Part shown: positions 1 to 51,853 of the stretch, one piece after another
How the letters are laid out: each line of letters begins with the position of its first letter
Position numbering within the stretch: the first letter of the stretch is position 1
Source: a bacterium
GTDB lineage: Bacteria; CLD3
Reading direction: 5' to 3'
Length of the DNA: 51,853 nucleotides
Assembly: GCA_020850775.1 (NCBI GenBank)
Contig: JADZEA010000110.1
Coordinates: 1-51,853, forward strand
The notes under the pieces: generated by a model
Told to the model about the DNA's origin: nothing
Seen by the model: only the letters and a program-made list of their open reading frames with translations
The model's database searches: none
Made by a program: the position numbers and the translations under genes

Positions 1-50
1 GGTTTTCACTTTTAGCAAAAGCCAATCATTTTTACCTTTGTACGTGTAAG

Positions 51-1103
51 TCAAATTCTCTCCAAAGTTTTGTTTGTTGCTTCTAAAATTTTCTCAATTT
101 CTTCGTTTGTCAGTCCGGGATAAAATGGAATTGAAACGCCGTTTTCAAACCATTTCAGAGTTTCAGGAAAATCCTTGTCGTTTTCACCAATCATTCTGTT
201 TAACGGGTAAAAAACTGCGTCTCCACACGAAATTCCGTGCTTTTCCATTTCTTGACAAAACCATTTTGCCGAAAAATCACCTCTAAAAACAAACCGATAA
301 AAAATTGGTTCAACCTCTTGTTCCTGTTGAACTTTAATGATTTTTTCAGATTTTATGTTTTCACTGTAAATTTTATGAAGTGCCTTTCGTCTTTCAATAA
401 AAAAATCTAATTTTTTCATCTGAACGTTTCCAATTGCAGCCGCAACGTTTGAAAGTTTGTAGTTAAACCGAAGTTTCCCGTCAGTTTTTCCGCCGTAGTA
501 AGTTCTGTCTTTCACTTCTTCAATAATTTTTTCGTTGTTGGAAACAACCATTCCACCGTCAATTGAAGTCAAAACTTTTGTCGCATAAAATGAAAAAACT
601 GAAACTTCCGTGAAAGAACCAACTTGTTTTCCTGAAATTTTTGCTCCAACCGATTGTGCACAGTCCTCAATTACAGGAATACCCAAAGAGTTGATTTCAT
701 TAATTTTACAAGGGAAACCAAAATGATGGGGAGCAATTACACAAGCAGTGTTTTTAGTTATTTTTTTCTCAAGCGAAACTAACGAAAAATTGCAGTCGTA
801 CGGATTTACGTCAACTAAAACAGGTTTTGCTCCAACCATTTTTACAGAGTTCAGTAAAGCAGCACAAGAAGAATTTGGAAGCAAAACTTCCGTTTTTTCA
901 CCAACTCCAAGCGCTAACAAAGCAAGGTGAAGTGCAGAAGTTCCGTTTACAACAGCAGCCGAAAAACGCATTCCAACATAGTTTTTTACAGCATTTTCAA
1001 AATTCTCAATTTCGTTTCCAACCGCAAGCTGACCTTTTTCAAACAAAGATTTTAACGTTTCAAACTCTTCAGAACTTAAAGATGGTTTTGAGTGAAAAAT
1101 CAA
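51..1103 (-). CDS. DegT/DnrJ/EryC1/StrS-family PLP aminotransferase
   Basis: This is a 350-residue fold-type I PLP enzyme of the DegT family, which typically transaminates keto-sugar nucleotides for surface polysaccharides. Visible family features are GTSALHL (54-60) binding the cofactor phosphate, EDCAQS (146-151) whose Asp147 faces the pyridine nitrogen, and FYATK ending at Lys176, the Schiff-base lysine, followed by the usual DGG. The length is slightly short for the family (about 360-400). It starts with TTG: the frame has no earlier ATG, and an AAGG sits 6 nt upstream. The sugar substrate cannot be told from sequence. No other polysaccharide gene is adjacent on its left within the window, so its operon partners may lie outside it. 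Confidence 0.9.
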   Translation of the reverse strand: MIFHSKPSLSSEEFETLKSLFEKGQLAVGNEIENFENAVKNYVGMRFSAAVVNGTSALHLALLALGVGEKTEVLLPNSSCAALLNSVKMVGAKPVLVDVNPYDCNFSLVSLEKKITKNTACVIAPHHFGFPCKINEINSLGIPVIEDCAQSVGAKISGKQVGSFTEVSVFSFYATKVLTSIDGGMVVSNNEKIIEEVKDRTYYGGKTDGKLRFNYKLSNVAAAIGNVQMKKLDFFIERRKALHKIYSENIKSEKIIKVQQEQEVEPIFYRFVFRGDFSAKWFCQEMEKHGISCGDAVFYPLNRMIGENDKDFPETLKWFENGVSIPFYPGLTNEEIEKILEATNKTLERI

Positions 1104-1128
1104 TTTTTACCTTCAGTTTTTACCTTCA
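1104..1128 (-). repeat. duplicated Shine-Dalgarno leader of the DegT gene
   Basis: On the minus strand the 12-nt unit TGAAGGTAAAAA occurs twice in tandem directly before the TTG start, so two AAGG ribosome-binding sites lie 13 nt apart. The downstream copy is at the right distance from the start. The upstream one has no start codon in a usable frame. It looks like a local tandem duplication of the translation-initiation region. Confidence 0.6.
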
Positions 1129-1227
1129 AATCTAAGAAATCTTTACCTTTTTTAATGCAATTAAAATTCTTAAATTTTTCAAAACTAAAGCAGGGAAAAA
1201 TAACTTTCAATGGTTTGTGAAAAACAC

Positions 1228-1797
1228 CTAAATTTCTACTTCTGACCAACTTTTGAAAAGAATGGATTTTATGCCACTCTTTCGTGCATTTTCAACGTTT
1301 TCAAGTTTGTCATCAACGAACAAAATCTCGTTTTTTTTATTAATTTTTGCTAAGTTTTCAAAGGCGGTTTCGTCAGTTTTTAGTTTGCCTGTAACAAACG
1401 AAACAATGAAATTTTCAAATTTTCGCAAAACCTCAAAATTATTCAGTGCAAAAGTAAAATGCAAAGGGTCTGTATCAGAAAACAACCACAGATGCCAGTC
1501 TAAAGGGGTTTTTTGCAAAAAATCGTTTGCGTCTTTTCTCAAAGTAAAAATATTTTGCCAGGCAAAAACGAAGGAATTTTTATCAAGTTTTGGGTTTTTA
1601 AGCCAATCAAGAGAAAAATTTACAAACTCGTTCGCACCTAAAAAACCTGTGTCTAACTTTTGTTTGATTTCACCTGCACACAAAGTTTGTGAAATTTCTT
1701 TTGTAGAACGGACCGAACCTTCAGCGACAAAATTTATGAATTTTTCAAAGTTTACGTCAATGATTACGTTTCCGAGGTCAACAAGTAAAATTTTCAT
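1228..1797 (-). CDS. HAD-superfamily phosphatase, YihX-like
   Basis: This is a 189-residue haloacid-dehalogenase-type hydrolase. Motif I reads VDLGNVIIDVN, with nucleophile Asp7 and Gly where many HADs have the second Asp. The same D-L-G-N arrangement is seen in E. coli YihX (glucose-1-phosphatase). Motif II is LFSDTD, motif III the lysine in GKLKTDE, and motif IV FVDDKLENV with paired acidic residues. It acts in the cytoplasm and has no signal peptide. It lies between the alanine racemase and the DegT gene on the same strand, 51 nt after alr. The substrate is unknown, though a sugar phosphate is a reasonable guess. Confidence 0.85.
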   Translation of the reverse strand: MKILLVDLGNVIIDVNFEKFINFVAEGSVRSTKEISQTLCAGEIKQKLDTGFLGANEFVNFSLDWLKNPKLDKNSFVFAWQNIFTLRKDANDFLQKTPLDWHLWLFSDTDPLHFTFALNNFEVLRKFENFIVSFVTGKLKTDETAFENLAKINKKNEILFVDDKLENVENARKSGIKSILFKSWSEVEI

Positions 1798-1848
1798 AAG
1801 ACCTAACTAATTTAAAAAAATGGGTTTAGCTAAAAAGTCCGGCGTGTT

Positions 1849-2961
1849 TTAGTGATTTTTGTAAACACGCGGGACTCTTCTTGCGAGCCAGCAAGTAATT
1901 TCGTAAGGAATTGTTCCAACAAGTTTTGCAATTTCATTGATTGTAATTTCTTCGCTACCCTGCTTTCCGTACAGCACGACTTCGTCGCCAATCTGGATTT
2001 CTGAGTCGTTTCCGAGATTAACCATTAATTGGTCCATACAAATTGTTCCGACAACCGGAAAACGCTTTCCACGAATCAGAACGCAACTTTTGTTGGATAA
2101 AAGTCTCGTGTAACCATCTCCGTAGCCGACGGGAATTGTTGCAATTTTGCTTGTTTCCATCGTTTGGTAGGTCAAGCCGTAACTAATTCCTTCACCTGCT
2201 TTAACCTCCTTTAAAAACACGACTTTGGATTTAAAAGACATCACAGGAATTAAATCCAAAGTTGGAATTTTAGTTTCCACCGGAGAAATTCCAAAAAGCA
2301 TAATTCCTGCTCTCACAAGGTCAAAAACTGATTTTTGATGATTAATGATTCCGCCACTGTTTGCAATGTGGAAAAATTTAGTTGAAATTTCAAGTTCGTT
2401 TGCAATTTGCCGGATTTCACAGAAACGTGAAATTTGCAGTTCTGTAAAACTTTTATCCTCCAAATCCGAAACCGCAAAATGCGAATAAATTCCTACAAGT
2501 TCAATATTTTGCAGTGTTTTAATTTTAGAAAGAACGAACCTTGCTTTTTCAAAATTAATTCCAATTCTGTTCATTCCCGTATCAAATTTCAGGTGGATTT
2601 TAGCTTTTTTGCCAAATTTTTCAGCTTGTTTGTTTACAGAGTAAGCAAGCCCAAGCGAGGAAATCGTAATTTCAAGGTCGTGTTCAAGGAATTTTTGAAC
2701 CTGACTGAATAAAACTCCGCCAAGGACAAGAATTGGAACAGTAAAACCGTTTCGTCTTAAAAGCAAGCCTTCTTCAAGAAAACCAACTCCAAGGTAATCC
2801 GTTCCGGCTTCAACCAAAGTTTTGGAAACCTGAATTATTCCGTGTCCGTAGGCATTTGCTTTAACGGTTGCAATTATTCCTTTTTGATTGCACAATTTTT
2901 TTACGACTTCAAAATTGTGTTTCAAGGCATTTAAATCTATTTCTGCGTAAGTAATTCTCAT
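1849..2961 (-). CDS. alr: alanine racemase
   Basis: This PLP enzyme interconverts L- and D-alanine for peptidoglycan. The 370-residue length is normal. The N-terminal TIM barrel carries the cofactor lysine Lys34 in TVKANAYGHG, and the C-terminal beta domain carries the second catalytic base Tyr261 in GISYGLTYQT. The conserved DTGMNR (128-132) and CMDQLMV segments are present. The start ATG is the only reasonable one, matching the usual N-terminus (ITYAEIDLNALKHN). It is transcribed with the downstream HAD gene and is divergent from rplU. Confidence 0.97.
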   Translation of the reverse strand: MRITYAEIDLNALKHNFEVVKKLCNQKGIIATVKANAYGHGIIQVSKTLVEAGTDYLGVGFLEEGLLLRRNGFTVPILVLGGVLFSQVQKFLEHDLEITISSLGLAYSVNKQAEKFGKKAKIHLKFDTGMNRIGINFEKARFVLSKIKTLQNIELVGIYSHFAVSDLEDKSFTELQISRFCEIRQIANELEISTKFFHIANSGGIINHQKSVFDLVRAGIMLFGISPVETKIPTLDLIPVMSFKSKVVFLKEVKAGEGISYGLTYQTMETSKIATIPVGYGDGYTRLLSNKSCVLIRGKRFPVVGTICMDQLMVNLGNDSEIQIGDEVVLYGKQGSEEITINEIAKLVGTIPYEITCWLARRVPRVYKNH

Positions 2962-3034
2962 TTTTCAGGCAATTTTTTTAGAAATTTAAATTGAAGTTAG
3001 CTTTTTTAAGAGAGATTTTTTACTTTTTTTTGGC

Positions 3035-3065
3035 TTGACAAAGAAAAAATTTTAAATTAACTTCG
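3035..3065 (+). promoter_or_regulatory. rplU-rpmA promoter, Bacteroidota type
   Basis: TTG (3035-3037), 20 nt, then TAACTTCG (3058-3065). This fits the TTG-N19-21-TAnnTTTG pattern seen repeatedly in this window. The first element also reads TTGACA. The predicted transcript starts about 50 nt before the rplU ATG. Confidence 0.65.
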
Positions 3066-3123
3066 CAGTCCTTAATTCTTTTAGATTAAGAAAAATTATG
3101 CATAAAAATTTTTGGAGATAAAA

Positions 3124-3432
3124 ATGTACGCAATTGTTGAAATCGCAGGTCGCCAATTTAAAGTTGCTGAAAAAAAAACAATAGAAGTTCCCCGCCTACA
3201 ATCTGAAGAAGGTTCTACTATTGAATTTGATAAGGTTCTTTTTTATTCTGGTGACAAAACAGAAATTGGTAATCCAACTGTTGACGGCTGTAAAGTTGTT
3301 GCCACCGTTAATGAACACGCAAAAGATGACAAAGTTATCAGTTTTAAGAAAAAAAGAAGAAAAGGTTACAAGGTTAAAAAAGGGCATCGCCAACCTTTAA
3401 CTAAAATTACTGTAAACAGCATAACTATCTAA
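3124..3432 (+). CDS. rplU: 50S ribosomal protein L21
   Basis: A 102-residue L21, which binds 23S rRNA. The N-terminus MYAIVEIAGRQFKV and the basic KKKRRKGYKVKKGHRQ segment are diagnostic. The start is set at the ATG with GGAG 7 nt upstream. An in-frame TTG at 3112 overlaps that ribosome-binding site and would add four residues foreign to L21. rpmA follows 15 nt later, the normal bacterial pairing. Confidence 0.98.
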   Translation: MYAIVEIAGRQFKVAEKKTIEVPRLQSEEGSTIEFDKVLFYSGDKTEIGNPTVDGCKVVATVNEHAKDDKVISFKKKRRKGYKVKKGHRQPLTKITVNSITI

Positions 3433-3447
3433 AAACAGGAGTAAAAA

Positions 3448-3735
3448 ATGGCTCATAAAAAAGGGGTTGGCTCATCAAGAAATGGTAGAGACAGCCAGTC
3501 AAAAAGGCTTGGCGTTAAAGAATCCGGTGGAAGTTTCGTAATTGCAGGAAACATCATCGCCCGCCAAAGAGGAACTAAATTTCACGCAGGAAACAATGTT
3601 GGTCTTGGAAAAGATTACACAATTTATTCTTTGATTGACGGAATTGTTGCTTTTGAGCAGGTTTCAAAAACCAAGAAAAAAATCTCGGTTTACCCTCTTG
3701 TGGAAATTGAAACGGAAGAAATTGCAGAAGCCTGA
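3448..3735 (+). CDS. rpmA: 50S ribosomal protein L27
   Basis: A 95-residue L27, whose N-terminus reaches the peptidyl-transferase centre. It begins directly with [16 protein letters not shown], so it lacks the cleavable N-terminal extension found in Firmicutes. The [16 protein letters not shown] core is intact. An AGGAG ribosome-binding site lies upstream. It forms a two-gene operon with rplU that ends at a clear hairpin terminator. Confidence 0.98.
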
Positions 3736-3756
3736 AAACTTCTTTTTATCAAGTTT

Positions 3757-3789
3757 AAAGCTGTAGTTTTCAAAATTACGGCTTTTTTT
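3757..3789 (+). terminator. rho-independent terminator after rpmA
   Basis: A 9-bp stem (AAAGCTGTA paired with TACGGCTTT, one G-T pair), an 11-nt loop, and a run of seven T. It lies 22 nt after the rpmA stop and faces the convergent coaBC gene. Confidence 0.8.
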
Positions 3790-3793
3790 GTGT

Positions 3794-5014
3794 CTAAAAT
3801 TTTTCAGGAAAAATTTTTTCTAAAATTGCCAAAGCAACTTGTTCTTTTGGAAGCAAGGGAAGTTCCTCAGTTTTTCCGTTTCCAAAAACAAAAGTAACTT
3901 TGTTCGTTGGCGTGGAAAAAGCTGAACCTTCAATTTTTGGATTGTTACAAACAATAAAATCAAAATTTTTCCTTTTCAATTTTTCTTGTGAGTTTGCAAT
4001 TTCGTTTTCTGTTTCAACAGCAAAACCAACGTGAATTTTCCCTTTTTTAATTTTCCCAAGCTCGTAAGCAACGTCAACATTTTTAACAAGTTCAATGGTT
4101 AGGTTTTCTTCACTTTTTTTAATTTTTTCGGTTGAAATTGTTTTTGGTTTGTAATCTCCAACAGCAGCAGTAAAGATTACAACATCTTGTTTTTCATAGT
4201 TTTCACTTGTTGCTTTGAGCATTTCTTCAGCAGTTGTAACACTGATTAATTTTACACCGTTTGGAAAAGGAATTGAGACTTTTCCGCTAACCAACGTAAC
4301 TTCTGCTCCCATTTTTTGTGATTGTTCAGCGATTGCAAACCCCATTTTTCCCGTAGAAGGATTAGAAATAAAACGAACCGGGTCAATAAATTCTCTTGTT
4401 GGTCCTGCTGTAATCAGGATTTTTTTACCAAGAAGCAAATTCTGGTTTTTAAAAAATTTTTCAACTTCAGCAAAAATAATTTCTGGTTCAGCAAGCCTTC
4501 CAATTGAATAAATTCCGCAAGCTAACTCACCAAAACCGGGTGGAATCATTAAGTAGCCAAAGGATTTCAATTTTTGAATATTTTGTTGGACAGCAGAGTT
4601 TTCAAACATAAAATCATTCATTGCAGGAGCAAAAATTACAGGTGATTTTGTTCCGGTTAGCGTTGTCGTAACGATGTCGTCAGCGATTCCGTTAGCAATT
4701 TTTCCGATAATGTTTGCAGTTGCGGGAACGATTAAAACAAGGTCAGCCCAGCGTGCGAGTTCAATGTGGTAAGTGTCTTTTCTTTTGTTCTCAGGAAAGA
4801 CACTTGTAAAAACTTCATTTTGAGAAAGCACTTCGAAAGTTGTTGGATTAACGAATTCCATTGCGTTTTTGGTCATTGCAACTTTGACTTCACAGTTTGC
4901 TTTTTTCAGCAAACGTACAAGTTCGCAAGCCTTGTAAACAGCAATTCCGCCGCTTACACAAACAACAACTTTTTTATTCGTCATTTTTTTTGAATTTGTA
5001 CTCAAATTTTCCAT
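3794..5014 (-). CDS. coaBC: bifunctional phosphopantothenoylcysteine decarboxylase / phosphopantothenate-cysteine ligase
   Basis: This enzyme does two steps of coenzyme A synthesis: it joins cysteine to 4'-phosphopantothenate, then decarboxylates the product. The N-terminal flavodoxin-like CoaC half shows catalytic His84 in HIELARWAD, PAMN (130-133) and substrate-clamp Cys166 in ELACGI. The CoaB half begins near residue 197 with ITAGPTREFIDPVRF and contains the ligase lysine cluster near LKRKNFDF. At 406 residues it is full length. An alternative start, Met11 (position 4984, MTNKKVVV), matches homologues better and would reduce the overlap with rpoZ from 41 to 11 nt. It is the last gene of the yicC-gmk-rpoZ-coaBC cluster. 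Confidence 0.97.
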   Translation of the reverse strand: MENLSTNSKKMTNKKVVVCVSGGIAVYKACELVRLLKKANCEVKVAMTKNAMEFVNPTTFEVLSQNEVFTSVFPENKRKDTYHIELARWADLVLIVPATANIIGKIANGIADDIVTTTLTGTKSPVIFAPAMNDFMFENSAVQQNIQKLKSFGYLMIPPGFGELACGIYSIGRLAEPEIIFAEVEKFFKNQNLLLGKKILITAGPTREFIDPVRFISNPSTGKMGFAIAEQSQKMGAEVTLVSGKVSIPFPNGVKLISVTTAEEMLKATSENYEKQDVVIFTAAVGDYKPKTISTEKIKKSEENLTIELVKNVDVAYELGKIKKGKIHVGFAVETENEIANSQEKLKRKNFDFIVCNNPKIEGSAFSTPTNKVTFVFGNGKTEELPLLPKEQVALAILEKIFPEKF

Positions 5015-5246
5015 TAACGAATTCTTCTGTTGCAGTAGCTGTTGGTTTTGGTGGATCCTGAAAGACTTTTTTCAAGGCTTCACGGTCAATTTCTTCCTCG
5101 TAAAGCAAATTTGAATCTACTTCTTCCTGTGGTAAAAACTGTTTTCTCTGGAAATTAATTTGCCTTGCTCTTTTGCTGATAACCATAACAGCTTCGTAAA
5201 CGTTTGGAGATTTTTTTAATAAATCATCAACTCCTACTAATTTCAT
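4974..5246 (-). CDS. rpoZ: RNA polymerase omega subunit
   Basis: A 90-residue omega-like protein that helps assemble RNA polymerase around beta-prime. The segment NVYEAVMVISKRARQIN (15-31) is the conserved helix, followed by an acidic region. The length is typical for omega (60-110 residues). It lies 12 nt after gmk and overlaps the start of coaBC, a gene order found in many bacterial phyla, which supports the call despite weak overall conservation. Confidence 0.9.
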   Translation of the reverse strand: MKLVGVDDLLKKSPNVYEAVMVISKRARQINFQRKQFLPQEEVDSNLLYEEEIDREALKKVFQDPPKPTATATEEFVNGKFEYKFKKNDE

Positions 5247-5258
5247 TTGGTTTCCCTT

Positions 5259-5855
5259 TTATTTTTTAATGTAACTGTTAACAATATTTTCTAAGTTCCT
5301 GATTGTCTCATCAAGTTCAATATTTTCAACAACAAAGTCATAATTTGCCACGAAAGGTAACTCTTTTTTTGCCCGTTCAAGCCTGATTTTTATAGTTTCT
5401 TCAGTTTCCGAACTTCTTTTCCTGATTCTTTCCTCAAGAACTGCAAGGCTTGGTACCGTAATAAAAACTAAAACAGTGTTTTGTGGCAATTTTTCCTTGA
5501 TTTTGAGGCTTCCAAAAACATCAAGGTCAAGAATAATATTTTTTCCTTCCGAAAGCAATTTTTCAATAAACACTTTTGAAGTTCCGTAAAAATTTCCGTG
5601 AACTTCCTGAAACTCAAGAAATTCATCTTTTTCTATCATTTTTTGAAATTCTTCAATGCTCACAAAAAAATAATGCTTGCCATTTTCTTCATAGTTTCGT
5701 TTTGGTCTTGTCGTGTGGGAAATTGAGTAAGAAAGCTCAGGAATTTTCTCCAAAAGATGTGCTAAAAGTGTTGATTTCCCGGCACCTGAAGGAGCAGAAA
5801 CTACAAATAAAAAACCTTTACTCAACATTTTGAACTTGTTCCCTAATTCTTTCAA
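5259..5855 (-). CDS. gmk: guanylate kinase
   Basis: Phosphorylates GMP to GDP with ATP. The P-loop SAPSGAGKST is at residues 20-29, and the GMP-binding region includes SYSISHTTRPKR and the FYGTSK segment. The annotated start gives 198 residues and overlaps yicC by 38 nt. Met10 (position 5828, MLSKGFLFVVS) better matches usual guanylate kinase N-termini and leaves an 11-nt overlap. Both point to translational coupling with yicC. Confidence 0.96.
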   Translation of the reverse strand: MKELGNKFKMLSKGFLFVVSAPSGAGKSTLLAHLLEKIPELSYSISHTTRPKRNYEENGKHYFFVSIEEFQKMIEKDEFLEFQEVHGNFYGTSKVFIEKLLSEGKNIILDLDVFGSLKIKEKLPQNTVLVFITVPSLAVLEERIRKRSSETEETIKIRLERAKKELPFVANYDFVVENIELDETIRNLENIVNSYIKK

Positions 5856-6702
5856 CTTCCTCTTTGAGGTTTACCACGAGATGAGCAATCTCTGATTTTA
5901 TTGATTTTGAACCAATTGTGTTAGCTTCACGAAACATTTCCTGAAGAATAAAATTAATTCTTCTTCCCGGTGAAGTTGAGTTTTCCAATGTTTCCAAAAA
6001 CATCTTGTTGTGGCTTCTAAACCTCGTAATTTCTTCGGTAACATCAGATTTATCAGCAAGTAAAGCGACTTCAAGCTCAAGTCTTTCCTGAGAAAGAACA
6101 GAAGGATCCTTGACAAGGTTGCTTACTCTCGCAAGTAAAATTTCATAGGTTTCCCTGCTCATATTTTTTGCAATTTTTTCAATTTTGTCAAGGTTGGAAT
6201 TCAAAAGTTTGATTCTTGAGATTAAGTCTTTTGCAAGTTGTTCGCCTTCTTCAAAACGCATTCTTTTAAACCTTTTTGTAGCTTCTTCAACAACCTTACA
6301 AACTTCATTAACAAGGTTTTGTTGTTCCTCGTCAGAAGTTTCAGGCATTACAATCACGTCAGGAAAGGAAAGAATGTGTTCAATCTTAATTTTTTCATCA
6401 ATTCCAAGTTTTTTATTCAAATTCTCAAGCATCTTGTAGTAAGACAAAGCTAAAGTTTCATTGATTTGGCTTTTTACTCCTGTTTCTTCATTCCTTGAAA
6501 ATGAGACGGAAATATTGATTTTTCCACGTTCAATCTGATTTTTAACAATGTCTCTGATTTGTTGTTCAAAAGACGAAATTAATCTTGGAAGCCTCGCCGT
6601 AATCTCGGAAAAACGATGATTTACACTCCTGATTTCCACTGAAATCGTCGTTCCCAAATAGTTTGTTTGCGCGTTTCCAAATCCTGTCATACTGTAAATC
6701 AT
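5818..6702 (-). CDS. yicC: YicC/YloC-family endoribonuclease
   Basis: A 294-residue member of the YicC family, some members of which are endoribonucleases. The family hallmarks are the N-terminus MIYSMTGFGNAQ, EIRSVNHRF (about 23-31), and the C-terminal GRRINFILQEMFREANTIGSKS. Length is normal. Strong ribosome-binding site GGAAGG. It heads the gmk-rpoZ-coaBC operon, and its promoter overlaps that of the divergent dehydrogenase gene. Confidence 0.95.
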   Translation of the reverse strand: MIYSMTGFGNAQTNYLGTTISVEIRSVNHRFSEITARLPRLISSFEQQIRDIVKNQIERGKINISVSFSRNEETGVKSQINETLALSYYKMLENLNKKLGIDEKIKIEHILSFPDVIVMPETSDEEQQNLVNEVCKVVEEATKRFKRMRFEEGEQLAKDLISRIKLLNSNLDKIEKIAKNMSRETYEILLARVSNLVKDPSVLSQERLELEVALLADKSDVTEEITRFRSHNKMFLETLENSTSPGRRINFILQEMFREANTIGSKSIKSEIAHLVVNLKEEVERIREQVQNVE

Positions 6703-6734
6703 TTTTTTAGCCTTCCGTTTTTAAAAAAGTAACG

Positions 6735-6774
6735 TAAAATTATTGTTTTAAGTTGATTAAGTCAACTAAATTTT
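6735..6774. promoter_or_regulatory. overlapping divergent promoters of yicC and the dehydrogenase gene, with palindrome
   Basis: Plus strand: TTG (6743-6745), 21 nt, TAAATTTT (6767-6774). Minus strand: TTG (complement of 6763-6765), 20 nt, TAATTTTA (complement of 6735-6742). Each is a close but imperfect match to TAnnTTTG. Between them lies the inverted repeat AGTTGA-TTAAG-TCAACT (6751-6767), which covers the first element of the minus promoter and the spacer of the plus promoter. A protein bound there could act on both genes. Confidence 0.5.
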
Positions 6775-6838
6775 AAGGTTTGAAAAAATCCAAAAAAATT
6801 CTAAATTTGGACTGAATTTAATTTTTAAGGTTTGAAAA
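6771..6838 (+). repeat. 16-nt direct repeat in the dehydrogenase leader
   Basis: TTTTAAGGTTTGAAAA occurs at 6771-6786 and again at 6823-6838. The second copy supplies the AAGG ribosome-binding site and ends on the first base of the start codon. The first copy carries the same AAGG but has no start codon after it. Confidence 0.6.
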
Positions 6839-7686
6839 TGGAATTTAAAAATATTACCGTAATTGGAAGCGGAACAATGGGTTTGGGAATTGCTCACGTT
6901 GCTGCTGCCGGTAATTTTAAAGTAATTTTAAATGACGTTGACACAAAATCTCTTGAAAAAGCACTTTCTACAATCCAAAAAAACCTCGCAAAAAGTGTTG
7001 AACTTGGTAAAATTTTACAAAACGCAATGGATTTAGCACTTTCAAACATCACTCTAAACACAAACCTTGAAGATTCTGTCAGGCAAAGTGATTTTGTTGT
7101 TGAAGCAATTCCCGAAAGAATTGACTGGAAAATTGACCTTTTTACAAAAATTGACAAAGTTTGTAAAGAACACACAATTTTTGCTTCAAACACTTCTGGT
7201 TTAAGCATTACTGAAATGGCAGGAACAACAAGCAGACCTGAAAAATTTATTGGAATGCACTTTTTCAACCCTGTTCACAAAATGAAACTGATTGAAATTA
7301 TCAGAGGGCTTGAAACTTCTGACGAAACTTGTAAAATTACAGAAGAAATTTCCGTTAAAATGGGAAAAGAAACTGTTGAAGTCAATGAATCACCCGGTTT
7401 TGTAACAAGCAGAATCAATGCAATGATTGGAAACGAAGCATTTTTTATGCTTCAGGAAGGCGTAGCTTCAGCAAAAGACATTGACAAGGCTATCAAACTT
7501 GGCTTAAACCATCCAATGGGACCTTTTGAAATGATTGACCTTGTCGGTCTTGATACAAGGCTGAATATTTTGAAATACTTGCACAAATCTTTAGGTGAAA
7601 AATACCGACCTTGCCCACTAATTGAAAAGTACGTAAACGCAGGAAGGCTTGGCAAAAAAGTTGGAAAAGGCGTTTACGAATATTAA
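6838..7686 (+). CDS. 3-hydroxyacyl-CoA (3-hydroxybutyryl-CoA) dehydrogenase
   Basis: An NAD(P)-dependent oxidoreductase acting on 3-hydroxyacyl-CoA, as in fatty-acid oxidation or butyryl-CoA/PHB metabolism. The Rossmann motif GSGTMGLG is at residues 10-17, followed by acidic NDVD. The EAIPE segment, catalytic His in GMHFFNPVHKM, and the C-terminal NHPMGPFEMIDLVGLDT dimerisation segment are all present. About 282 residues is the short, single-function HbdA/PaaH-like form, with no hydratase fusion. The ATG at 6838 is chosen over an in-frame TTG at 6832 because AAGG lies at the right spacing. No thiolase or crotonase is adjacent, so the pathway is not resolved here. Confidence 0.95.
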   Translation: MEFKNITVIGSGTMGLGIAHVAAAGNFKVILNDVDTKSLEKALSTIQKNLAKSVELGKILQNAMDLALSNITLNTNLEDSVRQSDFVVEAIPERIDWKIDLFTKIDKVCKEHTIFASNTSGLSITEMAGTTSRPEKFIGMHFFNPVHKMKLIEIIRGLETSDETCKITEEISVKMGKETVEVNESPGFVTSRINAMIGNEAFFMLQEGVASAKDIDKAIKLGLNHPMGPFEMIDLVGLDTRLNILKYLHKSLGEKYRPCPLIEKYVNAGRLGKKVGKGVYEY

Positions 7687-7698
7687 AAAGGAACTAAA

Positions 7699-8103
7699 AT
7701 GCCAAAATTTCTTTTAACTAAGAACCAAAAAAAATCTCTCTCAACGCTACTCAAACAAAGCACAAAAGCTCTTGAAGGCAAAAAAAAATTGCAAAAAACC
7801 GAGCAAACAATGCTTGAAATTGCTGTAAAATGCGATGGTGAAAACAATGAAATTATCTTTAATCAAGACGAATATGAATTGCTGAAAATAATCTTGAAAT
7901 CCGCCGTTGTCCAATACTCAGAAGCAGGAAAACGAACATTGGAAGACAAGTGGTACCATTTTATCACAAGAATTAAAAAGTTTTTTATTCGCAGAATGGG
8001 CGATTTTTACAAGGAAATTTCTCAGGATTTAAAAATAAAATTAGAACAAGTCAGCCTGACCCCACAACTTCCGCAAAGAAAATACAAGTTCAGTAAATCC
8101 TGA
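7699..8103 (+). CDS. hypothetical protein, 134 residues
   Basis: I do not recognise this family. It is a lysine-rich, soluble, mostly helical-looking protein with no signal peptide or membrane segment. A central stretch (IIFNQDEYELLKIILKSAV) and a basic patch (RIKKFFIRRMGDF) stand out. It has a good AAAGGA ribosome-binding site 12 nt after the dehydrogenase stop and is followed by peptide deformylase 28 nt on, so it is probably expressed with both. The intact frame and ribosome-binding site support a real gene. Confidence 0.7.
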   Translation: MPKFLLTKNQKKSLSTLLKQSTKALEGKKKLQKTEQTMLEIAVKCDGENNEIIFNQDEYELLKIILKSAVVQYSEAGKRTLEDKWYHFITRIKKFFIRRMGDFYKEISQDLKIKLEQVSLTPQLPQRKYKFSKS

Positions 8104-8131
8104 TTTTCAAAAAAAACAAGAAAGTTTTAAA

Positions 8132-8656
8132 ATGAGCATTTTAAAAATCAGAACGATTGGCGACCCAATTCTTACGAAAATTGCAAAACCTGTAGAGGAA
8201 ATCAATGATTTTATTCTTAAACTTGCAACAGAAATGATAGACACAATGATTGCCGGTGACGGAATTGGGCTTGCTGCCCCACAAGTCGGATACTCAATCA
8301 GAATGCTTGCAATTGACCTCTCACTAATTGAAAAAGATGCCTTACCAATGGTTTACATTAATCCTGAAATTACAAAAACAGAAGGTGAATGCGAGATGGA
8401 GGAAGGTTGTTTGAGTGTTCCCGAAGTCTTTGCAAACGTAAAAAGACCTGAAAAAATTACTTTTGCTTACACAGACCTTGACTGGAAAAAACATTCTGTT
8501 TTTGCTGACGGTTACCTTGCAAGAGTTTTACAACACGAAATTGACCACTTAAACGGACATCTTTTTGTTGAACAACTTGATAAAACCGAGAAAAGTAAGA
8601 TTTCTAAAAAACTTAAAAAAATCAAACCTGACGGCTGGACGCCAAAATCAAAATAA
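8132..8656 (+). CDS. def: peptide deformylase
   Basis: Removes the formyl group from the N-terminal Met of new proteins. All three motifs are intact: GIGLAAPQ (44-51), EGCLSVP with metal ligand Cys93, and QHEIDH with His135, Glu136 and His139. The 174-residue length is normal for a type 1 enzyme. It is the last gene of the plus-strand run and faces the convergent TPR/hydrolase gene. No clear terminator is seen in the 22-nt gap. Confidence 0.97.
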   Translation: MSILKIRTIGDPILTKIAKPVEEINDFILKLATEMIDTMIAGDGIGLAAPQVGYSIRMLAIDLSLIEKDALPMVYINPEITKTEGECEMEEGCLSVPEVFANVKRPEKITFAYTDLDWKKHSVFADGYLARVLQHEIDHLNGHLFVEQLDKTEKSKISKKLKKIKPDGWTPKSK

Positions 8657-8678
8657 AATTTGAAAACCCGGTTTTTTA

Positions 8679-10115
8679 TCACTGAAAACTTGTTTTCAAC
8701 CAATTAACAATAAAACTTTCTACTTCCGGATTTTTGTTTAACAAAACAATTCCAATGTCTTTGCAGCTAAAAACTTTCTTTTCCGTAATCTTTGTGTCCG
8801 AAATTTTAAAAAGCTCTTCAATTGTTTCCAAAGACTGCGTGTCTGTTTCGTTTCCAACAAAAAGCGTCTTTTTTGGATAAGATTTTACAGCTTTCCTAAC
8901 GTCTGAAAAACGAAAAGTGTCAAGCGGAGAAACAAGAACAAAAGCACTGACTTCTTCCGAAAACCTTGCTCCAATTCTTGCAATTGTGCAACCTTCGTCA
9001 ACTCCGACAACTCCGGTTTTTTTTGCGTTAACGCCTTTTTGGGTCTGTAAAAAATCAAGCGCTGCTTCAACGTCAAAAGGAATGTTCTGAAAATCTTGTG
9101 CGTTTGCTTTCTTTTTCAAAACAGAAGGAGTTGAAAAATCCTTGTTTGTGCTTCTTCCGTGTGAACGTAAATCAAAAGTCAAAACCGCAATGTTTTCCTT
9201 AAGAAATTTTTGTGTAAGCGAGCCAAATTTTTCTTGTGTCAAACCAAAAGGAGTAACTAAAATCACGACAGGAGCGTTTGTAACCGAAGGTTGATAAAAA
9301 ATCCCTTCAATTTTATGGTAATCTTTTGTTTGAAAAGTTACAACTTTTCCACCTTTTTTTGTAATTTCCAAAGAATAACTTGCTTCTGCGTCTTTAAGTG
9401 ATTTTTTAATTTTTTCATCAAAACCTTGCAAAGAACCATTGTTGAAACCTTTGTAAGCAACCTGTAAATCCTCTTCAATTTGCTTAACTGAGCCTTTTGA
9501 AGCAACGTAAATTTTTAAAAGCAAATCAAAGGCAAGTTCGTACTTGTTTTGTGCTGCGTAAGTTTCAAGAATGTGGGAAGTTGGCAGAGTGTTTGGCAAA
9601 CCAATGCTGTCAAAGATTTCAATTGAAGTTTTTAATTTTTGTTCTGCCTGAAAATATTTTTTTGTCTGGTAGTAAGACCAACCTAAAGCGTCTAAAATGT
9701 AAGCTTGCAAAATTTTATCTGCCGGCTGAATTTTAACAACCTCTGTTTCCGCTTTCTCAAGATAAAAAACTGCGTTTGTTTGCTTTGTTGAGTCAGAAAT
9801 TAAAGTCAGGTAATTACCAAGCTGGTAAAGAGTTTTTGGGTTTTGAGGCTCAATTTTTAGCGCTTCCCTGTAGTTTTTTACAGATTTTATGGAATCAACT
9901 TCCTCAAAAAACTGACCTAAGATTTGGTAAAGAATAACTTTGTCATTTTTTTCGTACTTTGGCAAAAGTGCTTCAATTTGCGAAGTTTTTTCGTCAAACT
10001 TTAGTTCCTGACTCAAAATTTCCCTCAAGTCTTTCTCAAGTTTTTCTGATTGTGCAAAAGAAATTGAAATACAAAAAAGGTAAAGCAGAAAAGTAAAAAG
10101 ATGGGTTTTAGGCAT
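8679..10115 (-). CDS. secreted TPR protein with degenerate alpha/beta-hydrolase domain
   Basis: 478 residues. A signal peptide (hydrophobic 6-20, ending SFAQ) is followed by TPR-like helices in about 25-230 and an alpha/beta-hydrolase fold of the dienelactone-hydrolase type in about 245-475 (HKIEGIFYQP, VILVTPFG, TFDLRSHGRS). The nucleophile elbow reads G-V-D-E-G (371-375), so Asp373 stands where Ser is expected. The usual His near the C-terminus appears to be missing too (CKDIG, 451-455). It may be a non-catalytic binding module or use Asp as nucleophile. Its ATG overlaps the panD stop (TAATG), so the two are translationally coupled, although a functional link is not obvious. Confidence 0.8.
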   Translation of the reverse strand: MPKTHLFTFLLYLFCISISFAQSEKLEKDLREILSQELKFDEKTSQIEALLPKYEKNDKVILYQILGQFFEEVDSIKSVKNYREALKIEPQNPKTLYQLGNYLTLISDSTKQTNAVFYLEKAETEVVKIQPADKILQAYILDALGWSYYQTKKYFQAEQKLKTSIEIFDSIGLPNTLPTSHILETYAAQNKYELAFDLLLKIYVASKGSVKQIEEDLQVAYKGFNNGSLQGFDEKIKKSLKDAEASYSLEITKKGGKVVTFQTKDYHKIEGIFYQPSVTNAPVVILVTPFGLTQEKFGSLTQKFLKENIAVLTFDLRSHGRSTNKDFSTPSVLKKKANAQDFQNIPFDVEAALDFLQTQKGVNAKKTGVVGVDEGCTIARIGARFSEEVSAFVLVSPLDTFRFSDVRKAVKSYPKKTLFVGNETDTQSLETIEELFKISDTKITEKKVFSCKDIGIVLLNKNPEVESFIVNWLKTSFQ

Positions 10116-10474
10116 TAGTTTGTAAATTTTTTAATTTTATTGTTGTCGTCAAGCAAAACTACTTTTGGAGAAAATCCCTTCACTTCCTGGTCTTCAACTA
10201 ATCCGTAAGCAATCACAATTATTTTATCGCCAACCTGTCCTAACCTTGCTGCCGCTCCGTTTAAGCAAAAAACTCCGGAATTCGGTTCTCCTTCAATAAT
10301 GTAAGTTTCAAATCTTTGCCCGTTGTTTACGTTTACAATTGAAACTTTTTCGTAAGGTGCAATTTGAACTTGTTCCAAAATTGCCGAGTCAACTGTCAGA
10401 CTTCCTTCGTAGTGAAGTTCTGCCTGTGTAACTGTTGCCCTGTGAATTTTGGCTCTGCACATTGTTCTAAGCAT
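10115..10474 (-). CDS. panD: aspartate 1-decarboxylase proenzyme
   Basis: Makes beta-alanine for pantothenate, feeding the same CoA pathway as coaBC. It is self-cleaved between Gly24 and Ser25 (YEGSLTVD) to form the pyruvoyl group. Lys9, Tyr22, Arg54, Thr57 and Tyr58, which serve in cleavage and catalysis, are all present. Length 119 is normal. Strong AAAGGA ribosome-binding site. Confidence 0.97.
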
Positions 10475-10518
10475 TATTTTTCCTTTTTTCTAAAAAACAT
10501 TGTTTGTTACAACCTGAC

Positions 10519-10549
10519 AAAAGGTACGGAAACAGAAAAACAATAACAA
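10519..10549 (-). promoter_or_regulatory. panD promoter, Bacteroidota type
   Basis: On the minus strand TTG (complement of 10547-10549), 20 nt, TACCTTTT followed by G (complement of 10519-10526). It starts transcription about 40 nt before the panD ATG and separates panD from the upstream membrane gene. Confidence 0.55.
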
Positions 10550-10574
10550 GTATTTTTTGAAGTTAGAGGCTTTT

Positions 10575-12086
10575 TCAGTGGAAAAGTGCGTTAGTTTCTT
10601 CTTCTTCTTTTGTGTAGTACGAAACAAGAATTTGGTTGTTGAGTTTGTTTGTTTCAACTTCCAGAAATGAAATATCTTTTGGAAACAAAAACATTGCGGT
10701 AAATACTTCACGATTGAAAAATTTTGTGTTTTGCGGGAATTCCCGTGAAAAATTGAGTTTGTTTTTTGAAGCCAAAACAAATCCCCACTCACCAAAAGAC
10801 GGAATAAAAATATGGTAAGGTTTAATTGAAAAGCCAACTTTTTCAATGGTTTTTGCGATGCACCAAAAAGATTTTCGTGCAAATTTTGGTGAAGTTGACT
10901 GAACGACAAGAGTTCCGTTCTCAGAAAGTCTTTGCTTAATTTTTTCGTAAAAAGTTTGAGAGTAAAGTTTTCCCAAAGAAAAATTACTCGGGTCAGGAAA
11001 ATCACAAACAATCAAATCGTAAGTTTCCGTGTTTTCACGAACCCAAACAAAAGCGTCCTGATTAATAATTTTCACTTTTTCAGAAAGCAGAGAACCTTCG
11101 TTTAGTTCAACAAGTTTTAAGACCTGGCTAAAAACTTCCGTCATTTTTGGGTCAAGGTCAACCAAAGTGATTTGTTCCGGTTCTGAGTGTTTAAGAATTT
11201 CTCTGGCTGCGAGTCCGTCGCCGCCGCCAAGAATTAGAATTTTTTTCGGACCTTTTGAAAAAGTTTGTAAAGCCGGTAAAATTAGTGCTTCGTGGTAACG
11301 GTACTCGTCAACTGAATCAAATTGCAAATTCCCGTTAATGTAAAGTTTAATTTCGTCGTTGTGTGAAGTCAAAGTAAGTTTTTGGTAGTGCGTTTTTTGT
11401 GTGAAAAAAATCTCTTCGCTGTAAAAATGGCTTTCAAGAAAGTCGTTAATTTTTTCGGAAAAAACTAAGCCAACTAAAAGAGAAACAACTACTAAGCTAC
11501 AAAAAACTGCGAGGGATTTCAGTGTTTCAAGTTTGTTTCTAAAAATCCAAACTGACCACAAGGCAACAAGAGAATTTAGAGTTCCAAACAAAAATGAAGT
11601 GCTGACAAGCCCAAGTTTTGGAACGAGAAAAAATGGAAAAATTAGCGAAGCAGCAAGCCCGCCAACGTAATCCAAAGCGAGAACTTTTGAAATTAAATCT
11701 TTAAATTCCAATTCGTCTTTGAGAATGTTTAGCAAAATTGGAATTTCCAAGCCAACTAAAATCCCGATTGCCGAAACAAAAAAGTAAAGGACAAGCTGAA
11801 ATTCTGCAACGTAATTGAAAATCAGAAAAAGGATTGTTGCTAAAATTCCACCTAAAAACCCAACTAAAATTTCAATTACCACAAACTTTTCAAGCAATTT
11901 TTTTGTGAAAAAACGAGAAACGTACGAGCCAATTCCCATTGAAAAAAGGTAAGTTCCAATAATTGTGGAAAACTGTGTAATGCTGTCACCAAGAAGGTAA
12001 CTTGCGAGAGTTGCAGCAATTAATTCATAAATCAAGCCACAAGTTGCAATTACAACCACACAAAAAAGTAAGGAAAAATTAGCCAT
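10575..12086 (-). CDS. membrane-bound spermidine-synthase-like protein
   Basis: 503 residues in two parts. The first roughly 215 are hydrophobic with about six or seven membrane helices. The rest is a Rossmann domain like polyamine aminopropyltransferase, with ILGGGDGLAAREIL near 280-295, VDLDPKM near 305, and DFPDPSNFSLGKLYS near 350, where the Asp pair would hold the amine. Such fusions occur in many bacteria, and not all have proven spermidine synthase activity. No decarboxylated-SAM gene (speD) is nearby. It lies after a hairpin that separates it from the cystathionine beta-synthase gene. Confidence 0.82.
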   Translation of the reverse strand: MANFSLLFCVVVIATCGLIYELIAATLASYLLGDSITQFSTIIGTYLFSMGIGSYVSRFFTKKLLEKFVVIEILVGFLGGILATILFLIFNYVAEFQLVLYFFVSAIGILVGLEIPILLNILKDELEFKDLISKVLALDYVGGLAASLIFPFFLVPKLGLVSTSFLFGTLNSLVALWSVWIFRNKLETLKSLAVFCSLVVVSLLVGLVFSEKINDFLESHFYSEEIFFTQKTHYQKLTLTSHNDEIKLYINGNLQFDSVDEYRYHEALILPALQTFSKGPKKILILGGGDGLAAREILKHSEPEQITLVDLDPKMTEVFSQVLKLVELNEGSLLSEKVKIINQDAFVWVRENTETYDLIVCDFPDPSNFSLGKLYSQTFYEKIKQRLSENGTLVVQSTSPKFARKSFWCIAKTIEKVGFSIKPYHIFIPSFGEWGFVLASKNKLNFSREFPQNTKFFNREVFTAMFLFPKDISFLEVETNKLNNQILVSYYTKEEEETNALFH

Positions 12087-12107
12087 TATTTTATTTTTTT
12101 AAGAAAG

Positions 12108-12138
12108 TGAGAGATTGGTTTTAAGTTTCAATCTCTCA
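12108..12138 (-). terminator. hairpin terminator after cystathionine beta-synthase
   Basis: A 10-bp perfect stem (TGAGAGATTG with CAATCTCTCA) and an 11-nt loop lie 12 nt past the stop on the minus strand. The stem is followed by CTTTCTT, a short T-rich tail, so termination may be partial. Confidence 0.6.
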
Positions 12139-12149
12139 GGAAAAGTGTT

Positions 12150-13505
12150 TTACAATTCAAAATCAAGTAAATCGTGTCTTGAGATTACGCCAACAAATCT
12201 TCCTTTTTCTGTAACAATTGCAGCGGGAAATTCCTTCAAAATAATTTTTGCGCTTGTAACAGGAGCATTTTCTTCAATAGTTGGCAAAGGTGCTTCCATC
12301 ACTTTGGAAACCTGGTCTTCCAAAATATTGTAGTCTTCAAGAATTAAACGAAGCAACTGATTTTCGCGGACTGTTCCGAGGTTTTCTCCTTCAGAAACGA
12401 CCGGAAGTTGCGAGATGTTGTAATTTTTCATCAAACCAATCGCTTCCCGTACCAAAGAAGAAGCGGAAATCGTAACGAGCCTTGGAGTTGCACCTTTTGT
12501 TCTGTTCAACAAATTTACAGTGGCTTTTTCCTCTGAAAGTAAACGTTTTTCTTTCATCCATTCGTCAGAGTGGTGTTTGCTGAGGTAACGTTCTCCGGTA
12601 TCACAAAGCACACAAACCACAACATCATTTTTGCTCATTTTTGCTGCAAGCTGTGCGGCAACGTGAACGATTGTTCCTGTTGAACCACCAACAAAAAGCC
12701 CTTCTTCACGGGAAAGCCGTCTTGACATTGCAAAACTATCGCTATCGGTTACGTTGTGAACTTCGTCAATGTATTTCAGGTGTAAAGTTTCGGGAATTAT
12801 GTCTTCGCCAATTCCTTCAACAAGGTAAGGATTGCTTTTTACAAGCATTCCACTTTCTTTGAAAGTTTTGACAACTGAACCGTAAGGGTCTGCAGCAACG
12901 ATTTTAACGTTTGGGTTTTGTTCTTTTAAGTAGCGGCCAACTCCGCTGATTGTTCCGCCTGTTCCAATTCCTGCGACAAAAGCAGTGATTTTACCTTCAG
13001 TTTGTTGCCAAATTTCAGGTCCGGTTGTTTCGTAATGAGCCAAAGGGTTGTTTTGGTTGAAAAACTGGTTGGCAAAAATTGCGTTTGGGGTTTCGCGTGT
13101 AATTCTTTTTGCAGTGTTAATGTAATGGTCAGGATGGTCCGGAGCAACAGCAGTTGGAACGACAATTACATCGGCACCAAAAGCCTTTAGCAGTTTAATT
13201 TTTTCAATGCTCATTTTATCGGGAATTACAAAGACTGTTTTGTAGCCTTTAATTCCTGCAGCTAAAGCAAGCCCGACACCTGTGTTTCCGGAAGTCGCTT
13301 CAATGATTGTTCCACCTGCTTTTAAGGTTCCGTTTTTTTCGGCTGCTTCAATGATTTTGTAGCCAATTCTGTCTTTAACACTACTTCCCGGGTTCATAAA
13401 TTCTGCCTTTCCAAGAAGTAAAGCACCATTTGGGTCAGCAACTTTGTTTAATTTTATTAAAGGAGTGTTGCCAACGAGTTCTAAAACACTGTTTTTGTAA
13501 TCCAT
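12150..13505 (-). CDS. cbs: cystathionine beta-synthase with CBS domain pair
   Basis: A PLP enzyme joining serine (or O-acetylserine) with homocysteine (or sulfide). Cofactor Lys44 is in PGSSVKDRIG, the phosphate/substrate loop TSGNTG is at 71-76, and GIGTGGTISGVGRYL is conserved. Residues from about 335 to the end form two CBS motifs (LVREAIGLMKNYNISQLPVV; SKVMEAPLPTIEENAPV), an adenosyl-ligand regulatory module. At 451 residues it matches the bacterial/eukaryotic long form without the N-terminal heme region. Cysteine synthase activity is an alternative. No cystathionine gamma-lyase gene is in the window. Confidence 0.92.
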   Translation of the reverse strand: MDYKNSVLELVGNTPLIKLNKVADPNGALLLGKAEFMNPGSSVKDRIGYKIIEAAEKNGTLKAGGTIIEATSGNTGVGLALAAGIKGYKTVFVIPDKMSIEKIKLLKAFGADVIVVPTAVAPDHPDHYINTAKRITRETPNAIFANQFFNQNNPLAHYETTGPEIWQQTEGKITAFVAGIGTGGTISGVGRYLKEQNPNVKIVAADPYGSVVKTFKESGMLVKSNPYLVEGIGEDIIPETLHLKYIDEVHNVTDSDSFAMSRRLSREEGLFVGGSTGTIVHVAAQLAAKMSKNDVVVCVLCDTGERYLSKHHSDEWMKEKRLLSEEKATVNLLNRTKGATPRLVTISASSLVREAIGLMKNYNISQLPVVSEGENLGTVRENQLLRLILEDYNILEDQVSKVMEAPLPTIEENAPVTSAKIILKEFPAAIVTEKGRFVGVISRHDLLDFEL

Positions 13506-13594
13506 TTTTTATTTGCTCAATAGTTTAACTTTGATTTTTTTACAATTTGAAAATACTCAATTTTCCTAAAAATGAAAAGTTCCAAAATTTCTTC

Positions 13595-13635
13595 TTGACT
13601 TTTTTTTATCCTGAATTATATTTGTCTATACAAAT
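13595..13635 (+). promoter_or_regulatory. marR promoter with overlapping palindromic operator
   Basis: TTG (13595-13597 region, CTTG ending at 13597), 19 nt, TATATTTG (13617-13624), a full match to the Bacteroidota consensus. The palindrome ATTTGT-CTAT-ACAAAT (13620-13635) overlaps the second element and the expected start point, where a repressor would block polymerase. Autoregulation by the downstream MarR protein is the simple reading. Confidence 0.65.
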
Positions 13636-13675
13636 GTTTTGACTACAATATTTATTAATACAATGGTTTTAGAAA

Positions 13676-14146
13676 ATGGGAATTAAAGAAGAGATTAAAC
13701 AAACGAAAGATTTTGATTGCAAACAAACAGAATTAGTCATCAGTTTGATTTACACAACGGATAAACTTAATTTTTTAATTGACGAAAAACTCAAACCTTT
13801 TAGCTTAACCCAACAGCAGTACAATATTTTACGGATTTTACGCGGTTCAAAAGAAACAGGTTTACCGACAATGGAAATTGCTTCACGAATGCTAAACGTT
13901 GCACCAAACGTTACAAGAATTATTGACAGATTAATTTGTAAAAATTTGGTTGACAGACAAAACGTAAGCTCGGACAGAAGACAGGTTGTTGTGAAAATCA
14001 CTCAAAATGGATTGGATTTACTTTCGCAATTTGACCTGACAAACGAAACAATGAACAAAGATTTTTTAAAAAAACTTTCAGACGAAAAAATAAATTCCTT
14101 ACTCGTTCTACTTGACGAAGTAAGGGAAAGTCTTACAACAAACTAA
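13676..14146 (+). CDS. MarR-family transcriptional regulator
   Basis: 156 residues with the winged-helix layout of MarR: a dimerising N-terminal helix, recognition region LPTMEIASRMLNVAPNVTRIIDRLICKNLV (within about 61-92), and the wing VSSDRRQVVVKITQNG with the usual DxR. There is no strong Shine-Dalgarno in the 15 nt before the ATG. It is followed 17 nt later by yceI, a pairing common in Bacteroidota and relatives. It probably represses its own operon from the palindrome over its promoter. Confidence 0.93.
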   Translation: MGIKEEIKQTKDFDCKQTELVISLIYTTDKLNFLIDEKLKPFSLTQQQYNILRILRGSKETGLPTMEIASRMLNVAPNVTRIIDRLICKNLVDRQNVSSDRRQVVVKITQNGLDLLSQFDLTNETMNKDFLKKLSDEKINSLLVLLDEVRESLTTN

Positions 14147-14163
14147 AAAAAAGGATTTATCAA

Positions 14164-14793
14164 ATGAAAATTAAAACATTTTCGTTAGCTTTGGCTTTGG
14201 CTTTAAGCTCACTTGTTTACGCTGAACCAACAAAATTTATGTTCAGTGCTGGTGGAGACAGAAACGTCGTAAAATACGAATCAGAAGCGCCAATTGAAAA
14301 TATCATCGGAATTACCGGAAAAGTTGATGGCGAAATCACGCTTGACGTTGAAAAACTTAAAGGTGCGATTAGTGGAAAAATTGATGTTGACGTTGCTTCT
14401 TTTAAAAGTGGAATTGACTTGAGAGACGAACATTTCAGAGACAATTACCTGCACACCGCAAAATTTCCAAAATCAACCTTTACTTTTAAGGAAATTATCA
14501 GCACCGACAAGGAAAAACTTGCAAAAGGTGAAACTGCAAAAATAAAAATTAAAGGAACTTTAGACCTTCACGGAGTTCAAAAGGAAATTACAATTGAAGC
14601 AAAAATTTCTTACCTTGATAAAATCAAAGAACTTGAAGGCTACGGATACGTTGGAAATATTTTAGTTCTAAAAAGTGATTTTGTTGTAGCTCTTAAAGAT
14701 TACGGAATTGAACGTCCTGCAATGCTTGCTTTGAAACTTGGTGAAAACATCAAAGTAAGTGTTTCCGTTACGGGAACAGACCTAAAAAAATAA
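14164..14793 (+). CDS. YceI-family periplasmic lipid-binding protein
   Basis: 209 residues. A signal peptide (about 1-20, ALSSLVYAEP) precedes a YceI lipocalin-like barrel, which in known members binds polyisoprenoids or similar lipids. Visible family marks are the GKVDGEITLDVEKLKG strand pair, SGIDLRDEHFRDNYLHTAKFPKSTF (about 80-105) and the LDLHGVQKEI strand. AAGGA ribosome-binding site. It is co-transcribed with marR, so its ligand or a stress may be what the regulator senses. Confidence 0.92.
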   Translation: MKIKTFSLALALALSSLVYAEPTKFMFSAGGDRNVVKYESEAPIENIIGITGKVDGEITLDVEKLKGAISGKIDVDVASFKSGIDLRDEHFRDNYLHTAKFPKSTFTFKEIISTDKEKLAKGETAKIKIKGTLDLHGVQKEITIEAKISYLDKIKELEGYGYVGNILVLKSDFVVALKDYGIERPAMLALKLGENIKVSVSVTGTDLKK

Positions 14794-14808
14794 TTTCCCG
14801 CTTTTTCC

Positions 14809-14841
14809 AAAAAAACTTCTGCAAAAACCGGAAGTTTTTTT
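14809..14841. terminator. bidirectional-type terminator after yceI
   Basis: An 11-bp AT-rich stem (AAAAAAACTTC with GAAGTTTTTTT) around an 11-nt loop, 16 nt after the yceI stop. The 3' arm doubles as the T-tract. Confidence 0.65.
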
Positions 14842-14938
14842 GTTGCTGCCATTCTCTTCAAGAAAAACAATCTGGTTTGGTTAAACAATTGATTTCATTT
14901 GGTTACGAATAATTTAAAACATCCCTTTTCAGCAAAAG

Positions 14939-14962
14939 TTTTATTTCGTTAGCGAAATAAAA
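14939..14962. repeat. perfect 10-bp inverted repeat upstream of the envelope locus
   Basis: TTTTATTTCG-TTAG-CGAAATAAAA is perfectly self-complementary with a 4-nt loop. It lies 121 nt before the next gene and is followed by a CTTTTTT run at about 14965-14971. It may be a second terminator or an operator. Confidence 0.5.
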
Positions 14963-15082
14963 AGTCTTTTTTAAAAGAAAGTTTTAATTTAAATTAATCC
15001 AAATCACACAGTTAATTTAAAGTTTGAGTAAAATTGGCTTTGTAATTCAGTTCAATTTTTTATTAAAAAGAAGGAAGAAATT

Positions 15083-16150
15083 ATGAGAACACTAAGAAAT
15101 TCTCTGCTTGGGCTTTTAGCCTTTATTATTTGGGTTACTGAAAGTTTTGCACTTGATTTAGACGTAACTCCTACGCAACTAACGTACGATTACTTTCCCG
15201 TTAGTAGCTTTGACTTTGTTAATCCAGAATTCAGTCCGTTAATCTTTACCTTCCAAATCACCGGAGGAACAGCCGGAGAAAACGTTAAAGTAGAAATGGA
15301 AATTGACGTTACGTCCTCAGTCTTCACGGGAAAAATAGCTACAGGGGAAGGAACGATAGCATTGGATGCTTCCGGAAACAAAGCCATAACAAACGGAGAA
15401 CTTTTCAAAGCATTCAAAGGAAACTACAGTTTTGACGACGCAACAAGCAAGCTGCTTGAAAAATACACCTTAGAAGCTGCACTGATTCCTTCAGGAACAA
15501 TGACAATGACCTTTACAGTTCCTCAAAACGGAAACGAAATCACTAAAATCATCACGGTAACAATCCAAAACAATTCGCAACTCACTTTGTCAACGCCTTC
15601 CGGTGATGTTTTTACAACGTTCCCAACCTTTCAGTGGAGTTCAGACCTAAGCGATTTTGACCTGATAATTTCTGAAACTTACAGCGACCCTTTAGGCGAA
15701 TCGGGAACTTCTAACTTTAATTCAATAATCAATCCTGCACAAAAAGATTTGATTTCAGGAACAACTTTCCAATTTCCTGCACAATTACCAGCAGGTGGAA
15801 ATCACCTTGAAACAGGAAAAACTTACTTCTGGCAAGTCGTCGGAAACAGAAAAACTCCTTCAGGAAAATCTGCAATTAGAAGTGAAATTGGCAGTTTCAC
15901 GATAAAAAATGCTGAAAACGTTGGGATTAACGATAAAATCGGAAACGTTTTGAATACTCTGACCGATGGTAACAAAGGTCCAAATAATATAATTTCGCTT
16001 GAAGACATCCTTAATTTAATTAATAACAGCACCTTTACAGGAGCAAATCTTGGAAACCAAACACTTTCCTACGAAGATTTTTTAGCATTGCTAAATAGTT
16101 TTCTTAACGATCCAGACAAGTACAACATTATTAGCTTAACCATTGAGTAA
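15083..16150 (+). CDS. secreted Ig-like-domain protein of unknown function
   Basis: 355 residues. It has a signal peptide (about 1-24, ending ESFA). Residues 25-170 look all-beta. Residues about 175-280 resemble an FN3-like domain of the kind that begins LSTPSGDVFTTFPTFQWSS and includes GKTYFWQVVG. The C-terminus is Asn-rich (SLEDILNLINNST). It has no membrane anchor or enzyme motif. AAGGAAG ribosome-binding site. It is followed 14 nt later by the FecR gene and then a predicted outer-membrane barrel, so it probably works at the cell surface. Confidence 0.75.
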   Translation: MRTLRNSLLGLLAFIIWVTESFALDLDVTPTQLTYDYFPVSSFDFVNPEFSPLIFTFQITGGTAGENVKVEMEIDVTSSVFTGKIATGEGTIALDASGNKAITNGELFKAFKGNYSFDDATSKLLEKYTLEAALIPSGTMTMTFTVPQNGNEITKIITVTIQNNSQLTLSTPSGDVFTTFPTFQWSSDLSDFDLIISETYSDPLGESGTSNFNSIINPAQKDLISGTTFQFPAQLPAGGNHLETGKTYFWQVVGNRKTPSGKSAIRSEIGSFTIKNAENVGINDKIGNVLNTLTDGNKGPNNIISLEDILNLINNSTFTGANLGNQTLSYEDFLALLNSFLNDPDKYNIISLTIE

Positions 16151-16163
16151 GGAGACCTTTTTA

Positions 16164-16853
16164 ATGAAAAATTATTTTATTATTTTATTTTTGCTTCTTT
16201 TTTTGGCTGTTCACTCTGCTTTTGCACAACAAGCAATTGTTTTGCTTTCTGAAGGCAAAGTTGAAATCTCTAAAAAAGGCAAAAATTCCTGGGAAAATTG
16301 TCCAAAAGGAACTCCTGTTTTTTTTGGTGATAAAATCAAAACAGGAACTAAAGGCGTTTCTAAAGTCTTGTTCTTAGACGACCAAAGTGTTGTCAAAATT
16401 CGCCCAAACACCGAACTGGAGTTTTCAGGTGAGAAAAAAAATAACAAGATTTCTAAAGATGTTTTCATGTCTTCAGGTGAAGCTCTAATTAAAGTTATCA
16501 AAGGAAAAGATGCCGATTTTAAAGTCTCTACCCCAACTTCTGTTGCTTCTGTGAAAGGAACTGAATTTTGGACAATCGTTTTTCCTGACGGAAGTACAAA
16601 AATTGTTGGACTTGAAGGATTGGTTGAACTTCTGAATAAAATTAGCGGAAAAGTTGTGAACGTCTCAATTAATCAAACAGGTTTATCTGAAAAAAATGGT
16701 TCTTTAGCTTCAAGCCCGACAAAAAATACTGACACACCAATTTTTGAAGGTGATACTTCTGGCGGAAAAGGTCAAATCAAAGTTCTAAGAATTAAATTCC
16801 TTGATAAACAAGGCAACGAAAGAACACTAAAAATTGAATACGAGGAGAAATAA
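16164..16853 (+). CDS. FecR-domain envelope protein
   Basis: 229 residues. A signal peptide (hydrophobic 4-20, ending SAFAQ) is followed by a FecR domain: GTPVFFGDKIKTGTKGVSKVLF, LDDQSVVKIRPNTELEF, and the hallmark FKVSTPTSVASVKGTEFW. Such domains occur in sigma-regulators and in free-standing periplasmic proteins. No ECF sigma gene is nearby, so a structural or sensing role fits better. The ATG at 16164 is chosen because AAGGAG lies 9 nt before it and the signal peptide then starts at Met1. It lies 14 nt after the Ig-like gene and 3 nt before the barrel gene. Confidence 0.88.
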   Translation: MKNYFIILFLLLFLAVHSAFAQQAIVLLSEGKVEISKKGKNSWENCPKGTPVFFGDKIKTGTKGVSKVLFLDDQSVVKIRPNTELEFSGEKKNNKISKDVFMSSGEALIKVIKGKDADFKVSTPTSVASVKGTEFWTIVFPDGSTKIVGLEGLVELLNKISGKVVNVSINQTGLSEKNGSLASSPTKNTDTPIFEGDTSGGKGQIKVLRIKFLDKQGNERTLKIEYEEK

Positions 16854-16856
16854 AAA

Positions 16857-19265
16857 ATGAGAAAATCCGATAAAATTTTTGCTGCAATTTTTACAATCTT
16901 ATGCTTTTCAAGTGTTTCTGCGAACCTTCTTTATTCTCCACAACAAGTAATGTGGAACGGAAAAAATTATGAGTTTGAGTTGCAACTTATTGATAAAAGT
17001 GAAGTTCCACAGCAAGTAACTTTATGGTACCGCTCTTTTGGGCAAACAAATTATCAACCAAAAGAATTGTTTGAAAGTGCCGGAACTTTTTTGGGAAACG
17101 TTGACACAAAAGAAATTAAAAACGGACAAATTGAATACTACTACGAAATTAATTATGCGTCTTCAAGACAAACTGTTCCAAGTGATTCACCTCAGGACAG
17201 TCCTTTAAAACACTCAACAAACACTTTCAGCAACAAAGTCGCAATTCTAAGCCCTGAACCTTTTTCAACTGTTACGGCAGAAAATTTTGTGATTGCTGTT
17301 TCACTTTACGAAGTTAGTGGAAACGTTAACATTGACGATGTAAAAATTTACGTTGATAACGTTGATTTAACTGCAAAGGCTTACGTTTCAAAAGAACTCA
17401 TCAGCCTGACTCCTTCTGCAAAATCACTCACTTCAGGAACTCACAAAATCAAAATTGTTTACTCGAAAAACGAAACTCCTGTAACTTGGGAAGCAATTGT
17501 TCAAGAAAAATTTGTTGCTCCTTCAACAACAAATATTAAAACAAGCGGAACAGGTTTTGTGGAACTTTTGAACAATAAAGTCGGTGGTGAGAACCAAAAC
17601 CTTAGTAAAGCCGGTGCAACCGTAAACGGAAACGTTGAATTTTTTAATTATTCCGGAAACCTTTACCTTACAACCGAAGGAACAAAAAGAGAACAACCCC
17701 GCAACCGTTACTCAATTGGTTTAAATGCAAAATGGCTTTCTGTTGATTTAGGCGATTTTTACCCAAAACAAAATGAACTCGTACTTTGGGGAACACGTGT
17801 CCGCGGAATTAACGGAGAGTTTAAAAGCAAGTTTTTTGATTTGCAAGTTGCAGTTGGAGACCTTGACAGCAAAATCAAACAACTAACAACTAAAATCACT
17901 GAAGCAGACACGATTGACCAAAGCGAAATCGTAAACTACTTCAAGGAAGGCGAAGAAAGATACCTTTCGGATTCCGACGTAACTTTTATTGAAAACGGAC
18001 AAAAAATCATCGTTCCCGCAGGTTCAATAAAAATCACCGACGACGGAACTTACGCAAGAGAGTTAAAATCCGCAAGGCTCGCTTTCGGTTACGCCGCAGG
18101 AAAACTTGGAATTACAGTTTTGAAAGCCAAAGACAAACTCAGTGACCTGACCTACAAAACAGGAAACCCAAAAGATAACGTTGTTTTAGGCGCCGATTTT
18201 AAACTGCCGGTCTGGAACAACAAAATAATTTTCAGAACAAACGCAGCTTTCAGTTTGCTTACAGAAGACATCAGAAACGGTGCAGTTTCAAGCAAGGATT
18301 TGGAAGAGGCTGGTTTTTCAGACCTTCCGATTGACCCAAAAGACCTGGAAGATTACTTAATCATCAACACTTCAACAACTCCTCTCAATCCCTTAGGTTT
18401 TAATTCCATCGCCTGGGACGCAGGACTTGACGTCAGAGTTTTCAGGCATTCTTTCTCGGCAGAGTTTAAATCTTACGGCTCACAGTACAAATCACTTGGA
18501 ACAAATTTTTTGAGAAACGATTACAAAGGCTTGGTTCTCAGCGACAAGTTCAGAGCTACAAAAAATGTTTTTGTGAACGTTCGCTACGAAAATTTTAGCG
18601 ACAACCTGAACGAAAGCAAAGAAGCAACCACAACAAACAACAGAATTGACTTAGGTTTTAACGTTTTTCTTGACGGAAATTTACCACAACTTGGTTTTAA
18701 TTACGGACTTTACACACGTTCAAACGACGCTGCCTCAGATTCTATCCAAAATAAAATTGATGACAAAACAAATACTTTCACTACAAACGTTGCACAACCC
18801 TTAGAACTTAGATTTTTGGGAAAAAGCACTGCTTCAGTAACCTGGAATTTTACAAGCCGTGCTGACGCTGTCAGTGATGCTGCAAAATCTTCGGACAACC
18901 TGGTTACACTTGGTTTGAGGTCAAACTTAAGAGACCTGCCTTTAAAAACAAGCGTTTCGTACACTTTCAAACAAAGTAACAGCTACCAACAGTTGCAAAA
19001 CAGCCTGAACAAAGTTGACAACACTTTTAACAGCCTTTTAGCTACCGGAAACTACACTTTGATTAAAGACAAATCAGAAATTTATGGCGGCTTAGGTTTT
19101 ACAAAAGCAGAATCTTCCGGCAAAAGCGTTAACAGAACCAATTTTAATGTTGGTTCAAGCTACTACTTCAACCAACACCATTCGCTTTTGGGTGATTTCT
19201 ACCTTTACATCCTTCCCGACAACAACGACAGTGTTTTTAAACTAAGGTACCAGGCTTACTTTTAG
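16857..19265 (+). CDS. predicted outer-membrane beta-barrel protein
   Basis: 802 residues, family not recognised. A signal peptide (about 1-21) is followed by two beta domains: about 22-110 (VTLWYRSFGQTNYQ, a carbohydrate-module-like strand pattern) and about 125-220 (VAILSPEPFSTVTAENFVIAVSLYEVSG). From about 230 it has alternating amphipathic strands separated by charged loops, ending in Phe (LRYQAYF), the typical barrel-assembly signal. It is transcribed directly after FecR, and a strong terminator follows. It is probably the surface component of a three-gene envelope system. Confidence 0.75.
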   Translation: MRKSDKIFAAIFTILCFSSVSANLLYSPQQVMWNGKNYEFELQLIDKSEVPQQVTLWYRSFGQTNYQPKELFESAGTFLGNVDTKEIKNGQIEYYYEINYASSRQTVPSDSPQDSPLKHSTNTFSNKVAILSPEPFSTVTAENFVIAVSLYEVSGNVNIDDVKIYVDNVDLTAKAYVSKELISLTPSAKSLTSGTHKIKIVYSKNETPVTWEAIVQEKFVAPSTTNIKTSGTGFVELLNNKVGGENQNLSKAGATVNGNVEFFNYSGNLYLTTEGTKREQPRNRYSIGLNAKWLSVDLGDFYPKQNELVLWGTRVRGINGEFKSKFFDLQVAVGDLDSKIKQLTTKITEADTIDQSEIVNYFKEGEERYLSDSDVTFIENGQKIIVPAGSIKITDDGTYARELKSARLAFGYAAGKLGITVLKAKDKLSDLTYKTGNPKDNVVLGADFKLPVWNNKIIFRTNAAFSLLTEDIRNGAVSSKDLEEAGFSDLPIDPKDLEDYLIINTSTTPLNPLGFNSIAWDAGLDVRVFRHSFSAEFKSYGSQYKSLGTNFLRNDYKGLVLSDKFRATKNVFVNVRYENFSDNLNESKEATTTNNRIDLGFNVFLDGNLPQLGFNYGLYTRSNDAASDSIQNKIDDKTNTFTTNVAQPLELRFLGKSTASVTWNFTSRADAVSDAAKSSDNLVTLGLRSNLRDLPLKTSVSYTFKQSNSYQQLQNSLNKVDNTFNSLLATGNYTLIKDKSEIYGGLGFTKAESSGKSVNRTNFNVGSSYYFNQHHSLLGDFYLYILPDNNDSVFKLRYQAYF

Positions 19266-19279
19266 TTCTCAATAAAATT

Positions 19280-19312
19280 AAAGCGGTGTAATTTTTTTAC
19301 ATCGCTTTTTTT
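19280..19312 (+). terminator. rho-independent terminator of the envelope locus
   Basis: An 11-bp stem (AAAGCGGTGTA with TACATCGCTTT, one G-T pair), a 7-nt loop, and T7. It lies 15 nt after the barrel gene stop and isolates that locus from the next. Confidence 0.85.
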
Positions 19313-19378
19313 ATGCTTTAAAAATTAACTTTGCAAAGTTAAATTCTTCTGAATTTGTTTCTAAAAACAGGAAAAAAA

Positions 19379-20113
19379 ATGAAGTTAATAATTTTAGCAG
19401 CAGGCGGTGGAACGAGGCTTTTGAAACTAACTGAAACTTTGCCAAAATGTTTGCTTCCGATTGACGACACAACAATTTTAGGACACCAACTTGGTAACGC
19501 TCAAAAAGTCGGAATTAAGGAAGTCGTCATTTCAATAGGCTACAAAGCTGATTTAGTTGAAGATTACGTGCAAAAATTTCGCGCAAAATTAACGATAAAA
19601 ACAGAGTTTAACCCTTTTTACGACATCGCAAACAACTTAATCTCTCTTTGGAACGTGAGAGAAGAAATCAAAAACAATGAAATTATAATTTTGAACGGCG
19701 ACGATTTGTTTGATTACAGAATTTTGGAAGGCTTGAAAGAAACCAAAAAAGACATTTCTTTGGTAATTTCTCACAAAGAAGAGTACGACGGCGACGACAT
19801 GAAAGTTAGTGCCGTTAGCGGAAAAATAAAAAAAATCAATAAAGTTATGCGTAGTTCAGAAGCAACCGGTGAGTCAATTGGAATGATGAAATTTTCCGAA
19901 AAAGGCTCAAACTTTCTTTACTGGAAACTTAGTCAAATGGTTCGCGACAAGGAAAACCTTAATGCCTGGTACCTGCGTGCAATTCAGGAAATGATTTACG
20001 ACGGCGTTGAAGTTAATCAGTTTGAAATCAATGGTTTACCTTGGATGGAAATTGATTTTCCCGAAGATTACGAAAAAGCACAAAAATTCTACAAAGAGTT
20101 TTTTAAGGAGTAA
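19379..20113 (+). CDS. nucleotidyltransferase of the sugar-phosphate / phosphocholine / inositol-phosphate type
   Basis: 244 residues from the ATG with CAGGA upstream (an in-frame ATG at 19355 would add eight residues). The signature LAAGGGTRL (5-13) with TLPKCLLPI is the NTP-binding loop. NNLISLWNVREEI followed by NGDDLFD is typical of the LicC-like and inositol-phosphate cytidylyltransferase branch, and GESIGMMKF also fits that branch. It activates a phosphorylated head group or sugar to a CDP or UDP form. It starts the plus-strand run that leads through a reductase, ferredoxin, prenyl reductase and glycosyltransferase, suggesting a lipid head group. The exact substrate is unknown. Confidence 0.87.
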   Translation: MKLIILAAGGGTRLLKLTETLPKCLLPIDDTTILGHQLGNAQKVGIKEVVISIGYKADLVEDYVQKFRAKLTIKTEFNPFYDIANNLISLWNVREEIKNNEIIILNGDDLFDYRILEGLKETKKDISLVISHKEEYDGDDMKVSAVSGKIKKINKVMRSSEATGESIGMMKFSEKGSNFLYWKLSQMVRDKENLNAWYLRAIQEMIYDGVEVNQFEINGLPWMEIDFPEDYEKAQKFYKEFFKE

Positions 20114-20116
20114 AAA

Positions 20117-21007
20117 ATGAAAGTTTTAATCGTTGGTGTAAGCGGATGCCTCGGACAAAACCTTGCAAAAATTTTACTTGAAAAAAATTACAAGGTCGCC
20201 GGGCTAAGCAGAAACCCTTTTGAACTTGGTTCACCAAATTTTTCTTTTGTTCAGTGCGACGCAAAAAATAAAACACAACTTTTAGAAGTTTGCAAAAAAA
20301 ATCAACCCGACGTTGTTGTAAACACTTCCGCAAAAACAAACGTTGACGCTAACGAAGACGAAAAAAACGACGCGATCCAAACCAACGTTGGAATCGTTGA
20401 AACTCTTGTTGAGTTTTGTGAAAAAAAAATCCCGCTTGTTCAAATTTCTACTGACTACGTTTTTGACGGTGAAACTCCGCCTTACACTGAAAATTCAAAA
20501 CCAAAACCACTTAGTTTTTACGGATTAACAAAGCTACAAGCTGAAGAAGTTCTGCAAAACTCCAACTGTCAGTGGAGTATTTTACGAACTCAAATCCTTT
20601 TCGGCGTTGGTAAAAACCTGAAAGCGGATTTTGTTTCGTGGTTAGTTGGGAGCTTGCAAAAAAATTTACCTGTTCGGATTGTTACCGACCAAACCGGAAA
20701 CCCAACTCTTGCTTCACAGCTTGCAAAAGCAATCGTTCAGGTGATTGAAAAAAAACTCTACGGGAAAATTCTTCACGTTTCAGGAAAAGAGCCAATCAGT
20801 CGTTTTGATTTTTCACTTTTGGCAGCAGAAATTTTTGCTCTTGAAAAGAGTTTGATTTCTCCCGTAACTTCTGACACATTCAAACAAAAAGCTAAAAGAC
20901 CTAAGAACTCTGCTTTTAACACAAGTTACTCTGAAAAAATACTTGGTTTTAATTTCCTTGACGCAAGGGAAACTTTGCTAACCTACAAAAAAGAACTTGA
21001 AAGTTAG
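20117..21007 (+). CDS. RmlD-like NAD(P)-dependent sugar-nucleotide reductase
   Basis: 296 residues of the short-chain dehydrogenase extended family, closest in layout to dTDP-4-dehydrorhamnose reductase. The Rossmann loop reads GVSGCLGQNLA. VNTSAKTNVDANEDE and the QISTDYVFDG motif match the RmlD signature, and YGLTKLQAEE carries the catalytic Tyr-x3-Lys. The other rhamnose genes (rmlABC) are absent, so the substrate may differ. It begins 3 nt after the nucleotidyltransferase stop, with AAGGAG inside that gene's end. Confidence 0.88.
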   Translation: MKVLIVGVSGCLGQNLAKILLEKNYKVAGLSRNPFELGSPNFSFVQCDAKNKTQLLEVCKKNQPDVVVNTSAKTNVDANEDEKNDAIQTNVGIVETLVEFCEKKIPLVQISTDYVFDGETPPYTENSKPKPLSFYGLTKLQAEEVLQNSNCQWSILRTQILFGVGKNLKADFVSWLVGSLQKNLPVRIVTDQTGNPTLASQLAKAIVQVIEKKLYGKILHVSGKEPISRFDFSLLAAEIFALEKSLISPVTSDTFKQKAKRPKNSAFNTSYSEKILGFNFLDARETLLTYKKELES

Positions 21008-21010
21008 AAG

Positions 21011-21193
21011 ATGGTAAAAATTAATGATTTAAAGTGTTGTTACTGTGCTGGTTGTGTTCCTGTCTGCCCTGAAAATTCAATTTTTTTGTGGGATACAAGG
21101 TTAACGATTGACGAAACTTGCATTGATTGTAATCTTTGTGTGATTTTTTGTCCGGTTAGTGCTTTGGAACTTGTCAGGCAAAAAGGAAAATAA
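21011..21193 (+). CDS. 2[4Fe-4S] ferredoxin
   Basis: 60 residues with two complete cluster motifs: Cys9, 12, 15, 19-Pro and Cys37, 40, 43, 47-Pro. An extra Cys10 sits inside the first motif. It starts 3 nt after the reductase gene and is the nearest upstream gene to the geranylgeranyl-reductase-like flavoprotein, so it is the likely electron donor for that enzyme. Ferredoxin-driven prenyl reduction is known in archaeal and some bacterial systems. Confidence 0.95.
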   Translation: MVKINDLKCCYCAGCVPVCPENSIFLWDTRLTIDETCIDCNLCVIFCPVSALELVRQKGK

Positions 21194-21425
21194 TTTTGGC
21201 AGAAAAGTACGATAAAATTATTAAGGAAAATTTTCCCTGAAACTAAAATCTTTTGATTTAACTCACTGTTTTAATTTGATTAACTTAAGGGCATTCCTTA
21301 CGAAAATTTTTGAATTCTGAAAAGCACGGGGAACTTTTGCTTGCGATTTTGTGCAAAAATAAAAAAAATTGAAAACTGTTTAACCTAAATTATTAATCTG
21401 TCTTAAGCAAAAAGGGAAAAAAATT
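21194..21425. other. 232-nt intergenic region before the prenyl-reductase gene
   Basis: AT-rich. It contains a perfect palindrome GGAAAATTTTCC (21225-21236) and no convincing promoter or terminator. AGGG at 21413-21416 is the ribosome-binding site of the next gene. Confidence 0.4.
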
Positions 21426-22607
21426 TTGTTTGATTTTGATGTAATTGTTGTTGGCGCTGGTCCTGCTGGTTCTGTTGCTGCAAAAACTACCGCTTCTGCG
21501 GGTTTAAAAACGATTTTGCTTGAAAAGAGACAAGAAATCGGAACACCTGTTCGTTGTGGAGAAGCAACCGTAACACGTGAAGAAATTGAAAAATTTATCC
21601 CAATCAGTGAAAACTGGATTAACTCAGAAATTTTGACAGCAAAAATAATCTCTCCTTCAGGAAAAGAAGCACACAAAAAAAAAGCCTCTAAAATCGGTTT
21701 GATTGTTGAACGTAAAATTTTTGACAGAGCTTTAGCTGAACAGGCGGCAAGTTTCGGAAGCGAAATTTATTGCCGTTACACGGTTGTTGGTTTGACTGAA
21801 AACGGTGTAAAAGTTAACTCTTTTGGAAAAGAATTTGAACTTACAGGGCGTTACATCGTTGCTGCTGACGGAATTGAGTCGCAGGTAGCACGTTTTGCAG
21901 GAATTAACAACTCGTTAAAATTAAAAGAACTTTATCCGTGCATTCAGTACCTTGTCAAAGACATTGAAATTGAAAACGGATGCCCGGAAATCCACGTAGG
22001 AAACCAAATTGCTCCCGGCGGCTACGTTTGGGTTTTTCCAAAAGGTGAAAAAATTGCCAACATCGGAATTGGAATTTCTGCCAACAAAAGTAAAGACAAG
22101 AATGCAAAAGCATACCTTGATGAATTTATGGGCAGAAAATTTCCAAAAGGAAAAATAATCGGAATGATTTTAGGCGGTGTTCCAACAAGTTCTTACACTA
22201 AAAATTTAATCCACAAAAACATTCTTTTTGTCGGCGACGCTGCAAGACAAGTCAACCCTTTAACGGGTGGAGGAATTTTCTTCGCTCTAAACTCAGGAAA
22301 GTACGCTGGTGAAGCAATCATTGAAGCCTTTACCAAAAATGATAATTCTTTGCTGCAAAATTACCAGAAAAGATGGGACGCTGATTTTGGAAAAACTTTT
22401 GCAAACTACTCAAAATTACGTGATATTTTTATACAGACAAACGATAAAGAACTTGATTTTTTAGTAGAAGCCGCAAACCAGGTTCTGAAAGAAACCGAAA
22501 ACGAAACAAATTTTAACTCAGTTATTATTGATACTTTATTTAAAATTTTTTCTAAACACCCAAAATTTTTGCTCAAAGCCGGCCTAAGTTTCCTTAAAGG
22601 TTCTTAA
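21426..22607 (+). CDS. geranylgeranyl-reductase-family FAD-dependent oxidoreductase
   Basis: 393 residues. The FAD-binding loop VVGAGPAGSVAA is at about 7-18, the acidic LLEKR ends the second strand, and GTPVRCGEA near 43 is the conserved Cys-bearing segment of the family. The second FAD motif is FVGDAARQVNPLTGGGIFFAL near 275. These enzymes saturate prenyl double bonds, as in archaeol, chlorophyll phytol or menaquinone side chains. The start is TTG with AGGG 9 nt before. With the upstream ferredoxin and the downstream glycosyltransferase and methyltransferase it suggests a saturated isoprenoid lipid or quinone. Confidence 0.9.
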   Translation: MFDFDVIVVGAGPAGSVAAKTTASAGLKTILLEKRQEIGTPVRCGEATVTREEIEKFIPISENWINSEILTAKIISPSGKEAHKKKASKIGLIVERKIFDRALAEQAASFGSEIYCRYTVVGLTENGVKVNSFGKEFELTGRYIVAADGIESQVARFAGINNSLKLKELYPCIQYLVKDIEIENGCPEIHVGNQIAPGGYVWVFPKGEKIANIGIGISANKSKDKNAKAYLDEFMGRKFPKGKIIGMILGGVPTSSYTKNLIHKNILFVGDAARQVNPLTGGGIFFALNSGKYAGEAIIEAFTKNDNSLLQNYQKRWDADFGKTFANYSKLRDIFIQTNDKELDFLVEAANQVLKETENETNFNSVIIDTLFKIFSKHPKFLLKAGLSFLKGS

Positions 22608-22608
22608 A

Positions 22609-23766
22609 ATGCCAGATTCCTTACTAATCACCAACGATTTTCCACCAATCACAAGTGGAATTTCTACCTATTTTTTTGAACTTTGGAAACACTTACCCAA
22701 AAACTCAACCGCAATCCTTGCCCCAAAAACAGACAACAACGAAAAGATTGATAAAATTTTAGCTTGCCAGGTTTTCAGAGTAAAAATTCCAACCGGCGAA
22801 AGCTCTTTACAAAAAATTTTTAAAATGTTTGTAAATGCTTACTTTGGCTACGTTTACGCAAAAAAACTCAAAATTAAAAAACTTCACTGCGGACAAATAA
22901 TTTCCACAGGTCTCGCCGGAATCGTCTGCAAAAAACTTCTCAAAATTCCTTTCACGCTTTACGTTTACGGTTCTGAAACTCACAGAATGGCGGGAAACCC
23001 AATGCTTAAAAAAATTATGCAAAAAGTCTGCAAAGAAGCTAACGAAATCGTGCCAAACAGCGATTTTACAGCTCAGGAATACCTTGATTTTGGCGTCCCG
23101 AAAGAAAAAATGAAAAAGATTGTTCCCGGCGTTAACACTTCTGTTTTTAAGAAAATTGATAAACTTCCTGAAAAAATTTTGGCTTTGAAAAAAACTGAAA
23201 ACACAAAGATTTTACTAACAGTTGCAAGGCTTGACGAAAGAAAAGGACACGACAAAGTAATTTCTTTACTGCCTGAACTTGTGCAAAGTTTTCCTGAAAT
23301 TCTTTACGTAATCGTTGGAAAAGGACGCGAAAGAGAAAGGCTTGAAAGACTTGTCAAAAACCTGAAACTTGAAAAATTTGTTTTTTTTGCGGGTTTTGTC
23401 AGCGATGAAGAATTGCCTTTTTACTACAATCTCGCAGACGTTTTTATCCTTCCTAACAGAGTTACTGAAGAATCTGCTTTAAAAGGTGATTTTGAAGGTT
23501 TTGGCATTGTTTTTCTTGAAGCTAATGCTTGTGAAAAACCTGTAATCGCCGGAAAAAACGGCGGAGTTGCTGACGCTGTTGAAGACGGAAAAACAGGTTT
23601 TTTGGTTAATCCGCTAAACGGGCAAGAAATTTTAAATGCCTGTAAAAAATTACTTGCTTCAAACGAACTTTGTGCTGAAATTGGAACTTACGCTGTAGAA
23701 CGAGCCAGGAAAAATTTTGAATGGAAATTGCTTGCGGAAAAAATTAAAGAAATTTTGGTAAACTAA
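22609..23766 (+). CDS. GT4-family glycosyltransferase
   Basis: 385 residues with a GT-B fold. The N-terminal domain has PPITSGISTYFFELWK. The C-terminal domain begins near LLTVARLDERKGHD and contains EGFGIVFLEANACEKPVIAGKNGGVADAV, the donor-binding E-x7-E motif of GT4. It transfers an NDP-sugar onto a lipid or sugar acceptor at the inner membrane. It starts 1 nt after the prenyl-reductase stop, so it is in the same operon. Confidence 0.92.
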   Translation: MPDSLLITNDFPPITSGISTYFFELWKHLPKNSTAILAPKTDNNEKIDKILACQVFRVKIPTGESSLQKIFKMFVNAYFGYVYAKKLKIKKLHCGQIISTGLAGIVCKKLLKIPFTLYVYGSETHRMAGNPMLKKIMQKVCKEANEIVPNSDFTAQEYLDFGVPKEKMKKIVPGVNTSVFKKIDKLPEKILALKKTENTKILLTVARLDERKGHDKVISLLPELVQSFPEILYVIVGKGRERERLERLVKNLKLEKFVFFAGFVSDEELPFYYNLADVFILPNRVTEESALKGDFEGFGIVFLEANACEKPVIAGKNGGVADAVEDGKTGFLVNPLNGQEILNACKKLLASNELCAEIGTYAVERARKNFEWKLLAEKIKEILVN

Positions 23767-23779
23767 AAGGAAAAAAGCC

Positions 23780-24394
23780 TTGTCAGAACTAAACACGTCA
23801 AAAGTAAAGCGTAAAAAAGCATTTTTGGGAGCAGTTACAACTCAAGTGCGAAGTGAAGCTGAAAAACTTTGCAAAAACTTCAAAGGAGGTTCGTTAATTG
23901 ACATTGGTTGTGGAAACGGACTTTTTTTCGCTGCAGTCGGGAACTTACCAAACACGACTTTTTTTGGTCTTGATTACTCACTTGAACTTCTAAAAGAAGC
24001 ACGGGAAATTTTTAAAGACAACAACTTCAAATCTGCTTTTCTAATCAAGGGAAACGGTTTTTACTTGCCTTTTGCTGAAAAATCCTTTGACGGTGTTTAT
24101 TTTTTGAACACACTTTTAAACCTGAAAGATAAAAATGAAGTTGAAAAAATGCTTGAAGGCTTAATGAAAATTACTAAAAAAACTTTGGTTTTTGATTTCC
24201 GCAACCGCAAAAATCCTTACATGGCTTCAAAGTACGCGGTTCACAATTTTTTAAATACTTTTCCAACAAAGGCTTACACAACCAAAGAAATCGGTGAAAT
24301 CCTTAAAAAACATTCCTTTAGAATCAAAACTTTAATTCCGGTCGGTTCAAAAATTCTTCCTTTTGCCTACGTCGTTGAAGCTGAAAGAATTTGA
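23780..24394 (+). CDS. class I SAM-dependent methyltransferase
   Basis: 204 residues. Motif I LIDIGCGNGLFFA is near 42-54, the acidic GLDYSLELL follows, and GNGFYLPFAEKSFDGVYFLNTLLNL resembles the ubiquinone/menaquinone (UbiE-like) branch. The start is TTG with AAAAGG 9 nt upstream. It lies between the glycosyltransferase and the ABC ATPase with 3-13 nt gaps. It may methylate a lipid or quinone intermediate. The substrate is not known. Confidence 0.88.
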   Translation: MSELNTSKVKRKKAFLGAVTTQVRSEAEKLCKNFKGGSLIDIGCGNGLFFAAVGNLPNTTFFGLDYSLELLKEAREIFKDNNFKSAFLIKGNGFYLPFAEKSFDGVYFLNTLLNLKDKNEVEKMLEGLMKITKKTLVFDFRNRKNPYMASKYAVHNFLNTFPTKAYTTKEIGEILKKHSFRIKTLIPVGSKILPFAYVVEAERI

Positions 24395-24397
24395 AAA

Positions 24398-25468
24398 ATG
24401 CTTGAACTTGATTTTAAATTTTTACGGGAAAATTTTAGTTTAGAAGTAAAACTTGACCTGAAAAACACGGTTACAGGAATTTTTGGTGTTTCAGGTTCAG
24501 GCAAAAGCTCACTTTTGAACGTTGTTTCCGGGCTTTTGAATGCTCAGGAAGGGAAAATTTTGCTTAATGGAAAAACACTTTTTTCATCCAAAGACAAAAT
24601 TATTCTTCCACCAAACAAACGAAAGATTGGCTACGTTTTTCAGGACAACCAACTTTTCCCACACTTTTCAGTCAGAAACAATCTTTTGTACGGTTACAAG
24701 TTAGTTGAAAAAAACCAAAGACGTTTTGAGCTTGACCAAATTATTGATTTGCTTGAGCTTGAGCCTTTACTTTTTCGTTTTCCACAAAATATTTCGGGTG
24801 GTGAAAAACAACGTGTTGCACTTGGACGAGCCTTGTTGAGTTCACCTGAGCTTTTACTTTTAGACGAGCCTTTAGCTTCGCTTGATGAAAAACTTAAAAG
24901 ACAAATTTTACCTTTTTTGAAAAAAATCAGGGAAAAAATCCCTTTTCTCTACGTGAGCCATTCTATTAGCGAGATTTTACAACTGACAGAACAGCTTGTA
25001 ATCCTTGACAAGGGCAAAATTTTAGCTTGCGGAGAATTTTTAGAGGTCATTAAAAACGGAGAATTTTTAAAACTTGGAAAATCTTTTGGTCTTGAAAACG
25101 TACTTGTCGTTGAAGTTTTGCGAAACGAAACTAAAAATGGTTTTACGGTTGGCAGACTTGGAAAAAACGAGGTAAAACTTCCGCTTGCACATTTTAGCGA
25201 AGGAGAAAAAATTACTGTTTCCGTCAGACCGGAAGACATTGCACTTGCAAACGAAAAAATTTATAATATTTCAATTCAAAACCAATTAGAAGGCGAAATT
25301 TTTGAAATTAAGCAAGTTAGCGAAAGTATGATTTTAGTTGAAGTTGATGTTGGTGCTGTTATTTTTGTGGAAATTTCATTAAAAGCATTGCAAGACCTGG
25401 AGCTGAAAATTGGCAAGAAAATTTTTTGTTTGATAAAAACACAGGCTTTTTTGCACCTGACGAACTAA
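24398..25468 (+). CDS. ModC-like ABC transporter ATP-binding protein
   Basis: 356 residues. Walker A GVSGSGKSS (30-38), Q-loop YVFQDNQLFPH, signature SGGEKQRVALGRAL and Walker B LLLLDEPLASLD are intact. Residues from about 235 form a C-terminal beta-rich domain with VSVRPEDIALA, as in TOBE-bearing importers such as ModC (molybdate). The segment PPNKRKIGYVFQDNQLFPHFSV is typical of ModC. No permease or binding protein is beside it, so its partners are elsewhere or it has been recruited to the lipid operon in which it sits 3 nt behind the methyltransferase. Confidence 0.85.
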   Translation: MLELDFKFLRENFSLEVKLDLKNTVTGIFGVSGSGKSSLLNVVSGLLNAQEGKILLNGKTLFSSKDKIILPPNKRKIGYVFQDNQLFPHFSVRNNLLYGYKLVEKNQRRFELDQIIDLLELEPLLFRFPQNISGGEKQRVALGRALLSSPELLLLDEPLASLDEKLKRQILPFLKKIREKIPFLYVSHSISEILQLTEQLVILDKGKILACGEFLEVIKNGEFLKLGKSFGLENVLVVEVLRNETKNGFTVGRLGKNEVKLPLAHFSEGEKITVSVRPEDIALANEKIYNISIQNQLEGEIFEIKQVSESMILVEVDVGAVIFVEISLKALQDLELKIGKKIFCLIKTQAFLHLTN

Positions 25469-25545
25469 AATTGCAGTAAAGATTTTGTTTTTACGACGAG
25501 CTAAGGTGGTTAATGTTTTTAGCTAACTCTTTGTTTTGTGGTGTT

Positions 25546-26769
25546 TTATTCATAACGCAGAGCTTCGATTGGGCTAAGGTTTGCAGCTTTAAAAGCAGGG
25601 TAAAGTCCTGCTAAAATTCCGGCACTTGCACAAAAACTAACAGCAATAATTATCCAGGTTGTCGGTAAAACAGGTTTGAACTCAAGTAATTGTTGTGAAA
25701 TTACGTTGCCAATTCCGACTCCAATCAAGATTCCAATCAACCCTCCAAGTATTGTTAGAAACATTGCTTCAAGCAGAAACTGAGTTAAAACGGTTCGTTT
25801 TTTTGCTCCGAGTGCTTTACGAATTCCGATTTCACGTGTTCTTTCAGTAACTGAAACAAGCATAATGTTCATCACACCAATTCCACCAACAAGGAGCGAG
25901 ATGCTACAAATCGCAATCGCAGCAAGTGCAATTGCATTGGCAATATTATTAAATTCTTTCAAGTCATCGATAGTTGCACGAAGCCCAAAATTATCCTCCT
26001 GAGTTGGTTTTAACCTTCTTTCCACACGAACAATCCCGCGAACCTGCTCTCTTGCAACGTCAAAAAGTTCAGGACTTTTAGCCTTAATCGTAATGTTGTA
26101 AGTGTCTTTTTTCCCAAAAAGTTTTTCCCAGGTGGTAACAGGAATCACACAACGCAAGTTTGAATCATTCCCAAACATTTGCCCTTTATTTTCAAGAATA
26201 CCAATTACTTCAAATTGATACCCCTTAATTTTCAGAGTTCTTCCGATTGCCTGCATACCTGGAAAAAGCTGTTCCGCAAGTTTGGGACCGATAACGGTTA
26301 CAAAACTTCCTGAGTAAACATCAGCGTAAGAAATAAATCTTCCGTGCTCAACAAATTCAGTGTTGTTTGGGCTGTACTCTGGAACGGCGCCGGCAATTGC
26401 GATTGAAGGGTCTGTTGAGCCATAGTTTGATTTGATTACCTGAGCCATTTCCCAAACTTCTTCGCCAACAATTCCACAAGCGTCACACCTTTCACGGATT
26501 GCCTGAGCAATTTCTTTTTCAACCGGCGGATTTTTTTCTCTTCTTCTACTGTGATTAAAACCAACTTCCTGAGGGTATTGCTGGACTTGAAAAACATCAC
26601 TTGCAAGAATTGAAGCACCTTCAATTACGTTGTTTCTGAAGCCTTCCAAAATCGTCATCGCAATAATTACGATACAAATTCCAATCACAATTGAAATCAT
26701 TGTTAACAAGGAACGCATTTTGTTTGCACTTAACGAATTAAGAGCCATTTTAATTGTTTCAAAAAACAT
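25546..26769 (-). CDS. MacB-like ABC transporter permease (second)
   Basis: 407 residues with the FtsX/MacB layout: one N-terminal membrane helix (about 17-40), a large periplasmic domain (about 50-270), and three C-terminal helices. [41 protein letters not shown] is the diagnostic FtsX-domain segment. It has no ATPase domain of its own. It ends the efflux operon and pairs with the preceding permease 11 nt upstream. Confidence 0.93.
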   Translation of the reverse strand: MFFETIKMALNSLSANKMRSLLTMISIVIGICIVIIAMTILEGFRNNVIEGASILASDVFQVQQYPQEVGFNHSRRREKNPPVEKEIAQAIRERCDACGIVGEEVWEMAQVIKSNYGSTDPSIAIAGAVPEYSPNNTEFVEHGRFISYADVYSGSFVTVIGPKLAEQLFPGMQAIGRTLKIKGYQFEVIGILENKGQMFGNDSNLRCVIPVTTWEKLFGKKDTYNITIKAKSPELFDVAREQVRGIVRVERRLKPTQEDNFGLRATIDDLKEFNNIANAIALAAIAICSISLLVGGIGVMNIMLVSVTERTREIGIRKALGAKKRTVLTQFLLEAMFLTILGGLIGILIGVGIGNVISQQLLEFKPVLPTTWIIIAVSFCASAGILAGLYPAFKAANLSPIEALRYE

Positions 26770-26780
26770 AAATTTTTCTC

Positions 26781-28058
26781 CTATTCAAATCTTAGTGCTT
26801 CAATCGGGATTAATTTTGAGGCTTTTGCGGCAGGAAAGTAACCAGCAACCAAACCAATTAGCCCACTAAAACCAACAGCAATGATTAAAGTGTAAAAGTC
26901 GTAAACAATTTTCACATCGCCAAAAATATCAGGTTGAGTTTTGTTTCCGATTAAGTTTGCAGCGTAAACAATTGCTGAACCGATGAGAAAACCAATAACT
27001 CCACCAATCATACTTATAAAAATTGCTTCAATTAAAAATTGTCCAAGAATTGTCCGTCTTTTTGCTCCGAGTGCTTTGCGAATTCCAATTTCTTTTGTAC
27101 GTTCTGTAACAGAAACAAGCATAATGTTTGCAATTCCAATTCCACCAACAACCAAAGACATCACAGCAATCAAAATTATCACAAGTGAAAGTGTTCCGAC
27201 AGTTTTATCAAAAAGTTCCGTTAGCTGAGATTGTTCGTTGATTGCAAAATTATTTTCCTGAAGAGGTTTGAGTTTACGTGCCGTTCTCATCAAACCTTCA
27301 ATTTCAAGTTTTGCTTCTTCAAAATTTTTAGAATCTTTTGCCTGGAAAGCGAGTTGGAGGCTTCTTCGGTTTCTTCCGCCGCGAAATCCTTCAAACCCAC
27401 TACGGAAAAAAGTTGAAACAGGAATTATAATTTGATTATCTAAGTTTTGCCCAAAAAGCTGCCCGATTGCCGGTAAAACACCAACAATTTTAAAATCAAA
27501 ATTACCAATTTTTATTTTTCTGCCCAAAGGGTCAGTTTCGGGAAAAAATTCATTTGCAACACCTTTTCCAATTACACAAACGTAACGAACACGTTCAACA
27601 TCAATATCGTTAATAAATCTGCCAAATTCCGGGTAAGTATTGTTAATGTGCATGTCGTTTTGTTCTGTTCCCGAAACCAAAATATCACTGATTACTTTGT
27701 TCCCATACTTAATTGTGTTGTTTCCGTCAATACATTTTGCGGCGTACCTGATTGATTTTGCTTGCGAAACAATAAAATCAAAATGCTTATCCGTTACAGA
27801 AGGTCTGTTTCTGAACCTCCAAAAATTATCGGTGATGACCCAAGGCATCTTTTCAATGTAAAAATTGTTTGCTCCAATCGCCGAAAAAGACTTTTCAACA
27901 AAACCGTTCAGCGTTCTGATTGTTGTTAAAATTACAATTATTCCCGTAACTCCAATAACAATTCCCAAAGCTGTCAGAACTGACCTTAGTTTATTCGCCT
28001 TTAGCGAAAGAATTGCACTTCTAAGATTTTCGTTAAAGCTAAAAAACATCTCCTGCAC
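26781..28058 (-). CDS. MacB-like ABC transporter permease (first)
   Basis: 425 residues with the same fold as its neighbour: helix at about 22-45, a periplasmic domain, then three C-terminal helices with [33 protein letters not shown]. It starts with GTG. The in-frame ATG three codons on has its AGGAG directly adjacent, too close to be used. Two related but distinct permeases imply a heterodimer, unlike the MacB homodimer of E. coli, where permease and ATPase are fused. Confidence 0.93.
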
Positions 28059-28063
28059 TCTCT

Positions 28064-28756
28064 TTATTTTTTTAGGATTTCATCGCTTTCAACTACTCCG
28101 TCACGAAGTTTAACAACTCTTCTGCTGTGTCTTGCAACATCTTCTTCGTGGGTAACAACAATAATTGTGTTTCCGTTTGAATTCAGTTCTTCAAAAAGCC
28201 TTAGAATTTCATCACCTGTTTTTGAATCAAGATTTCCTGTTGGTTCGTCTGCAAGAATCAGAGAAGGATTGTTAATCAAAGCTCTTGCGATTGCAACTCT
28301 TTGCCTTTGTCCACCGGAAAGTTCGTTTGGTTTGTGGTGCATTCTGTCGGCAAGCCCAACTTTTGCAAGCGATTCTGCTGCACGTTCTTTTCGTTCTTTT
28401 GAGGAAATTCCTGCGTAAATCAATGGAAGTTCAACGTTGTGTAAAGCATTTGCACGAGCTAAAAGGTTGAAAGTCTGGAACACAAAACCAATCCTTTTGT
28501 TACGAATTTCGGCAAGTTGGTTGTCACTCATTTTTTCAACTTCTTCATTTGCAAGTCTGTAAGTTCCTGAAGTTGGAACGTCAAGACAACCAATAATGTT
28601 CATCAAAGTTGATTTTCCTGAGCCAGAAGGTCCCATAATTGCTGTGTACTCGTTTTTACGAATCAAAACATCAACTCCATTCAAAGCATTTACAACAATG
28701 TCTCCAATCTTGTAAGTTTTAATTATTCCTTTAATTTCAATCAATGCCTCATTCAT
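28064..28756 (-). CDS. MacB/LolD-type ABC ATP-binding protein
   Basis: 230 residues. Walker [14 protein letters not shown]-loop FVFQTFNLL, signature [15 protein letters not shown] and Walker [17 protein letters not shown] are typical of the MacB/LolD class that drives mechanotransmission rather than import. The ATG overlaps the adaptor gene stop (TAATG), and the first permease follows 5 nt later, so translation is coupled along the operon. Confidence 0.95.
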
Positions 28757-29961
28757 TATTTTGCCTCGCTGATTTCTTTTTCTTTGTTTTTTGGCTTTTC
28801 GTTATTGACTTTAACTTTTGAACTGTCTTTCAAAACTTGTGAAAGCAATTTGTAACTTCCGGTTACAATTTCTTCGCCTTCGTTTGCTCCGGTTACAATT
28901 TCAATAAATTCATCGTCATTAATTCCTGTTTGTACTTCTTTTTGCTGAACAATTTCTCCACTAACCACAAAAAGAACTTCCTGAGGTTTTCCTGTCTCTT
29001 TTCCTTCCGGAGAACGAACTGCGACTGCACGAATCGGAACTGCCACAGTGTTTTCCTTGGTTTGAGTAATAATTTCAACCGCAGCAGACATTCCGGGACG
29101 CAACTCTAAAACCTTATCGTTTACAGCAATTTCAACTTTAAAATTAACAACTTCGTCTTGTGTTCCTGCATTTGCCACAATTGCAGAATTTCCGATGTGA
29201 GTAACTTTCCCTGCAATTTTTTGGTCAGGAAAAGCATCAACTTCAATTTCCACTTCCTGTCCAATGGTAACTTGAATAATATCATTTTCATCAACTTCTA
29301 CTTCTACTTCCATTCTTGTTAAGTCTGCAATGACCATTATTACATCACCTTGAAGCTCTGAACCAATCACTCTTTCACCAAGTTTTTTGTTAAGTCTTGA
29401 GATTGTTCCAGACATTGCTGCGTAAATCGTGCTTTTTGAAAGATCGTCTTTTGCCTCTGAAAGTGATGCTTCTGCTTGTGCAACCTGGTCAAGACTTGAT
29501 TCGTGCTGTGATTTACTAACTTCGTAAGATGCTTTTGTTCCGTCAAGGTCAGATTGAGAAATCAGGTTTTTTTCTGCAAGTTTTTGGCTTCTTTCGTAGT
29601 CTAATTTTGCCTTTTCAAGATTTGCCTTTGCAAGGTTTGATTGTGCTTTTGCAGAATTTACAGAAGCCTGGCTTTGTTGAACTCTTGCCAAAAGTCTTTC
29701 TTTATCAATTTGCAAAAGAAGTTGTCCCTTCTGAACAAAATCACCTTCCTCAACTGCCATTTCAACAATTGTTCCACTAACGTTTGCACTGACTTCTACC
29801 GAAACAACCGGTTGAACCGTCCCTGTTGCAGGAACTTTTTGAATGATTTTTCTCAATTCAACTTTTCCTGTCTGGACTTCGTTAGTTTCTCCGTCTTTTT
29901 TGCCACAAGCCAAAAGCCCTGAAAGTAGAATCACCAATAAAACCAATTTTGTTCTTTTCAC
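28756..29961 (-). CDS. MacA-like periplasmic adaptor lipoprotein
   Basis: 401 residues. A lipobox LLAC with Cys19 anchors it to a membrane. Order: barrel and lipoyl halves ([29 protein letters not shown]), an alpha-helical hairpin (about 85-190, rich in heptads such as [22 protein letters not shown]), the second lipoyl half, then beta-barrel and membrane-proximal domains. It bridges the inner-membrane ABC pump and the TolC-like channel. The C-terminal tail is Lys/Glu-rich. Confidence 0.93.
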
Positions 29962-29980
29962 TTTAATTTCCTCTAAAAAG

Positions 29981-31306
29981 TTATTCTTTGCCTGTTAATT
30001 GTTTAATTTTTGCGACTTGTTTTTGTGCGTCAAATTCTGCAACTACAAGGTCTGTTTTTGCACGAATTAAAGCAACTTGAGTGTCTCTGTACTCAAGTTG
30101 TGTTCCCGAACCAATTGTGTAACGTTCTTTCGCAAGTTTCAAATCTTCTTCAGCTGACACTATTTTTTCCTGATTAATTTTAATCACTTCAATTGAAGTT
30201 TGTAAATTTTCATAAGATTGGCGAATTTGTAAACCAAGATTTTGGACTTCTTTTTCATAGTTTCTTTGAGCAATAATTTTTTCAAGTTTTGCTTTTTGAA
30301 CGTTTGCTTCCCGTTCAAAACCATCAAAAAGATTAATTGAAACCGTTGCCGAACCGCTAAAACTCCAGTTCTCTCCCAAATTACTGTAAACTTCACCAAA
30401 ATCACTGTTGCTTCTTCTGTAAGAAAGGCTTCCCGTAAAATTTGGTAAGTAACCACTTTTTGCGATTTTTTCCTGCGTTTCAGATTGTTTGATTTCTAAA
30501 TCCTTAACTTTAAGGTCAAAATTTGAATTTTTAGCTTCTTCAAAAACCTGGTTTAAATTAAAAATTGGTAATGTTTTGGTAAAGTCCTCACTTATTTCAA
30601 GTCTTTCAAAAGGGCTTTTTCCGATTACAACGCTGAGATTTGCTTCTGCAAGCCTGACGTTTTGTTGTTGGTTTATCAAGTTAATTTTGTCTGTGCCAAG
30701 AGAAACTTTTGATTGGAGAAAAGAAGCTTTTGTTTGAGTTCCGATTTTGTAAAGATTTTCTGCACGAGCAAGTTGTTCTTCGCTAAGTTTCAGGTTTTCT
30801 TCAGCAACTTTTTCAAGTTCTTTAGCTTGAAGCAAGTCAAGATATTTTTGTGTAACGCTTTCAACGACTTGTGAAATCAGGCTTTCAAGTTCATTTTTTG
30901 AGTGGTTTAGAGAAATTTTACTTTGTTCGTAGTTTTTAAAAGTTGCCAAACTAAATGTTTTTGATAGTTGAAGACCTAAAGAGTGGTTTAGGTTGGTTCC
31001 ACCTTCTTGCGTGATTGTTGTGTCTTTAGAAACAATTCCTGTTGAAGTTGGGATTTGCACACGGTCTTTAAAGGTTGCGTCTCCGGTTTTTGTTTTGCTT
31101 GAAGTGTGGCTAAGCCCAAACTCGGGAATAAAACCTGCACGGGCTATCGTTTTGTTTTCTTTAGAAATGCTGAGATTTTCTTTGGAAATCTGTAAATCTT
31201 TGTTGTTCAGAAGTGCAATTTTAAGACAATCTTCTAAAGTTAGTTTGTTTTGAGAAAAACTCTGTGAAGCCAAAAGAAGTGTTAAAATGATGGCAAGTTT
31301 TTTCAT
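29981..31306 (-). CDS. TolC-family outer-membrane efflux protein
   Basis: 441 residues. A signal peptide (about 1-18, SQSFSQ) and two repeats of the outer-membrane efflux domain with long coiled helices. LTLEDCLKIALLNNKDLQISKENL and the second-repeat NLNQVFEEAKNSNFDLKVKDLEI are the family starts. It forms the exit duct for the ABC pump encoded downstream. It is the first gene of the five-gene operon, 19 nt before the adaptor gene. Confidence 0.94.
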   Translation of the reverse strand: MKKLAIILTLLLASQSFSQNKLTLEDCLKIALLNNKDLQISKENLSISKENKTIARAGFIPEFGLSHTSSKTKTGDATFKDRVQIPTSTGIVSKDTTITQEGGTNLNHSLGLQLSKTFSLATFKNYEQSKISLNHSKNELESLISQVVESVTQKYLDLLQAKELEKVAEENLKLSEEQLARAENLYKIGTQTKASFLQSKVSLGTDKINLINQQQNVRLAEANLSVVIGKSPFERLEISEDFTKTLPIFNLNQVFEEAKNSNFDLKVKDLEIKQSETQEKIAKSGYLPNFTGSLSYRRSNSDFGEVYSNLGENWSFSGSATVSINLFDGFEREANVQKAKLEKIIAQRNYEKEVQNLGLQIRQSYENLQTSIEVIKINQEKIVSAEEDLKLAKERYTIGSGTQLEYRDTQVALIRAKTDLVVAEFDAQKQVAKIKQLTGKE

Positions 31307-31458
31307 TTTTTTCGTAAATCCTTAATTAAAGTTGAGGTTGCTAAAACGTTTCTTTACAAAAGAAGTTACAAAATTTTTTGGACTAAAAAAATAAAAGCTG
31401 ACTTGCCTGAGTTTTGAAGATTTTGAAACTAAAAAACAAGCGGGTAACTGCCTTAAAC

Positions 31459-31490
31459 AAAAAAAGCCTTACAGAAAAATTGTAAGGCTT
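31459..31490 (-). terminator. terminator of the tRNA-Asn transcript
   Basis: On the minus strand a perfect 10-bp stem (AAGCCTTACA with TGTAAGGCTT), a 7-nt loop and T7. It follows the tRNA 3' end by 8 nt and separates it from the efflux operon. Confidence 0.85.
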
Positions 31491-31498
31491 TAAAGAAA

Positions 31499-31572
31499 CT
31501 CTCCGGGTAGGATTTGAACCTACGACCTAGTGATTAACAGTCACCCGCTCTGACCAACTGAGCTACCGAAGA
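31499..31572 (-). tRNA. tRNA-Asn (GUU)
   Basis: 74 nt on the minus strand. The acceptor stem TCTTCGG pairs with CCGGAGA (one G-U). The D arm is GCTC...GAGC, and the anticodon loop CTGTTAATC has GTT. The T arm GTAGG-TTCAAAT-CCTAC is complete, with discriminator G. The 3' CCA is not encoded. Its own promoter and terminator flank it. Confidence 0.96.
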
Positions 31573-31584
31573 ATTTTGAAAGAC

Positions 31585-31615
31585 CAAAGTTAAAACTGAT
31601 TTTTTGAATTGTCAA
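31585..31615 (-). promoter_or_regulatory. tRNA-Asn promoter, Bacteroidota type
   Basis: Minus strand TTG (complement of 31613-31615), 20 nt, TAACTTTG (complement of 31585-31592), a full consensus match. It lies 13 nt before the mature tRNA 5' end, leaving room for a short leader. Confidence 0.75.
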
Positions 31616-31734
31616 TAGTTTTTTAGAAAAAATGCTTTAGAAATATTATAAGATTAAAAAATAAAGAGTTTACCTTTTACTTTTTAATTTTCTTAAATTT
31701 TACTAAACATCCTGAAAAGAAAGGTTTAAAAAAA

Positions 31735-32772
31735 ATGGAAAACCTAATGCAACAAATCCGTGATTCAAAAGTCCTTATTGTTGACGATGAACAAGAAGCT
31801 GTTGACTTAATGTCAACGTTTCTCGAACAAAACGGAGTGGTGGTTTTCAAAGCTTACAATGGAGAAAGCGGGCTTGAACTTGTTCAAAAAGAAAAACCAG
31901 ACATTGTAATTCTTGATTTACAAATGCCAAAAATGAACGGCTTCGAAGTTAGCAAAGCTATAAAATCAAAAAATGAAACACGACTAATCCCAATAATTAT
32001 GCTTACAGGAAACAGTGATTTTGATGCAAGAATTTCAGGGCTTGAAAGTGGTGTTGATGATTTTATGACAAAGCCTTACAATTTTAAAGAACTGCTTTTT
32101 AAGGTTAGAAACCTCGTTAACCTAAAAAAATACACGGATGAACTTGAAAATGCCGAGAGCGTGATTTTTTCGCTTGCAATGGCTGTTGAAGCACGGGACG
32201 ATTACACTGAAGGACATTGTACGAGGCTTGCTTACTACGGAGAACTTCTTGGACGGCACTTAAACCTTCCCGAAGAACAAGTGAGAGCAATTATTCAGGG
32301 TGCTTACCTTCACGACATCGGAAAAATTGGAATTTCTGACAATATTTTACTGAAAAAAGGAAAACTAACTGACGAAGAATGGGAAATAATGAAAAAACAC
32401 CCTGAAATCGGTGAAAATATTTGTAAACCATTGAAAAGTTTACGTTTTGCACTTCCTGTGATTCGCCATCACCAGGAACGTTTTAATGGCTCCGGTTATC
32501 CTGACAAACTAAAAGGAGCAGAAATTCCTTTTAATGCAAGGCTCATTGCTGTTGTAGATTTTTTTGACGCACTTTCAACTCACAGACCTTACAGAGCTGC
32601 TTTACCTGCTGATGAATGTATAAAAATTATGATTGAAGAAACCTTACAAGGTTATTGGGACCCGTTTTTGATTAATGAGTTTTTTAAAGTCCTGAAACAA
32701 ATAAAAGAAACCCAAATCACTCTCAAAGACGAAGATTACATTGATTTTTGTTTAACAAATAAAATTATTTGA
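31735..32772 (+). CDS. response regulator with HD-GYP domain
   Basis: 345 residues. The receiver domain (about 12-130) has acidic pair Asp17/Asp18, phospho-acceptor Asp61 and Lys113. The HD-GYP domain (about 145-330) has YLHDIGKIGI with His193/Asp194, His245-His246, and GSGYP (252-256). This class usually degrades cyclic di-GMP (or cGAMP). All metal-binding motifs are intact, so it should be active. No histidine kinase is adjacent. AAAGG lies upstream of the ATG. A bidirectional terminator separates it from the convergent giant gene. Confidence 0.94.
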   Translation: MENLMQQIRDSKVLIVDDEQEAVDLMSTFLEQNGVVVFKAYNGESGLELVQKEKPDIVILDLQMPKMNGFEVSKAIKSKNETRLIPIIMLTGNSDFDARISGLESGVDDFMTKPYNFKELLFKVRNLVNLKKYTDELENAESVIFSLAMAVEARDDYTEGHCTRLAYYGELLGRHLNLPEEQVRAIIQGAYLHDIGKIGISDNILLKKGKLTDEEWEIMKKHPEIGENICKPLKSLRFALPVIRHHQERFNGSGYPDKLKGAEIPFNARLIAVVDFFDALSTHRPYRAALPADECIKIMIEETLQGYWDPFLINEFFKVLKQIKETQITLKDEDYIDFCLTNKII

Positions 32773-32813
32773 CGGCTATTTTCCTAACTCACGGATATTT
32801 TTTGTACAAAACC

Positions 32814-32846
32814 AAAAAAGGCTACTTTTTGAGTAGCCTTTTGTGT
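32814..32846. terminator. bidirectional terminator between HD-GYP and giant surface gene
   Basis: An 11-bp perfect stem (AAAAGGCTACT with AGTAGCCTTTT) around a 5-nt loop. It is flanked by A-rich and T-rich sides, so it can serve both convergent genes. Confidence 0.85.
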
Positions 32847-32874
32847 TTTAAAAAAACCACGGGGAGGGCGTTTT

Positions 32875-35800
32875 TTATTTTTTCGAAAGAATTTCTTTTA
32901 CTTCTTTTGCACGTTGTTTTCGTTTCGCAAGAACTTCTTTGCCAAGTTTGTTTTTCATTCCCGAAGAGTTTGACAAAACGTTCTGGTTTTTCTGAAAAGC
33001 CGGGCTTGTTACGTTTGAACTTCCTAAAGCCGTTACAACGTAAAAATAAGTGCTTTCAACTAAGTTCGTGTCAGTCCACTGAATTCCTGCAACCAAAACG
33101 TCTTCGTCGTTCACGTTTGAGCCAACGGGAACAGCTGTTTCGGTGTTTAAATCAGGAGTTGTGCTTCTGTAAACATTAAAACCTGTAATCGTCAGGCTTG
33201 GGTTGTTGATTTCATCCCAGGAAAGCTGAATTTGAGTTCCCGATTGTTTGATTTTTAAGTTTGTTACAAGCGTGGTTCCTACAGAAACAGAAATCGGGTC
33301 TGAAAACTCGCTTTGGTTTCCGGCAAAATCTGTTCCGCGAATTTTTACAAGGTAGTTTGCGGGAAAAACGTTTGTAACAGTCGTGTTGTTTGTGTTGTAA
33401 TCAGAAAGCAGAACGTCGTCCGAAGAATCCCAAACCAAAGCATTGCTAAAATCAGAATGCGTAGCGAAGTAAACCTCGTAAAAAGCAAAATCAACGTCGT
33501 AAGAAGGTGTCCAGCCAATTTCAAAACCTGATGAAGTTGTTGAAAGAACAACTACAGTTTCAACTTTAATCGGTGGAAGCGAAATCAATGCGGTTGAGCT
33601 TCCAAGTAAAATATTGTCAACTTTCCAAAAATCTCCGCTGGTAACCTGGTAACGGAAACGCGCTTTGACAGAATCCTCGCCTGCAACAATGCCTGAAACA
33701 TCCAAACTTACGTTTCCTGAAGTTGAGGAATTGTAGTAAGCAACCTGATTTGGATAAGTTGTTCCACCGTTGGTTGAAATTTCGACGTAACAGCCTTCAG
33801 GAGCAATTTCTGAGCCTGCACTGTAATCGTGGTAAAACATCAGGCTGACGCTTGTAAAAGTTGAGAAATCGTAAGTTACACTTTCAAGGCTTGCCTCAAC
33901 GAGTGAAGCAGTTTGGTTGTTTTTGTTTGAGTTTGGAGCCGTTACGAGTCCCGAAATTTTTGCGAACTTGTTTCCGCTTCCGTCGTCAGAAAGCGTCCAG
34001 GAATTCCCCGAAACGGGAACGTTTGCCTGCCAGCTTCCGGAAACGAGGTTTGTTTGCAAGTCAAAAGTTGAGTAGTAAGCAGGAGTGGTTGAGTTTCCGC
34101 TTACCGAGAAAGTTTTTGCCGCATCGTTACAATCGTTGCTGTGGATTGTGATTAGTTCAAGCAAAGTTTGTGTGCTTTTTGGGTTCCAGGTGATTTCAAG
34201 AACTAAGTTTTGGTTTGGTAAAATTTCAAAAGTTGCAGGATTGATTAAGAAATCGGCGGAAGGCAAATCAATGTCTGTAACGTCTAAAGTATCGTTTCCG
34301 TTGTTAAGAACCGTAATTGTTTGTGTTGTGTTTGAGCCGTTAAAGATGGTTCCGAAATCAACACCGGGAGCAGAAAGCGAAATTCCTGAACCGTTGTAGT
34401 TTAAAATCACGGGAACTAAAGTTTGCGGGTTTGTCAGGCTGTTTGAGTTAATCACAATTGTTGCAGAGTAGGTTCCGTAATCGGCTGTTACGCTTCCGAA
34501 AGTTACCAAAACAGTGTCCTGGCTTGAAGGAGCGACAGTTCCGGAAGTTTTGGATTCGCTTACAAGCGAAGAAGCCGAAGAAATCGTGTAAGTCATTGTT
34601 CCCGTTCCCGAGTTTGAAATGAAAAGCGTGTCTGTTTGGGTTGCTTCACAGGTTGCAAAAGCCTTTGAGAAAGAAGTTGGCAAAACGGAAATTTGTGCGA
34701 AAGGAGTTGGACCAAGTTCTTTTTCGGTTGAGTTGTCATCGTTGTCAAATTCTGTTGGATTTGAGTTTACGATTTCGCAGTAAATCGTTGTTACAGTGTC
34801 AGGAACAACCCAATTCAGGCTTGAAGTTATTGAGTTGTTGTTCAGAACGGAAATCAGGTTCGTTCCAATCAAAACAGTGTCAAGTACGTCGGTTACGTAG
34901 TAAAAATTAAGCGTCGCGTTGCAATCTAAATCACCTTCATTCAGGATGCTTGCAGTAATCGTGATTTCTTCGTTCAGGTTTGGCACAGAATTGCTGAAAT
35001 TTAGATTCGTAAACAGCAGGTTAGCGGATTCGCCGACGATGACTGCACGGCTTGCTTCGTTGTTTAGCTCGTCGGATTCGGCAACCGTGCCACCAAAATC
35101 TACAAAACCACGAATCACGTGAGCGCCAACCAGTGCAGAGTTCCAGGTTGAAATTACTGCAACTGTTGTGTCTTCTCCGGCAGCTAAACCGGAAACGGGA
35201 ATTGTGCTTCCAAGTTGAATGTCGTCAACTTTGCAAACAACGGAGAAAGCACCTGCGTTAGCATTTCCGATGTTTTCAAAAGAAAGATAAATTCCGATTG
35301 GTTCGTTAGGATCCGGGTTTAGTTCTGTTGGTGAAACGTGTTGAGATAAAATTCTCAGGTCAGGAGCGTAATCAATCACCGTAACAGGAACAATCAGAGT
35401 GTTGTTGGTTTCGTTGCATTCTGTAAAAGCATTTGGAAAATCTGTAACCATTGTTACAGTGTAAGTTCCTGCTGCCGGGAAAGTGTAAAAAACGCTTTGT
35501 CCCGTTGCGTGTGAGTAGATGTTTCCGCGTGTCGGGGTTACGCTGAGTTCAGTATCGCTTCCGACGTAAACATCGCCGCTTCCGTCGTTCACGTAAAACC
35601 TTGTTTCCACATTGGTTCCCGTGTAAAGTCCGTGGTTAAAAAGTGCTACGAGAAGGTTTACGTTGTCGCCCGTGTAGTGAGTTAGTTCCCAAAACATCGG
35701 AGTGTAGGGAAACTCACCAAGCGAAAACTCCCAGCAAAGCGGGTAAGTTGCGGAGTTATCCGAGTTGCTTGATTCGTTGATTGTGTCGTTCGGGTCAAGC

Positions 35801-38800
35801 GTAACCGTGTAGTCGTTATCGCCAAAAACGGGAGTAGAAGTCGTTTGTGAAAGTGTTACGGATTCGCCAACCGCCAAACCGCTTGTGTAAGTTTGTAAAA
35901 TCGTTGTTGTTGGAATGCTTGCACCGGAAGTCTGAAACCTGACGTCAACCGGAGTTCCTGAAGGAATTGCGGATTCGCCGTTGTTTCTGATTGTTGCAAG
36001 CAAGCTCAGCGGGTCGCCGGCATTAATCGGAGTTGCCGGAGAAACATCAAGGTCAAGGTAACCAATGTTCAGGTTTGAAACAGGTAAGTAAACATCAATT
36101 AAACCTGTGTAAACATTGTTTGTTTCGTCGTACTCCGAAACGGAACCGCTTCCGATTGGTTCGTCAACTTTGATTGTAACGGTGTGTGTTCCAACAGTCG
36201 TGAAAATGTAGTTGAAACTTTGTGTGGCAAGATTGCAGGGGTCGTAAAAAGAACAGGTTGAAGCGCAGCCACCAATGTTTGTGTAGTTCAGGACAGCGAC
36301 GGGAATTGGGTCAGAATCAACGTAAACGTTTGCAGTAAAACTTCCTGAAGCTGCTCCGCCGAGATTATCAACTCTGACGTTGTAGGAGTAGTTTTGGTTC
36401 ACGATGCTTCTTCCGTAGATGTTGTTGCCGGAAGGTGTTAAGTCAGGTTGGTTTGGTAAAACTCTGACGGCGCAGGAAGAGTTGTTGTTGCTTTCGGTTG
36501 TTTCCGTAACGATGTTTGTTTCGTCAGCGTAGCAGTAAACGTAGCTTGTCCCGATGTTGTTGAAGGTTGTTGAAAAGTTAAAACTTTGGGAAGCTCCTGC
36601 TGCAAGCCCTGAAATTAACTGACTTCCGATTAGTGCTGAGTTTTCGTCGTAGTACCTGAAGTAAAAAGCACCTGAAGGAACACAGCCACTGTTTGTAACG
36701 GTTGCAGTTCCGTTGACGGGATTTCCCTGAATTACTTTGTAACAATCAAGGGAAATGCCTGAAGTCAGGTCTGTTCCGCAGCTTGGAGGAGCAATTACGG
36801 TTAAAGTCAGGGGACCAAAATTTCCTGTCAGTGTGAAATCGGTTACACTTCCAACGATTGTGTAGGTTCCGGGAGCAGGAGCGTAAAAGTAAAAGTCAAA
36901 ATCGCCGTTTGCGTTTGTGTAGGCTGAAAAAGTGGCGCCTGTTTCAGCGATTTGAGCTGAGACGGTTGCTCCAGAGACGTCAAAATCGCTTCCGAAAACG
37001 TCGTCGTACTGTGCGTTTCCGTAGCCTCTGACTGAGTAGCCCTGGTAAGTGTTGGAAGGAGAGAGAGCAGCAGTTACCACAATCGCGCCGGGAACGACGT
37101 AATCACCAACCGTAACGGGACGAATCGCAAAATTATTTAGTTCGTTGTCTTCAACAAGGTCGTTGTTTGCGTCAATCACAACTTTCATCGGGATGTAGTT
37201 TTCGTAATCAAAAGAACGGAACCAGGAAACCGTTGTTTGAGATTGGTAAGAAAGCGAGGTAATGTTTGTTGAGGCAACCAAATTATTTTCTTCGTAGAGC
37301 TCCACGACAAAATTTTGGGCATTGAAATCGGAATTGTTGTGAATAGTTGCAGAGATTGTGATGATTTCGCCCATTTCCGGGTTTGCGTTGCTGAAAGTGA
37401 TGTCGTTGGCAAAGATTGAAACGTCAAGAAGGTCGTTGGAGACAAAAGGTCCGCCCAAAATGCTTGTTGCTGTGTTTCCGCCGGCAGCGTCCTGAACGAC
37501 GATTTGGGATTTCCAGTTTTCACTTTCGCTTAGTTGTGTAAAAAGAACGTAACGTTTTCCGTTTGTTGGGTCTGTGTCGGCAAGATTTTCTTCAACCATT
37601 GAGTAAGAGAGGTCTTGAGAATCAATAAAATTGCCGTTGCCGTTAAAATCAAGCAAAACTTTCGGGTAACCGGAAGCAGGTAAATCGCCGTCTGCGTCTG
37701 TGTAGTCAATTGCAAACTGGAAAGTTGTCAACGCAGAACCGGTATCGGGTTCAACGATTGAGTTTACGAAGCCGGTTTGGTTTGTAAAAGAAAGCGTTGG
37801 GTTGTTGTTGGAAAAAGAACTGTTTCCGTTAAGCGGTGCAGTTGAAGTTGTGAAACAAGGTGTGCCAACAAAATTTCCATTGTTTCCGTTGATTGTAGCG
37901 TCTAAGACGGGATTTGTGATTGTTTGGTTGAGGTTGTAGCAAGCAAGAAGTCCCGTTTCGTTTCCGTTAAGAACTGAACTCATTTCCGTTTGGATTTCTG
38001 TTTGCGTTTTAGCAAAGTTCCAGATTCTCAGTTCGTCCAAACTGCCGGAAAAGTATTCTGAGTTTCCCCAGAAACCAGCGCCGAAAGCTTGTGTCTGAGA
38101 GGTCAGAGCGGTTCCTGAAAGGTTTGTCTGAAAATCCTGAACTCCGTTGATGTATCCTTTCCAGGTTGTTCCGTCAAAAACGTAAGCGATGTGGTACCAG
38201 GTGTTTGGTGTGAGAGAGATTGAGCCGTTTCCGCTTGTAAAAGTTCCACTGTTGGTTTTTCCGTGGTAACGGATGTAGTTTCCGCCGGCAGCAACAGCCA
38301 TTCCAAAATCTACAAAACCGCTTCCGCTTCCGTAAATCCAGCGCCAGGTGTTTGTGTTTGTGTAGTTGAACCACGCTTCAATGGTAAAAGCTGAAGAGTT
38401 GTTTAACAAGTTCGGTACCTCTATTTTGCTTGAGCCGTTAAAACAAGCCATTTTACCGCCGGAAGAACTGATTTCCAGTGTTGTTGAGGCAGTTGAGTTT
38501 GCTCCCAAAGTGTCAGTAACTCTCAGAGAAATCGTGTGGGTTGCAGGGTAAGAAAGGCTTGAAACAGTTGACCAGTAAACTGTTGGTGTAGCTCCCGTAA
38601 CGTCGCCGAAAATTCCGTCGTTGTTCAAATCCCAGGAGTAAGAAGCGATTGCGTCGCCGCAGGAAGCGTCGTAGTCTGAAGAAGCCGAGCCATCTAAAGT
38701 AAAATCGTTCAATGCGTTAACGGTGTAAGGTCCGCCTGCGTTTGAAACGGGAGAGTTGTTTCCGACACTAACGTAAACGGTGAAATTGTCTGTGTCTGTG

Positions 38801-40134
38801 CTTCCAAAATTATCGGTTGTTCGGACAGTTGCGTTGTAGTTTCCGAAAGAAGAGTAAGCGTAAGTTACAGAACTGCCTGCACCGGTAAGGTCGTAGCTCC
38901 CGTTTCCGTCAAAATCATAATCGTAAGAAATGATTGTTTTTGCTGCGTTTGGGTGGAACGAAGCAGAAGAGTTAAAGGTTAAGGTTTCACCACAGGAAGC
39001 AGGGTTTGGAGAAACGTTCAGGTCAGCAACCGGATCGTCGGGTAAGATTGTGATTGTTGAGTTTGCGGTTCCGGTCAATCCTTCGTTATCGGTTGCACGA
39101 ACTTTGATTGTGAAAGGAACGTTCAGAAAGTGTGGCAACGAAGCAAGCAGCGAGGCTGAGATTGTTGGGTTTACTCCTGTTGCGTCGTCGTAAAATCCGT
39201 CGTTATCCAAATCCCAGTCAAAACTCAGAGCGTCTCCGCAAGCAATGTTCGGGTCGGTTGTTGCCGTTGCGTTCAGGTTTAAACTTGAGTTTTCTACGGC
39301 TGAGTAGGGACCACCTGCGTTTGCTGCCGGAGCTGTTGCACCGTAGTTCCATGAGAAATTTTGTGAAGCGTAAGCATAAATTCCCAGGGAAGTAGTGATT
39401 CTGAGGTTAATCACAGAAGTCAAAGCTGAGATTGGGTAAGAAACGACTGCACCAACATTGTCAACAATAAAATCGTTGTTAAAATCCCACTCGTAGGCGG
39501 TGATGCTTCCGATGCTTCCCGCTGTTGAAACTGAGCCGTCCAAGGTAACGGTTTCGCCGCAGGAAGCGGAATAAGGATTAACCGTAAAAATTGCTGTTGG
39601 CGGAACGTAGGGAATTCCGGTAAAACTTAGCTCGTCAACCAGGATTTTTCCGGAAGGAGCAGTATCTTTTTCTAAAGTTACTTTCAGGTAGCGGGCAAAA
39701 AGGTTGTTTGAAAGTGGGAGGTTTAGCGTGTTGCGGGATTCGTCTGAGTAAGTTCCGTTTATCCCGATTAGTTCGCTGAGTGTGAAATTTGTTCCGTCGC
39801 TGCTAAACTGAATGTTTAGAGTATCAGCAATTACGATTCCTTCGGAAGAACTTTTGTAGGTTCCGACAGTAACGTCGCTGAAAAGCCAGGTTGAGCCGAA
39901 ATCAAAAATGATGGTTGGATTTCCTGAGTTCCAGCCGACCCATTCGTAGGCGATTCCGTTTCCAAGGTTTGTGTTAAACGGAGTCGTTCCGATGTTTCCA
40001 TCGGTAAGTTGTGAACCTGTTTCGTCAGAGTAAAAATCTGGTGAACTCTGGTAAGTGTAGGAAACAGGTGTTACGGCTAAAAGTTTTGTTGTCAGAACAA
40101 AAACGGTAGCCAAAGTTTTTAGTGAATTTTTCAT
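32875..40134 (-). CDS. giant secreted multidomain protein (discoidin-like, PKD, LamG, CARDB, FN3)
   Basis: 2419 residues. A signal peptide (about 1-20) comes first. About 28-178 is a discoidin (F5/8 C)-like domain (IIFDFGSTWLFSDVTVG). About 180-560 holds four PKD-type domains, each with Asp-rich D-x-D-x-D-G turns (WDLDNDGFYDD, YDFDGNGSYD). About 565-770 is a LamG/concanavalin-like domain (SAFTIEAWFNY, WYHIAYVFDG, SLDELRIWNFAKTQTEI). Next come many CARDB repeats marked by E-x-NN (VEDNELNN, VTETTESNNNS). ASH/DUF1573-like strands follow (GVDFGTIFNGSNTTQTITVLN), then two FN3-like domains. The end is a short very basic tail (AKRKQRAKEVKEILSKK) with no type IX sorting domain. It probably acts in adhesion or surface binding. 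The bases look richer in G+C than neighbours. Confidence 0.9.
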   Translation of the reverse strand: MKNSLKTLATVFVLTTKLLAVTPVSYTYQSSPDFYSDETGSQLTDGNIGTTPFNTNLGNGIAYEWVGWNSGNPTIIFDFGSTWLFSDVTVGTYKSSSEGIVIADTLNIQFSSDGTNFTLSELIGINGTYSDESRNTLNLPLSNNLFARYLKVTLEKDTAPSGKILVDELSFTGIPYVPPTAIFTVNPYSASCGETVTLDGSVSTAGSIGSITAYEWDFNNDFIVDNVGAVVSYPISALTSVINLRITTSLGIYAYASQNFSWNYGATAPAANAGGPYSAVENSSLNLNATATTDPNIACGDALSFDWDLDNDGFYDDATGVNPTISASLLASLPHFLNVPFTIKVRATDNEGLTGTANSTITILPDDPVADLNVSPNPASCGETLTFNSSASFHPNAAKTIISYDYDFDGNGSYDLTGAGSSVTYAYSSFGNYNATVRTTDNFGSTDTDNFTVYVSVGNNSPVSNAGGPYTVNALNDFTLDGSASSDYDASCGDAIASYSWDLNNDGIFGDVTGATPTVYWSTVSSLSYPATHTISLRVTDTLGANSTASTTLEISSSGGKMACFNGSSKIEVPNLLNNSSAFTIEAWFNYTNTNTWRWIYGSGSGFVDFGMAVAAGGNYIRYHGKTNSGTFTSGNGSISLTPNTWYHIAYVFDGTTWKGYINGVQDFQTNLSGTALTSQTQAFGAGFWGNSEYFSGSLDELRIWNFAKTQTEIQTEMSSVLNGNETGLLACYNLNQTITNPVLDATINGNNGNFVGTPCFTTSTAPLNGNSSFSNNNPTLSFTNQTGFVNSIVEPDTGSALTTFQFAIDYTDADGDLPASGYPKVLLDFNGNGNFIDSQDLSYSMVEENLADTDPTNGKRYVLFTQLSESENWKSQIVVQDAAGGNTATSILGGPFVSNDLLDVSIFANDITFSNANPEMGEIITISATIHNNSDFNAQNFVVELYEENNLVASTNITSLSYQSQTTVSWFRSFDYENYIPMKVVIDANNDLVEDNELNNFAIRPVTVGDYVVPGAIVVTAALSPSNTYQGYSVRGYGNAQYDDVFGSDFDVSGATVSAQIAETGATFSAYTNANGDFDFYFYAPAPGTYTIVGSVTDFTLTGNFGPLTLTVIAPPSCGTDLTSGISLDCYKVIQGNPVNGTATVTNSGCVPSGAFYFRYYDENSALIGSQLISGLAAGASQSFNFSTTFNNIGTSYVYCYADETNIVTETTESNNNSSCAVRVLPNQPDLTPSGNNIYGRSIVNQNYSYNVRVDNLGGAASGSFTANVYVDSDPIPVAVLNYTNIGGCASTCSFYDPCNLATQSFNYIFTTVGTHTVTIKVDEPIGSGSVSEYDETNNVYTGLIDVYLPVSNLNIGYLDLDVSPATPINAGDPLSLLATIRNNGESAIPSGTPVDVRFQTSGASIPTTTILQTYTSGLAVGESVTLSQTTSTPVFGDNDYTVTLDPNDTINESSNSDNSATYPLCWEFSLGEFPYTPMFWELTHYTGDNVNLLVALFNHGLYTGTNVETRFYVNDGSGDVYVGSDTELSVTPTRGNIYSHATGQSVFYTFPAAGTYTVTMVTDFPNAFTECNETNNTLIVPVTVIDYAPDLRILSQHVSPTELNPDPNEPIGIYLSFENIGNANAGAFSVVCKVDDIQLGSTIPVSGLAAGEDTTVAVISTWNSALVGAHVIRGFVDFGGTVAESDELNNEASRAVIVGESANLLFTNLNFSNSVPNLNEEITITASILNEGDLDCNATLNFYYVTDVLDTVLIGTNLISVLNNNSITSSLNWVVPDTVTTIYCEIVNSNPTEFDNDDNSTEKELGPTPFAQISVLPTSFSKAFATCEATQTDTLFISNSGTGTMTYTISSASSLVSESKTSGTVAPSSQDTVLVTFGSVTADYGTYSATIVINSNSLTNPQTLVPVILNYNGSGISLSAPGVDFGTIFNGSNTTQTITVLNNGNDTLDVTDIDLPSADFLINPATFEILPNQNLVLEITWNPKSTQTLLELITIHSNDCNDAAKTFSVSGNSTTPAYYSTFDLQTNLVSGSWQANVPVSGNSWTLSDDGSGNKFAKISGLVTAPNSNKNNQTASLVEASLESVTYDFSTFTSVSLMFYHDYSAGSEIAPEGCYVEISTNGGTTYPNQVAYYNSSTSGNVSLDVSGIVAGEDSVKARFRYQVTSGDFWKVDNILLGSSTALISLPPIKVETVVVLSTTSSGFEIGWTPSYDVDFAFYEVYFATHSDFSNALVWDSSDDVLLSDYNTNNTTVTNVFPANYLVKIRGTDFAGNQSEFSDPISVSVGTTLVTNLKIKQSGTQIQLSWDEINNPSLTITGFNVYRSTTPDLNTETAVPVGSNVNDEDVLVAGIQWTDTNLVESTYFYVVTALGSSNVTSPAFQKNQNVLSNSSGMKNKLGKEVLAKRKQRAKEVKEILSKK

Positions 40135-40191
40135 AAAAAGACCTATTTAAATTTATTGAATAAAATCTTACTGCTTTGACCGTATTTCTTT

Positions 40192-40227
40192 TTGATTAAA
40201 ATCACAACAACCACAAAATTTTTTGTG
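40192..40227 (-). promoter_or_regulatory. candidate operator region upstream of the giant gene
   Basis: TTGAT-TAAA-ATCAC (40192-40205) is one base from an FNR-type box. CACAAAA-TT-TTTTGTG (40212-40227) is a perfect 7-bp inverted repeat. Both lie within 100 nt upstream of the giant gene start. The rest of the 269-nt gap (40135-40403) shows nothing clear. Confidence 0.35.
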
Positions 40228-40403
40228 TGAACGTGAACTCACCCTAAAAAAATGCTAAAATATTTCTTTTTCTGTGAAGCGGACAAAGTCATCGGGTAAA
40301 AAAGTTTGTTTTGTGTTTTTACCAAAGGAATTATTTCACCTTTTGTGGTGATATTTTTGCACAACCTTTCAGCGGTTCTTATTTTTAAAAGTAAAAAAAA
40401 TTG

Positions 40404-41624
40404 TTAACGGGCAGAGATTTTCTCAAAAACTGTTTTTGCAATCGTTTTGTAGCCATTTTCATTCGGATGACCGTCAGAGATTGCTTTGTAAGGCTGTTTG
40501 CCTTGTTCTGCAAATTTTACAAGCTCCGGCAAGGCGTCAACAAAATCAATTTTTTGGGTTTGCAGAAAAGTTTTCAGTCGCCCTGAAACCAATTTTTCAT
40601 TTTCAAGAAGTTGCGTGTAAGTTTTGTTTGAACCTTTTGCAACAAAATTTTCAAAAACAATTTCCTTTGTAGGAATAATTAGCACAAGAAATTTTACGCC
40701 TTGAGATTTTGCTTTTTCGTTTGCCAAACGGATTGCTTCAAGCGAAATCCTGAAACCTTCAGCGATTCTTGGGTCGTTTAGGTTCAGAGCTAAAAAACGA
40801 TAGTTTGGGGTCAGAACAGTTTTGATTTTTTCCGTTTCAACAACCAAACAATCCTGCTTTTGTTTTGCTTCCTGCCTGATTTTTTGCCAGTCAGTTTTTT
40901 GAGTTTTCAACTCGTAAATTTTTTTTACTGCACGGAACAAGCCGTAGAGTTTTGATTTTTCTGCCAAAAATTCTTTCAGGCTTGTTTCAGGATTAATTTT
41001 TTCTTTCGCGGGTTTGGTAGCAAGGTTTTCAAAGGTAGCAGAAATTTTTGCTTTCAAAGGGTTTTGTGTTTCTAATTCCCGGATTTTTTGCAAAATGTCT
41101 GCCTGAGTGGATTTCAGTTCCGGAAACTGTTTTTTTTCGTAAACGTGAGCAAAACAATCGTAGAGGTCGTTTCCCGTGTAGAATGTTTCAACCACAAGTT
41201 TTGGTTTGAGTTGAAAAGCTTCGTCAAGCAAAATTAAGTTGTGAGTTTGTCCGTAGCCGCCGTAAGCAAGGCTGTAAACGTCTTTTTCAAGCATTTTTCC
41301 AAGTTGTTTCGTCCAGGCATTTTCAGGAGAGACACCGACACCGTAAGTTTGTGAATCGCCGAGAGCTGCGATTTCGGTTTTTTGTGGAACAGTTTTGTTA
41401 CGGAAACCTTTTTCATCGTGTTCAGGATTTTGTGGATTTGGTCGCCAACCAAGTTTTTCGTCTTCAAGCGTTGTTGGAATGTTTTTTTCGGTAGTTTCGC
41501 GGGAAAGCAAAGTTTCGGTTTTTGGTGAAAACAAACAGGTAAGTTGCAGTGTAAATTCCAGTGTGAACAAAGTCAGGAGCAAGGCAGTGGCAGAAAAGAG
41601 GGTTTTTTTAGTTGCAGTGTTCAT
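40404..41624 (-). CDS. membrane-anchored SGNH-hydrolase-like protein
   Basis: 406 residues. One N-terminal membrane helix (about 9-32), then an SGNH/GDSL fold facing the periplasm. Block I is ALGDSQTYG with nucleophile Ser91, and block V is SDGHPNENG with Asp384 and His386. The layout resembles AlgX/AlgJ-like and other polysaccharide O-acyl-modifying proteins, which often accompany an MBOAT acyltransferase. No MBOAT gene is present here. It lies directly upstream of the giant surface protein on the same strand, but the 269-nt gap makes one transcript uncertain. Confidence 0.82.
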   Translation of the reverse strand: MNTATKKTLFSATALLLTLFTLEFTLQLTCLFSPKTETLLSRETTEKNIPTTLEDEKLGWRPNPQNPEHDEKGFRNKTVPQKTEIAALGDSQTYGVGVSPENAWTKQLGKMLEKDVYSLAYGGYGQTHNLILLDEAFQLKPKLVVETFYTGNDLYDCFAHVYEKKQFPELKSTQADILQKIRELETQNPLKAKISATFENLATKPAKEKINPETSLKEFLAEKSKLYGLFRAVKKIYELKTQKTDWQKIRQEAKQKQDCLVVETEKIKTVLTPNYRFLALNLNDPRIAEGFRISLEAIRLANEKAKSQGVKFLVLIIPTKEIVFENFVAKGSNKTYTQLLENEKLVSGRLKTFLQTQKIDFVDALPELVKFAEQGKQPYKAISDGHPNENGYKTIAKTVFEKISAR

Positions 41625-41655
41625 TTTTTTCCAGAATTTTGTTTGGTAAAAATAA

Positions 41656-41677
41656 AAGATTTTAGCTTCAAAAAACA
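41656..41677 (+). repeat. 22-nt direct repeat, left copy
   Basis: The same 22 bases (core TTTTAGCTTCAAAAAAC) occur again at 44607-44628. The two copies lie on the same strand, 2951 nt apart, and bracket the cytochrome operon. Confidence 0.75.
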
Positions 41678-41720
41678 GAGTTAAACTTTTTTGAGAGAAG
41701 ATTTTTTCTTGTCCTTAAAG

Positions 41721-41750
41721 CCAGAGACTCTTAAACCAGAGGCTCTTAAA
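41721..41750 (+). repeat. tandem 15-nt repeat pair
   Basis: CCAGAGACTCTTAAA is followed directly by the same unit with one change (A to G). Each contains a small inverted repeat AGAG-N-CTCT, so the pair could bind two protein dimers. Confidence 0.6.
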
Positions 41751-41852
41751 AATAAGAGAAAAAAGTTGTTTTTATTTTGGTTAGAGTTAGTTTTTCTGAA
41801 AAATGTTTAATTTAAGTAGCTGTTTGTGGATTTGATTTGTTTGGTACAGGAA

Positions 41853-41866
41853 TTGACCTTAATCAA
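41853..41866 (+). promoter_or_regulatory. FNR-like binding site upstream of the cytochrome operon
   Basis: TTGAC-CTTA-ATCAA differs at one position from the FNR consensus TTGAT-N4-ATCAA. It lies 95 nt before the Cyc2-like ATG. Control of respiratory cytochromes by a Crp/Fnr protein would be expected. No such regulator gene is in the window. Confidence 0.5.
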
Positions 41867-41960
41867 ACCATTAATTTTTAGAAAAGTTGAAAGGAAATTT
41901 GTATTTTTTTTATCTTTTAACTTTTTGTGAACTTTTTAAAATAAATTTGGAGATACTTAG

Positions 41961-43292
41961 ATGAAAAGAGTTACTAATTTTTTAGCTGAAAGCACAGTTC
42001 TTTTGGCGGGTTTAGTACTTGCAATTTTAGCAATGCAAAGCAATGTTTTTGCTACTACGCAGTGGTCAAGAAAGTATAAAACATCTTGTACAACTTGCCA
42101 CACAGTTTTTCCAAGGTTGAACTACTACGGAGAAAGATTTTTGAGAAATGGTTACCAGGACCCGGATTCTGATAAACCGGACGGCGAAACTTTAGGAAAA
42201 ACAAAGATTAATGATTACTTGTCAATTGATGAGTTAGGCAATTTTATTGGTCTTCGTTTGAATTTTACACCGATACAAATGAAAACAAACAGTCTTGTGA
42301 TTGATGGTAAGAAAGAAACTCAGTTCACGATTGGAAACCCGAACTGGTATCAGGTATTTTTTGCAGGCTCGCTTGCTAAAAATATTTCACTTTTTATTGA
42401 AGCGGAAAATGACGGAAAAGCGATGCATTTTAATTGGGCACATCTTGGATTTCACAATTTAGGCGGTACAACTTTAGCAAACGTTTTTGTTGGTAACGTC
42501 GCTGCGCTTGAGTTTGGAGGTTATCCAAACAGGCTTCCTCAGATTGCGGCACTTAAAGGAGACATTTTTCAAATCACTTCTTCAGGTGGAGCAAAAGCAG
42601 TTGCTGACGGAGGAAACGGTGTCGCTGACGATGTTACAGGTTCTACCGCTGCAAGACCAGGAATTATGTGGTTTGGTTACAAGGGTCCAGTTGTTGCCTG
42701 GGCAGGAATCAGTCCCGGAAGCACAGCAAAAGACAACAACGGTTTGTACCACTACTGGGGAGCTTTAAGGTTTGAAATTCCGGAATCAATGGAATCCACT
42801 TTTGAAGGCTCAAACGTTACTGCCTGGTTTTACAAAGGCGAAGATGCAACTGCAACGGCAACCAAACAAATCACTAATCCATTTACAAGACTTTCTTTAC
42901 AAGGAAACCTGAGGTTTGGTCATCTTGACATTCAGGCAGCTTACCTGACTGTTACAGAAGACAACTACTACCTGAGACCAGATTCAACTAAAAAGGACGA
43001 AAAGTACAGTGGAATTTCCGTGTTGGCAGGTCAATCTTTTGGTCAATGGCATCCTTACATCCAGTTTGATACGGTTACTTACGACGATAAAATTTTAGCT
43101 GAAGGAAAAACAGACGCCACAACAAGCAAAGAAACACCGGGAAAAGACCGAATGTTTGTTACGCCTGCAATTGGTTACTCTCTGAGAGAAAACATCAGAG
43201 TAATCGGAATTTACAGGCTTGATTTGACCAAAGAACAAAATGGTTACAAAAAATCCAACGAAGCACAGATTAACTTAAGGATGATGTTCTAA
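41961..43292 (+). CDS. Cyc2-like fused cytochrome c-porin
   Basis: 443 residues. A signal peptide (about 1-31, ending FATT) leads to one heme-c site at the start of the mature chain, Cys43-x-x-Cys46-His47. It is followed by FPRLNYYGERFLRNGY (50-65), a pattern matching Cyc2, where CxxCH is followed by F-P-x-L, G-x-x-F and G-Y. The remaining roughly 350 residues are alternating beta strands and end in Phe (NLRMMF), as for outer-membrane barrels. Cyc2 of iron oxidisers has this same one-heme-plus-barrel design and similar length. Its stop overlaps the next ATG (TAATG). I infer a conduit passing electrons across the outer membrane. Iron as donor is not proven. Confidence 0.78.
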   Translation: MKRVTNFLAESTVLLAGLVLAILAMQSNVFATTQWSRKYKTSCTTCHTVFPRLNYYGERFLRNGYQDPDSDKPDGETLGKTKINDYLSIDELGNFIGLRLNFTPIQMKTNSLVIDGKKETQFTIGNPNWYQVFFAGSLAKNISLFIEAENDGKAMHFNWAHLGFHNLGGTTLANVFVGNVAALEFGGYPNRLPQIAALKGDIFQITSSGGAKAVADGGNGVADDVTGSTAARPGIMWFGYKGPVVAWAGISPGSTAKDNNGLYHYWGALRFEIPESMESTFEGSNVTAWFYKGEDATATATKQITNPFTRLSLQGNLRFGHLDIQAAYLTVTEDNYYLRPDSTKKDEKYSGISVLAGQSFGQWHPYIQFDTVTYDDKILAEGKTDATTSKETPGKDRMFVTPAIGYSLRENIRVIGIYRLDLTKEQNGYKKSNEAQINLRMMF

Positions 43293-43717
43293 TGAAAACA
43301 TTAATTTTTTTAGGTTTGGCGGTAAGTTTTTTCCTTTGTTCGCAGCTGAAAGCGGATGAAAAAAAACTACCTGAAGGTCAAAAAATTTTCTTAAAGTATG
43401 GTTGTAACGAATGCCACACGGTTTTAGCTGCAAGCATCGGAAAATCGGATAAAAAATCAACCGACGACGAGGAAGAAGCTGCCGAAAAAGAAAACGAAGC
43501 AATTAAACCACCAGACCTTTCTAACATCGGAAACGAAAAAAAAGGTGAGTGGGTTGACCTTTACCTTAGAAAAAAAGAAGCCATCGAAGGAAGAAAACAC
43601 AAAAAAAGATTTAAAGGCAACAAAGAAGAAAAAACTACACTCGTTGAATGGCTCGGAACACTTAAAACTGTTCCTGAAGTGAAAGACACTAAAACCGACG
43701 GAAAAAAAGCAAAGTAA
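43292..43717 (+). CDS. periplasmic monoheme cytochrome c without Met ligand
   Basis: 141 residues. A signal peptide (1-21) and heme site Cys38-x-x-Cys41-His42 in a class I-like frame (GQKIFLKYGCNECHTV), with the later helix EEKTTLVEWLGTL. An acidic insert (DDEEEAAEKENE) follows the heme. The mature chain has no methionine, so the usual His-Met ligation is impossible. The only other histidine is His103 in a basic stretch (GRKHKKRF), close to where the Met-bearing loop normally sits. It should shuttle electrons between the outer-membrane Cyc2-like protein and the membrane tetraheme protein encoded next. Confidence 0.85.
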   Translation: MKTLIFLGLAVSFFLCSQLKADEKKLPEGQKIFLKYGCNECHTVLAASIGKSDKKSTDDEEEAAEKENEAIKPPDLSNIGNEKKGEWVDLYLRKKEAIEGRKHKKRFKGNKEEKTTLVEWLGTLKTVPEVKDTKTDGKKAK

Positions 43718-43743
43718 CCAACTAAAAACGAAAGTGAAGAAAA

Positions 43744-44340
43744 ATGAACACATTTTTTGGATTTTTCGGTTTGGTCGGGATTGCTCTGATTTTCATTACA
43801 ATTCTAACAAAAAAAGAAACCTCCGGCAAGGAGTGGAAATTCCTTGCCTTTTTTTCTTTTCTCGTTGTTCCCGTTTTGTTTACAGGCGGAGTGATTAATG
43901 AAAAATTGGACGCAATGCAAAAAACCGAATTTTGTGAAAGTTGCCACGTGATGAAACCTTACTTAGAATCGCTGAAAGTTGACGACGACGAGCCTCTCTC
44001 TTCCGTTCACTACAGAAACAATTACGTTAAACAGGAAAACGCCTGTTACAACTGCCACGCAAGTTACGCAATGTTTGGTGGTTTGAAAGCAAAAGCTAAC
44101 GGTTTAAAACACGTTTGGGCTTACCTGACAAAAACAAAAATTGACTCAATCAAACTTTACGAACCGTACAGTAACGACAACTGTTTACATTGCCACGAAC
44201 CCGCAGAAAGATTCCTGAAAAATGAAGACCACAACAAAAAAGAAGGTTTGCTGGCAGAAATCAAAAGTGGTAAAAAATCCTGTTTAGCTAACGGATGCCA
44301 CGACCTCGGACACTATTTTGAAGAAAAGGAGGATAAATGA
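43744..44340 (+). CDS. NapC/NrfH-like membrane multiheme cytochrome
   Basis: 198 residues. Two membrane helices (about 4-21 and 32-50) and four heme sites: CESCH (64-68), CYNCH (101-105), CLHCH (147-151) and CLANGCH (180-186), the last with four residues between cysteines as in cytochrome c3. CESCHVM carries a Met two residues after the first heme His, as in NrfH. Such proteins exchange electrons with membrane quinol. It is the inner-membrane end of the proposed outer-membrane to quinone chain. No nitrite reductase (nrfA) follows. The ATG of the next gene overlaps its stop (ATGA). Confidence 0.88.
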   Translation: MNTFFGFFGLVGIALIFITILTKKETSGKEWKFLAFFSFLVVPVLFTGGVINEKLDAMQKTEFCESCHVMKPYLESLKVDDDEPLSSVHYRNNYVKQENACYNCHASYAMFGGLKAKANGLKHVWAYLTKTKIDSIKLYEPYSNDNCLHCHEPAERFLKNEDHNKKEGLLAEIKSGKKSCLANGCHDLGHYFEEKEDK

Positions 44341-44531
44341 AAGACAAAAAAACTAAACTTGGTGGCTTGATACTTTTGATTTCTTACTTGTTGCTTTTTT
44401 CCACACTGGTAACTTCAAACGCAGTTCTCCTCGTAGTTTTAATTCCTCTTGGAATCGTTTTGCAAATCGTTGGAATCGTTTTCTGGATAGTCAGCGTTTG
44501 GCAAGATGCTTCACAAAAAGGACTGCTTTAA
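44337..44531 (+). CDS. small membrane protein, 64 residues
   Basis: Two hydrophobic helices (about 10-30 and 34-56) with charged ends (MKDKKTK; WQDASQKG). I do not recognise a family. It is coupled by ATGA overlap to the multiheme gene and precedes the operon terminator, so it may be an accessory or stabilising subunit of that complex. Confidence 0.7.
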   Translation: MKDKKTKLGGLILLISYLLLFSTLVTSNAVLLVVLIPLGIVLQIVGIVFWIVSVWQDASQKGLL

Positions 44532-44556
44532 AAATTTTTCCCTAATTTAAAGAACT

Positions 44557-44603
44557 CAAAGTAAGTTTTAAAAATCCGGTTTTGCAAAACTTACTTTGTT
44601 TTT
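44557..44603 (+). terminator. strong terminator of the cytochrome operon
   Basis: A 13-bp perfect stem (CAAAGTAAGTTTT with AAAACTTACTTTG), a 16-nt loop and T5, 25 nt after the small membrane gene. Confidence 0.85.
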
Positions 44604-44606
44604 CAC

Positions 44607-44628
44607 AAGATTTTAGCTTCAAAAAACA
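44607..44628 (+). repeat. 22-nt direct repeat, right copy
   Basis: Exact copy of 41656-41677, starting 3 nt after the terminator T-tract and about 50 nt before mogA. It contains TAGCTTCA, a weak match to TAnnTTTG, so a shared promoter element is one explanation. Confidence 0.75.
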
Positions 44629-44677
44629 AATTTTCTTCTGTAAATTTAAGCCCTGAATTTTTAAGGAAAGGTTAAAA

Positions 44678-45190
44678 ATGGATTTTGTTCCCGTAAAAAT
44701 TGCTGTTTTGACTGTTTCAGACACGAGAACCTTTGAAACAGACACTTCAGGGCAAACAATCATTGATTACGTTTTGCGTGCCGGACACAAACTGACGGAC
44801 AGAAAAATCATCACTGACGAAGCGGATTTAATCCAAAAAACAGTTAAAGATTGGTCTGAAAATCCTGAAATCGAATTTGTGATTGTTACCGGCGGAACCG
44901 GAGTTACACAAAGAGACGTAACACCGGAAGCGGTTTCGCCACTTTTTACGAAACACGTTCCGGGTTTTGGAGAGCTTTTTCGCTTTCTTTCGTTTGCAGA
45001 AATTGGAATTTCAACGATTCAATCACGGGCAGACGCAGGATTGGTTGGCGACACGATTGTTTTTTTGTTGCCTGGTTCACCAAAGGCTTGCAAACTTGCG
45101 ATGGAAAAAATAATTTTAGGGCAATTAGACACAACACACAAACCTTGCAACTTTGCCGAACTTTTACCAAGAATTAAAAGCAGTTGCTGA
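44678..45190 (+). CDS. mogA: molybdopterin adenylyltransferase (MogA/MoaB type)
   Basis: 170 residues, one MoCF domain. It activates molybdopterin with AMP before molybdate insertion. TGGTGVTQRD (71-80) and VTPEAVSPLF form the nucleotide/pterin site, and LPGSPKACK is the second conserved loop. AAGGAAAGG ribosome-binding site. Other cofactor genes are not adjacent, although the ModC-like ATPase lies 19 kb away. It implies at least one molybdoenzyme in this organism. Confidence 0.93.
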   Translation: MDFVPVKIAVLTVSDTRTFETDTSGQTIIDYVLRAGHKLTDRKIITDEADLIQKTVKDWSENPEIEFVIVTGGTGVTQRDVTPEAVSPLFTKHVPGFGELFRFLSFAEIGISTIQSRADAGLVGDTIVFLLPGSPKACKLAMEKIILGQLDTTHKPCNFAELLPRIKSSC

Positions 45191-45201
45191 AGGATAAAAT
45201 T

Positions 45202-45420
45202 TTGGAAACAGAGAAAAATTTTTCTAACTACTCGGAAATTGTTTACGATTACCTTGAGGAAGTTTTTGACGGAAAAGGCGGGAAAGAACTTGACCTGAAC
45301 GTCCTTAAAGAGATGGTTCGTTGTTGTAAAAGTTGGGAAAGAATGCGTGTTGTGATGTTTTTAGCTAAAAAATTTGCTGAAAAACAAGACAACATCAAAA
45401 TCATTCCCGAAGTTTTGTAA
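45202..45420 (+). CDS. small hypothetical protein, 72 residues
   Basis: A short soluble, acidic-to-neutral protein, predicted helical, no known family seen. It has two adjacent cysteines (RCCKSWERM). The TTG at 45202 is preferred because AAGGA lies 7 nt upstream; an earlier in-frame TTG at 45184 lies inside mogA with no ribosome-binding site. It overlaps nothing else and sits between mogA and nuoA. Confidence 0.6.
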   Translation: METEKNFSNYSEIVYDYLEEVFDGKGGKELDLNVLKEMVRCCKSWERMRVVMFLAKKFAEKQDNIKIIPEVL

Positions 45421-45443
45421 AGGTTGGGTTTACTGTTTTTAAC

Positions 45444-45474
45444 TTGCGAATTTTGACTTAGTTATTTAAATTTC
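45444..45474 (+). promoter_or_regulatory. nuoABCD promoter, Bacteroidota type
   Basis: TTG (45444-45446), 20 nt, TAAATTTC (45467-45474), one base off the consensus. It predicts a very short leader before the nuoA ATG at 45499. Confidence 0.55.
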
Positions 45475-45498
45475 AACAAGTTTTTTTTAGGATAAAAA

Positions 45499-45870
45499 AT
45501 GTTAATTGATTACTTACCACTTTTGATAGTTTTTCTTGCTGCAGTTGGTTTTTCAGTTTTTAACTGGGGACTTTCTCACCTTGTCGGACCTTCAAACCCT
45601 GACAGTAAAAAATTAGAAGTTTATGAATCCGGAGTAACTCCTGATTCAGACGCAAGATTAAAATTTTCAATCAAGTTCTACATTATTTCAATGATTTTCA
45701 TAATTTTTGACATTGAAATCGTTTTTATGTATCCTTGGGCAACAGTTTTTAAAGACTTTTTGATTAAAACAGGAAGCCACTTCATATTTTTTGAAATGGC
45801 AACTTTTGTTTTGATTTTGCTTGTTGGCTACTACTACGCCTGGAAGAAAGGTGCTTTAGAATGGGAATAG
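45499..45870 (+). CDS. nuoA: NADH-quinone oxidoreductase subunit A
   Basis: 123 residues with three membrane helices (about 5-27, 62-82, 92-114). [24 protein letters not shown] is the conserved loop and [12 protein letters not shown] the hallmark of helix two. Part of the membrane arm of complex I. AGGAT ribosome-binding site. It overlaps nuoB by 10 nt. Confidence 0.96.
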
Positions 45871-46385
45871 AATCTAATTTTGGTGATGGAGGAGGTTTTT
45901 TAGTAACTTCTGTTGACGCAGTTGTGAATTGGGCAAGAAAAAGTTCACTTTGGCCAATGCCTTTTGGAACTGCCTGCTGCGCAATTGAAATGATGGCAAC
46001 TTACGCTTCACGTTACGATTTGGCACGTTTTGGAGCTGAAAGAATGTCTTTTTCACCAAGGCAAGCCGATTTGCTTTTGGTCGGCGGAAGAGTTCCAATA
46101 AAAATGATGCCTGTTTTACAAAAAATTTACGAACAAATGTCCGAACCAAAATGGGTGATTTCAATTGGAGCCTGTGCTTCAAGCGGCGGACTTTTTGACA
46201 CTTACTCAATGGTTCAGGGTGTTGACCAGTTCATTCCTGTTGATGTTTACGTTCCCGGCTGCCCGCCAAGACCTGAAAATTTTATTGACGCTTTCATAAA
46301 AATCCAAAGACTTGTGGAAAACGACTCCGTGAAAAACTACAAAAAAACAAAAGAAGGAGTTTTGCAAAAATTATGGCAGAAATAA
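45861..46385 (+). CDS. nuoB: NADH-quinone oxidoreductase subunit B
   Basis: 174 residues. All four N2-cluster cysteines are present: Cys39-Cys40 in [10 protein letters not shown], Cys105 in GACASSGG and Cys134 in PGCPPRPE. It carries the last iron-sulfur centre before quinone. It overlaps nuoC by 13 nt. Confidence 0.97.
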
Positions 46386-46909
46386 CTGATAAAAAACTCA
46401 AAGAAAATTTTGGGTCTGAAATCATAAAAACAGAATTTTTCAGAGGTGATTTTTCCGTGAGCGTAAAGCCAGCTAAATTATTGGAAATTATGGATTTTCT
46501 GAAAAATGAAGACGAACTGAAATTTGATTTTTTAGCAGACGTTACAGCAATTGATTACCTTGAGTTTTCAGTTCCGCAACCAGAAAGATTTGCTGTAGTT
46601 TACCAGCTTTACTCACACAAATTCAAACACTCACTAACTTTAAAAGCCTTTTTACCTGAAAATGACCTTCACCTTGATTCCGTTTACTCACTTTGGAAAA
46701 CCGCAAACTGGCTTGAAAGAGAAGTTTACGAAATGTTTGGAATTCATTTCAGGCATCATCCCGAACTAAAAAAATTGCTTTTACCTGAAGATTTTAAAGG
46801 GTTTCCGGAACGAAAAGATTTCCCGCTAAAAGGAATTGGTTACCGCGAAAATTTCCCTGTTTACACACGTCCTTTTGAAAACAATTACCTAAGAAAAACT
46901 GACCAATAA
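46373..46909 (+). CDS. nuoC: NADH-quinone oxidoreductase subunit C
   Basis: 178 residues, a stand-alone 30-kDa-type subunit not fused to Nuo[46 protein letters not shown] is split across conserved blocks from about 122 on. It binds NuoD on the hydrophilic arm. Confidence 0.96.
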
Positions 46910-46926
46910 TTTGTAAGGTTAAAAAA

Positions 46927-48135
46927 ATGTCAATTGCTACCGAATCTTCGCTCAAAACTGAAAAAATGAAAATGAACTTTGGTCCACAACATCCCGCAAC
47001 ACACGGAACTTTGAGGATTGAAATGGAACTTGAAGGAGAAACTGTTCTTAGTGCAAAACCTGAAATCGGCTTTCTTCACTGCGGTTTTGAAAAACTTTGC
47101 GAACACAAATCTTACAACCAAATCGTAAACATCACTGACCGAATGAATTACCTTTCGCCTTTTTGCAACAACCTTGCTTTTATTCTTGCTGCCGAAAAAC
47201 TTTTTGACATCCAAATCCCAAAACGCGGGCAGTACATCCGTGTGATTTTGGCGGAGCTTTCAAGAATTGCTGACCATTGTTTGAGTGTCGGAGCGCAAGC
47301 ACTTGATTTAGGTGCGTTTACGGCTTTTCTTTACCTCTTTGAAGAACGTGAAAAAATCTACGACGTGATGGAAATGGTTTCAGGAAATCGTTTGATGACA
47401 ACTTACACGAGAGTTGGCGGTTTTGCAAGAGACCGAAAATTTACTCAAAAATACTGTGAAGAAATCCGTCGGCTAACTTCCACACTCTACAAAACAATTA
47501 ACGAAGTTGAAAAACTACTCAACAACAACAAAATTTTTCACGGAAGAACCGTTGGAATCGGCGTGATTTCCGGCGAAGAGGCTGTTAATTACGGGCTTAC
47601 AGGTCCTTGTTTGCGAGGTTCGGGAATTGATTGGGACATTCGTGTCAGCCATCCTTACTGTTCTTACGAGGATTTTGATTTTGACGTTCCGATTGCTGAA
47701 GGCGGCGATATTTTTTCACGTTACCTTGTGAGAATGGAAGAAATGAAACAATCAATGAGAATCGTTGAACAAGCTTTAGCTAACTTTCCCGACGGGCCGG
47801 AAAACGCTGAAGACGAAGACAAGTACGTTTTACCACCAAAAAATGAAGTTTACGGAACGATTGAAGGCTTAATCCACCAGTTTGAAATTACGATGGAAAA
47901 CCGCGGTTTCAAGCCACCAAAAGGTGAAGTTTACTTCAGAACTGAAGCTCCAAACGGAGAACTCGGCTACTTTATCGTTAGCGACGGCGGAAGAAATCCT
48001 TACAGAGTTCGTGTTCGTCCTCCTTCGCTTGTGAACTACCAGGTTCTTGAACCGATGATGAAAAACCAAATGCTTTCGGATACTGTTTCAGTTCTTGGAA
48101 GCCTGAATATTATTGCCGGCGAATTAGACAGATAA
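46927..48135 (+). CDS. nuoD: NADH-quinone oxidoreductase subunit D
   Basis: 402 residues, the 49-kDa quinone-site subunit related to hydrogenase large subunits. NFGPQHPATHGTLR near the start, EIGFLHCGFEKLCE and the C-terminal PEMx-like block with GELDR are conserved. TAAGG ribosome-binding site. The next gene on the plus strand is not nuoE: a convergent peptidase gene starts 6 nt later, so the operon stops here. Confidence 0.97.
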   Translation: MSIATESSLKTEKMKMNFGPQHPATHGTLRIEMELEGETVLSAKPEIGFLHCGFEKLCEHKSYNQIVNITDRMNYLSPFCNNLAFILAAEKLFDIQIPKRGQYIRVILAELSRIADHCLSVGAQALDLGAFTAFLYLFEEREKIYDVMEMVSGNRLMTTYTRVGGFARDRKFTQKYCEEIRRLTSTLYKTINEVEKLLNNNKIFHGRTVGIGVISGEEAVNYGLTGPCLRGSGIDWDIRVSHPYCSYEDFDFDVPIAEGGDIFSRYLVRMEEMKQSMRIVEQALANFPDGPENAEDEDKYVLPPKNEVYGTIEGLIHQFEITMENRGFKPPKGEVYFRTEAPNGELGYFIVSDGGRNPYRVRVRPPSLVNYQVLEPMMKNQMLSDTVSVLGSLNIIAGELDR

Positions 48136-48141
48136 AAAATG

Positions 48142-49329
48142 TTAAAAGCCTAAAATGGCAATTATTTTTGTTTGTTTTGGCGTTCCTGTTTCAACGATTT
48201 CTCCACTTTTCGTAACAAAAACATTGATTTCAGTCCGAACTCCAAAATCCTCAAGGTAAATCCCCGGCTCAATTGAAAAACAAGTTTGTTTTAAAATTTG
48301 CCTCGTGTCGTGGTTCTCAAGGTCATCAATGTTTGCTCCGTTTCCGTGTCCTTCCTCGCCGATTGAGTGTCCTGTTCTGTGAATAAAAAACTCTCCGTAA
48401 CCACTCTTTTCAATGAAATTTCGTGTAACTCTGTCAACCTGCCAACCTTCAACTTTTTCGTTTGCAGCAAATTTTTCTTTGAGAAAATCTACTGCTGCGT
48501 CTCTTGAACCCGCAACAATTTTAAAAATTTCAGTGAACTTTTCAGGAACATTTTTCCCAACAAAACCTACCCAGGTGTAGTCAGCAAAAACAGAGTTTGG
48601 TTTGTTAAGTTTTGCCCACAAATCAATCAAAACAAAGTCGTTTTCCCGGATTTCTTTGCTACTGTTTTTTGTTGGTTCGTAGTGAGGGTTTCCACTGTTT
48701 TGGTTTACTGCAACAATTGGCGAATGGTCTGTAACAAGCCCGCTTTCAGCGAATTTTTCAAGAATGAACTGTTGCACTTCGTATTCAGTAACTTTTTGTT
48801 TTTGTTCAATTTTGTAGCGGATAAAACGGAAGGCTCCGTCTTTTGCCTGCATCACAAGTTTTGCTGCTTTTTTGTGAGTTTGCCACTTGTAATCGTCCCA
48901 GACAGCTTCAAAAATTTGAACAAGGTCAGCTGAAGAAACAACCTCAACTCCAAAGCTGCGAACAAGGTCAACAGTTCCTGCGTCAACTCTTGAGACGTAA
49001 GGAATTGCGTTTTTTGGTGAAAATTCTATCGCAATTTTTGAGTTTGGTTTCAGGATTTTGCCAAAACTTTCAGCGAATTCCTGCCAGGTGCTGTAAGTTA
49101 TTTTTTCACCTTCAAGTGAGTCAAGGTTTTCAGCTTCAATTTTATGGACAATTTTTGTCGGTTTGCCTTCTTCAGGAACAAAGTAGAGGTAGCGTCTTGT
49201 CAGAACCTGACCTTCAGGAAGTTTTAAAATCCTTCTTGCAAGAATGTTTGTTCCGCGAAAATCGTAAAAAAGCCAACCGTCAAGGTTAAAATTTTTTAGC
49301 TCGTTTTGGATTTTTTGGATGAGTTCCAT
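48142..49329 (-). CDS. M24-family metallopeptidase (Xaa-Pro aminopeptidase-like)
   Basis: 395 residues. An N-terminal creatinase-like domain (about 1-145) precedes the pita-bread catalytic domain. All five metal ligands are found: Asp236, Asp250, His321 in HRTGHSIG, Glu354 in SIEPGIY and Glu367 in RTEINV. It removes N-terminal residues, often before proline. Start ATG has AAGGAG upstream. It is the gene after citrate synthase on the minus strand, beyond a hairpin. Confidence 0.92.
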   Translation of the reverse strand: MELIQKIQNELKNFNLDGWLFYDFRGTNILARRILKLPEGQVLTRRYLYFVPEEGKPTKIVHKIEAENLDSLEGEKITYSTWQEFAESFGKILKPNSKIAIEFSPKNAIPYVSRVDAGTVDLVRSFGVEVVSSADLVQIFEAVWDDYKWQTHKKAAKLVMQAKDGAFRFIRYKIEQKQKVTEYEVQQFILEKFAESGLVTDHSPIVAVNQNSGNPHYEPTKNSSKEIRENDFVLIDLWAKLNKPNSVFADYTWVGFVGKNVPEKFTEIFKIVAGSRDAAVDFLKEKFAANEKVEGWQVDRVTRNFIEKSGYGEFFIHRTGHSIGEEGHGNGANIDDLENHDTRQILKQTCFSIEPGIYLEDFGVRTEINVFVTKSGEIVETGTPKQTKIIAILGF

Positions 49330-49397
49330 TTTTACTCCTTTTGTGTAAAAAGTTAGTTTTTTACTGCGTTTTTACAAAGCAAAATTTTCACGGTGGA

Positions 49398-49434
49398 TTT
49401 TAGTGAGAGCAGAAAAATCAGGCTCTCACTAAAA
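49398..49434 (-). terminator. hairpin after citrate synthase
   Basis: A 13-bp perfect stem (TTTTAGTGAGAGC with GCTCTCACTAAAA) around an 11-nt loop, 6 nt past the gene stop. On the minus strand no T-run follows beyond the stem, so it may act as a partial terminator or 3' stabiliser. Confidence 0.6.
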
Positions 49435-49440
49435 ATTTTT

Positions 49441-50577
49441 TTAACCGATTGTTCGGTTTGGATTTCCCGTGTAAAGTGCTTTTGGGCGAATCAAACGGTT
49501 GTCTTGTCTGGATTCCAAAAAATGAGCGAGGTAACCAATGCTTCTTGCCATCGCAAACATTGCTGTAAAAAATTGTGGTGGAATTCCAAGTGCATAAAAA
49601 ACAGCTCCTTTGTAAAACTCCACGTTTGCCCAAATCTCTTTTTTCCGTGTTTCCATCTCGTCCTGAACTGCTTTTTCAACCGCTTTCAAAGTCTGAAAAA
49701 TATCGTGAAACTCTGTTCCTTCGCAAAGTTCTTCAGCCATTGGTTTCAGGACTTTTGCCCTTGGGTCAACGGTTTTGTACTCACGGTGTCCCATTCCCAT
49801 AATTTTTGTTTTGTTTGCAAGCGAGTTTTCTACAAAATCTTTTGCTTTTTCTGGTTTACCAATTGAAATTGCCATTTTCAAGGCTTCTTCGTCTGCTCCA
49901 CCGTGAAGTTTTCCGTACAAAGTTCCAATTGAAGCAGAAATCACCGATTGAACGGGTGAAAGCGTGCTTGCCGTAACTCTTCCAGCGAAAGTGCTTGCGT
50001 TAAAACCGTGTTCCATTTGTAAAATCTGTGTTGCGTCAAGTGTTTTTACTTCTTTTGCTGTTGGCTTTTTACCTTTTAACAAAAACAAAAAATTCTCGTG
50101 AAAACCAAAGTTTTCATCAGTTTGCAGGATTTCAAGTCCTTTTTGCAAACGAAAGTACGAAGCAATCAAAACAGGAATTTTTGCTGAAATCACGAGTCCT
50201 TTTTGTGCGTTTTCGTTGTTTTCGGGAAATTCTAAGTTTGTGCCGGAATTTAAATCAAGAATTGGAACAAGACTTTGAAGCACAAGCATTGGGTGAGTTG
50301 TTTTTGGAATTGTTTTCAAAATTGTCAGTTCAAAATCGGAGAGTTTTGAATTGGCAAGCAGAAATTTTTCAAGGTTTTGGCTTTGTTTTTCAGTTGGAAA
50401 TTCACCGGACAAAACGAGCCAAACGACTTCGGTAAAAGATTTTTTTTCAATCAGTTCGGCGATTTGGTAACCTCTGTAGGAAAGCCGACCTTCAAGCCCT
50501 TCGACGTTTGAAATTTTTGTTTCGTCAACAACAACGCCTTCAAGCCCTTTAACGTAGGTTTTTTCTGAGTTTGTCAT
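49441..50577 (-). CDS. gltA: citrate synthase, with Glu at the catalytic Asp position
   Basis: 378 residues, the short dimeric bacterial/archaeal form. Substrate residues are His190 (MEHGFNAST), His225 (LHGGADEE) and His264 (GHREYKTVDPRA), and the C-terminal RLIRPKALY is intact. The catalytic acid that deprotonates acetyl-CoA normally lies in N-V-D-F-Y. Here the codon is GAG and the motif reads N-V-E-F-Y (318-322), giving Glu320. It may be a variant citrate synthase, or a related synthase such as methylcitrate or another acyl-CoA enzyme. It is divergent from lysR. Confidence 0.9.
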   Translation of the reverse strand: MTNSEKTYVKGLEGVVVDETKISNVEGLEGRLSYRGYQIAELIEKKSFTEVVWLVLSGEFPTEKQSQNLEKFLLANSKLSDFELTILKTIPKTTHPMLVLQSLVPILDLNSGTNLEFPENNENAQKGLVISAKIPVLIASYFRLQKGLEILQTDENFGFHENFLFLLKGKKPTAKEVKTLDATQILQMEHGFNASTFAGRVTASTLSPVQSVISASIGTLYGKLHGGADEEALKMAISIGKPEKAKDFVENSLANKTKIMGMGHREYKTVDPRAKVLKPMAEELCEGTEFHDIFQTLKAVEKAVQDEMETRKKEIWANVEFYKGAVFYALGIPPQFFTAMFAMARSIGYLAHFLESRQDNRLIRPKALYTGNPNRTIG

Positions 50578-50598
50578 TTTTTAGCCCTTTATTTTTGG

Positions 50599-50650
50599 TT
50601 GCAGTGTAATTTTAATGTTTTATCTTTGATTAGTAAAATGAATAATTTTA
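50599..50650 (+). promoter_or_regulatory. lysR promoter with AT palindrome
   Basis: TTG (50599-50601), 19 nt, TATCTTTG (50621-50628), a full Bacteroidota-type match directed to lysR. The inverted repeat TAAAAT-GAATA-ATTTTA (50634-50650) starts at the predicted transcription start and may be an operator between lysR and the divergent citrate synthase gene. Confidence 0.6.
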
Positions 50651-50681
50651 ATAAAACAATTAGTAAGGATAATTTTAAGTG

Positions 50682-51563
50682 ATGGAACTTCAGGAACTAA
50701 GGATTTTTAAGGCAATTGTTGAAGAAGAAAGTTTTAGCAAAGCGGCGGAAAAGCTTTTTGTTACACAGTCGGCAGTCAGCCAGTCGCTTTTGAAACTTGA
50801 AAAGCGGCTTGGAAGCCGGTTGATTGTTCGTTCTGTTCCGCTGAAACTTACGGAAGCAGGGAGAAGGTTTTTGGCTCACGCAAAGGCAGTTTTGCACGAA
50901 GAAGCAACTTTGTTTGAGGATTTGAAAGCACTGAAACAAGGAAATTTCAGCACGCTTTCGCTTGCCGTCAGCAACCTTGTAAACACTTACTACTGCCCGA
51001 CACTTTTAGAAAAGTTTTGTGAAAAAATGCCTCTTGCAAAACTTAAGGTTGAGATTTTGCCAAGCCGTGAAATAATTTATGCGGTTGAAAGTGAAAAATT
51101 TGAGCTTGGTTTCGGACCTTTTCAGAAGCAAATGCTTTCGTTTGAAACAATCCGGTTTTTTAAGGAAAAACGTTTTTTAGTCATCAGTAAAAATCATTCT
51201 GAACTTCCAAAACTTGGAAAAAATGCAAATGAGTTTTTAAAAAATGTTAGTTTGTTAACTTCTTACCTTGACCAACCTGAACAAAGACCTTCAAAGGAAA
51301 AAATTCGTGATGCTTTTAAAAATATTTGGGAAATTAACAGTTCAAAACTAAGGCTTTCACTTGTTGCAAAAGGGCTTGGAGCAGCTTTCGTTGACGATAA
51401 AATTTTGCAGGAAGAAGAAATTTGCAAGGATTTTTTAATTTTACGGGAATTTGCTTTTGGCGAAATTGAGCGAAAAATGGGAATTTATTTTAAGAAAAAC
51501 AAAAACCTTTCTCAAGCCTCACAAAAATTTATTGAAATTGCGGACGAATTTTGGAAGCAGTAA
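50682..51563 (+). CDS. LysR-family transcriptional regulator
   Basis: About 293 residues. The N-terminal winged helix has the LysR pattern ELRIFKAIVEEESFSKAAEKLFVTQSAVSQSLLKLEKRLG shown in part as AAEKLFVTQSAVSQSL. The rest is a periplasmic-binding-like effector domain (about 90-290). The ATG is chosen. A GTG one codon earlier (50679) has better ribosome-binding-site spacing (AAGGA, 9 nt) and may be the true start. It is divergent from citrate synthase, so it probably regulates that gene. Confidence 0.92.
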   Translation: MELQELRIFKAIVEEESFSKAAEKLFVTQSAVSQSLLKLEKRLGSRLIVRSVPLKLTEAGRRFLAHAKAVLHEEATLFEDLKALKQGNFSTLSLAVSNLVNTYYCPTLLEKFCEKMPLAKLKVEILPSREIIYAVESEKFELGFGPFQKQMLSFETIRFFKEKRFLVISKNHSELPKLGKNANEFLKNVSLLTSYLDQPEQRPSKEKIRDAFKNIWEINSSKLRLSLVAKGLGAAFVDDKILQEEEICKDFLILREFAFGEIERKMGIYFKKNKNLSQASQKFIEIADEFWKQ

Positions 51564-51846
51564 ATTTCAGCGAAACCAAAAAAATCACGTTTTTGAAGTA
51601 ATTTTTGCAGGCTGTTTCTTTTTAAAGTCCTTTACCAAAAATCCGTTTCAAACTGAAAAGTGATTTTTTTTACTTGTTGGTGTTAAATTAGTTTCTCAGC
51701 TTAGCGACCACGTTTTGGGCTTGAAAATTTAAGAATTTTTAAAATAATTCATAATTTGTGATATAAATCACAAATTTCGGGGGGTACGATTAAATTTAGA
51801 GCTATTATTAATTAACTCAACCAAAATTTAATCAGGAGATTTTACG
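51564..51846. other. 283-nt intergenic region after lysR
   Basis: AT-rich. It contains no obvious terminator for lysR, one CRP-type palindrome (51754-51775), and an AGGAG ribosome-binding site (51834-51838) for the next gene. Confidence 0.4.
51754..51775. promoter_or_regulatory. CRP/FNR-type palindromic operator
   Basis: ATTTGTGAT-ATAA-ATCACAAAT is a perfect 9-bp inverted repeat. Its core TGTGA-N6-TCACA is exactly the CRP consensus spacing. It lies 72 nt before the gene that starts at 51847. Confidence 0.7.
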
Positions 51847-51853
51847 ATGAAAA
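51847..51853 (+). CDS. start of a gene cut by the window edge
   Basis: Only ATG AAA A is visible. A good AGGAG ribosome-binding site lies 8 nt upstream and a CRP-type operator farther up, so it is likely a real, regulated gene. Nothing can be said about its product. Confidence 0.6.

Follow-up and report, generated by a model that had tools for sequence, protein, structure and literature searches.

A putative cytochrome-porin of the Cyc2 superfamily encoded in one operon with a monoheme and a NapC-family tetraheme cytochrome

Results

A compact operon of four genes lies on the forward strand at 41961-44531 of the window, the whole stretch of 51,853 nucleotides analysed here (Table 1). All four open reading frames are present where the initial annotation had placed them, and both of the overlaps it had named are real: TAATG (43290-43294) joins genes 1 and 2, ATGA (44337-44340) joins genes 3 and 4, and genes 2 and 3 are 26 nt apart. 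Five heme motifs stand in frame on a single strand inside 2.1 kb of the operon, and since a reversed-pattern control puts the chance background of the heme-motif DNA pattern at about 147 places per 3.09 Mb genome, a chance origin is excluded. The description of the locus as one operon for a barrel protein with a Cyc2-type heme domain, a monoheme cytochrome, a tetraheme cytochrome of the NapC/NrfH family and a tiny membrane protein is supported.

Table 1. Genes of the operon and features of their products.
Feature	Position	Strand	Description	Basis
Gene 1, barrel protein	41961..43292	+	putative Cyc2-superfamily outer-membrane cytochrome-porin, 443 aa	ORF, model, Foldseek, heme-domain homology
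Gene 2, monoheme cytochrome c	43292..43717	+	predicted periplasmic, 141 aa, one CNECH	ORF; PF00034
Gene 3, tetraheme cytochrome	43744..44340	+	predicted inner-membrane, NapC/NirT/NrfH family, 198 aa	ORF; PF03264
Gene 4, small membrane protein	44337..44531	+	64 aa, two hydrophobic segments	ORF; same-slot relative in L024
Barrel leader	residues ~1-31
Barrel heme domain	residues ~32-70		C43-x-x-C46-H47, PRL 51-53
Barrel 16-strand domain	residues 97-442			AlphaFold2 model
Barrel C-terminus	Met442-Phe443
Tetraheme hydrophobic segments	residues ~1-19 and ~31-49
Tetraheme hemes	C64, C101, C147, C180		C64 in CESCHVM, C180 in CX4CH

Complex I genes had been reported about 1 kb downstream. Their position is correct (nuoA, 45499), but the proximity is not conserved at other cassettes, and no nuoB or nuoD motif was found in the sequence examined around the five others, so that complex I was ruled out as an operon partner. 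Between the operon and nuoA there are a moaB-like gene and an ORF of 78 aa. Upstream of the barrel gene, the intergenic region holds a 15-bp tandem repeat of 2.4 copies (41714-41750), and upstream of the operon the opposite strand encodes a secreted-looking repeat protein of 2419 aa (32875-40134) whose repeats are apparently of the PKD, LamG and CARDB types. The first part of the tetraheme gene contains a strong terminator-like hairpin (10 pairs, loop of 4) with a T run behind it (43825-43848), which could lower the expression of genes 3 and 4 or be a chance occurrence; two such sites were counted against 2.6 expected from shuffles.

The barrel protein carries one heme motif only (CTTCH), straight after a signal-like leader. 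Pfam and NCBIfam gave no family above cut-off for it, and neither its sequence nor its profile had a match among PDB sequences. The AlphaFold2 model, built from an alignment of 17 relatives (A4), has 16 strands and an N-terminal heme plug (pLDDT 79.5, pTM 0.79), which bears out the barrel first proposed from the sequence. Its nearest structures in the PDB by Foldseek are the 16-strand porins PorB, Omp32 and OmpU; OprP (2o4v, E 2e-11) and OprO (4rjw, E 2.2e-10) were also recovered, both ranking below PorB and Omp32. A search of viral folds returned generic porins only. Searching a collection of genome contigs with the single barrel sequence gave nothing, and a three-sequence alignment gave 19 loci.

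Several of the features by which Cyc2 is recognised are present: a single N-terminal CXXCH, a PXL four residues past the heme motif (CHTVFPRL), and a length above 365 aa with a 16-strand OprP/OprO-like porin (443 aa; strands by prediction). OprP and OprO are the templates that Keffer et al. 2021 name for the Cyc2 porin (PMC8406198). The motif AXPXFAR[QK][TY] upstream of the heme, which the same authors call unique to Cyc2 (PMC8406198), is in contrast absent, since the window barrel reads ATTQWSRKY, where A, R, K and Y are kept and P, F and A are replaced. In its place the clade has the signature A[VTL][ST]QW[SA]RKY, nearly all close relatives reading A[VTL]SQW[SAT]RKY, and intermediate forms occur in L025 (ATSAWARKY) and L041 (ATSAFARKY). 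Strict-motif relatives from genomes plus one plasmid served as Cyc2 references. The similarity extends beyond CxxCH, the heme domain being 55% identical over 51 residues to that of the strict-motif protein in L062 and aligning by hhalign at 97.3% (E 1.7e-11) with a Methylocystis plasmid protein. The latter, the one protein returned by a search of plasmids for bona fide Cyc2, carries AVPSFARQT and adjoins further c-type cytochrome genes.

In a tree of 46 barrels, 22 clade members are separated from 24 other Cyc2-like proteins by a branch with support of 99/96, and the strict P.FAR[QK][TY] core is found in 11 of the 24 outside the clade. The barrel profile recovered five close members (E <1e-129) from 386 sampled genomes, followed by a gap to E ~1e-26 and by wider Cyc2-like proteins in 60 further genomes of the sample. 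All clade members of the tree set whose C-terminus is intact (20/20) end in Met-Phe or Met-Leu, against 0/24 outside, related rows not being independent so that a Fisher value overstates this difference. In the model the penultimate Met stands at the end of the last strand. Porin topology would put this residue at the periplasmic end, where the heme domain would also lie, and it is on that account a candidate second heme ligand. The "Cyc2-like" of the initial annotation was thus right as to the heme domain and the 16-strand barrel, but the defining motif is lacking and the protein belongs to a clade of its own. We place it in the Cyc2 superfamily, with neither identity with Cyc2 proper nor iron oxidation established.

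The monoheme cytochrome is class I-like (PF00034, E 1.6e-5, above cut-off). Its relatives share the invariant residues C38, C41, H42, P74, D75, L76, H103, F107 and G109 (alignment A5), and the conserved segment GRKHKKRFKG holds the invariant His103 at the usual place of the axial Met of class I cytochromes, suggesting His-His ligation. The structural model is weak (pLDDT 69.6); its top folds are c-type cytochromes, none of them significant. Such ligation was considered as a sign of low potential, an argument that was dropped since MtoD of Sideroxydans is His-His ligated at +155 mV (PMC13390432), and ligation alone therefore leaves the potential of the window monoheme unfixed. The family is also found in five same-class genomes without a close barrel and, in those inspected, adjoins multiheme genes. 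In the same-class loci L076, L084 and L086-L088 the neighbouring protein has 13 hemes; its G002 version carries a fused cytochrome b561 domain, a possible alternative route to or from the quinone pool.

The tetraheme cytochrome matches PF03264 (E 3.5e-10; 40.3 bits against a gathering cut-off of 24.1) and falls below the equivalog cut-offs of NrfH, NapC and TorC, by a wide margin for the first two, the score for NrfH proper (TIGR03153) being 42.8 bits against 134.2. A role as NrfH in nitrite reduction was ruled out since the window genome holds no NrfA (PF02335). Four hemes had been read from the sequence; the number stands, with three CxxCH and one CX4CH (CLANGCH). Heme I is CxxCHxM in 6/6 aligned sequences, as also in NrfH and ImoA (PMC13390432). 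A search of the PDB with the tetraheme profile gave no matches. Instead of the single N-terminal anchor of the NapC/NirT/NrfH family, two hydrophobic segments precede heme I, and a simple hydropathy scan finds the same in 12 of 13 loci, namely the six cassettes described below together with L134 and L140-L145. Compared with the quinol dehydrogenases NapC, NirT, NrfH and CymA, the protein agrees in family and heme number, and with NrfH in heme I, but differs in its two N-terminal segments, its CX4CH fourth heme and a genome without NrfA.

In all 13 loci the gene directly downstream of the tetraheme encodes a small protein that has hydrophobic segments, as a rule two; it starts between 7 nt before and 66 nt after the tetraheme stop. 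The 64-aa protein of the window is 39% identical over 62 aa to that in the same slot in L024, and is probably, from its constant position, a subunit of the tetraheme cytochrome. Small NapE/TorE proteins assist NapC-type cytochromes (PMC6134056), and by analogy this tiny membrane protein, encoded beside such a cytochrome, may serve in the anchoring or assembly of its neighbour; it differs from TorE/NapE in having two hydrophobic segments rather than one and no PF06796 match.

The tetraheme subfamily is set apart by a gap in E-values, and its neighbours vary. In G090 the tetraheme, its small partner and the same monoheme are joined to a decaheme cytochrome and an MtrB_PioB porin. In G361 (L144) the tetraheme adjoins NapA (above the NapA cut-off), and the small protein there is fused to a CRP-like nucleotide-binding domain. 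Octaheme cytochromes are neighbours in G119 and G256, 13- and 19-heme ORFs in G381 and multiheme genes in G138. Given this variety of MtrAB-type, NapA and octaheme neighbours, the tetraheme unit appears to be a general quinol dehydrogenase whose outlets can be exchanged.

The same four-gene order was found in five other, distant loci: L024 (Fidelibacterota), L020/G070, L026, L028 (Myxococcota) and L033/G051 (Myxococcota), the sequence of L033 stopping inside gene 4. The homologues are mostly 30-55% identical to those of the window, the L024 barrel reaching 55%, and in L028 the monoheme slot is taken by a cytochrome of another, Met-type family. Over the six cassettes the identities of barrel and tetraheme correlate (rho 0.62). 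Monoheme and tetraheme identities are also correlated (rho 0.73). With the cassette in six loci, the barrel gene does not stand alone throughout its relatives. The set is nevertheless modular and not obligatory, judging by gene neighbourhoods, as many clade barrels occur without the tetraheme: barrel and monoheme are found without it in L030, L036, L037 and L039, the barrel has none of the cassette partners in L027, L029, L032, L034, L035, L038 and L041, and the tetraheme pair is found without a barrel in seven genomes. In L025 (7986-12696) the genes after barrel and monoheme code for a pentaheme cytochrome and a molybdopterin oxidoreductase of 806 aa, and all of these may form one respiratory unit. 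In L040 (7965-12569) the gene next after a clade barrel encodes a decaheme cytochrome and is itself followed by that of an MtrB_PioB porin (E 2.5e-84), so that a Cyc2-like barrel adjoins an MtrAB-type conduit. A close barrel is absent from the nearest relative of the window genome, which is of the same family, and from other same-class genomes, and is present in only 1 of 24 genomes of the G070 phylum; this patchy distribution suggests lateral transfer.

Discussion

The layout described here is, by analogy, that of the Mto pathway of Sideroxydans lithotrophicus ES-1 (MtoAB, PmcA/MtoD, ImoA) with a Cyc2-type barrel in place of MtoAB (PMC13390432). An outer-membrane conduit, a periplasmic monoheme and a NapC/NrfH-type tetraheme are clustered in both, and the putative His-His ligation of the window monoheme would be shared with MtoD. 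The two differ in that a barrel with one heme stands where the decaheme MtoA sits in MtoB, and in the two hydrophobic segments and small partner of the window tetraheme. The operon does not contain the decaheme cytochrome and MtrB_PioB porin by which MtrAB, MtoAB and PioAB are recognised, and such a conduit was not found elsewhere in the window genome, with no PF11854 match above cut-off and a single weak 20-bit match on contig 150.

With the Cyc2 proteins of Mariprofundus PV-1 and Acidithiobacillus and with Cyt572, the window barrel shares the single N-terminal heme followed by PXL and preceded by a conserved R-[KQ]-[YT], the homology of the N-terminal region, the length and the predicted 16-strand barrel. 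It is distinguished by its own motif, its separate clade and the clade-specific C-terminal Met, and also by its company. In the Cyc2 pathways of the literature, Cyc1, rusticyanin or HiPIP receives the electrons, which then reach oxidases or complex III types (PMC7029218, PMC5566968, PMC10654088), whereas the partners here are a shuttle and a NapC-type tetraheme, not Cyc1, rusticyanin or an oxidase. No description of the four-gene operon was found in the open-access literature searched, most subscription literature lying outside it.

On balance, we lean towards the view that the four genes form a self-contained trans-envelope conduit whose net flow in this organism is outward. Anchored in the inner membrane together with the two-segment small protein, the tetraheme cytochrome would exchange electrons with menaquinone, and the soluble monoheme would ferry them across the periplasm. 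The single heme of the barrel would plug the periplasmic end of the 16-strand pore, where it would donate electrons to, or accept them from, a small redox partner dissolved within the pore. In the outward direction, menaquinol would be oxidised and electrons would exit to an acceptor at the outer membrane. The direction is suggested by the genome, which holds futalosine-pathway menaquinone genes (PF02621 twice) and no UbiG above cut-off, menaquinol at about -80 mV (PMC13390432) lying below the neutral Fe(III)/Fe(II) couple at about 0 +/- 100 mV (PMC8406198). RuBisCO, the carbon-fixation route looked for, was not found in the window genome, a citrate synthase-like gene was recognised by eye in the window, and the tetraheme subfamily serves the NapA reductase elsewhere, all of which also favours outward flow. 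Of the two directions that the initial annotation had allowed for, uptake and disposal, the genome context moderately favours disposal. Against an outward conduit it must be noted that the characterised Cyc2 relatives are Fe(II) oxidases, with +208 mV measured for the neutrophilic one (PMC8406198), that the barrel often occurs without the tetraheme and may thus have a partner other than a quinol dehydrogenase, and that in L028 the slot is filled by a monoheme of a different, Met-type family.

The same conduit could run inward, the barrel oxidising dissolved Fe2+ or another small donor and the monoheme and tetraheme passing electrons to the quinone pool. We consider this rather unlikely, even though the heme domain is homologous to that of Cyc2-type proteins, Cyc2 oxidises Fe(II) (PMC8406198), and the layout parallels the Mto cluster of conduit, monoheme and ImoA tetraheme, for which a function in uptake is assumed (PMC13390432). 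The window genome also has genes for an aa3-type oxidase and NapG/H, and these oxidase and Nap genes are possible sinks. A menaquinone-type genome, however, makes transfer from Fe(II) to quinone uphill, the lack of RuBisCO and of the defining Cyc2 motif counts further against uptake, and described Cyc2 pathways feed high-potential carriers or oxidases and not a NapC-type protein (PMC7029218, PMC5566968).

Extracellular transfer need not be involved at all if the barrel is a redox porin fed by quinol, reducing or sensing a small solute as it enters the outer membrane (such as an N-oxide, nitrite, a metal ion or an oxidant), and so a respiratory or detoxifying reductase at the membrane. The narrow 16-strand pore would let in small solutes only, in G361 the tetraheme subfamily serves NapA and in G119 and G256 it adjoins octaheme cytochromes, and the barrel and monoheme of L025 adjoin a pentaheme and a molybdopterin oxidoreductase. 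With a single heme and no recognised catalytic site, and with a barrel of the same clade beside a decaheme and an MtrB_PioB porin in L040, such a function appears improbable. It is more doubtful still that barrel and monoheme on the one hand, and the tetraheme and two-segment protein with other partners on the other, are separate systems sharing an operon by convenience. Each pair does occur without the other, the former without the tetraheme in L030, L036, L037 and L039 and the latter without the barrel in seven genomes, but all four genes are together in six distant loci, the monoheme and tetraheme identities correlate, and G090 keeps the monoheme-tetraheme pair with another conduit.

Extending the outward conduit beyond this organism, one may speculate, with more doubt than confidence, that the operon represents a module of wide distribution that moves laterally, with a one-heme porin of the Cyc2 superfamily as the outer-membrane outlet of a dedicated menaquinol dehydrogenase and the barrel heme ligated by the clade-specific C-terminal Met of the last strand. 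If true, this would be a minimal three-cytochrome respiratory export chain, with a two-segment anchor on the tetraheme and a new small membrane subunit. The occurrence of the tetraheme subfamily with an MtrB_PioB porin (G090) and with NapA (G361) argues that the inner module serves several outlets, one inner-membrane unit being combined with a Cyc2-like barrel, MtrAB or Nap. The small membrane protein that accompanies the tetraheme at every locus examined is pointed out here. Gene order links a separate clade of the Cyc2 superfamily with a quinone-linked cytochrome, which gives an electron path that is concrete and testable. The gene cyc2 serves as a marker of iron oxidation, while most homologues are from uncultured organisms and uncertain in function (PMC8406198), and the clade is a reason against taking each Cyc2-like barrel for an iron oxidase.

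Other electron-transfer genes were observed in the cassette-bearing genomes. The window genome has two clusters of Rieske-like and cytochrome b genes with a protein of eight heme motifs, on C95 and C23 (L149, L150; 488 and 884 aa), and in G051 (L021) a similar Rieske-cytochrome b-octaheme cluster is found some 4 kb away from the cassette. The window genome also encodes a DMSO-reductase type II (NarG/Nxr-like) alpha subunit on C72 (L156), and a similar molybdoenzyme cluster, recognised by eye only, precedes the L024 cassette by about 5 kb (21-3288).
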